Shown piece by piece: positions 1 to 31,007 of a stretch of 31,007 bases of DNA. Location of the stretch: positions 1-31,007 of the IMG/VR virus record IMGVR_UViG_3300044624_001231. The stretch is one strand, 5' to 3'. The notes under the pieces are model-generated. The model saw only the letters and a program-made list of their open reading frames with translations. It was not told the DNA's origin and did no database searches. The translations under genes were made by a program, and so were the position numbers. This DNA is from a virus. How positions within the stretch are numbered: position 1 is the first letter of the stretch; every line of letters begins with the position of its first letter.

Positions 1-789
1 ATAGGGGATAAACAGTTACAAGCTACAGCTAGATTTAGCTCAAACAATAAGTTTAATGAGGCAGCTAAACTAATTGTATTTGCTGGAATCTTAAGAGGCG
101 AAGGACTAATTTATCGTTATTGCAAAGAAAATAAAAAAAATTTCCTCTACATAGATCATGCATATTTAGAAAGAGGATATAATTTTAAAGAATCAGCAAA
201 TGAATGGATGCGTATTACTCCAAACGCATTTACTTGGTCCCAAAATCAAATTGAATCTAATGACAGATGGAATCAATTTTTTGCTAAAAAATATCAATTA
301 TCCTCGTGGAATAGAAATAGTGGATCGTATATTTTAGCACTACCGCCAAGCAACGCAACAAAAGTTATGTTTCCTGAAAGCAGCGAATGGATGGAAAAAA
401 CTCTAGCAGAAATATCTAGAAAATCAAATTTGCCAATTAAGATAAGAGAAAAACCTTTACAAGTAACAGTAGACCCAAATACTAATCACGTAACAGGAGT
501 AACAAATATCATTCATAAAGATACAATCGAAGCTGATATGCTTGGAGCAAAACTAATTGTTACGTTTAATAGTGCAGTTCCAGTTTTAGGAACAATTTTA
601 GGAATACCTTGTTATTGTAGTCCTTATGCAGCAGCATATCCTATGAATATAAATTTAAGTTACATTAATAATCCGCCTGAACCAAATAGACAAGCGTGGT
701 TAAATCAATTAGTGTATCACCAGTATACAAGTGAAGAGATGAAAAACGGAAAAGTTTGGGAACTATTAGCAAAATATCTGCCTAAATAA
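1..789 (+). CDS. Glycosyltransferase-like / surface-polysaccharide protein, 5'-truncated
   Basis: The frame is open from base 1 to the TAA at 787-789, giving about 262 residues. The true start lies left of the window; the first in-frame ATG at 208 is internal, because coherent protein sequence precedes it (GILRGEGLIYRYCKENKKN, then a YIDHAYLERG segment). Near the C-terminus there is a TFNSAVPVLGTILGIP segment followed by YCSPYAAAYPM. This resembles the donor-binding end of GT-B or capsule-export-type glycosyltransferases, where an N-S pair precedes a helix and a G-x-P turn. It heads a run of sugar-synthesis genes and ends 20 nt before the next glycosyltransferase. The family assignment is inference; the open frame is seen directly. 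It could also be a non-catalytic polysaccharide-associated protein. Confidence 0.6.
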   Translation: MGDKQLQATARFSSNNKFNEAAKLIVFAGILRGEGLIYRYCKENKKNFLYIDHAYLERGYNFKESANEWMRITPNAFTWSQNQIESNDRWNQFFAKKYQLSSWNRNSGSYILALPPSNATKVMFPESSEWMEKTLAEISRKSNLPIKIREKPLQVTVDPNTNHVTGVTNIIHKDTIEADMLGAKLIVTFNSAVPVLGTILGIPCYCSPYAAAYPMNINLSYINNPPEPNRQAWLNQLVYHQYTSEEMKNGKVWELLAKYLPK

Positions 790-809
790 TATAAGTTAAA
801 TATTCAATC

Positions 810-1568
810 ATGAAAATAGCAGCAGCAACCACATTTAGTTTAAAAGGGTATAATGATTATGCCCATAGATTAATTAAAACATTTAGCAAATACTGGGTTA
901 ATAGTGTTGACCTTTATGTTTATTATGATGAACTTCCTCCTCAAGGATGGGATATTATTCAACCTAATATACATTATTTGCCAGCAAATTTTCCAAACTT
1001 GCTTGCATTTAAAGAAAGAAACAAAGAAAATCCAAAAGCATCTGCATCTAACTTTACATTAGACGGAGTTAGATTTAGTCATAAAGTTTATGCTTATGTT
1101 GACATGGCTCTAAACAAAGAAATTGATATTGCAATTTGGTTAGACGGCGATAGTGTTACTCACACTAAAGTTGACGAAGATGTTATTATACGATGGTTAA
1201 ACGGAAAAATGGCCGGAGCTCTTTTCAGACCAAAGATATTTACTGAAACAGGTTTCCACATCTTTGACATGCGATATCCCCAGGCTAAAGAATTTATGAA
1301 AAAATGGATTGAATGGTACGATACTGATAATATTTGGAATTTAAATGCATTTACCGATTGCCATACATATGATGCAACAGTAAAAGAATTTGATATTAAT
1401 TTGTGGAATAATTTAAGTCCCGCTAATATACAGCACTCGCATCCTTTTGTTAACGGAATTTTAGGTGAGCATATGGATCATATGAAAGGCCCTCGTAAAC
1501 AAGAAGGCCGTAGTCGTAAAACTGATTTAGTAGTTCAGAGAACAGAAGAATATTGGAACAAAAAATGA
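810..1568 (+). CDS. Putative GT-A-fold glycosyltransferase with DxD motif
   Basis: A 252-residue protein. The N-terminus (MKIAAATTFS) is a short first beta strand, and a hydrophobic strand runs into AIWLDGDS with D112-x-D114, the metal/nucleotide-sugar-binding DxD expected of GT-A enzymes. A later TGFHIFDMRYPQAKEF segment resembles the acceptor-side half of phage and bacterial family members. No signal peptide or membrane segment is visible, so it should act in the cytoplasm of the infected cell on a nucleotide sugar. Its stop overlaps the next gene's start by 4 nt (ATGA), so it is probably translationally coupled to the DegT-family enzyme. Donor and acceptor cannot be read from the sequence. 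Confidence 0.75.
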   Translation: MKIAAATTFSLKGYNDYAHRLIKTFSKYWVNSVDLYVYYDELPPQGWDIIQPNIHYLPANFPNLLAFKERNKENPKASASNFTLDGVRFSHKVYAYVDMALNKEIDIAIWLDGDSVTHTKVDEDVIIRWLNGKMAGALFRPKIFTETGFHIFDMRYPQAKEFMKKWIEWYDTDNIWNLNAFTDCHTYDATVKEFDINLWNNLSPANIQHSHPFVNGILGEHMDHMKGPRKQEGRSRKTDLVVQRTEEYWNKK

Positions 1569-2731
1569 AATATCCTTTAGCAGCAGATACATGGGACCAT
1601 CGAGAAATCGCAGCAATACAATCAGTTATTGAAGGCGGCCGATACACTATGGGCCCAAGAGTAAAACAATTTGAGAACGAATTTGCTACAGCATTTGGCG
1701 TTAAACATGCAGTAATGGTTAATTCAGGTTCAAGTGCAAACTTATTAATGATTGCAAGTCTTGTATTAGATAGTCGTTACGATTTAAATTCAGGCGATGA
1801 AGTAATTGTGCCAGCAGTTAGCTGGAGTACAACATATTTTCCGTTATCTCAGTACGGATTAAAAGCAGTGTTTGTTGATATTGATAAAGATACATTAAAC
1901 ATTGATCCAAGCAAAATTGTAAAAGCAATTACACCTAAAACAAAAGCAATACTTGCAGTTAATTTGTTAGGAAATAGTTGTGACTACTATGCATTAAATG
2001 ATCTTGCAAGTGAGTTTAATCTAATACTTTTAGAAGATAATTGTGAAAGTCTCGGTGCAAAATATAAAGGCAAGATGTTAGGTACTATTGGAACAATGGG
2101 TACATTTAGCTTCTTCTTTAGCCATCACATGCAGACTATGGAAGGCGGAATGATTGTTACAGATGATGATCAAACAGCACAATATTTGCGTAGTCTAAGA
2201 GCACACGGATGGATACGCGACTTGCCAGATGAGAATCATCTATGGAATAAAACAGGTGATCCTTTCGAAGACAGTTTTAAGTTTGTACTTCCAGGATATT
2301 GTGTGCGTCCACTTGAAATGAGTGGAGCTGTAGGCAGTGTGCAACTATCTAAGATGCCTGATATGATTGCAAAGAGACGAGCTAACGCAAAAGTATTTGG
2401 AGAACATTTTCCAGATATTCTAGATGTTAACACACAAATGGAAATTGGGGAATCAAGTTGGTTTGGGTTTAGCATAGTTTGCAAGGGAAAACTTCTAGGC
2501 AGAAGAAAAGAACTGTTAACTGCATTGTCGCAAGCTGGTGTTGAAACACGCCCAATTGTTGCGGGCAATTTTACAAAAAATCCAGTTATAAAATACATTT
2601 CACATGAGATTCGCGGCAGTTTAGATAATGCTGATTACATTGATCAAAACGGATTTTTTATTGGCAACGATTCGCGAGACTTATCAGAAGAAATAATTGA
2701 AGTAGCAAAAATAGTAAAGGGACTTTTATGA
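1565..2731 (+). CDS. DegT/ColD-type PLP enzyme, likely GDP-4-keto-6-deoxymannose 3-dehydratase
   Basis: 388 residues from the ATG at 1565, which overlaps the previous stop as ATGA. A TTG twelve bases upstream would add four residues and is less likely. The fold is the DegT/DnrJ/EryC1 sugar-aminotransferase family: NSGSSANL near 53-60, LLEDNCESLGAKY near 155-167 with the cofactor-contacting Asp158, and a GTFSFFF...MEGG block. At the position of the Schiff-base lysine it has His187 in SHHMQTMEGG. In the family, histidine there marks the 3-dehydratases ColD and RfbH/E1, which remove the C3 hydroxyl instead of transaminating. SWFGF and the AGNFTKNP region also match ColD-type sequences. With no Fe-S cysteine cluster evident and a ColD-like length, ColD is the better model than E1. 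The adjacent GMD would supply its substrate. Confidence 0.82.
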   Translation: MKYPLAADTWDHREIAAIQSVIEGGRYTMGPRVKQFENEFATAFGVKHAVMVNSGSSANLLMIASLVLDSRYDLNSGDEVIVPAVSWSTTYFPLSQYGLKAVFVDIDKDTLNIDPSKIVKAITPKTKAILAVNLLGNSCDYYALNDLASEFNLILLEDNCESLGAKYKGKMLGTIGTMGTFSFFFSHHMQTMEGGMIVTDDDQTAQYLRSLRAHGWIRDLPDENHLWNKTGDPFEDSFKFVLPGYCVRPLEMSGAVGSVQLSKMPDMIAKRRANAKVFGEHFPDILDVNTQMEIGESSWFGFSIVCKGKLLGRRKELLTALSQAGVETRPIVAGNFTKNPVIKYISHEIRGSLDNADYIDQNGFFIGNDSRDLSEEIIEVAKIVKGLL

Positions 2732-3699
2732 AATCTGCATTAATTACCGGATTTCCAGGACAAGATGCTTGTTATCTAGCAGATTTACTTTTGTCTAAAG
2801 GATATGAGGTTCACGGTATTATAAAGCGTTACAGTTGTCCAAACTACAGTAATTTGCATTATTTAAATTTGTTTGAAAAAGGATTAAAATTACACACAGG
2901 CGATGTAACTGATATTGGTAGCTTGTTTGATGTAATTGATATTGCAAAACCAGATGAGTTTTATAATCTAGCAGCACAAAGTTTTGTAGGTAATAGTTGG
3001 CGACTTACTCATGCAACTACACTAGTTGATGCAAACGGGCCACTTAATTGTTTAGAAGCAATACGCCGTATTAATCCAAAGATAAAGTTCTATCAAGCAG
3101 GCACAAGTGAAATGTTTGGTAACGCTAACACAAACGGGGTTCAAACTGAAGAAACAGAATTTATGCCACGCAGTCCATATGGTGTTGCAAAGTTATACGG
3201 CTATCACATAACTCGTAACTTTAGAGAAAGCTATGATATGTTTGCTTGCACTGGTATATTATTCAATCATGAAAGTCCAATTAGAGGCATTGAATTTGTT
3301 ACCCGTAAAGTAACAGATGGTGTTGCTAAAATTTTAAAAGGTAAAACAAATACAATACATCTAGGTAACTTAGATGCTGAAAGAGATTGGGGCTTTGCAG
3401 GTGATTATGTTGAAGCACAATGGTTAATACTACAGCAAGAATTCCCAATGGATTTTATTATTGCAACAGGTGTTAAGCATAGTATAAGAGACTTATGTAA
3501 GATTGCTTTTGAAGCTGCTGGTATTAATGATTGGGAAGATTATATTGTTGAAGACCCCGCATTTAAACGTCCAGCAGAGCTTGACAGTTTACAAGCAAGT
3601 TGTACTAAAGCAGAGCGAGTACTTGGTTGGAAAGCAAAAGTTAATTTTCAACAACTTATAGAAATGATGGTTAAAGAAGATATCAAGCGTCACTCATGA
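2728..3699 (+). CDS. gmd: GDP-mannose 4,6-dehydratase
   Basis: 323 residues of extended short-chain dehydrogenase type, a little shorter than most GMDs. The NADP-binding start reads TGFPGQDACYLADLLL, a variant of the usual TG-x-x-GQDGSYL. Catalytic residues are visible as AGTSEMFG (Thr126, Glu128) and SPYGVAKLYG (Tyr151, Lys155), and the substrate side as GILFNHESPIRG. It converts GDP-D-mannose to GDP-4-keto-6-deoxy-D-mannose in the cytoplasm, the branch point for GDP-fucose, rhamnose, perosamine and colitose. ATGA overlaps on both sides lock it between the ColD-like enzyme and the small dehydrogenase, consistent with one pathway. The family call is firm; the end product is inferred from the neighbours. 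Confidence 0.92.
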   Translation: MKSALITGFPGQDACYLADLLLSKGYEVHGIIKRYSCPNYSNLHYLNLFEKGLKLHTGDVTDIGSLFDVIDIAKPDEFYNLAAQSFVGNSWRLTHATTLVDANGPLNCLEAIRRINPKIKFYQAGTSEMFGNANTNGVQTEETEFMPRSPYGVAKLYGYHITRNFRESYDMFACTGILFNHESPIRGIEFVTRKVTDGVAKILKGKTNTIHLGNLDAERDWGFAGDYVEAQWLILQQEFPMDFIIATGVKHSIRDLCKIAFEAAGINDWEDYIVEDPAFKRPAELDSLQASCTKAERVLGWKAKVNFQQLIEMMVKEDIKRHS

Positions 3700-4211
3700 A
3701 AATAGTAATTACTGGTACTACATCTGGACTAGGCTTAACTTGTAAAAATTATTTTAGCAATTATACTGTTGTAGAATTAAATCGTCCAACTTATGATTTA
3801 GATAAAAACTTAGAAGATTTTGTGTTTGATGACTTTGACGTTTACATTAACAACGCCTACAGTAATTGGACTCAAATTGACTTGCTTTATAAATTATTTG
3901 AAAAAAATAAAGATAGAAGCTGTAAAATTATAAATGTAGGTAGTGTATGTTCAGATAGAACATATGATAAAGTCTATCCATATGCTATTCATAAATTAGC
4001 ATTAGACGCAGCATGTAATCAGTTGCAGCAAATCGATAGCAAGTGTAAGATAGTTCATTTAAAGCTTGGACGTATGCGAACTCCGATGACTGCACATAGA
4101 CCAGAGCCAAAAATTGACACTGCGATTGTTGCAAAGCAAATTGATTATATAATAAAAATGGATAATTCTGTTGTTATAAAAGAATTATCCATTGATAACT
4201 TTTTTAGTTAA
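3696..4211 (+). CDS. Short-chain dehydrogenase/reductase
   Basis: 171 residues, smaller than the usual 240-260 of classical SDRs. It keeps the essential parts: the TGTTSGLG nucleotide-binding glycine motif at 6-13, NNAY at 52-55, Ser83, and the YAIHK catalytic Tyr96/Lys100 pair. It begins inside the gmd stop (ATGA), so it most likely works on the product of the two enzymes before it, as the 4-keto reductase that would finish a deoxy or dideoxy sugar. The 3' end carries a 10-bp perfect inverted repeat at 4160-4190 that probably serves as terminator for the convergent gene. The substrate is unproven, and a role unrelated to the sugar is possible. Confidence 0.75.
   Translation: MKIVITGTTSGLGLTCKNYFSNYTVVELNRPTYDLDKNLEDFVFDDFDVYINNAYSNWTQIDLLYKLFEKNKDRSCKIINVGSVCSDRTYDKVYPYAIHKLALDAACNQLQQIDSKCKIVHLKLGRMRTPMTAHRPEPKIDTAIVAKQIDYIIKMDNSVVIKELSIDNFFS
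4154..4190 (-). terminator. Rho-independent-like terminator inside the 3' end of the SDR gene
   Basis: GGATAATTCT at 4160-4169 pairs perfectly with AGAATTATCC at 4181-4190 around an 11-nt loop. Read on the minus strand, the hairpin is followed by one A and then five Ts (4158-4154), the normal order for a terminator of the minus-strand glycosyltransferase that ends at 4212. On the plus strand the nearest T run (4200-4205) lies 9 nt beyond the stem, so it is weaker in that direction. The stem is AT-rich, hence moderate confidence. Confidence 0.5.
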
Positions 4212-4901
4212 TTACCAGCTCTTAATAAAGTCGGCTCGTTCTTGATACCAAACTTCACTATACTCGCTTTTTTCATAATCACGCATGAACGGCATACCTA
4301 GTGTATAATGAATAAAGCTTGGATTTCCATCATCGGGTTCTTTGTAATGACCAACTAGCCAATTCCATTCGTGATGTAAAGATCCAATGTCGGCATCATC
4401 AAGCCACTGAAAACGATGCAAATAACTCATCTCTTGTTTGTTCATAAATTCAGGGTAAAGATATTGTTTATTTTTTGGATGAGCACAATTGAATAACATA
4501 CAGCTTGACCAGTTCTTACGAGGATAAGCATGTTGTACTTGTCCATCCATTTTTATTACGCCGTCTTCTACATTATATTCATGTTTAACGACTTGTACAG
4601 CATAACGATCATCGGCGAGATCAAATAGTTTGTTTACATCTTGTCTTGCTAAAAAGTCGCAATCAATGAACACTGCCCACCCTTCGTATCCATTTAAGTA
4701 TGGAACTAAGAAACGAGTAAATGTAAACTGTGTTGCAGCTTTGAGATCATCAGGGCGAGTAACTAATCCTTTAGATTTTAGTTCATCTAATTTAAGAGGT
4801 AATACTTCAATATCTTTACTTAATCTATGTATGCTATGCTTGCAAACTTGATAAGCAATATCCTCTCTTGGATCCCATCCAATGTAAACTCGTCTTTTCA
4901 T
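4212..4901 (-). CDS. Putative GT-A glycosyltransferase (GT8-like) on the minus strand
   Basis: 229 residues. It opens MKRRVYIGWDPREDIAYQVC, a start common to small phage and bacterial GT-A proteins annotated as glycosyltransferases. The DxD is in WAVFIDCDFLA (Asp80, Asp82), preceded by TFTRFLVPYL, the usual helix with an arginine before the DxD strand. It is the only minus-strand gene in the first 16 kb. It converges head-to-head on the SDR gene with no intergenic base and diverges from the nucleotidyltransferase-cupin gene across 56 bases. GGAG about 11 nt before the ATG could be its ribosome site. The separate orientation suggests its own control or an independent acquisition. The sugar donor is unknown. 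Confidence 0.78.
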   Translation of the reverse strand: MKRRVYIGWDPREDIAYQVCKHSIHRLSKDIEVLPLKLDELKSKGLVTRPDDLKAATQFTFTRFLVPYLNGYEGWAVFIDCDFLARQDVNKLFDLADDRYAVQVVKHEYNVEDGVIKMDGQVQHAYPRKNWSSCMLFNCAHPKNKQYLYPEFMNKQEMSYLHRFQWLDDADIGSLHHEWNWLVGHYKEPDDGNPSFIHYTLGMPFMRDYEKSEYSEVWYQERADFIKSW

Positions 4902-4903
4902 AA

Positions 4904-4935
4904 TTGATCTACTCCAGCATGTTAAATAGTATAAT
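4904..4935 (+). promoter_or_regulatory. Candidate divergent promoter region with overlapping -10 boxes
   Basis: On the plus strand TATAAT at 4930-4935 is a perfect -10 box; the best -35 (TTGATC, 4904-4909) is 20 nt away, which is long. On the minus strand TATACT occupies 4933-4928, overlapping the plus -10 and 27 bases before the minus gene's ATG. The two would fire outward to the divergent genes. Neither -35 is convincing. Confidence 0.35.
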
Positions 4936-4957
4936 ATTTAGTATTTGGAAGAATAGC

Positions 4958-5704
4958 ATGATAGTTGGATTAATAACAGGCGGCCTTGATCCTTTACATA
5001 GTGGACATATTGCTTATATTCAAGCAGGTGCTAAAATGTGTGAAATTTTAGTTGTTGGATTAAACAGTGATGAATGGTTAACACGCAAAAAAGGCCGAGC
5101 ATTTATGCCAATTGAAGAACGTATTGCTGTAGTATCTGCATTGCGCGGAGTTGATCACGTAATTACTTTTGATGATAGCGATAACACTTCTAAAGATGCT
5201 ATTCGAAAAGTAAAAACAATGTTTCCAAATGCTGAGATTAAATTTTTAAATGGTGGTGATAGAACAGCATCAAACATTCCTGAAATGACTGAAGACGTAG
5301 AATTTGTTTTTGGCGTGGGCGGAGATAACAAAGCAAATAGTTCTAGTTGGATATTACAAGAATGGAAGAATCCAAAAACAATAAGACCATGGGGTTATTA
5401 TAGAGTATTGCATATTGAAGGCAAACATATTAAAGTAAAAGAATTAGTTGTTGATCCAGGTAAAAGTTTAAGCAGTCAACGTCATTTACATAGATCAGAA
5501 TATTGGATAGTTAGTAAAGGCCGAGCAGCAGTTGGTGTTGGGCAAGAAGAAACAGTTATACATCTAGAAGAACACGAAGAGCTACATATAGATACAGGAC
5601 ACTGGCATAGATTGTTTAACGACACAACAGAACCAGTTCACGTTGTTGAAATACAATACGGTGCATTGTGTGAAGAAGAAGATATTCAAAGGAGAGATAT
5701 ATGA
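4958..5704 (+). CDS. Fusion: nucleotidyltransferase (HldE/TagD-like) + mannose-6-phosphate-isomerase-type cupin
   Basis: 248 residues from the ATG at 4958, chosen because GGAAGA sits 5 nt upstream and the protein then begins directly with the first Rossmann strand, MIVGLITGGLDPLHSGH. Residues 1 to about 140 form a cytidylyltransferase-like domain with HSGH at 14-17 (HxGH) and a GGDNKANSSSWIL stretch where family members have their second nucleotide motif. Residues 144-240 form a type II PMI/ManC-like cupin: RPWGYYRVL, then RHLHRSEYWIV with His176, His178 and Glu181, and a later His215 as probable metal ligands. It would activate a sugar phosphate and isomerise or epimerise a sugar in one polypeptide. 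It overlaps the next cupin gene by ATGA. Confidence 0.75.
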   Translation: MIVGLITGGLDPLHSGHIAYIQAGAKMCEILVVGLNSDEWLTRKKGRAFMPIEERIAVVSALRGVDHVITFDDSDNTSKDAIRKVKTMFPNAEIKFLNGGDRTASNIPEMTEDVEFVFGVGGDNKANSSSWILQEWKNPKTIRPWGYYRVLHIEGKHIKVKELVVDPGKSLSSQRHLHRSEYWIVSKGRAAVGVGQEETVIHLEEHEELHIDTGHWHRLFNDTTEPVHVVEIQYGALCEEEDIQRRDI

Positions 5705-6063
5705 GTAAATTTGGAAAAGTTTGGGGTAATACAGAATTGCTAGAAGCAAATGGAGTTTTAGAATTTCATAGAGCAGAAATTAAAGCAGGATATCAATGTT
5801 CAAAACATTTACACAAATATAAATGGAATGGATTCTTTGTTGAATCTGGTGTACTAGAAATTCATGTTTGGAAAAACAATTATGATCTAGTAGATATAAC
5901 AGTTCTTAACGCAGGGGATTATACTAAAGTACCTCCTGGTGAAAAACACATGTTTGTGTGTAAAGAAGATTGTGTTTGTTTTGAACTTTACTGGGCAGAG
6001 TTTGCACACAATGATATAGAAAGAGATAGCGTTGGTGGAACAACTAAATCTCATAGTAGTTAA
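5701..6063 (+). CDS. Small cupin protein
   Basis: 120 residues making one double-stranded beta-helix cupin. The first metal motif reads CSKHLHKYKWNGFFV, giving His-x-His, and the second includes AGDYTKVPPGEKHMF with a closing histidine. This resembles small PMI-like or WbuC-like cupins of sugar loci. Its ATGA overlap with the fused nucleotidyltransferase-cupin, which already has a cupin, suggests two successive isomerase/epimerase steps or a partner subunit. The downstream glycosyltransferase starts inside its last 30 bases. Cytoplasmic; no signal peptide. The reaction cannot be read from sequence alone. Confidence 0.7.
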   Translation: MSKFGKVWGNTELLEANGVLEFHRAEIKAGYQCSKHLHKYKWNGFFVESGVLEIHVWKNNYDLVDITVLNAGDYTKVPPGEKHMFVCKEDCVCFELYWAEFAHNDIERDSVGGTTKSHSS

Positions 6064-6760
6064 ATGGGGAACTTTATATAACGCAGAGCATGTAATTAAC
6101 TTATATGAAGGTGCCAAGCGTTATACAAGTGTACCATTTAATTTTTATGTGCTAACAGACAATACAGCAGACTTGCCTCAAAATCTTGGCTGGCGATTTA
6201 TAAAATTGCCAGAATACAATGTACCACGAAATCGAGGTTGGTGGTATAAAATGGAGATTTTTAACCAACAATACGAATTAACAGGTAAAAATCTCTACTT
6301 AGATTTAGATGTCATAATCATTAAAGATCTAAAGATTTTTTGGGATCTTATAATAGCTGACGATTTATATATTTGCCGAGATTTTAACAGGCAATTTTTA
6401 CCCAGCTATCAAGCTTGTAATAGCAGTGTAATGGGTTGGAAAAATAGTTCATTTGATTATGTTTTTAGAAAATTTACATTAAATGCTACAGAAAACATGA
6501 AGAGGTATCGTGGGGATCAAGACTACATACAAGCTTATGTCCCTACAAGAATTTTTTGGCCTGATGATTTGGCTATGAGTTGGAAGTGGGAATGTTGGCG
6601 CAGGGGAAAACTTGGGTCAGAAAACTATAAGTCTGAAAAACTGCAAACATTTATCAAGCAAGATACAAGAATTTTAGTCTTTCACGGACAACCAAAGCCC
6701 GAACAATGCGAAGACCAAAGAATGATAAATCTTTGGCGGGGCACAATAAAGCACAAATAA
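6032..6760 (+). CDS. Putative GT-A glycosyltransferase with non-ATG start
   Basis: About 242 residues. No ATG lies near the N-terminus, so initiation must use TTG at 6032 or GTG at 6035, overlapping the cupin gene by about 30 nt; AGAAAGAGA at 6018-6026 could be the ribosome site. LNLIVVKWGTLYNAEHVINL begins the first strand and helix, PRNRGWWYKMEIFN precedes the sugar-binding strand, and NLYLDLDVIII carries the DxD (Asp91, Asp93). The pattern matches phage and bacterial GT-A proteins acting on surface sugars. It closes the glycan locus. Acceptor unknown. Confidence 0.75.
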   Translation: MVEQLNLIVVKWGTLYNAEHVINLYEGAKRYTSVPFNFYVLTDNTADLPQNLGWRFIKLPEYNVPRNRGWWYKMEIFNQQYELTGKNLYLDLDVIIIKDLKIFWDLIIADDLYICRDFNRQFLPSYQACNSSVMGWKNSSFDYVFRKFTLNATENMKRYRGDQDYIQAYVPTRIFWPDDLAMSWKWECWRRGKLGSENYKSEKLQTFIKQDTRILVFHGQPKPEQCEDQRMINLWRGTIKHK

Positions 6761-6778
6761 ATTTTTATAGCATTTTCC

Positions 6779-6786
6779 TTTAAATA
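6779..6786 (+). promoter_or_regulatory. Late-promoter-like motif TTTAAATA
   Basis: One base differs from the T4-type late consensus TATAAATA. It lies 20 nt before the metalloprotease ATG and just upstream of a strong GAGGGAGGTG ribosome site. Short AT-rich motifs like this occur by chance in such a genome. Confidence 0.3.
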
Positions 6787-6806
6787 ATTTTGAGGGAGGT
6801 GTTAGT

Positions 6807-7256
6807 ATGAACAAAAGAGCTTATTTCAGACGATACCTTACTAAAGCTGACGAAAAAAATGCAGTTTTTAACCCAACTTATTTGCAAGCGGTTAGGGCTC
6901 ATACTATTATAAATGAATGTATTTTTAGTGGTAAATTATCCCGTCCTAAAATAATAATACAATATTTAGATGATGCGTGGGGTATCTGCCACGGAGATTT
7001 AGACGATGGGTCATATCCACCGTTTGAGCCTTGCTGTAACTATATTGCCCTAAACAATAGCTTCTATAACTGGCGTCATTTTATCGAAGTTTTAGCTCAC
7101 GAAATGGTACATCAGTATCAAATTGAATATCATAATAAGTTGGACCACGGTAAAACGTTTTGGGCATGGAAAGAGAAATTTGAGCGTTATAACATGCATT
7201 TACGCATGAGTTATGGGCGCCCACGTAAGTCTTTGAAATCATTAAAGAAACCCTAA
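6807..7256 (+). CDS. SprT-like zinc metalloprotease domain protein
   Basis: 149 residues with a clear zincin helix LAHEMVHQYQ (His98, Glu99, His102) and a third ligand His114 in DHGKTF, the spacing of SprT-like/Spartan domains. Eukaryotic Spartan cleaves DNA-protein crosslinks; the role of phage SprT proteins is not established. The N-terminus is basic, and the C-terminal tail is lysine/arginine-rich (RPRKSLKSLKKP), which could help nucleic-acid binding. The zinc-ribbon tail of full-length SprT is missing. Translation should be strong given the GAGGGAGGTG site upstream. It stands alone between the glycan locus and the early cassette, with its own possible late promoter. Protease activity is inferred from the motif. 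Confidence 0.75.
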   Translation: MNKRAYFRRYLTKADEKNAVFNPTYLQAVRAHTIINECIFSGKLSRPKIIIQYLDDAWGICHGDLDDGSYPPFEPCCNYIALNNSFYNWRHFIEVLAHEMVHQYQIEYHNKLDHGKTFWAWKEKFERYNMHLRMSYGRPRKSLKSLKKP

Positions 7257-7318
7257 ACTCCTGCTAAGTCATTGAAATAATTGAGTAATTTTTTCTTAAA
7301 AAATTGGCATTTTTATGG

Positions 7319-7346
7319 TTGACGCAGTCTGTATTGGGTATATATT
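7319..7346 (+). promoter_or_regulatory. Sigma70-type early promoter, cassette 1
   Basis: TTGACG (7319-7324), a 16-nt spacer, then TATATT (7341-7346). The transcript would start near 7353 and carry a short leader with ATAACA and AGCAAGGA before the ATG at 7379. The same -35, spacer length and leader words recur at 7707 and 7995. Confidence 0.7.
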
Positions 7347-7378
7347 AAGGACATAACAACAAAGCAAGGAACTAGCAA

Positions 7379-7666
7379 ATGGCTTATGTAGTTTACGAAG
7401 TTGAGTCCACCCGCATTGCTACCCCCAAGCCCTATGGTAAGGAATACTATGCTACGGAAGGCGCTGCTAAGGCCGCTAAGACGCGGATGGAAAAGGGCAA
7501 GCGTTGGGCGGGTAAGGAACTTGCTATTGCTGAGTCCACGACCTACAGGACGCTTATTGCTAAGATGGTTAAGAAGGTTAACCTAATGACGGGTAAGGAA
7601 TACATGGAAAGCGTGAATACGCCCAACTATTGCAGCCCGTCCAGCGAAGCTTATTGGAGCATGTAA
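7379..7666 (+). CDS. Small conserved phage protein, probable early gene (unknown function)
   Basis: 95 residues starting MAYVVYEVESTRI, a start I recognise from small hypothetical proteins of marine T4-like phages, followed by an alanine/lysine-rich helix with repeated A-A-K steps (EGAAKAAKTRM). No catalytic motif, membrane segment or signal peptide is visible; the protein is basic. All 11 lysines use AAG and many codons end in C or G, unlike the AAA-rich glycan genes upstream, which suggests strong expression or a different origin. It is a single-gene transcription unit with promoter at 7319 and a good terminator at 7674. Possibly a host-takeover factor, but that is only inference from its position. 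Confidence 0.75.
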   Translation: MAYVVYEVESTRIATPKPYGKEYYATEGAAKAAKTRMEKGKRWAGKELAIAESTTYRTLIAKMVKKVNLMTGKEYMESVNTPNYCSPSSEAYWSM

Positions 7667-7673
7667 GTCTTTG

Positions 7674-7702
7674 AAAAAGCAGGGAGAAATCCCTGCTTTT
7701 TT
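7674..7702 (+). terminator. Rho-independent terminator
   Basis: AAAAAGCAGGGA pairs with TCCCTGCTTTTT around a GAAA tetraloop (7686-7689), ending in a run of six Ts. It closes the unit of the 95-residue gene, and the next promoter begins 4 nt later. Confidence 0.9.
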
Positions 7703-7706
7703 CCAG

Positions 7707-7734
7707 TTGACGCACCCCAGAATTCTGCTATTAT
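7707..7734 (+). promoter_or_regulatory. Sigma70-type early promoter, cassette 2
   Basis: TTGACG (7707-7712), 16-nt spacer ending in TGC (extended -10), then TATTAT (7729-7734). The leader contains ATAACAAGCAA and AGGGAA before the ATG at 7768. Confidence 0.72.
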
Positions 7735-7767
7735 GTGTATATAACAAGCAATAGGGAAATACAGCAA

Positions 7768-7986
7768 ATGTTGAGCCAGAAGCAAGTAGAACTTTTTAAG
7801 CTGCTTGATATTCCTGTTGAGGCAGAAAAGCAGGTCCGTGCGCGGCACAAGCAGTCGCTTGAAATGATCTTTTTTACCCATAAGAACAAGACCCCTAAGA
7901 GCTTTACTACCTACCTGGAACATCGCGTAAAGGATATGTGGCGCCGAGAAAACGAGCGTCTGCGCCCCATGTATGTTGGGGACTAA
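7768..7986 (+). CDS. Small basic protein, probable early gene (unknown function)
   Basis: 72 residues from the ATG at 7768. An in-frame GTG at 7735 lies directly behind the -10 box, so it would fall at or before the transcription start and is rejected; AGGGAA nearly 10 nt before the ATG supports 7768. The protein is largely helical and charged (QKQVELFKLL, then HRVKDMWRRENERLRP), without membrane segments or recognisable motifs, and could bind nucleic acid or a host protein. All 8 lysines are AAG, as in the preceding gene. Only 8 bases separate its stop from the next promoter and no terminator is evident, so some transcription may run into the ATPase gene. Confidence 0.7.
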   Translation: MLSQKQVELFKLLDIPVEAEKQVRARHKQSLEMIFFTHKNKTPKSFTTYLEHRVKDMWRRENERLRPMYVGD

Positions 7987-7994
7987 ATTTCCGG

Positions 7995-8022
7995 TTGACG
8001 CTTAATACAGTTGTGCTAATAT
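7995..8022 (+). promoter_or_regulatory. Sigma70-type early promoter, cassette 3
   Basis: TTGACG (7995-8000), 16-nt spacer ending in TGC (extended -10), TAATAT (8017-8022). The leader has ACATAACA and AGGAG shortly before the ATG at 8053. Confidence 0.72.
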
Positions 8023-8052
8023 CACTACATAACAGAAACTAGGAGAAACGTA

Positions 8053-9087
8053 ATGCAGTTTATTACCATTAAGAATGGCAGCTACCGTAATGCCCCCGTT
8101 ACTAACACTGTGTTCCCGCTTGTTAAGGGTTATCAGGAAGGCGCCAAAGGTGGCTTTGTTACAGTTGATGCTCGTAATGTAATTGGATATACTGGTGGTC
8201 CAGAATTTATCCGTGTTAAGGTTGCTCCTAATGATTATGAAATTATTGGTGATGAGGTTACGTTGAATAAGTTTGAACCGATTGAGGTTGCTCCAGTAGT
8301 CCAGGTTGAAGAGCCTGAAGAAAAGGTAATTGAGCGTATTGCTGAACGCTTTGAAATTCTCGAAGAAATGACCCGTGCTACTATTAACGGTGATGTACGT
8401 GCAATGATCGTTGTTGGTCCGCCGGGCGTTGGTAAGAGCTTTGGCGTTGAAGCAGAACTCCAGAAGAATGGCTTGCTTGATGACCTTGCTGGTCGTCGAC
8501 GTCGTTACGAAGTTGTTAAGGGCGCAATGACGCCAATTGGTCTTTATGCCAAGCTGTATGAGTACAGCGAAGAAGGCAACGTGTTGGTGTTTGACGACTG
8601 CGATAGCATTCTGCTTGATGACGTTGCGCTTAACCTGCTTAAGGCAGCACTTGACAGTTCCAAGAAGCGTACCATTCATTGGAACGCAGACAGTCGCTTG
8701 CTCCGTAGCGAAGGTATTCCTAACAAGTTTGACTTTAAGGGTGCGGTGATCTTTATTACGAACATTAAGTTCGATAACGTTCGTAGCGCCAAGCTTAAGG
8801 ATCACCTTGAGGCTCTTATGTCCCGCTGCCACTACCTTGACCTTACGATTGATACCATGCGCGACAAGCTGCTCCGCATTAAGCAGATTGCTCAGACTGG
8901 TACGCTGTTCCCTACTTACGGCATGACCAACGAGCAGGAGCAGGAGATCCTGGACTTTATGTTTGACAACAAGGACAAGCTTCGCGAGATTTCGCTGCGT
9001 ATGGCAATTAAGATGGCAGATCTGCGGCGTATGAGTGCTGACCGTTGGCAGGCAATTGCAATGAATACTTGCATGAAGAATCGTTAA
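8053..9087 (+). CDS. AAA+ family ATPase, early gene
   Basis: 344 residues. The N-terminal ~75 residues look like a small beta-rich domain (MQFITIKNGSYRNAPV, VNVIGYTGGPEF-like strands). The AAA+ core has Walker A GPPGVGKS at 122-129, Walker B VLVFDDCD at 177-184, a sensor-1-like IFITNI near 234-239 and Arg258 in LMSRCHYLDL as a possible arginine finger. It is not the sliding-clamp loader gp44 or the terminase; similar proteins in marine myoviruses are simply called AAA ATPases. AGGAG upstream of the ATG and AAG/GGT/CTT-rich codons point to high expression, and it has its own promoter and terminator. The target is unknown: remodelling of a host or phage protein-DNA complex is plausible. Confidence 0.85.
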   Translation: MQFITIKNGSYRNAPVTNTVFPLVKGYQEGAKGGFVTVDARNVIGYTGGPEFIRVKVAPNDYEIIGDEVTLNKFEPIEVAPVVQVEEPEEKVIERIAERFEILEEMTRATINGDVRAMIVVGPPGVGKSFGVEAELQKNGLLDDLAGRRRRYEVVKGAMTPIGLYAKLYEYSEEGNVLVFDDCDSILLDDVALNLLKAALDSSKKRTIHWNADSRLLRSEGIPNKFDFKGAVIFITNIKFDNVRSAKLKDHLEALMSRCHYLDLTIDTMRDKLLRIKQIAQTGTLFPTYGMTNEQEQEILDFMFDNKDKLREISLRMAIKMADLRRMSADRWQAIAMNTCMKNR

Positions 9088-9095
9088 GTTTCCCC

Positions 9096-9119
9096 CTACT
9101 GATCCTCCTAGGTCAGTAG
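9096..9119 (+). other. Hairpin just downstream of the AAA+ gene
   Basis: CTACTGA (9096-9102) pairs with TCAGTAG (9113-9119) and can extend with CCT/AGG past one bulged base. It sits between the stop codon and the main terminator and may stabilise the 3' end or help termination. Confidence 0.6.
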
Positions 9120-9124
9120 CAACT

Positions 9125-9154
9125 AGGACAGTGTGAAAGCACTGTCCTTTTTTT
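9125..9154 (+). terminator. Strong rho-independent terminator
   Basis: AGGACAGTG (9125-9133) pairs with CACTGTCCT (9140-9148) around TGAAAG, followed by seven Ts counting the last stem base. It isolates the AAA+ gene from the replication block. Confidence 0.92.
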
Positions 9155-9157
9155 GTA

Positions 9158-9186
9158 TTGTAATAGCCTTTTAAAAAGTTTATACT
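9158..9186 (+). promoter_or_regulatory. Promoter with near-leaderless spacing
   Basis: TTGTAA (9158-9163), 17-nt spacer, TATACT (9181-9186). The ATG of the next gene is at 9193, where transcription itself should start. No ribosome site could fit in the transcript. Confidence 0.6.
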
Positions 9187-9192
9187 AGATTT

Positions 9193-10338
9193 ATGACACT
9201 GACATATGTAGAAGATTATATCGAATTTTTATATGGGTCCTTGGATAAGGACGGTAACAACGCCTCTGTTATGTATAGAGCTGCAAGCACGGCTCATGCA
9301 ATTAAGTTGGCTACTTACGATAAGAGTCCAGTGTCTAGCATGGGTGCGTTTTGTGCGCGAGCAAGAACAGAGAAGCTTGAAACTTGCTTAACTGACAAGC
9401 AAGTTAATCTTGCTCGCACGATAATTTTTAAATATCGTCGCCAGCTTCAAACTATTGGAATCGTTCTACCAGAATGTGAAGCAGGAATTCCCTTAAGGCA
9501 TCAAATTCGATCAATTGATCGTACCAAATATCTAAAGCACGATCTAGAAAACAAACAAATACATTTGAAATTTCCTTACGATCCTAAAAAGATTAGTGCA
9601 TTGCACGACTATGTTCCTTGCAGCGCAGGACATGCTGAATGGGATAACAATAAACGTATTTGGACATTTGATTTAACTGAAGGTAATATTGTTAAAGTAC
9701 TTGATCTGTTTAAAAATGAAGATTTAAAAATTGATGAATCATTAACAGATATCGTTACTGATGTCTATAAAGCAACACCAAAAGATTTACCTTCTCTAGC
9801 TATTTCAAACAGCGAGATGAAAGTAATAAATGCTCATCCAAAAGTTTTAGAGTATTTTGAATCGCTTGGATGGCAATCAAGTCAAATAGATAAACTTGCT
9901 AATTGGGTAAGCCAAGCAATTTCACTTGGTCTTAGAATCGACGAGAGTGTTATAGATGCATTGCTATCTCAATACGATTCACAAATTGTAAATATTTTGA
10001 TTAATCGAAAATTTACTTTACCAAGTAACAATCAACCTGTTGGACCTTGGTACGATTCTTTACTTAAAACAAATGAATTATTACAAGATTACCCATGGGT
10101 ATTGCATTTAACATGGTGGACAAATAAAACTGATTGGGCGCCTTTTAAGAACATGATTGAATACGAGGAAAAAGATAAAAATACATTTAGGGTGCAAAAG
10201 CAATTTGCAGAATTACTGCAAGGATTAAAAGATCCAATTGTAGTTGTTGATTCAGTTATTGGTAGAGACTCGGTGCGTAATTTTATTGAAAGTAATAGTC
10301 TAAAGGTTATATATATTAGTGACATTGGACAACCGTAA
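9193..10338 (+). CDS. HARP-like domain protein adjacent to UvsW
   Basis: 381 residues, not recognised over its full length. Residues about 123-172 (IHLKFPYDPKKISALHDY ... WDNNKRIWTFDLTEGN) resemble the HARP domain of SMARCAL1-type annealing helicases: an F-P-Y-D start, a helix, then a W-D...W-x-F strand. The N-terminal third is helical with a KQVNLARTIIFKYRRQL segment, and the C-terminal part ends in hydrophobic strands (PIVVVDSVIG, KVIYISDI), possibly a degenerate Rossmann-like domain. No Walker motif is present. Its stop overlaps the uvsW start as TAATG, so the two are coupled. I infer a DNA-structure-recognising partner of UvsW. The mRNA may be leaderless. Confidence 0.65.
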   Translation: MTLTYVEDYIEFLYGSLDKDGNNASVMYRAASTAHAIKLATYDKSPVSSMGAFCARARTEKLETCLTDKQVNLARTIIFKYRRQLQTIGIVLPECEAGIPLRHQIRSIDRTKYLKHDLENKQIHLKFPYDPKKISALHDYVPCSAGHAEWDNNKRIWTFDLTEGNIVKVLDLFKNEDLKIDESLTDIVTDVYKATPKDLPSLAISNSEMKVINAHPKVLEYFESLGWQSSQIDKLANWVSQAISLGLRIDESVIDALLSQYDSQIVNILINRKFTLPSNNQPVGPWYDSLLKTNELLQDYPWVLHLTWWTNKTDWAPFKNMIEYEEKDKNTFRVQKQFAELLQGLKDPIVVVDSVIGRDSVRNFIESNSLKVIYISDIGQP

Positions 10339-11792
10339 TGAAAAAATGTAAACTCGTTATTAAAGACGAGGTAAACGTAAAGTTTGAAAATTTAGATCTA
10401 GAAATGCGTAAGCTTCTTAGTAAGAAGTTCAAGTATCAAATTCCATACGCTAGGCATTTACCTGCTGTAAGATTAGGACGATGGGACGGGTGTATTGCTT
10501 TCTTTCAGTTAGGGGGCAGTACCTATCTTAATTTATTGTCAGACATACTTCCAATATTAGATCAAAAAGGTTGGGATATTGAACTAGAAGATCAGCGTCA
10601 AGGTCGTATAGATTTTCAGTTTGAAGAAGTGAACGAAGATACTTTTAGTCACATCAATTGGCCAAAAGGCCATCCAAAGGCAGGTCAGCCAATTGTATTA
10701 CGTGATTATCAAATTGAAGTTATCAATGGGTTCTTAGGTAATCCAGGATGTTTGCAAGAAGTTGCAACCGGTGCAGGTAAGACTATTATGACTGCTGCAT
10801 TAAGCAGTCGTGTAGAACCATATGGACGTAGCATTGTTATTGTTCCAAACAAAAGTCTAGTAACACAAACTGAAGCAGACTACATTAATCTAGGATTAGA
10901 TGTAGGAGTGTATTTTGGTGACAGAAAAGAATGGAATAAGACTCATACTATCTGTACTTGGCAGAGTCTTAATAGTTTGTTTAAAAAATCAAAAGATGGC
11001 GAAGTTGAATTAACTATTGTAGATTTTATTGATGGCGTAGTAGCAATCATTGTAGACGAAGTGCATATGGCAAAAGCCGACGCACTTAAAACAATGCTAA
11101 CAGGAGTAATGGCGAACATTCCTTTACGTTGGGGATTAACTGGTACAGTTCCAAAAGAAGATTTTGAATTCCAAGCTATTCGTTGCAGCTTGGGAGATGT
11201 AGTTAATAGGCTTGCAGCAAGTGAACTACAAGAAAAGGGCGTACTTGCACAATGCCATGTGCAAATTTTACAAACACAAGAAGTAAAAGAATTTAAGAAC
11301 TACCAAAGCGAACTTAGTTATCTAGTTACTGATAGCGATAGGCTTGATTGGATCGGCACCCAAATTGAAACTATGCGTAAGACAGGAAATACACTTATCT
11401 TAGTTGATAGAATTACAACTGGGCAAGAATTAATAGCAAGGATTAATGATGCAGTATTCGTATCTGGTAACACAAAAGCAAGTCAACGCAAAGAAGAATA
11501 CGATGAAGTTGCAGATGCTAGTGATAAAGTTATCGTTGCCACTTATGGTGTTGCTGCTGTGGGTATTAATATCCCCCGTATTTTTAATCTTGTTCTTGTT
11601 GAGCCTGGCAAGTCCTTTGTCCGTGTTATTCAATCTATTGGTCGCGGCATTCGTAAAGCTGAGGACAAAGATTTTGTCCAAATTTGGGACGTTACCAGCA
11701 ACTGCAAATTCTCAAAACGACACCTCAGCAAACGTAAGCAGTTCTATAACGAAGCCAACTATCCTTTTACAGTTCAAAAAGTAATCATATGA
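10338..11792 (+). CDS. uvsW: UvsW-like SF2 DNA/RNA helicase
   Basis: 484 residues, close to the T4 protein's length. The N-terminal ~110 residues carry the UvsW substrate-recognition domain (RHLPAVRLGRWDG). Helicase motifs follow: LRDYQ at 121-125, Walker A ATGAGKT at 143-149, DEVH at 240-243, LTGT near 268-271, and the C-terminal QSIGRGIRKAE motif VI. UvsW unwinds branched DNA, regresses forks, removes R-loops and helps switch origin use late in infection. The last ~80 codons (about 11515-11760) use C-ending and CCC/CGT/GGC codons more than the rest, hinting at recombination. It overlaps the next gene by ATGA. Confidence 0.95.
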   Translation: MKKCKLVIKDEVNVKFENLDLEMRKLLSKKFKYQIPYARHLPAVRLGRWDGCIAFFQLGGSTYLNLLSDILPILDQKGWDIELEDQRQGRIDFQFEEVNEDTFSHINWPKGHPKAGQPIVLRDYQIEVINGFLGNPGCLQEVATGAGKTIMTAALSSRVEPYGRSIVIVPNKSLVTQTEADYINLGLDVGVYFGDRKEWNKTHTICTWQSLNSLFKKSKDGEVELTIVDFIDGVVAIIVDEVHMAKADALKTMLTGVMANIPLRWGLTGTVPKEDFEFQAIRCSLGDVVNRLAASELQEKGVLAQCHVQILQTQEVKEFKNYQSELSYLVTDSDRLDWIGTQIETMRKTGNTLILVDRITTGQELIARINDAVFVSGNTKASQRKEEYDEVADASDKVIVATYGVAAVGINIPRIFNLVLVEPGKSFVRVIQSIGRGIRKAEDKDFVQIWDVTSNCKFSKRHLSKRKQFYNEANYPFTVQKVII

Positions 11793-12229
11793 TGCGCTAT
11801 GCTAGAATCAATTTACAACAAACTTTTTATAAAACAATAAGTGCAACTCGTCTAGTTTGGCCATTTGAAAATATCGAAAAACTGAACGCAATATACAAGA
11901 CGTATTGCCAGTATAAAAAGTTTAAGAGTGTAATGCCTATCTTTGATAGTGAGTATATGGATCCAAATAACAGAGTACATGGTTATTATGATCCAGATGA
12001 TCTCGATAAACTAATTGCTTTTAGTCTTATTCGCATTCACGATAAAGAAAATGTTGAAGCAATACAGTTTGCTTGGGATTATGAAACACCAGAATTTGAA
12101 CTTGGTTTTAGAAGCTTGGCCCATGAGTGCGCTTACTATAAAGCATTAGGTTTCAAATATTATTATCTAGGCGGCGCAGATGAATACAAAAAGCAATTTG
12201 ATGGATTTGAGATCTTAGGACCAGCATGA
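11789..12229 (+). CDS. GNAT-like protein resembling arginyl/leucyl-tRNA-protein transferases
   Basis: 146 residues. The second half, HDKENVEAIQFAWDYETP and then FRSLAHECAYYKALGFKYYY followed by LGG, resembles the C-terminal half of N-end-rule aminoacyl-tRNA-protein transferases (Ate/Bpt), where a conserved SLG start, a helix and a YYYLG strand form the GNAT-fold acceptor site; the trailing EYKKQFDGFEIL corresponds to their M-x-YKA-x-F-x-P-x-E-L segment. The N-terminal cysteine-containing domain of Ate is absent, so activity may differ. It sits between uvsW and another unknown gene with ATGA overlaps on both sides. The domain assignment is by eye and should be treated as tentative. Confidence 0.6.
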   Translation: MMRYARINLQQTFYKTISATRLVWPFENIEKLNAIYKTYCQYKKFKSVMPIFDSEYMDPNNRVHGYYDPDDLDKLIAFSLIRIHDKENVEAIQFAWDYETPEFELGFRSLAHECAYYKALGFKYYYLGGADEYKKQFDGFEILGPA

Positions 12230-12729
12230 GCATAGAACAGTTAAAAGAAGATATTAAAAATTGGATATTAGATTGGGTAAGTGTATATAACGAACAGTTA
12301 GGTACAGTGCCATGTCCATTTGCTAAACAAGCATTACTAACAAATAAAATTGACTATGCTACAGCACAAGATTTAGATGGTGTTAAAGGACTTCTACAGC
12401 TTTTTGCTATGGGCGGAATTAAGAATGATGTGCTAATAATTGGTGTTGATAAAAACAACGTAACAGCACAAAACTTGTCCTTGCTGGTAAAAGATGTTAA
12501 CATAAACATATTAATGCCTGCTGGCTTTGTTGCGCTAGAAGATCATCCTGATGACGAAGAGATTATCAACGGTGTAAAGATGAATCAAGGCACATGGGCG
12601 CTTGTGTTAGTTCAAGAACTTGATAAAATTAATCAAGCTTCTAGAATATTGCTTAAGCAAGACTACTATAAAAATTGGTCACAGCAAGAATACGATGATG
12701 TGGTCAGTTGGAGATTTTTGAAAGAATAA
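12226..12729 (+). CDS. Conserved hypothetical protein with PCPFA motif
   Basis: 167 residues, soluble and acidic, no membrane segment. The N-terminus has WILDWVSVYNEQLGTVPCPF followed by AKQAL, reminiscent of the CPFA motif of the DUF1415 family, with a buried strand VLIIGVD in the middle and FVALEDHPDDEE later. It ends with a tryptophan-containing helix. Overlaps the GNAT-like gene by ATGA and is followed after one base by the next ATG, so it belongs to the uvsW operon. The DUF1415 resemblance is weak and covers mainly the first motif; function unknown. Confidence 0.6.
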   Translation: MSIEQLKEDIKNWILDWVSVYNEQLGTVPCPFAKQALLTNKIDYATAQDLDGVKGLLQLFAMGGIKNDVLIIGVDKNNVTAQNLSLLVKDVNINILMPAGFVALEDHPDDEEIINGVKMNQGTWALVLVQELDKINQASRILLKQDYYKNWSQQEYDDVVSWRFLKE

Positions 12730-12730
12730 A

Positions 12731-13231
12731 ATGAAGATTTTAACAGCAGAAAATACAACTTATGAAATGGATGAGTTGCCGGAGTATGTAGAAGATTTAA
12801 GATTCTGTGTATTAGATAATAGCGATCCTAGAGATCCAGATTATTTTTTTATACCATTAGTGTTTTTAGAAACGTTTAATGATCCTGCATTAGTTTTAAA
12901 AATTGGAAATAATGTAATTAAGATGCCATACAATTGGCAAATACTAATAGGTGAACCGGATTTTGGTGATCTTGAAGTTATTCCTCTCACTCGGTTAAAT
13001 GATAGAAATTTTAAAGCATTTACATTTAATCCAATTGGTGGACTAATGCCAAGATATGAAACTATTCAAATTTTAGATGTTTATCAAGATGTAAAATGGT
13101 ATTTCCCTAAATTAAAGAACGGGCAAATTCTCGCAGTGCCTTTAACCGACAGTAAAAATTCTCCTTGTGCTTACTTTGTTAAAGAAATTTCAAAGCAAAG
13201 CGAAGTAATTGATATTACTAAAGCGTGGTAG
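12731..13231 (+). CDS. Conserved marine T4-like phage protein, unknown function
   Basis: 166 residues. The sequence MKILTAENTTYEMDELPEYV, then LRFCVLDNSDPRDPDYFFIP, and the later YQDVKWYFPKLKNGQ are patterns I recognise from hypothetical proteins near uvsW in marine myoviruses. It appears all-beta with alternating hydrophobic residues, acidic, and without catalytic motif or membrane segment. It starts one base after the previous stop and is followed after one base by the next ATG, so translation is coupled. A structural or regulatory adaptor is possible, but nothing in the sequence fixes its role. Confidence 0.7.
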   Translation: MKILTAENTTYEMDELPEYVEDLRFCVLDNSDPRDPDYFFIPLVFLETFNDPALVLKIGNNVIKMPYNWQILIGEPDFGDLEVIPLTRLNDRNFKAFTFNPIGGLMPRYETIQILDVYQDVKWYFPKLKNGQILAVPLTDSKNSPCAYFVKEISKQSEVIDITKAW

Positions 13232-13232
13232 C

Positions 13233-13745
13233 ATGGCAAAAAAATCTGTAAAAAAAGAAGATTCTGCTATTAGTTTAGAAAGTGTTTTACCTGCTGTTGA
13301 TAGAAAAGATATTGATTGGTGGGAAACACTAGCACCTGCACAACAAAAAAAGTTTTCAGCTTGGCTTTATATGCGTTATGCAAGTAACGTTACTGGAAAT
13401 GCTGATCTTGCTAGATATTACTTAATGGCGGTTAATGAGCGAGTTAACAAGCACTTTAGTGAAATTAAGAATCATAATAAATTACAGTACCTGCTAATGA
13501 CCACTGCAAGTCCAGGAATGGGTAAGCAATTTCATCAATTTATTAGTCCACCAAAACTTGGCAAATCAAACAAGAAAACACTTAACTTGTTAGAAAAATT
13601 ATTTCCAATGTCAAATACTCAAGAGCTCGAGTTATTAAGTGAGCTTAATGATTTAGAAGCATTAGAAAAATATCTTATATCAATGGGTTGGCCTGATAAA
13701 GAAATTAAAGCTGCATTAGCCAATAAAAATGCAGACGAAGAATAA
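13233..13745 (+). CDS. Conserved phage protein with helical DNA-binding-like character, unknown function
   Basis: 170 residues from the ATG at 13233, one base after the previous stop; an in-frame TTG/ATT-rich extension to 13209 is less likely. The N-terminus is lysine-rich (MAKKSVKKED), followed by DRKDIDWWETLAPAQQKKFS, a helical RYASNVTGNADLARYYLMAV segment, and a C-terminal DLEALEKYLISMGWPDKEIK helix pair. The pattern is familiar from marine T4-like phages, where it remains hypothetical; no enzymatic motif is seen. It closes the uvsW operon. A DNA- or polymerase-associated accessory role would fit the neighbourhood but is not shown. Confidence 0.68.
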   Translation: MAKKSVKKEDSAISLESVLPAVDRKDIDWWETLAPAQQKKFSAWLYMRYASNVTGNADLARYYLMAVNERVNKHFSEIKNHNKLQYLLMTTASPGMGKQFHQFISPPKLGKSNKKTLNLLEKLFPMSNTQELELLSELNDLEALEKYLISMGWPDKEIKAALANKNADEE

Positions 13746-13752
13746 GCTTGTC

Positions 13753-13761
13753 TGCTATAAC
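13753..13761 (+). promoter_or_regulatory. Candidate extended -10 promoter
   Basis: TGC followed by TATAAC (13756-13761) in the 47-base gap before the zinc-finger gene. No good -35 is present. A transcript from here would include GGTGG about 8 nt before the ATG at 13793. A second TGG-TACAAT at 13783-13791 is less likely since it would start inside the gene. Confidence 0.3.
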
Positions 13762-13792
13762 ATAACTAATTGTATCAATTGGTGGTACAATA

Positions 13793-14539
13793 ATGAGCAA
13801 AAAAGGTGTTATGAGCGAGTTTCTAGAAATTATCAAAGAGGCAAAAGCGCAAGGACCGGTTGATCAGAATTGTGTATGCCAGTATTGTGGTAAGGCTTTC
13901 GTAAGAGAGTCTACCCTTGCTGCACATCTTTGTGAAAATAAAAGACGTTTTCAACAAAAAGACGAAGTTGGAGTAAGGCTAGCGTATCAAGCATGGCTAC
14001 GTTTTTATGAACTATCACAAGGATCATCTAAGAAGAAAAGTTATGATGACTTCGTGCGTAGTTCATATTACGTTGCATTTACAAAGTTTGGGCGACACTT
14101 GCACAGCATAAGGGCAGTTAACCCAACTGCTTTTATTGACTACGTTATTAAGAATAACAAGAAGCTAGATCATTGGTGCAAGGATAAGATTTATGTAGAA
14201 TATCTTTTGCAGTACCTGCAAAAGGAAAACCCACAAGATGCTTTAGAGCGTGGCATTGTAGAAATGCAGGAGTGGGCAGATGAGGAACAAAGTGTAGTAA
14301 AAGACTTTTTTCGTTATGCTAATACAAACAAAATTGCATCAATGATAGTAAATGGACGCATTAGTCCGTGGGTAATTTATAATTGTGATACTGGGCAAGC
14401 ATGTTTGGAACGATTTAATGAAGAACAAGTTATGATGGTTTACCCATGGATTGATCCAGAAATGTGGCAACGCAAACTCAAAACATATGCCGCTGATGCA
14501 GAGTGGTGTAGACATGTATTGTCTCAAGCAGGTTTTTAA
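13793..14539 (+). CDS. Zinc-finger (C2HC) phage protein
   Basis: 248 residues. A single zinc finger lies near the N-terminus: CQYCGKAF with Cys29 and Cys32, then His45 and Cys47 in TLAAHLCENK, close to a classical C2H2 finger in linker and hydrophobic positions. The rest is helical with many tryptophans and aromatics (FTKFGRHLHSI, VVKDFFRYANTNKI, VYPWIDPEMWQRKL). Proteins of this layout occur in T4-like marine phages without assigned function. GGTGG serves as ribosome site; a second in-frame ATG at 13811 is possible. It overlaps the next gene by TAATG. DNA or RNA binding is the likely property, by inference from the finger. Confidence 0.75.
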   Translation: MSKKGVMSEFLEIIKEAKAQGPVDQNCVCQYCGKAFVRESTLAAHLCENKRRFQQKDEVGVRLAYQAWLRFYELSQGSSKKKSYDDFVRSSYYVAFTKFGRHLHSIRAVNPTAFIDYVIKNNKKLDHWCKDKIYVEYLLQYLQKENPQDALERGIVEMQEWADEEQSVVKDFFRYANTNKIASMIVNGRISPWVIYNCDTGQACLERFNEEQVMMVYPWIDPEMWQRKLKTYAADAEWCRHVLSQAGF

Positions 14540-14778
14540 TGCGATGGCGAACTGAAACATTTGATGAAAGAAAAAAGCGTCTAGAGACATGGCGACCGTG
14601 GTTTGCGTGGCGACCAGTTGTAATTGACGGGCACCGTGTTTGGTTAGAATGGGTATATAAAAGGACTAAGATATATCATGGTGGCATGGGTGATTATTTT
14701 AGTGAAGTAGAATTTACAGATGCCATGAGCATTTTAAAAAAAGAACAAGCTATGAAAGATTATGATGGGCTTGAGTAA
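14539..14778 (+). CDS. Small WFAW-motif protein, copy 1
   Basis: 79 residues; starts within the previous stop (TAATG). The core WRPWFAWRPVVIDGHRVWLE followed by WVYKRTKIY and a G-rich turn (YHGGMGDYFSEVEF) is a layout I recognise from small phage hypothetical proteins with a FAW-x-P-V ... W-L pattern. It is tryptophan-rich and basic, with no membrane segment. The next gene carries a related core (WHEWFAWYPVRV), so the two are probably diverged tandem copies. Function unknown. Confidence 0.65.
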   Translation: MRWRTETFDERKKRLETWRPWFAWRPVVIDGHRVWLEWVYKRTKIYHGGMGDYFSEVEFTDAMSILKKEQAMKDYDGLE

Positions 14779-14779
14779 T

Positions 14780-15076
14780 ATGTTTACTACAGATAAAAAT
14801 ATAAAATATGCAATGCGTATCTACAACGACCCAACATTTGAAAATTGGCATGAATGGTTCGCATGGTATCCAGTAAGAGTTGTGGCGTTTAAAGAAGTCG
14901 ACCTGACTAGTGTAGCAGTAGCAACTTATTATCTAAAGTATTACAACTGGGTTTGGTTGAAGAAAATTGCGAGACGAAAAGTAATTGATAATTTTGATGG
15001 GCCAGGTAGAGAAGCGGAACTAAAAAAAGTTTATTGGGAATACACGACATTAATGGAACTATTACGTGGATATTGA
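14780..15076 (+). CDS. Small WFAW-motif protein, copy 2
   Basis: 98 residues from the ATG at 14780, one base after the preceding stop; an in-frame ATG at 14762 would overlap that gene by 17 nt and is the alternative. The core WHEWFAWYPVRV, then NWVWLKKIARRKVIDNFDG parallels WRPWFAWRPVVI ... VWLEWVYKRTKIY in the gene before it, with a longer insert between the halves. Basic, tryptophan-rich, soluble. It shares 11 bases with the next reading frame. Function unknown; the tandem arrangement suggests duplication and divergence. Confidence 0.65.
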   Translation: MFTTDKNIKYAMRIYNDPTFENWHEWFAWYPVRVVAFKEVDLTSVAVATYYLKYYNWVWLKKIARRKVIDNFDGPGREAELKKVYWEYTTLMELLRGY

Positions 15077-15629
15077 TATTGATATTGGTAACAGAGACAA
15101 TCTGTTAAAGCTTATTAAGCATGTGCCAGCTTCAATTAATCGCAATGATAATTGGACAAAGCACAATACTGGTGTATATGTTACAGACATTCCCGTTGAT
15201 CCAATTACAGGCATGTCAACTGTAGATTACGAAACAGCAGAACAGCTAGGATATGTTAAGCTTGATATACTGAATCAATCTGTTTATGAACAAGTAAAGG
15301 ATCAAGCACATTTAGACAAACTGCTCTCAACTGAACCTATTTGGGAAATGCTACATTACAAAGAGTTTGTAGAGAAGGTTGTTCACATAAACAATCATTA
15401 TGATACTATACAACGTATGCCAGAACCTATTAACAACATTCCTCGTATGGCTATGTTACTTGCTGTTATACGTCCAGCCAAGAGACACTTGATCGGTAAA
15501 ACTTGGAAAGAAGTTGGTATAGATGTGTGGAACAAACCAACTGATGGTGCATATTACTTTAAGAAAAGTCATGCTGTTAGTTATGCACATTTAGTCAAGG
15601 TACATATGAATTTATTATGCGGCAACTAA
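15066..15629 (+). CDS. DNA polymerase III alpha-like fragment protein
   Basis: 187 residues from a GTG at 15066, overlapping the previous stop by 11 nt; no ATG fits. The N-terminus DIDIDIGNRDNLLKLIKHV resembles the D-x-D-x-D region of bacterial Pol III alpha. HNTGVYVTDIPVDPITG and then GYVKLDILNQSVYEQV correspond to the H-x-x-G and K-x-D-x-L segments of the same palm-to-finger region. The family is normally over 1000 residues, so this cannot be a polymerase by itself. The C-terminal part (MAMLLAVIRPAKRHLIGKTW, then YYFKKSHAVSYAHLV) is also coherent and not a decayed remnant. Such proteins in phages are often misannotated as Pol III alpha. Its role is unknown. Confidence 0.65.
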   Translation: MDIDIDIGNRDNLLKLIKHVPASINRNDNWTKHNTGVYVTDIPVDPITGMSTVDYETAEQLGYVKLDILNQSVYEQVKDQAHLDKLLSTEPIWEMLHYKEFVEKVVHINNHYDTIQRMPEPINNIPRMAMLLAVIRPAKRHLIGKTWKEVGIDVWNKPTDGAYYFKKSHAVSYAHLVKVHMNLLCGN

Positions 15630-16240
15630 TTATAGGCGGCGATAGCTTTACATTTGGATCAGAATTATCTAACAAATCGTGGGCAGAGTTGCTTGGCGAT
15701 AGCATGGGTTATGATAATGTAAATGTTGCCTACCCTGGTGCAGGCAACGCTGGTATAGCGCAGCGTGTTATCGATGCGTTACCAGAAAATAAATGTGCTG
15801 TTGCAGTTATGTGGACATTTACTGCTCGTTTTGATCATTATCACATAGATGAATGGAAAACAACTACTGTACATGACACTAGTAAGTTTGGTGAAACATT
15901 TTTTAATCATGTTGGTAAAAGTGAATATTACGAACTGCACAATACGCTTACTAGTATTATTCTATTACAGAATATATTAGAGAAATACAATATTCCATAT
16001 ATATTCACATCTGCAGACGTAAAATGGGATGGTCGTTTTTTTGCAAAAGACAAATATATAGGACGTTTATTCCGTATGATTGATTGGAACAAGTGGTATT
16101 TTATCGACAAAGGATTTTATCTTTGGGGTAAGGAAAATTATCCCGTAGGGCCTCTTGATCATCCACTAGATCAAGCACATATAGATTTAGTAAAAAATAT
16201 TAAGCCACTTGCAACAAAGCTAATTGGGTTTGCGAACTAA
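15617..16240 (+). CDS. SGNH/GDSL-family hydrolase-like protein
   Basis: 207 residues, beginning MRQLIIGGDSFTFGSE with the block I GDS nucleophile Ser10. YPGAGNAGIAQ around 39-49 supplies the oxyanion glycine and Asn44, and DHPLDQAH at 181-188 gives the closing DxxH. This is the SGNH-hydrolase fold, used by esterases, acyltransferases and deacetylases acting on sugars or lipids. No signal peptide, so it acts inside the cell unless carried by the virion. It overlaps the Pol III alpha-like gene by 13 nt and converges on a minus-strand gene with a 21-base overlap. A second SGNH-like protein lies on the other side of the primase. Substrate unknown; sugar acetylation or deacetylation would fit the glycan genes. 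Confidence 0.72.
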   Translation: MRQLIIGGDSFTFGSELSNKSWAELLGDSMGYDNVNVAYPGAGNAGIAQRVIDALPENKCAVAVMWTFTARFDHYHIDEWKTTTVHDTSKFGETFFNHVGKSEYYELHNTLTSIILLQNILEKYNIPYIFTSADVKWDGRFFAKDKYIGRLFRMIDWNKWYFIDKGFYLWGKENYPVGPLDHPLDQAHIDLVKNIKPLATKLIGFAN

Positions 16241-16594
16241 TTGTATCATTTTGCGTTTGGTACGCTTTCCTGCTATTTCATGTAATCTAACAGCATGGCC
16301 AGCAATTATTTCACATTCTTTTGATATCAATGTCTTAGCACAATATCTAAATTGATTCCAATCTTCTTTTAAAAATACGTTAATAGGAATCATTCTGTTT
16401 GATTCCCACCACCATTGATTGGCTAATTCTAAAAATAGTTTTTTATGGTCATCAGTTTTTAAAGTGTTATAATCATAGATAGTTGTAACATCAATATCTT
16501 GATTTTGAACAATGCATACAAATTCAATATCAGAATAACGGATAATAGCAAAAAACGGATATTTTTCTAATAATTGTTGTAAAGCTTCTTCCAT
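16220..16594 (-). CDS. Hypothetical protein on the minus strand
   Basis: 124 residues. It looks like a real protein rather than a shadow, since no plus-strand gene covers it apart from 21 bases at its 3' end, its codon pattern is AT-rich like its neighbours, and it has balanced hydrophobic blocks (ALQQLLEKYPFFAIIRYSDIE, WWWESNRMIPINVFLKEDW). The C-terminus is strongly basic (GKRTKRKMIQLVRK), suggesting nucleic-acid contact. It is one of only two minus-strand genes and diverges from the primase gene across 74 bases that also contain the primase promoter. I know similar small proteins in marine myoviruses only as hypothetical. Confidence 0.65.
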   Translation of the reverse strand: MEEALQQLLEKYPFFAIIRYSDIEFVCIVQNQDIDVTTIYDYNTLKTDDHKKLFLELANQWWWESNRMIPINVFLKEDWNQFRYCAKTLISKECEIIAGHAVRLHEIAGKRTKRKMIQLVRKPN

Positions 16595-16631
16595 TCTAAA
16601 ACTACTTAGTCCAAATTTAATCTACAATTAA

Positions 16632-16660
16632 TTGACTAGATAATGTTTAACAACTACATT
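16632..16660 (+). promoter_or_regulatory. Promoter of the primase gene, near-leaderless spacing
   Basis: TTGACT (16632-16637), 17-nt spacer, TACATT (16655-16660). The primase ATG at 16669 lies 8 nt past the -10 box, at or within a couple of bases of the expected transcription start. Confidence 0.55.
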
Positions 16661-16668
16661 AAAGTATT

Positions 16669-17652
16669 ATGAATTCTATTCAAGACGCAATACGTACAGT
16701 CATTCCGCCTAGGCATAAAAACGCTGCCAAAGGATGGATTAGCTTTAATGCTCCTTGTTGCACACACAATGGTGAAACACAGGACAAAAAAGGTCGCGGC
16801 GGCATGCATTTTGATGATGGCGGTGTAGTCTATCATTGCTTTAATTGCGGATTTAAAACTGGCTGGCGTCCTGGCTTGCATTTTGGATTAAAAATTCGTA
16901 AACTAATGGAATGGATGGGCATGGACGAAGGTCTCATTATGAGACTACAGTTTGATGCTTTGCGCGATTTAGACGAAGAAATTGTTTATCAAGAGCGCAT
17001 TAAAGAAGCTATAAGCTTTGAACCACGCGAATTACCAGAAAATACAGTTAGTTTAGCATCTTCACAAGAACAGGATGCAGCTGATGTAGTAAAGTATCTT
17101 AGTGAAAGAGGCTTCGCATTACAAGATTTTGACTGGATGTGGAGTTCCGCAGAAGGATATAACAGACGTGTCATAATCCCATACACATGGGAAAATAAAG
17201 TTGTTGGTTATACTGCTCGCAGCATTGATTACAACGGTAGTAAAGGAAAATACATTCAACACGTCGGTAGTGATTATGTGTTTGGAATGGATCAGCAAAA
17301 ACGCGATAGCAAGTTTGCATTGTTAAGCGAAGGGCCTCTTGATGCAATTGCTCTAGGAGGTTTAGCTGTACTAACGAATGAAGTAAGCGAACGTAAAGCA
17401 GAGATAATTGATACATTAGGTAAAGAAATTATTGTTGTTCCGGACAGAGATAAAGCAGGCAAGCATTTAATTAACGCTGCATTAAAATATGGATGGAGTG
17501 TTGCGTTTCCAGATTGGCAAGATGATATTAAGGATATTGCAGACGCTTGTTTGCGTTATGGTAGACTATATACATTGCGTTCAATACTTGCAACAAAGCA
17601 GTCAAACAAGTTAAAGATTGAACTCTATAAAAAAAGAATAGGTTTTAAGTAA
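16669..17652 (+). CDS. T4 gp61-like DNA primase
   Basis: 327 residues, near the T4 gp61 length. The N-terminal zinc site is formed by Cys30/Cys31, His33 and the pair Cys57/Cys60 in YHCFNCGF. The TOPRIM catalytic domain shows LLSEGPLDAIALGG (the glutamate motif) and then VVPDRDKAG (the D-x-D motif). It should synthesise RNA primers on the lagging strand in partnership with the gp41-like helicase two genes downstream. The protein starts 8 nt past a good -10 box with no ribosome site. The stop overlaps the next gene's ATG (TAATG). Family call firm. Confidence 0.92.
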   Translation: MNSIQDAIRTVIPPRHKNAAKGWISFNAPCCTHNGETQDKKGRGGMHFDDGGVVYHCFNCGFKTGWRPGLHFGLKIRKLMEWMGMDEGLIMRLQFDALRDLDEEIVYQERIKEAISFEPRELPENTVSLASSQEQDAADVVKYLSERGFALQDFDWMWSSAEGYNRRVIIPYTWENKVVGYTARSIDYNGSKGKYIQHVGSDYVFGMDQQKRDSKFALLSEGPLDAIALGGLAVLTNEVSERKAEIIDTLGKEIIVVPDRDKAGKHLINAALKYGWSVAFPDWQDDIKDIADACLRYGRLYTLRSILATKQSNKLKIELYKKRIGFK

Positions 17653-18371
17653 TGTGGCATTTTCACGGGTGTAGTCTAAGCACAGACAATTACGTTGAAA
17701 ACAAAGACAGTGCCTATCCACGATTGGTTGGCAAACACTTCAATCAAGCAGTTGATATAAAAGCAGTCATTGGTAATTCAAATCAAACTATCTTTTCATG
17801 TGCAATCGACTCTTTGTTAGACAATGCTTGTAGCACTGTGTTTGTGCAAATTACTACCCCTGGTCGGGAGATATTTTTTCACGATCACGAATGCAAAACA
17901 TCTACGCTAGGTAAAACAAGCTATGAAATTCCAGATAAAAAGTGGCAAACATTTCTAGACGTTTTTAACTTACTCGATCAGGAATACAACCAGTTTGTTC
18001 TATTGTCACATTATGTGCCGCGACTTGCTAAACTTGCAAGCATAACAGGAAAGCAGCTACATTTTATTAATGGATATATGACTATTGATCCTGTATTTTT
18101 TAGTGACAACAAAGACGTAAATTACTATTTGTTAAATGACGATACAAAACGTATACTAAACTTTAGCAATAAACTAGACGACAGCATCGCGGCACAAATT
18201 GTTGACATAAGCCAGAAGCTAGCTTGTATGAAAGATACAAGCTGGGTAACAACAGTTAAACCTTTAAGCGACTATAAAGTTGATAAAGGGTTAGATGGAT
18301 CACACCCAGGAGTGAAGTCAAACAAAATTTTTGCAGAAATAATTATTGAATACTTAGAAAAAAGAGCATGA
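17652..18371 (+). CDS. SGNH-hydrolase-like protein between primase and helicase
   Basis: 239 residues. The N-terminus MWHFHGCSLSTDN places a serine (Ser8) after G-C, where SGNH hydrolases have G-D-S; AVIGNSNQTIFSCAID matches the block with the conserved Gly/Asn; and DGSHPGVKSN near the C-terminus supplies the final D-x-x-H. The layout parallels the protein encoded at 15617, though identity is low. Loss of the block I aspartate need not abolish activity. It is embedded by TAATG and ATGA overlaps between primase and replicative helicase. Whether it is an enzyme or a recruited scaffold is unknown. Confidence 0.65.
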   Translation: MWHFHGCSLSTDNYVENKDSAYPRLVGKHFNQAVDIKAVIGNSNQTIFSCAIDSLLDNACSTVFVQITTPGREIFFHDHECKTSTLGKTSYEIPDKKWQTFLDVFNLLDQEYNQFVLLSHYVPRLAKLASITGKQLHFINGYMTIDPVFFSDNKDVNYYLLNDDTKRILNFSNKLDDSIAAQIVDISQKLACMKDTSWVTTVKPLSDYKVDKGLDGSHPGVKSNKIFAEIIIEYLEKRA

Positions 18372-19756
18372 CAGATAGCAAATACTCAGCAGATCTACAA
18401 AAACTATTCTTAGAAATAATGTTAGCCGATGCTCAAAGCTTTGTGCGTGTTCAAAACATTTATGATCCCGTAAACTTTGATAAGAGCTTACGTGCAGCAG
18501 CAAACTTTTTGCAGGAGTATAGCAAGGACTATAACTCGTTGCCGTCTATCGAACAGATTAAAGCCAGTTCAGGTGTAAACTTACAAAAGCTTGATGCTGT
18601 GGATGAAAGCATGGTTGATTGGTTTATGGATGAGTTTGAATCCTTTACTAGACACGAAACATTGTTGCGGGTAATTCTTAAAGCAGCCGACTTAATTGAA
18701 AAAAACGACTATGATCCAATTGAGAAGTTAGTTAAGGATGCAGTTCAAATTTCATTAACAAGAGACTTAGGCACTGATTACTTTGATGATCCTAGATCAC
18801 GTTTGATGAAACTTAAGTCTAACAACGGACAAATGAGCACAGGCTGGCCAACTCTTGATAGTAAGTTGTATGGTGGATTTAACAGAGGTGAACTAGAAAT
18901 CTTTGCTGGTGGATCCGGTGCAGGTAAGTCGCTATTCATGCAAAATTTAGCTGTTAACTGGATGCTAAACGGTGTTGACGGAGTATATGTTACACTAGAA
19001 CTTAGTGAAGAATTATGTTCAATGCGTATTGACAGTATGATCACTGGCGTTGCAACCAGAGAAATTTTTAAAGATCTTGATACAGTTGAAATGAAGATTA
19101 AAATGGTTGGAAAAAAATCAGGAAGTCTTCGTATTAAGTACATGCCAGCACAAAGCAACGTAAATGATTTACGTGCATATCTGAAAGAATTACAAGTGCA
19201 AACTGGTAGAAAGATTGGTTACTTGTGCGTTGACTATCTTGATCTTCTCATGCCAGTAAGCGCAAAAGTAAGTCCAAGTGACTTGTTCGTTAAAGACAAG
19301 TATGTTTCAGAAGAATTGCGTAACTTGGCGAAAGAACTAAACATTGTACTTGTAACAGCAAGTCAGCTTAACAGAGGTGCAGTTGAAGAAGTTGAGTTTG
19401 ATCACAGTCATATCTCAGGTGGTATTAGTAAGATCAACACAGCAGACAATGTGTTTGGTATCTTCACAAGTCGCAGTATGAAGGAACAAGGGCGCTATCA
19501 ATTACAGCTTATGAAAACTCGTAGTTCTAGCGGTGTTGGACAAAAAGTTGAGTTAGAGTTTGATATCAACTCAATGCGTATTGTTGATAATGGCGAAGAA
19601 CAATCTAGCTATAGTAAAAAGCCAAGTTCTTCTATTATGGATAGTATCAAAAATAAGACTAATGTTGCCCCTAGTGAAGTTACTGATACTCCAAAAGTAG
19701 TTGCTGAAGTTCAAAGTGCTAAATTAAAGCAAATGCTTGCAAATCTTAAAAAATGA
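18368..19756 (+). CDS. T4 gp41-like replicative DNA helicase (DnaB family)
   Basis: 462 residues, matching gp41/DnaB. An N-terminal helical domain of about 150 residues is followed by the RecA-like core: STGWPTLDSKLYGGF, Walker A GGSGAGKS at 181-188, YVTLELSEE, Walker B LCVDYLDLL near 286-294, the TASQLNR motif and a late LMKTRSSSG loop with the arginine-finger-like residues. The C-terminal tail (after about residue 410) is polar and lysine-rich, probably the primase/loader contact. It forms the hexameric helicase of the phage replisome. Overlaps the preceding SGNH-like gene and the following glycosyltransferase gene by ATGA each. Confidence 0.95.
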   Translation: MTDSKYSADLQKLFLEIMLADAQSFVRVQNIYDPVNFDKSLRAAANFLQEYSKDYNSLPSIEQIKASSGVNLQKLDAVDESMVDWFMDEFESFTRHETLLRVILKAADLIEKNDYDPIEKLVKDAVQISLTRDLGTDYFDDPRSRLMKLKSNNGQMSTGWPTLDSKLYGGFNRGELEIFAGGSGAGKSLFMQNLAVNWMLNGVDGVYVTLELSEELCSMRIDSMITGVATREIFKDLDTVEMKIKMVGKKSGSLRIKYMPAQSNVNDLRAYLKELQVQTGRKIGYLCVDYLDLLMPVSAKVSPSDLFVKDKYVSEELRNLAKELNIVLVTASQLNRGAVEEVEFDHSHISGGISKINTADNVFGIFTSRSMKEQGRYQLQLMKTRSSSGVGQKVELEFDINSMRIVDNGEEQSSYSKKPSSSIMDSIKNKTNVAPSEVTDTPKVVAEVQSAKLKQMLANLKK

Positions 19757-20778
19757 TACAAATAATATCGCCAAAAAATCAAATAATAAAAAAAGAGCTT
19801 GATCCATTATATCATGTAATGGATCATATGCCTTCTGGGAATTTTAAAAATAAAAATACTTTAAAAGACCTTTTTAACAATAATGGGCTTGATTCATCAA
19901 AAACATTTTTTCTCTTTGATCATTATTTGTATTTTGAACCATTTAGAGATAATTCTCTTTTTACTGGTTTTATGTTTCCTGTTGGATGCAGCAAACATTA
20001 TTTTAATGTGCTACCAAACTTTACTTTGTCATTTGAGAACAAAACAAAATTTAATTGCGCTATGAATAAACAAAGACAGCAACGAGAAGTTACATCTATT
20101 TGGTTAGCAAACAATTTTAAAACATCTAAATTCAATTATACTAAATCGTGGTATCCTAATACAGAAAAGCAAAAATTTTTAATTAACAGCCACAAATTGA
20201 ACTTAGAAAACAAAGACCTTGATTTTAATTGGGTTGATTATTTGTCAAATCCTTTAAACAATTATCTAAAAAATACTAGTAATGCAGAAGTTTTTAATAA
20301 CGCAATCTATCCAGCTATCTTTGCTGACAGTGCAGTAAGCATTGTTTTAGAACCAATTACTAGCGAGCATGGATGTATGATTACAGAAAAATACATTAAT
20401 GCTGTATATGCAGGCACAATTCCGTTAGTTGATGGATATATGATCGGTGAAGTATTATCAAAAATTGGATTAAAAACATTTAAAGATTTTATCGATTATT
20501 CTTACCAGTTTGAAACAAACCCAATAAAGAGAATTATAAAAATGCTAGATAATAATAAGCAACTATTAGACAATTGTGCTGAAGTAATTCAAAATAAAGA
20601 CGTCCAGCAGCAGTTGATAGAAAATTTTCAATTGATTCGAAATCCTAAAAAACTAGGAAAAAATGTTATATTTAATTTAAATTCTAACGAAAGTATTCAA
20701 AGATATAAAGAACTTTCAGTTAATATTAACGGTGAAATTATAAAATTTGTAAACCAAGTTATTGAGCCCAGAAAATAA
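19753..20778 (+). CDS. Putative glycosyltransferase (GT10/fucosyltransferase-like) in the replication operon
   Basis: 341 residues. The C-terminal half contains SIVLEPITSEHGCMITEKYI followed by NAVYAGTIPLVDG and a FKDFIDY end, resembling the GT10/exostosin donor-binding signature, in which an acidic residue precedes a T-E-K helix and an A-G-x-I-P-x-x-x-G turn. The N-terminal half is aromatic- and asparagine-rich with no recognised motif. It is more AT- and AAA-rich than the adjoining helicase gene, which it overlaps by ATGA, and it is unrelated in function to that operon. No membrane segment. Donor and acceptor unknown; a GDP-sugar donor would match the GMD pathway at the left of the window. 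Confidence 0.6.
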   Translation: MIQIISPKNQIIKKELDPLYHVMDHMPSGNFKNKNTLKDLFNNNGLDSSKTFFLFDHYLYFEPFRDNSLFTGFMFPVGCSKHYFNVLPNFTLSFENKTKFNCAMNKQRQQREVTSIWLANNFKTSKFNYTKSWYPNTEKQKFLINSHKLNLENKDLDFNWVDYLSNPLNNYLKNTSNAEVFNNAIYPAIFADSAVSIVLEPITSEHGCMITEKYINAVYAGTIPLVDGYMIGEVLSKIGLKTFKDFIDYSYQFETNPIKRIIKMLDNNKQLLDNCAEVIQNKDVQQQLIENFQLIRNPKKLGKNVIFNLNSNESIQRYKELSVNINGEIIKFVNQVIEPRK

Positions 20779-20784
20779 TAAATA
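20777..20784 (+). promoter_or_regulatory. Late-promoter-like motif AATAAATA
   Basis: Matches the T4-type late -10 sequence at seven of eight positions, directly after the glycosyltransferase stop. The next ATG is 8 nt downstream, so a transcript from it would have almost no leader for that gene but could serve the ones behind. Confidence 0.4.
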
Positions 20785-20791
20785 CTTTACT

Positions 20792-21043
20792 ATGAAACGT
20801 AAGACCCGCAGTATTCTTGATGAAATTAGCAACATTGTGCCGGAACATGATCGTTCTAGCATAATTGAAAGCCGTGCAGTGCATATTATTACTAGTGCTG
20901 TAAATTTAATTAATTTAATACGTGAAACATATGATTCTGAAACAGCAGGAGAATTAGAACGTAGACTTTTAAATAGTATTAGAGGGCAAGATTCTAGCAA
21001 ATTTATGCGTGGCATGAGAAGGACTGATCGTAATGAAGATTAA
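20792..21043 (+). CDS. Small conserved T4-like phage protein
   Basis: 83 residues from the ATG at 20792; the 30-base in-frame extension upstream begins with TTG inside the previous gene and is rejected. The sequence (TRSILDEISNIVPEHDRSSI, ESRAVHIITSAVNLINLIRE, ELERRLLNSIRGQDSSKFMRG) is a two- to three-helix protein with a basic end. I recognise the ESRA-x-x-x-I ... RRLLNSIRGQD pattern from marine T4-like phages. Nothing indicates an enzyme. It overlaps the next gene by 11 bases. Function unknown, possibly a small virion or DNA-associated protein. Confidence 0.7.
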   Translation: MKRKTRSILDEISNIVPEHDRSSIIESRAVHIITSAVNLINLIRETYDSETAGELERRLLNSIRGQDSSKFMRGMRRTDRNED

Positions 21044-21626
21044 TGAATTATTAAATGAAGCAGAACAATTAGACGAACTTGAGCCAGGACAAACACCCGC
21101 ATTTTATGATCCAAGAAGATATTTTGGTCAAGGTCGCAAAAATATCCAGACACTAAAACAAGATAAGCAATTATCTAAAAATCTGTATAATGCATGGAAT
21201 GCATATGCAGTAAGAATTAACCGTGCATTAGCAAATGATCCAGAATTAGTTGCTAAGAGTGCTGGATACTTTAAGAGTTTTATTTCTAAAGCTTTAAAAA
21301 TTCCCCCAGGCAACCCAATGTTTCAAGAAATTGACAATATTTTAGGCACTAATGGAATGAATTATAATAAAGCTACAGCACAAAAAGCATTAGATTATGC
21401 AGTAGCACAACGAGCAATGGCTACGCTAGACACACCAAGTAGGAGTGGCGCCGGTAGATCAGGTAGAGGCGGTCCACCAAGCATAGTTTCAGGACAAACT
21501 GCAAAAGCAGGTGGGGTTGAATATGTATGGAATGGATCTGAATGGAGAAACGGCGCTACAGGTGCTGTTGCTACTGCACCTATTTCTGCTGCATTAACAG
21601 CTTCTCTTACAGGTGGAAATCCATGA
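21033..21626 (+). CDS. Probable virion-packaged protein with capsid-targeting-like N-terminus
   Basis: 197 residues. The start MKINELLNEAEQ is very like T4 internal-protein capsid-targeting peptides, with an L-x-E|A site (LNE|A, residues 7-10) of the kind cut by the gp21 prohead protease. The middle is helical (LYNAWNAYAVRINRALANDP, ATAQKALDYAVAQRAMATL); the C-terminal third turns glycine/serine/alanine-rich (SGAGRSGRGG) with a short VEYVWNGSEWRNGATG strand pair. No catalytic motif. It is read together with the next gene (ATGA), which has a similar N-terminus. I infer packaging inside the capsid, perhaps with ejection into the host. Confidence 0.6.
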   Translation: MKINELLNEAEQLDELEPGQTPAFYDPRRYFGQGRKNIQTLKQDKQLSKNLYNAWNAYAVRINRALANDPELVAKSAGYFKSFISKALKIPPGNPMFQEIDNILGTNGMNYNKATAQKALDYAVAQRAMATLDTPSRSGAGRSGRGGPPSIVSGQTAKAGGVEYVWNGSEWRNGATGAVATAPISAALTASLTGGNP

Positions 21627-22309
21627 GCTTTGAATTCGTAAAAGAACTAAGCGAAGCAAAACTTTTTAGAAACCCAACTAAATTAAAAGATACAGGTGTT
21701 GGGCAGCTTGCTGATAGTTTTTTTAATGCTATACTTGGATTAGAAATATTAAAACAAACTGATCCAACAGCAGCACAAAAATATGCTAAACAAACTTTAG
21801 CCTACGGCAATTTAGACGGCTGGCGCAGCTCTGGCAGCGATCTGCATAACATGGCTCATCTATTAATCAATAATAGACGCTATTCTGACAAGCTTGAAAT
21901 GGATAGAGTTGTTACAGTTCCAGAATTACAATTTAAAACTTACCTTAAAAATACAGCACAAGGCAGAAAAGATTTAAATTTTGATCGTAGATTTTTATTA
22001 AATCTACAAAAAGGTTTGGGCATTAATAGTCCTGGATTAAAGTCAGCTCGTAGACTTATTGCAGATTGGCCACGTGCATTGCCAAATGAAAAGCAATTAG
22101 CAGCTACTAGAGTTTACATGGGATTACAGCACGATCTACAACAAAGTGATATGTGGGCACCATATACTAGAACTATTAAGCGTAATAAGCTATTAATTAA
22201 AGACGCTAACGTTCCAAAAAGCGTTAAGACGGGCACTCCGCTATGGGCTAAAATGGCTATCGCAGGCGTAGCAGGATATGCAATTGGTAGAAAATTAGCA
22301 AGTTTATAA
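21623..22309 (+). CDS. Probable virion-packaged protein with capsid-targeting-like N-terminus and C-terminal hydrophobic segment
   Basis: 228 residues from the ATG at 21623, chosen because it overlaps the previous stop as ATGA and AGGTGG lies about 7 nt upstream. The N-terminus MSFEFVKELSEAKLF contains LSE|A at 9-12, again a prohead-protease-type site. The body is helical and basic, with DLHNMAHLLINNRRYSD and a long ALPNEKQLAATRVYMGLQHD segment. The last twenty residues (WAKMAIAGVAGYAIGRKLAS) form a glycine-rich hydrophobic stretch that could enter a membrane after ejection. No enzyme motif is recognised. Packaging is inference. Confidence 0.6.
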   Translation: MSFEFVKELSEAKLFRNPTKLKDTGVGQLADSFFNAILGLEILKQTDPTAAQKYAKQTLAYGNLDGWRSSGSDLHNMAHLLINNRRYSDKLEMDRVVTVPELQFKTYLKNTAQGRKDLNFDRRFLLNLQKGLGINSPGLKSARRLIADWPRALPNEKQLAATRVYMGLQHDLQQSDMWAPYTRTIKRNKLLIKDANVPKSVKTGTPLWAKMAIAGVAGYAIGRKLASL

Positions 22310-22328
22310 TAAACTTTTTAATTAAAAT

Positions 22329-22336
22329 GCTAAATA
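22329..22336 (+). promoter_or_regulatory. Late-promoter-like motif GCTAAATA
   Basis: Shares TAAATA with the late consensus. It lies 43 nt before the small abundant-looking protein gene; the leader that follows contains a GCGC-AAAAA-GCGC mini-hairpin (22343-22355) and an AAGGA ribosome site. Confidence 0.4.
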
Positions 22337-22379
22337 ATTACAGCGCAAAAAGCGCAGAAACTTAGATAAGGAAAATAAA

Positions 22380-22763
22380 ATGGCAGGCGTAGTAAAAGTA
22401 AATGGCGATATGGGTGCATCAGCAGTTGCAAACTTCTTTGGTGGTTCAAAGATCGCTTTCTTCGGAATGGTAGTAAAGAATGGTTCAGCTCAGGCTGTTG
22501 ACATGAGCGGTGAAGGCGGCGTAAACGAAGCCTGGACTGCAATTTACAATGCAATTTCCACAAAGGCAACTCCAGTACTATTCCAGTATGAGAGCGGTAG
22601 CTCAGGTGCTGCAAGCTGGGGTATTGAAATAGACGGTGCTGGCTGGACTGCTGGCGATCTACAGACAGCTATCCGCGCACTTGGTACAACAGTAGGCGCA
22701 AACAACGTTGACGTTTCAGGTACAACTGTAACTAACGTTGGTTTCAAGCTAGCTGCTTCATAA
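22380..22763 (+). CDS. Small conserved protein, probable abundant virion component
   Basis: 127 residues starting MAGVVKVNGDMGASAVANFF. It is rich in glycine, alanine, serine and valine, with alternating beta-type stretches (KIAFFGMVVKN) and a VGANNVDVSGTTVTNVGFKL end that I recognise from small proteins conserved in marine T4-like phages. No signal peptide or enzyme motif. It is a one-gene unit: late-like motif, AAGGA ribosome site 8-9 nt before the ATG, and a strong terminator after the stop. Codons are richer in C and G than in flanking genes and 4 of 5 lysines are AAG, as expected for high expression. A capsid or tail decoration role is plausible but not proven. Confidence 0.65.
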   Translation: MAGVVKVNGDMGASAVANFFGGSKIAFFGMVVKNGSAQAVDMSGEGGVNEAWTAIYNAISTKATPVLFQYESGSSGAASWGIEIDGAGWTAGDLQTAIRALGTTVGANNVDVSGTTVTNVGFKLAAS

Positions 22764-22783
22764 TAGCTAAAACATAACTTAAG

Positions 22784-22814
22784 AAAGCTGCATATATACT
22801 ATGCAGCTTTTTTT
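22784..22814 (+). terminator. Rho-independent terminator abutting the next start codon
   Basis: AAAGCTGCAT (22784-22793) pairs with ATGCAGCTTT (22801-22810) around ATATACT, followed by a T tract to 22814. The ATG of the next gene begins at 22815. Confidence 0.92.
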
Positions 22815-23261
22815 ATGACTAAACATTTACTATCGAAATACAGAGATCCAAGAATTCAACAATATGAGTTAAAAAAATTAACTCCTATGGATTTGCATTC
22901 TGATAATCGTTGGCAAACTAGGGATTTACCAAGTGTAGTTACAAACGGCTTATGGTATCCAATAGCATTGTATAAGGTTACACCAGAATGGTGGCACGGT
23001 CCTTTTACTAAATGGAGACCAAAAGTTAACAATTATATAGATCCTATAGTAAACGAAGATGGTTTAATTTGGGCTGTAAAAATGGGCAGTAATAGATATC
23101 AGTGTGCCGTTCATTTAGGTTATGACACAATAGATGCTATAATGTTTGATCATCCTGATGATTGCGTAAAATTAACTGTTTGGTTTAGAGAATGCGATCC
23201 TTTAAATAATAAAAACGCTCCAGCGTATAATGGAGCATACGAGTATAAAAATGTTATATAG
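22815..23261 (+). CDS. ParB/Srx-like domain protein
   Basis: 148 residues. After a charged N-terminus, LPSVVTNGLWYPIALYKV and then LIWAVKMGSNRYQCAVHLGY with TIDAIMFDH reproduce the layout of the ParB/sulfiredoxin-like N-terminal domain: G-x-x-x-P-I, a V-x-x-G-x-x-R core and an A-x-x-L-G-Y helix end. In phages such domains occur in nucleases, methyltransferase partners and kinase-like proteins. The ATG touches the T tract of a terminator and has no ribosome site, so expression probably needs readthrough or the next Met (residue 25). The partner is unknown. Confidence 0.6.
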   Translation: MTKHLLSKYRDPRIQQYELKKLTPMDLHSDNRWQTRDLPSVVTNGLWYPIALYKVTPEWWHGPFTKWRPKVNNYIDPIVNEDGLIWAVKMGSNRYQCAVHLGYDTIDAIMFDHPDDCVKLTVWFRECDPLNNKNAPAYNGAYEYKNVI

Positions 23262-23667
23262 ACACTTGTTATGGACTACAATAGATATTACACAAACTAA
23301 TGTGAGAACTAAAACCAACGTTAATGACTGGAGTTTGCAGCGAAACCAACAGAGAAACTTAGATACTCTTATCCAAACAATTGGGTTACGTAGTCAACCG
23401 AATAACATATATGTTAAAAAGCTACTTGAAGAACATCCATTAGAATATGTGTTAGGAACAAATTTACCTGAATTGTGTGATATTTGGTCTATGGAATTTG
23501 ATATAGAGCATGAAAATGCTTTTGGTAAAGACTGCGATTTACTCTTAAAAGATTTAAATTATGTTCCCATAATAAACGGCCTAACCGAAACACAACCTGC
23601 ATTTCCGCCCGTATTTCAAACATCAGGAACGTTTAAAAACGTTAGTATTATATTTTGCCCCAAATAA
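23251..23667 (+). CDS. Hypothetical phage protein
   Basis: 138 residues from the ATG at 23251; an in-frame ATG at 23230 would add seven residues inside the previous gene. The sequence has a conserved-looking core, QRNQQRNLDTLIQTIGLRSQ and then PLEYVLGTNLPELCDIWSME, with two cysteines and no membrane segment. I know related sequences only as hypothetical proteins of marine phages. It overlaps the ParB-like gene by 11 bases and ends exactly at the late promoter motif at 23668. Confidence 0.6.
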   Translation: MLYRHLLWTTIDITQTNVRTKTNVNDWSLQRNQQRNLDTLIQTIGLRSQPNNIYVKKLLEEHPLEYVLGTNLPELCDIWSMEFDIEHENAFGKDCDLLLKDLNYVPIINGLTETQPAFPPVFQTSGTFKNVSIIFCPK

Positions 23668-23675
23668 TATAAATA
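23668..23675 (+). promoter_or_regulatory. T4-type late promoter TATAAATA
   Basis: Perfect match to the T4 late consensus, placed immediately after a stop codon and 73 nt before the coiled-coil/TM protein gene. The transcript would begin just before or within the hairpin at 23679-23694. Confidence 0.6.
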
Positions 23676-23678
23676 TTT

Positions 23679-23694
23679 TGTGTTGAAAAACACA
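23679..23694 (+). other. Hairpin at the 5' end of the late transcript
   Basis: TGTGTT (23679-23684) pairs with AACACA (23689-23694) around a GAAA tetraloop. It begins 3 nt after the late promoter motif. It lacks a T tract long enough to be a terminator, so it may instead protect the 5' end. Confidence 0.5.
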
Positions 23695-23748
23695 TTTGGC
23701 ATAATATAGGCACCCATCAACTATTAAATTCAACTAAAAAGGGGTAGA

Positions 23749-24039
23749 ATGTCCTTGTCGATTGAAAAACAAAGCCTAGAAGCACACGTGGATTTGTGTG
23801 CAGAGAGGTATGCTGGTTTGAAGGATGATTTAGCAACAATGTCTGACCGCATTGAAAAGCTAGAGGAAGGCATGACTAAGCGTATGGATAAGCTTGAGTC
23901 AAGCGTTACCGAAATCAAAGATATATTAACTAAGAAGGAAACAAGCGCACTTCGTAGTTTAATTACTATTGGTTTAGCTATCATTGCTAGTTTAATTGGT
24001 ACTGTTGGTGGTTTAGTTTGGTACGTAGTTACTCACTAA
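23749..24039 (+). CDS. Coiled-coil protein with C-terminal transmembrane segment
   Basis: 96 residues. Residues about 10-62 are a charged helix with heptad-like spacing (YAGLKDDLATMSDRIEKLEE, RMDKLESSVTEIKDIL), followed at 69-93 by one hydrophobic span (RSLITIGLAIIASLIGTV, GGLVWYVV). The layout matches XhlA-like/holin-associated proteins, a cytoplasmic coiled coil anchored by a single span. AAGGGG about 6 nt before the ATG is a good ribosome site, and a perfect late promoter lies upstream, fitting lysis timing. No endolysin is in the window. Lysis function is an inference from layout; a virion membrane-contact protein is the main alternative. Confidence 0.7.
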   Translation: MSLSIEKQSLEAHVDLCAERYAGLKDDLATMSDRIEKLEEGMTKRMDKLESSVTEIKDILTKKETSALRSLITIGLAIIASLIGTVGGLVWYVVTH

Positions 24040-24263
24040 TGAGTAAACGTATTTTTATTTTTTCTAATGTTTCGGTTTTTGTTTCTGATGCTATGTTAGA
24101 AATGTTAGAGTACATAGATTCTAACATTGAAATTAAGTTTAATTCTGTTGATGCTCCACAAAAGAAGTTGCTAAAAGAAATGCACGAGCGTAACTTATTA
24201 CTCAGACAGAGGAAAAACAATGAAGTTAGCTACAAAGTTAGACCAAACATCAATTGGCGATAA
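24039..24263 (+). CDS. Small hypothetical protein
   Basis: 74 residues. The ATG shares the A of the previous stop (TAATG), which implies coupled translation; an upstream in-frame GTG inside the TM gene is rejected. The first half is hydrophobic-alternating (KRIFIFSNVSVFVSDAML), the second charged and helical (PQKKLLKEMHERNLLLRQRK). It overlaps the next gene by 44 bases in another frame. No family recognised. Confidence 0.55.
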   Translation: MSKRIFIFSNVSVFVSDAMLEMLEYIDSNIEIKFNSVDAPQKKLLKEMHERNLLLRQRKNNEVSYKVRPNINWR

Positions 24264-24681
24264 GTTAAATTATGTTATTCAAACAACCATTCCTACCATC
24301 ACTTTTCCTATAATTTCTAAAGGCAGTAATTGGATTCGTGTAAATGATATTTTAATTACTGAAAAGAATGAAAGATACAACATAACTCGTAAAGGCATTT
24401 TTCTAGCTGATTTTGCCAAACGTTCATGGGCAACAGCATATGCCGTTGCTTTTTATCAAGGCGATTTTACTAGTTGTGTTATGCTAAAAACATATGGTGC
24501 TAAATTAGATAAATATCTAGAAGAAATTGAGCGTTATAGCTACCATTTAGGATTAGCTAGAGAAAACAACAATTTTTCTAGAGAAAATATTATATCTGAT
24601 CGCTTAAGTAGGACTTTAAGCGAATATACGTTTATTATGGACGAGATTTCTCCTTTAATTAAAAGTCAATCAGATGTATAA
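24220..24681 (+). CDS. Conserved hypothetical phage protein
   Basis: 153 residues, starting at an ATG 8 nt behind AGAGGAAA. The N-terminal half seems beta-rich (LNYVIQTTIPTITFPIISKG), with GIFLADFAKRSWATAYAVAF in the middle; the C-terminal half is a charged helical hairpin (KYLEEIERYSYHLGLARENN, then LSRTLSEYTFIMDEI). No enzyme or membrane signature. It starts within the last 44 bases of the gene before and its TAA lies inside the TATAAATA late promoter of the next gene. Function unknown. Confidence 0.65.
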   Translation: MKLATKLDQTSIGDKLNYVIQTTIPTITFPIISKGSNWIRVNDILITEKNERYNITRKGIFLADFAKRSWATAYAVAFYQGDFTSCVMLKTYGAKLDKYLEEIERYSYHLGLARENNNFSRENIISDRLSRTLSEYTFIMDEISPLIKSQSDV

Positions 24682-24684
24682 ATA
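24677..24684 (+). promoter_or_regulatory. T4-type late promoter TATAAATA
   Basis: Perfect late consensus overlapping the stop codon of the upstream gene, 24 nt before the acidic prohead-core-like gene, whose TTAGGA ribosome site lies within the short leader. Confidence 0.65.
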
Positions 24685-24708
24685 AGTCATATAGTTAGGA
24701 ATAACAGA

Positions 24709-25677
24709 ATGAAGCTTTCAGATATTGAAAAAACAAATAGCACTACAATGAATAAGAAAATGCATGAAAAGTTAGGTTGGAACCTTAATTTAAATGCTAT
24801 GACTGTTGAATCAGCAGTAAAGATGATGGAAAGTATTGATAAGAAATTATCAGGTGTACGTTCTAGTCACAAGTTACACGAAAGCCAAAAAAACCCAAAT
24901 TATGTTGGTATGCTTATGGCTAAACAAATCCTTGAAAGTTATGTAACTGAAGCAAAGTTATCAGTTTCAGATAATGCTAAACCAGACTATATTGATATCG
25001 ATGGTGACGGCGACAAAAAAGAGCCAATGAAGAAAGCTGCTAAAGATAAGACAGCAAAGAAGATTGGCGAAGCAGCTAAGTCAACAGCTCAACAACAAGC
25101 CGCAGGCGCTGCACTAGCAGCAAAGCGCGGTGAAGGTAAAGCTAAAGGCGCATCAAAAGAAATGATGGGCATGAGCAAGAAGGAACTTGAAAAGTATGCA
25201 GGAACAAAGCATAAGGGACTTCCAAAGCATGTTAGCGAATCACGTCGTCGTTTAAATGAAGACGAACTTGGTCAAGCCCAAGCTATGCTTGCTGCTAAGG
25301 ACATGGTTGATTCAATGCAGGACATGATTGAAGATCTAAGCAAGATGCTTAACGAACAGCTTCCTCCACTAACTGATAGTATCCGCACTGCAATTGGTAG
25401 CGCAGAAGCTGACAGCTTTAAGGCAGCAGCAAGTTCAACTCTTAGCTCATTACTAACATCTGTTCAATCAAGCAGAGAAGCAATGGATCAAGCAGTGCGT
25501 ACACTTAGTGGTGAACCAGGTGCTGTAACTGTACCAGGCAGCGATATGGGTGCTCCAGACCTTGGTGCTCCAGACCTTGGCGGCGACGAAATGGATCTTC
25601 CAGATGCAGAAGACGATTTTGCTGCTAGCGATGCTGCTGTTGGTGGTGATTTACCACTTGGTCGTGAAAAGAGATAA
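24709..25677 (+). CDS. Acidic helical late protein, possible prohead-core/virion protein
   Basis: 322 residues of strongly helical, low-aromatic composition. A lysine/alanine-rich middle (KKAAKDKTAKKIGEAAKS) follows a D-rich loop DYIDIDGDGDKKEPM at about 92-106, which resembles a calcium-binding D-x-D-x-D-G loop. The latter half is a long helix (AQAMLAAKDMVDSMQDMIED), and the tail is proline/aspartate-rich with two identical GAPDL units. The KPDYIDIDGDGD pattern recurs in marine T4-like phage virion proteins of unknown role. Late promoter and TTAGGA upstream suggest abundant late expression; codons are GC-richer toward the 3' end. A scaffold or internal-core role is inference from composition. 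Confidence 0.6.
   Translation: MKLSDIEKTNSTTMNKKMHEKLGWNLNLNAMTVESAVKMMESIDKKLSGVRSSHKLHESQKNPNYVGMLMAKQILESYVTEAKLSVSDNAKPDYIDIDGDGDKKEPMKKAAKDKTAKKIGEAAKSTAQQQAAGAALAAKRGEGKAKGASKEMMGMSKKELEKYAGTKHKGLPKHVSESRRRLNEDELGQAQAMLAAKDMVDSMQDMIEDLSKMLNEQLPPLTDSIRTAIGSAEADSFKAAASSTLSSLLTSVQSSREAMDQAVRTLSGEPGAVTVPGSDMGAPDLGAPDLGGDEMDLPDAEDDFAASDAAVGGDLPLGREKR
25549..25578 (+). repeat. 15-bp tandem repeat, two copies
   Basis: GGTGCTCCAGACCTT occurs twice without a gap, encoding GAPDL-GAPDL in the acidic tail of the core-like protein. Likely a slippage duplication tolerated in a disordered region. Confidence 0.9.
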
Positions 25678-25682
25678 TTTAA

Positions 25683-26036
25683 ATGCGTTTGTTTGAGATT
25701 GCCCCAACTAGACCTGAAGGTCCAGAGCCAGCACTAATGGCTATCCTTAGTTACCTAAAAGGTAAAGGCGATCAAAGATCAAGCGGCGTACGAGTTCCAA
25801 TGTCCAGCATTGAAGCGTTAATGCAAAATGCTGGACAATCTATTACATACGGTGAATTAGAAAGTTTAAGACAAAAAAATCAAACAATACAAAATCTAAT
25901 TAAAAGTATGAATCAAGATGAAATAATTATTAATACACAGAGCAATGATGAAGTAAGCGACAATCCAGAATTTCAACCTGGAGATGAACAAGATGTTGCT
26001 ATGATGGCTAAAAGAGCTGCTACACGTAACGATTAG
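25683..26036 (+). CDS. Small hypothetical late protein
   Basis: 117 residues beginning MRLFEIAPTRPEGPEP. The central part is helical (LMAILSYLKGKGDQRSSGVR, SIEALMQNAGQSITYGELES) and the tail acidic and polar (DNPEFQPGDEQDVAMMAKRA). No catalytic or membrane signature. It follows the core-like gene after 5 bases, so it is expected to be on the same late transcript. Function unknown. Confidence 0.65.
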   Translation: MRLFEIAPTRPEGPEPALMAILSYLKGKGDQRSSGVRVPMSSIEALMQNAGQSITYGELESLRQKNQTIQNLIKSMNQDEIIINTQSNDEVSDNPEFQPGDEQDVAMMAKRAATRND

Positions 26037-26038
26037 TA

Positions 26039-26067
26039 TTGCGTATTTGAATTAAATTCACTACAAT
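26039..26067 (+). promoter_or_regulatory. Promoter of the PD-(D/E)XK nuclease gene, near-leaderless spacing
   Basis: TTGCGT (26039-26044), 17-nt spacer, TACAAT (26062-26067). The nuclease ATG at 26074 is 6 nt past the -10 box, where transcription would begin. Confidence 0.55.
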
Positions 26068-26073
26068 TAAACA

Positions 26074-26760
26074 ATGTTATTAAAATCAAATTATGAATAT
26101 CCTAGTATTAAAAGGATGCAAAGTGATATTGGCCGACAGTATCTAACACCTGATGGTGCAAGAGTTCCAAGTGTTACTACTGTACTTGATAAAACAAAGC
26201 CATTTGAAAAAGTTCAAGCACTAAATGAATGGCGTAACAGAGTTGGTCATGCCCAAGCAGCAGAAATTACAAAAAATGCTGCAAGCCGCGGCACAATTAT
26301 GCACAAGCGTTTAGAAGAATATATTGCAGGGGAAATGAAGCCGTCTGGGTCAAATGTTGTTCATGCACAAGCTGCAAAAATGGCCGATGCAATCATTGAA
26401 CAATACATTAAACCAAACGTTACAGAGATATGGGGCAGTGAAGTAAATTTATACTATACAGGATTATACGCAGGTACTACTGATTGTGTAGGTGTATGGA
26501 AAAATCAATCTGCTATTATAGACTTTAAACAAACTAATAAACCTAAAAAGCGAGAATGGATTGAAGATTACTTTTTGCAGCTCAGTGCCTATGCTCATGC
26601 TCATAATCACATTTATGGAACAGACATAAAACAAGGTGTAATTCTTATGTGTTCGGGTGAGTTAGAAACACAATTATTTGAATTAAATCTAGAAGAATTT
26701 GACAAATACAGCGATCTTTGGTGGAGACGGGTTGAGCAATATCATCTAAGCATAACATAA
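26074..26760 (+). CDS. PD-(D/E)XK nuclease (Cas4/RecB-like exonuclease)
   Basis: 228 residues. Motifs of the RecB/Cas4-type nuclease core appear in order: RGTIMHKRLE (His77), Glu123 in WGSEVNLYYTG, GTTDCVG with Asp137, and AIIDFKQTNK with Asp150 and Lys152 as the D-x-K pair. A conserved C-terminal helix QLSAYAHAHN follows, where RecB-type nucleases place Q-L-x-x-Y. No Fe-S cysteine cluster of Cas4 is present. It should process DNA ends during recombination-dependent replication or host-DNA degradation. It has its own sigma70-type promoter among late genes. Confidence 0.85.
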   Translation: MLLKSNYEYPSIKRMQSDIGRQYLTPDGARVPSVTTVLDKTKPFEKVQALNEWRNRVGHAQAAEITKNAASRGTIMHKRLEEYIAGEMKPSGSNVVHAQAAKMADAIIEQYIKPNVTEIWGSEVNLYYTGLYAGTTDCVGVWKNQSAIIDFKQTNKPKKREWIEDYFLQLSAYAHAHNHIYGTDIKQGVILMCSGELETQLFELNLEEFDKYSDLWWRRVEQYHLSIT

Positions 26761-26763
26761 ATA
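26756..26763 (+). promoter_or_regulatory. Late promoter CATAAATA
   Basis: Seven of eight bases match TATAAATA. It overlaps the nuclease stop codon and lies 23 nt before the tail spike ATG, with TAGGAT as ribosome site in between. Confidence 0.55.
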
Positions 26764-26786
26764 GTAGCATATAGTAGGATAAAGAT

Positions 26787-28373
26787 ATGCCAATAATTAG
26801 TATTAGTAAAATTCAGCATAGATATGGGTTAAACGAAAATTTACCCCAACTTTCAGCAGCAGAATTTGGTTGGGCTATAGATCAAAGAAGATTGTTTATT
26901 GGTAACGGACCTACTAGTGAGGGCGCCCCAAGCATTGGTAACACTGAAATTTTAACTCAGTACAGTAATTTGTTGGAAGTTGCTGAAAATTCTTATTCAT
27001 ATAAAGATTTAGCTGTAGGTTACGAAGCGATAACTGGTCAAAGTTTATCAGCACCAACTACTCGTAGCTTACAAGAAAAATTAGATGATTTTGCTAATGT
27101 TAGAGATTATGGCGCAGTAGGCAATGGTATCGCAGATGATACTGCTGCAATTAACCGCGCATTATCGGATTTGTACACAAGAGACGCAGGCGTAGCTGTT
27201 AGACGAGTATTATATTTTCCAGCAGGTAATTATCTTGTAAGTGATGCAATTACAATTCCTCCTTACGCTACGTTGCAAGGCGAAGGCAAGAACTGCACAA
27301 TTATTACAGCAACTGATAACTCGGCTGCGTGTGTTGCTAGGATAGCAGATAGTAAAATGCAAGTTGGAGCAGGAGTTGGATCTAACGGAGCAACATTGCC
27401 GGTATATATTGCAGTTAATGATCTAACTTTTAATGCAGGAAACCTTGCTATTGATGTGTTCATGATTGACGCAACAAAGTATGCTAGCTTTCAAAGAGTT
27501 GGATTTGACGGCGGCGCAACAACTACACCAACTGTTTCAGGTTCACAATTAGCTGCATTACAAATTTTTAGCACCGCAGTTAATCATTCGAAAAATATTA
27601 TTTTTAACGAATGTGAATTTTCAAATACAAACTATGCTGTTATTGTCGATGATGACATGGAAAATGTTGTGTTCGATAGATGTACATTTAAAAAACTTTA
27701 TTTAGGTTTTAAAATTGGTGAAGATACAACTGGAGCCGGGTCAAGTGTATATGGCCCAAGAGGCATGAGAATTACTAATAATTTGTTTGATGAAATTTAT
27801 AATTCTGCATTAGTAAATTATTTAAATGCTAAAGTTACTAGTGCATTTAATACCTATCTAGATGTTGGTAACCAAGTTGTTTCTAATCCAACATATCCAG
27901 TAATTATTTTTAGCGGAAACGGAAGTGCCAGCATTTGCGATACATTTGCAAGAACTGATTTAGAAAACGCAACATCTCCAAGAATTTCTTATAATGCAAC
28001 TAAGACATTTTATGTTGACCCTGACTTAGGTCTTTTTGTTGGTAAAAAACAAATTGAGTCAGGAAGTGTAGTTACATTAACTGATAATACTAGTTCTGCA
28101 ACAGTAACTGGTATTACATTTAACGTTTCGCAAAAGTCTCAAAAAATAAATTATATAGCAACTCGTGGAACAGGAGTACGAAATGGTACTCTTGAAATTA
28201 CCGCAACTGCAACCGGTATCACTTATAGTGATACATTTACTGAAAACGGTGTTGATATTGGTTTAACATTATCAGCAATTGTATCAGGTTCTGATGTAAT
28301 AGTACGTTATATAACAACTAGCACGGGTTCCAATGCCTCACTTGCATATAGCGTGGATCGCAATTTAGTTTGA
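26787..28373 (+). CDS. Tail spike/fiber with pectate-lyase-type beta-helix
   Basis: 528 residues. The N-terminal ~60 residues (MPIISISKIQHRYG, then AAEFGWAIDQRRLFIGNGP) are the particle-binding module widespread in myovirus fibers and baseplate proteins. Residues 105-122 (VRDYGAVGNGIADDTAAI) begin a pectate-lyase-3-type right-handed beta-helix that runs to about 390, with repeated N-rich turns (KNIIFNECEF, ENVVFDRCTF). The end is a beta-sandwich-like region with T/S/V repeats. The spike should bind and perhaps cleave a host surface glycan. Catalytic carboxylates cannot be assigned by eye. Late promoter upstream; overlaps the next gene by four bases. Confidence 0.88.
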   Translation: MPIISISKIQHRYGLNENLPQLSAAEFGWAIDQRRLFIGNGPTSEGAPSIGNTEILTQYSNLLEVAENSYSYKDLAVGYEAITGQSLSAPTTRSLQEKLDDFANVRDYGAVGNGIADDTAAINRALSDLYTRDAGVAVRRVLYFPAGNYLVSDAITIPPYATLQGEGKNCTIITATDNSAACVARIADSKMQVGAGVGSNGATLPVYIAVNDLTFNAGNLAIDVFMIDATKYASFQRVGFDGGATTTPTVSGSQLAALQIFSTAVNHSKNIIFNECEFSNTNYAVIVDDDMENVVFDRCTFKKLYLGFKIGEDTTGAGSSVYGPRGMRITNNLFDEIYNSALVNYLNAKVTSAFNTYLDVGNQVVSNPTYPVIIFSGNGSASICDTFARTDLENATSPRISYNATKTFYVDPDLGLFVGKKQIESGSVVTLTDNTSSATVTGITFNVSQKSQKINYIATRGTGVRNGTLEITATATGITYSDTFTENGVDIGLTLSAIVSGSDVIVRYITTSTGSNASLAYSVDRNLV

Positions 28374-28822
28374 TTTGGCACGACATTAGTTGTCGAGATC
28401 GTATTTTAAAATGGCGAGAATGGCGTAATAGCCTTGCGCCATTAACGTTTGACGAGTGCTTAAAAGAAGTAGCAGTAGCTTGGGCCAAAGCTCCTTTAGT
28501 TAATCACTACTTAACTCCAGATGACATCAATGAATGGCCTAACCCGTGGCATTTAATTAACGATAACATTTATTGTGATTTAGGTATTGCATTGGGTATG
28601 TTTTATAGTATTGCATTATGCGATAATCCTAACATTAGCGATAATATACGCATAGAAATTTACAAGTCAGTAGATGGATGGATTAATTTATGCTCAATTG
28701 ATCAAGGATTATACATGCTTAATTGGGCACCACGATCTGTAGTAAATATCTCCACGCTTCCTAATTTAGGAAATCCAATTTTTGTTTATTCAAAAATTGA
28801 CCTAGTAAACAAGTTAAATTAA
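28370..28822 (+). CDS. Small conserved protein following the tail spike
   Basis: 150 residues from a TTG at 28370 that shares bases with the spike stop (TTGA); the first internal Met is at about residue 77, far too late, so a TTG start is the only sensible choice. The sequence is tryptophan-rich at the front (IWHDISCRDRILKWREWRNS) with a conserved-looking DDINEWPNPWHLINDNIYCD block, recalling small proteins that follow tail fibers in marine myoviruses. They may help spike folding or attachment; this is by position only. No enzymatic motif. Confidence 0.65.
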   Translation: MIWHDISCRDRILKWREWRNSLAPLTFDECLKEVAVAWAKAPLVNHYLTPDDINEWPNPWHLINDNIYCDLGIALGMFYSIALCDNPNISDNIRIEIYKSVDGWINLCSIDQGLYMLNWAPRSVVNISTLPNLGNPIFVYSKIDLVNKLN

Positions 28823-28846
28823 ACTGTTAATATTAAAGGACATTCT

Positions 28847-31007
28847 ATGAACAAGATTCAAGTTACAAAGCGTAATGGCGTAAAGGAAGATTTAAATTTA
28901 GACAAGCTACATAAAGTAGTTTTTTGGGCAACAGAAGGTATCACTGGTGTTAGCGCCAGTGAATTAGAACTTCGAAGTCAAATACAATTTTATAACAATA
29001 TTAAAAGCAGCGAAATTCAAGAAATGCTTATCAAAAGTGCTGCTGATTTGATTACAGAAGATACTCCAAATTATCAATATGTTGCTGGAAGATTAATTAA
29101 TTTTCATTTGCGTAAGCAAGTTTATGATCGCTTTGAACCATGGACATTGTTTAAAATCGTTCAAACAAATACTGATCGCGGTTTGTACGATAAAGATTTA
29201 ATTAATTATTATACAGAAGACGAATGGAATAAACTAGACAGTTATATTAAACATGATCGTGACATGGAACTTACATATGTTGCTATGGAACAACTACGTG
29301 GAAAATATCTAGTACAAAATCGTGTGACAGGTGAAATTTACGAAACACCTCAAGTAGCATATATGCTTATTGCTGCTACTTTATTTGCAAATTATCCAAA
29401 GGAGACAAGAATTGTTTGGGTTAGGGATTATTACGAAGCAATTAGTAAACACGACATTAGTTTGCCAACCCCAGTCATGGCAGGAGTTAGAACACCACAA
29501 CGACAATTTAGCTCCTGTGTCCTCATCGAAACAGACGACAGCCTCGACAGTATCAACGCAACAGCGAGTTCAATTGTTAAGTACGTTTCTCAAAAGGCTG
29601 GTATTGGTATTGGGGCAGGTAGTATTCGTGCTATTAATAGTCCTATACGTAATGGCGATACCGCTCATACTGGCGTTATCCCATTCTTCAAATATTTTCA
29701 ATCAGCCGTTAAGTCTTGTTCACAAGGTGGTGTACGAGGCGGAGCAGCCACTCTCTACTATCCAATTTGGCATCTTGAAGTAGAAGATCTATTAGTTCTA
29801 AAGAATAACAAAGGCACAGATGATACCCGTGTACGTCACATGGATTATGGTGTACAGTTTAACAAGCTAATGTATGAGCGTCTACTTACTGGGGGTGACA
29901 TTACATTGTTCTCGCCGCACGATGTTCCGGGATTGTATGATGCTTTCTTTAATGATCAAGACAAGTTCCGTGATCTATATGAAACAGCAGAACGCAACAC
30001 CCGTATTAGAAAAAAGAAAGTAAAAGCAAGTGACTTGTTTAGCTCATTTATGGGAGAGCGTAAAGATACAGGTCGTATCTATCTACAAAACGTTGATCAC
30101 AGTAATACACACAGCAGCTTTGATGAAAAGAAGTGGCCAGTTAAGCAATCAAATCTTTGTGCAGAAATTACATTGCCAACAAAACCACTTACAAGTATTC
30201 TAGACGAAGAAGGTCGTATTGCACTTTGTACACTATCAGCTATTAACTGGGGCAATATTAAAGATCCTGTAGATTTTGAAAAGCCATGCACACTAGCTAT
30301 TCGTGGTCTTGATGCACTATTAAGCTATCAAAACTATCCAGTACGTGCTGCGGAACTTTCTACAAAAGATTTCCGTCCTCTCGGCGTCGGTATTATTAAC
30401 CTTGCATATTTCCTTGCAAAGAATGATGTAAGTTATAGCGATCCAGCGGCACTCGCGCTTGTAGATGAATATGCAGAAGCATGGAGTTATTATCTTATTA
30501 AGGCCAGTGCTGATCTTGCAGTAGAGCAAGGTGCTTGCGAACTAAGCAATGATACAAAGTACGCAAAAGGCATTGTTCCAGCTGATACACGCAAGACCGA
30601 TATTGATGAACTTGTTGCATATAGCGAACGTATGCCTTGGAACAATCTACGTGAACAGCTAAAAGCAACTGGTATTCGTAACGCAACTGTTATGGCACTT
30701 ATGCCAGCCGAGACAAGCGCACAGATTGCAAATGCCACTAATGGAATTGAACCGCCTCGAGCTTATGTTAGTGTCAAGCAATCAAAGCATGGTGTACTCA
30801 AACAAGTTGTTCCAGGATATCCAAGACTTAAGAACAAGTATGAACTACTTTGGGATCAACAGTCGCCCGAAGGTTACTTGAAGATTTGTGCTGTACTACA
30901 GAAATGGATTGATCAATCCATCTCAACCAACACAAGTTACAATCCAACTTTCTACGAAGATGACAAAATACCAATGAGTGAAATGCTCAAGCATATTGTA
31001 CTTTGCT
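28847..31007 (+). CDS. nrdA: Ribonucleoside-diphosphate reductase alpha subunit (NrdA), 3'-truncated
   Basis: The frame is open from the ATG at 28847 (AAAGGA 7 nt upstream) to the window edge: 720 codons of an expected ~750-770. The N-terminal ATP-cone (MNKIQVTKRNGVKEDLNLDK) is intact, so dATP control is likely. Catalytic residues align with E. coli NrdA within one position: Cys224 in RQFSSCVLIE, and the N-L-C-x-E loop with Cys438 in SNLCAEI. MPAETSAQIANATNGIEPP is the phosphate-binding stretch. The C-terminal redox cysteines lie beyond the edge. It makes deoxynucleotides for phage DNA synthesis; nrdB would be expected further right. Confidence 0.97.
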   Translation, partial: MNKIQVTKRNGVKEDLNLDKLHKVVFWATEGITGVSASELELRSQIQFYNNIKSSEIQEMLIKSAADLITEDTPNYQYVAGRLINFHLRKQVYDRFEPWTLFKIVQTNTDRGLYDKDLINYYTEDEWNKLDSYIKHDRDMELTYVAMEQLRGKYLVQNRVTGEIYETPQVAYMLIAATLFANYPKETRIVWVRDYYEAISKHDISLPTPVMAGVRTPQRQFSSCVLIETDDSLDSINATASSIVKYVSQKAGIGIGAGSIRAINSPIRNGDTAHTGVIPFFKYFQSAVKSCSQGGVRGGAATLYYPIWHLEVEDLLVLKNNKGTDDTRVRHMDYGVQFNKLMYERLLTGGDITLFSPHDVPGLYDAFFNDQDKFRDLYETAERNTRIRKKKVKASDLFSSFMGERKDTGRIYLQNVDHSNTHSSFDEKKWPVKQSNLCAEITLPTKPLTSILDEEGRIALCTLSAINWGNIKDPVDFEKPCTLAIRGLDALLSYQNYPVRAAELSTKDFRPLGVGIINLAYFLAKNDVSYSDPAALALVDEYAEAWSYYLIKASADLAVEQGACELSNDTKYAKGIVPADTRKTDIDELVAYSERMPWNNLREQLKATGIRNATVMALMPAETSAQIANATNGIEPPRAYVSVKQSKHGVLKQVVPGYPRLKNKYELLWDQQSPEGYLKICAVLQKWIDQSISTNTSYNPTFYEDDKIPMSEMLKHIVLC

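Follow-up and report, generated by a model that had tools for sequence, protein, structure and literature searches.

Candidate internal head proteins with putative cleaved capsid-targeting propeptides in an uncultured jumbo T4-like phage

T4 precedents and the layout of the locus

The internal proteins of phage T4 are injected anti-restriction factors, and since such proteins share nothing but the leader, it is difficult to identify them in phages other than T4. IPI, IPII and IPIII each have a leader of about 10 residues, an E↓A cut (arrows mark known or predicted cleavage points) and a small basic mature protein, and their mature parts are unrelated to one another. Each of Ip1-3 blocks different GmrSD enzymes (PMC12373910). 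A second precedent is Alt, an enzyme that bears a leader and is packed into the head; it is an ejected ART (PMC9026906). The rules for the T4 CTS have been set out (PMC9026906; PMC5694885). The core proteins of T4 are each cleaved to several fragments (PMC9026906), and for the shell protein gp24, which has a short propeptide, cleavage by gp21 is documented (PMC5694885). This propeptide, MAKINELLRE↓S, ends in L-x-E and is removed by gp21.

We analysed a 31-kb fragment of an uncultured virus (31,007 nucleotides, referred to here as the window), the gene content of which points to a jumbo phage of the T4-like kind. As judged by gene B (see below), the cultured phages closest to it are Agrobacterium phage Atu_ph07 and Sinorhizobium phage Phosso, and it shares with them the order of the genes flanking the helicase. 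We consider it fairly probable, from sequence comparison, that two adjacent genes, A and B, encode internal head proteins of a jumbo T4-like myovirus related to these phages, and that both carry cleaved capsid-targeting propeptides. The features concerned are as follows:

18368..19756, + strand: DnaB/gp41-type helicase, upstream of genes A and B; synteny anchor with Atu_ph07 and Phosso
20792..21043, + strand: 83-aa gene (MKRKTRSILDE...), PHROG 11854 "virion structural protein"; overlaps gene A
21033..21626, + strand: gene A, 197 aa, pI 9.5; the MKINELLNE leader is followed by a helical middle that varies and by a conserved beta-module at the C-terminus
21033..21059, + strand: gene A leader, MKINELLNE (codons 1-9); cleavage predicted at LNE9↓A10, with LDE15 as an alternative
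21492..21611, + strand: gene A C-terminal module, approximately residues 154-193 (GGVEYVWNGSEWRNGATGAVATAPISAALTA), pLDDT 85-90
21623..22309, + strand: gene B, 228 aa, pI 10.05; helical domain at about residues 20-192 and a low-confidence hydrophobic C-terminal helix
21623..21655, + strand: gene B leader, MSFEFVKELSE (codons 1-11); cleavage predicted at LSE11↓A12, where the protein has its sole [LI]xE
24709..25677, + strand: homologue of a virion structural protein, 322 aa, PHROG 14154, with a Pfam DUF3008 domain; same cluster as A and B
25683..26036, + strand: candidate third leader-type gene (MRLFEIAPTRPEG...), with no clear [LI]xE cut

Genes A and B share 4 nt (ATGA), which bears out the overlap reported in the first-pass annotation, and gene A in turn overlaps the 3′ end of the upstream 83-aa gene, the Atu_ph07 homologue of which (gp068) is annotated as virion structural. 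We place the start of gene B at the ATG at 21623 rather than at 21542, where the longest ORF would start, because all relatives have MS[FY]EF and diverge upstream of it. The N-termini, MKINELLNEAEQLDE for A and MSFEFVKELSEAKLFRN for B, read MKINELLNE↓AEQLDE and MSFEFVKELSE↓AKLFRN. The computed mature proteins are, like the T4 internal proteins, small and basic: 20.0 kDa with a pI of 9.66 for A and 24.4 kDa with a pI of 10.21 for B. Neither gene has a match in Pfam or PHROG.

The pair had also been assigned to the late region, which is right only in part. Virion genes do lie nearby, but the pair sits at the junction with replication genes, a gp61-type primase and the DnaB/gp41-type helicase being located upstream. 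T4-like NTAAATA late-promoter sites occur 15 times on the + strand and eight times on the - strand, with no clear enrichment, and one ATAAATA lies 14 nt 5′ of the first gene in the A-B unit; promoter sites are a weak test here. At 208-5704 there is a sugar-metabolism block (an aminotransferase, a nucleotide-sugar epimerase and a heptose kinase/adenylyltransferase-like gene), which may serve the modification of host surface or phage glycans.

The leaders of genes A and B

Both proteins carry the L/I-x-E↓A site near residue 10 that the first-pass annotation had described, at LNE9↓A10 in A and LSE11↓A12 in B, and both leaders have the form of propeptides in T4-type gp21-processed proteins (about 7-20 residues ending in [LI]-x-E). 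The bare motif is weak evidence for processing. By using the loose pattern M(3-10)[LI]xE[small], we scored the ORFs of T4 (n = 253) against shuffles: 16 ORFs match, compared with 10.3 ± 3.2 in the shuffles (about 4% of genes). Proteins known to be cut by gp21 account for five of these matches (IPII, IPIII, gp21, gp22, and gp24), so the predictive value of the motif is only about 30%. Since the motif is near chance level in T4, the original argument needs comparative support.

The proposed likeness to T4 internal-protein leaders holds for the E↓A cut site but goes less far elsewhere. The leader of B, with 11 residues, resembles them mainly at the cut site, and that of A is nearer to the gp24 propeptide: Where the IPII/IPIII leader (MKTYQEFIAE↓A) has the letters TYQEFIAE, A has INELLNE, whereas KINELLNE of A and KINELLRE of gp24 are identical at seven of eight positions. 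Only A thus shares a leader with a known gp21 substrate. Other genes of the window reach at most 3/8 identity with the gp24 propeptide, and genes of Atu_ph07 and Phosso at most 4/8. Starts of the form MA?KI[ND]E are restricted to gene A, with one on each contig of the group, to T4 gp24, and to two genes of a second T4-like lineage (G008), both close to its head block; there are none among the approximately 1,460 genes of Atu_ph07 and Phosso. Beyond the propeptide, gp24 differs from A, being a 427-aa shell protein with an unrelated mature part, and a test for the gp24 family gave no gp23-family (HK97-type capsid fold) match in the window and a helical model for A.

The stretch MKI[ND]EL is common to all six A sequences compared (one from the window, five from relatives), with the rest of the protein falling to 27-37% identity, and [LI]xE is found at residue 8 or 9 in five. 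The remaining relative, starting MKINELTSK, has lost the cut motif. In T4, mutational work distinguishes targeting residues (4 and 7) from processing residues (8 and 10) (PMC9026906), so targeting could outlive cleavage. All [LI]xE motifs of gene A lie within residues 3-15, with none thereafter, and residues 1-36 are modelled with pLDDT <50.

Gene A is hypervariable among its relatives, changing fast in the middle between a constant leader and a constant tail. Its model is mostly helical plus a small beta-module, the C-terminal module (GGVEYVWNGSEWRNG..A), which is conserved in every A relative and modelled with high confidence. A fold search of the model against the PDB gave no match, and we found no homologue of gene A in annotated phages, Atu_ph07 and Phosso included. 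The A-type module recurs in an unrelated 740-aa protein of other T4-like contigs, which likewise has an MKINE start. G008 has two MKINE-leader genes, one of them with A's module, 5-13 kb upstream of portal, gp21, gp22 and gp23 genes. The capsid protein of G008, labelled by family match, has its own site, YLSE↓TA; portal, protease and scaffold were labelled by gene order and by eye.

Gene B is present on eight contigs at 77-100% identity with its leader kept, and homologues in Atu_ph07, Phosso and contig L090 are 23-28% identical, the range for Atu_ph07 and Phosso being 23-27%. The homologous sites are LNE↓SNVIR (Atu_ph07), LEE↓SSVIR (Phosso) and IDE↓SSVIR (L090), compared with LSE↓AKLFR in gene B; thus, in every aligned relative with a leader, P3 is Leu or Ile, P1 is Glu and P1′ is Ala or Ser, even at 23% identity. 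In the model of B, residues 1-12 are disordered and a folded domain begins at about residue 20. That P3 and P1 are conserved inside a disordered segment suggests a linear recognition motif. Over codons 1-20 there are four non-synonymous and 32 synonymous changes, compared with 148 and 307 in the body of the gene (P = 0.008; counts pooled over relatives that are not independent).

A homologue of gene B in Salicola phage SCTP-2, gp15 (L115:1225-1980; E = 4e-16; hhalign probability 97, E = 1e-11), has the homologous domain and a similar hydrophobic C-terminus but is leaderless: It starts MMFRSLKQM at about residue 13 of B, just past the predicted cut. As read from its sequence, gp15 shows that the B domain is able to exist without a leader, and its start position supports a modular leader on B. 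No B homologue was found in T4, RaK2, GAP32 or XacN1. The model of B has no match in the PDB, and its matches in BFVD are uncharacterised phage proteins only; the structure match to Atu_ph07 gp064 has E = 3e-8.

Leader-bearing genes in related phages

The B homologues of Atu_ph07 (gp064) and Phosso (gp448) lie, like B, downstream of the helicase and have the predicted cut at the same site; they differ from B in having 23-24 residues before the site and in being followed by other leader genes. Both phages have a gp21-type protease, which in Atu_ph07 is gp204, and gp23; their major capsid proteins have the site PLME↓NA or PLME↓TA, and core genes have leader-type sites. In G008, an ORF of the head block was assigned as the protease by eye. 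On the 31-kb window and the contigs of its close relatives, all of them fragments, we found neither a gp21-type protease nor a gp23/capsid gene, and the cleavage rule of the window's own phage is therefore drawn from more distant phages.

A search for the same leader elsewhere in the window found leaders on A and B only, and these differ from each other. One leader on several unrelated proteins per genome is seen in G002 (a 75-kb relative), in G008 and, strongly, in Atu_ph07. Enrichment of leaders relative to shuffles is significant in Atu_ph07 only; the short contigs and Phosso are within chance. A tight leader pattern, composed after the genes had been seen, occurs 19 times in Atu_ph07, compared with 0.6 in shuffles (maximum, 4), and an earlier, looser pattern 26 times, compared with 10.1 (maximum, 19).

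Adjoining gp064 in Atu_ph07 is a tandem array of 11 genes, gp063-gp053 (L014:10729-20558), most of which start MRWxQLTE; in gp061 this is directly followed by AVTDVQDITTLEQ... The array falls in PHROGs 11975 and 12810, both of unknown function. In the nine proteins that we aligned, leader residues Q5, L6 and E8 are invariant, as is an R...S...E triad of the kind found in ADP-ribosyltransferases, and on these motifs the array is likely to be a packaged effector family. As candidate ARTs, the array proteins gave no Pfam or PDB match and a negative hhalign comparison with Alt; with ModB, the match was confined to a short stretch in the YRG region, and we leave them as ART-like by motif. A and B themselves have no ART features. 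The B-homologue locus and the array lie within CDS 31-76 of Atu_ph07, a cluster of 46 CDS with 29 virion proteins by mass spectrometry, a figure for the cluster rather than for any one gene (PMC6102473).

In contig L090, the same variable slot downstream of the B homologue (L090:6584-8146) holds a tandem-duplicated MRASELYE... protein, a protein starting MRAIDILSE↓S..., and another that combines an MRAYELKE leader with a ParB-like region. In G002, a gene beside the tail genes that starts MKSFTEFLTE↓S matches the PHROG "internal head protein", and MSLKKYLTE↓A, MRAKEFLNE↓A and MKVNEVVNE↓S starts are found near it. Next to this T4-like internal head protein, within the head/tail gene block, lie two neighbouring proteins (L075:10976-13816) that have Hint/intein-type domains at the N-terminus (PT-HINT, Hom_end_hint). 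A further protein of the leader block (L075:16601-17356) has an HELQHALDD motif resembling that of a zinc metallopeptidase and is possibly a packaged enzyme.

For the jumbo T4-like group as a whole, we suggest, tentatively and at somewhat less than even confidence, that a leader family loads a large, changeable cargo set beside a conserved B, with about 19 tagged genes in Atu_ph07. If so, the packaged arsenal of Atu_ph07, with its ART-like array, would be bigger than that of T4. Leader rules and gene neighbours would allow likely packaged proteins to be listed from sequence alone in jumbo and environmental T4-like phages, and for the cultured Atu_ph07 the published virion mass-spectrometry data could test the packaging idea without new sequencing.

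Head assembly or packaged cargo

The sequences show conserved leaders with a modular boundary, basic proteins and a telling gene neighbourhood, and from these we infer packaging in the head and cleavage of A and B; capsid targeting and processing are likely for both. Counting against this are the low predictive value of the bare motif, the A relative with no cut motif, the leaderless homologue of B, and a B leader that is unlike internal-protein leaders outside the site. The propeptides (nine residues in A, 11 in B) would bind the prohead core and bring A and B inside, a gp21-type prohead protease would remove them after L-N-E9 and L-S-E11, and the basic mature proteins would remain in the head, packed with the DNA. 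For B, the probable role is that of a conserved internal protein, either structural or associated with the DNA: Its 77-100% conservation and the leaderless homologue fit a head-assembly or DNA-associated protein at least as well as an effector. Less certainly, A is fast-evolving cargo, since a middle that changes rapidly while both ends stay constant is what a cargo or effector protein might show, and ejection with the DNA would be more likely for A than for B. The anti-host role proposed in the first-pass annotation is accordingly plausible for A and less so for the conserved B.

A different possibility, which we regard as unlikely but which has several observations on its side, is that both are prohead core or assembly proteins of the T4 gp67, gp68 and gp22 class, cut in maturation, structural and not ejected. 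The close conservation of B, its recurrence in Atu_ph07, Phosso, L090 and SCTP-2 and its translational coupling, via A, to a virion structural gene would fit such a role, as would the same type of site in Atu_ph07 core genes and the MKINE genes near the G008 head block. However, neither A nor B has an [LI]xE past the leader region, unlike the multiply cut T4 core proteins (PMC9026906), both are basic, and A is hypervariable. That the leaders are instead tags of packaged effectors, with A and perhaps B ejected as anti-defence or takeover proteins like Ip1-3 or Alt, we also rate as improbable and place next after the core-protein possibility. The fast change of A, the ART-like array in the slot beside the Atu_ph07 B homologue and the T4 precedents, Ip1-3 acting on GmrSD enzymes (PMC12373910) and the ejected Alt (PMC9026906), agree with it, but A and B have no catalytic motif and no PHROG or Pfam family match, structure searches returned nothing in the PDB for A and only uncharacterised phage proteins for B, and the conservation of B and the existence of a homologue with no leader also speak against it.

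Less probable than either is that the N-terminal motifs arose by chance in ordinary uncharacterised phage proteins that are not packaged. Two-thirds of the loose matches in T4 are not known substrates, and shuffles match in about 4% of genes; against this stand leaders kept across divergent relatives, the gp24 match, the head-block synteny and the coincidence of the SCTP-2 start with the predicted boundary. Apart from A and B, the gene at 25683-26036 has a start, MRLFEIA..., which by eye looks homologous to those of an Atu_ph07 gene (MRLIDLLE↓S) and a Phosso gene (MRLSEIINE↓S), and it possibly encodes a third internal protein.
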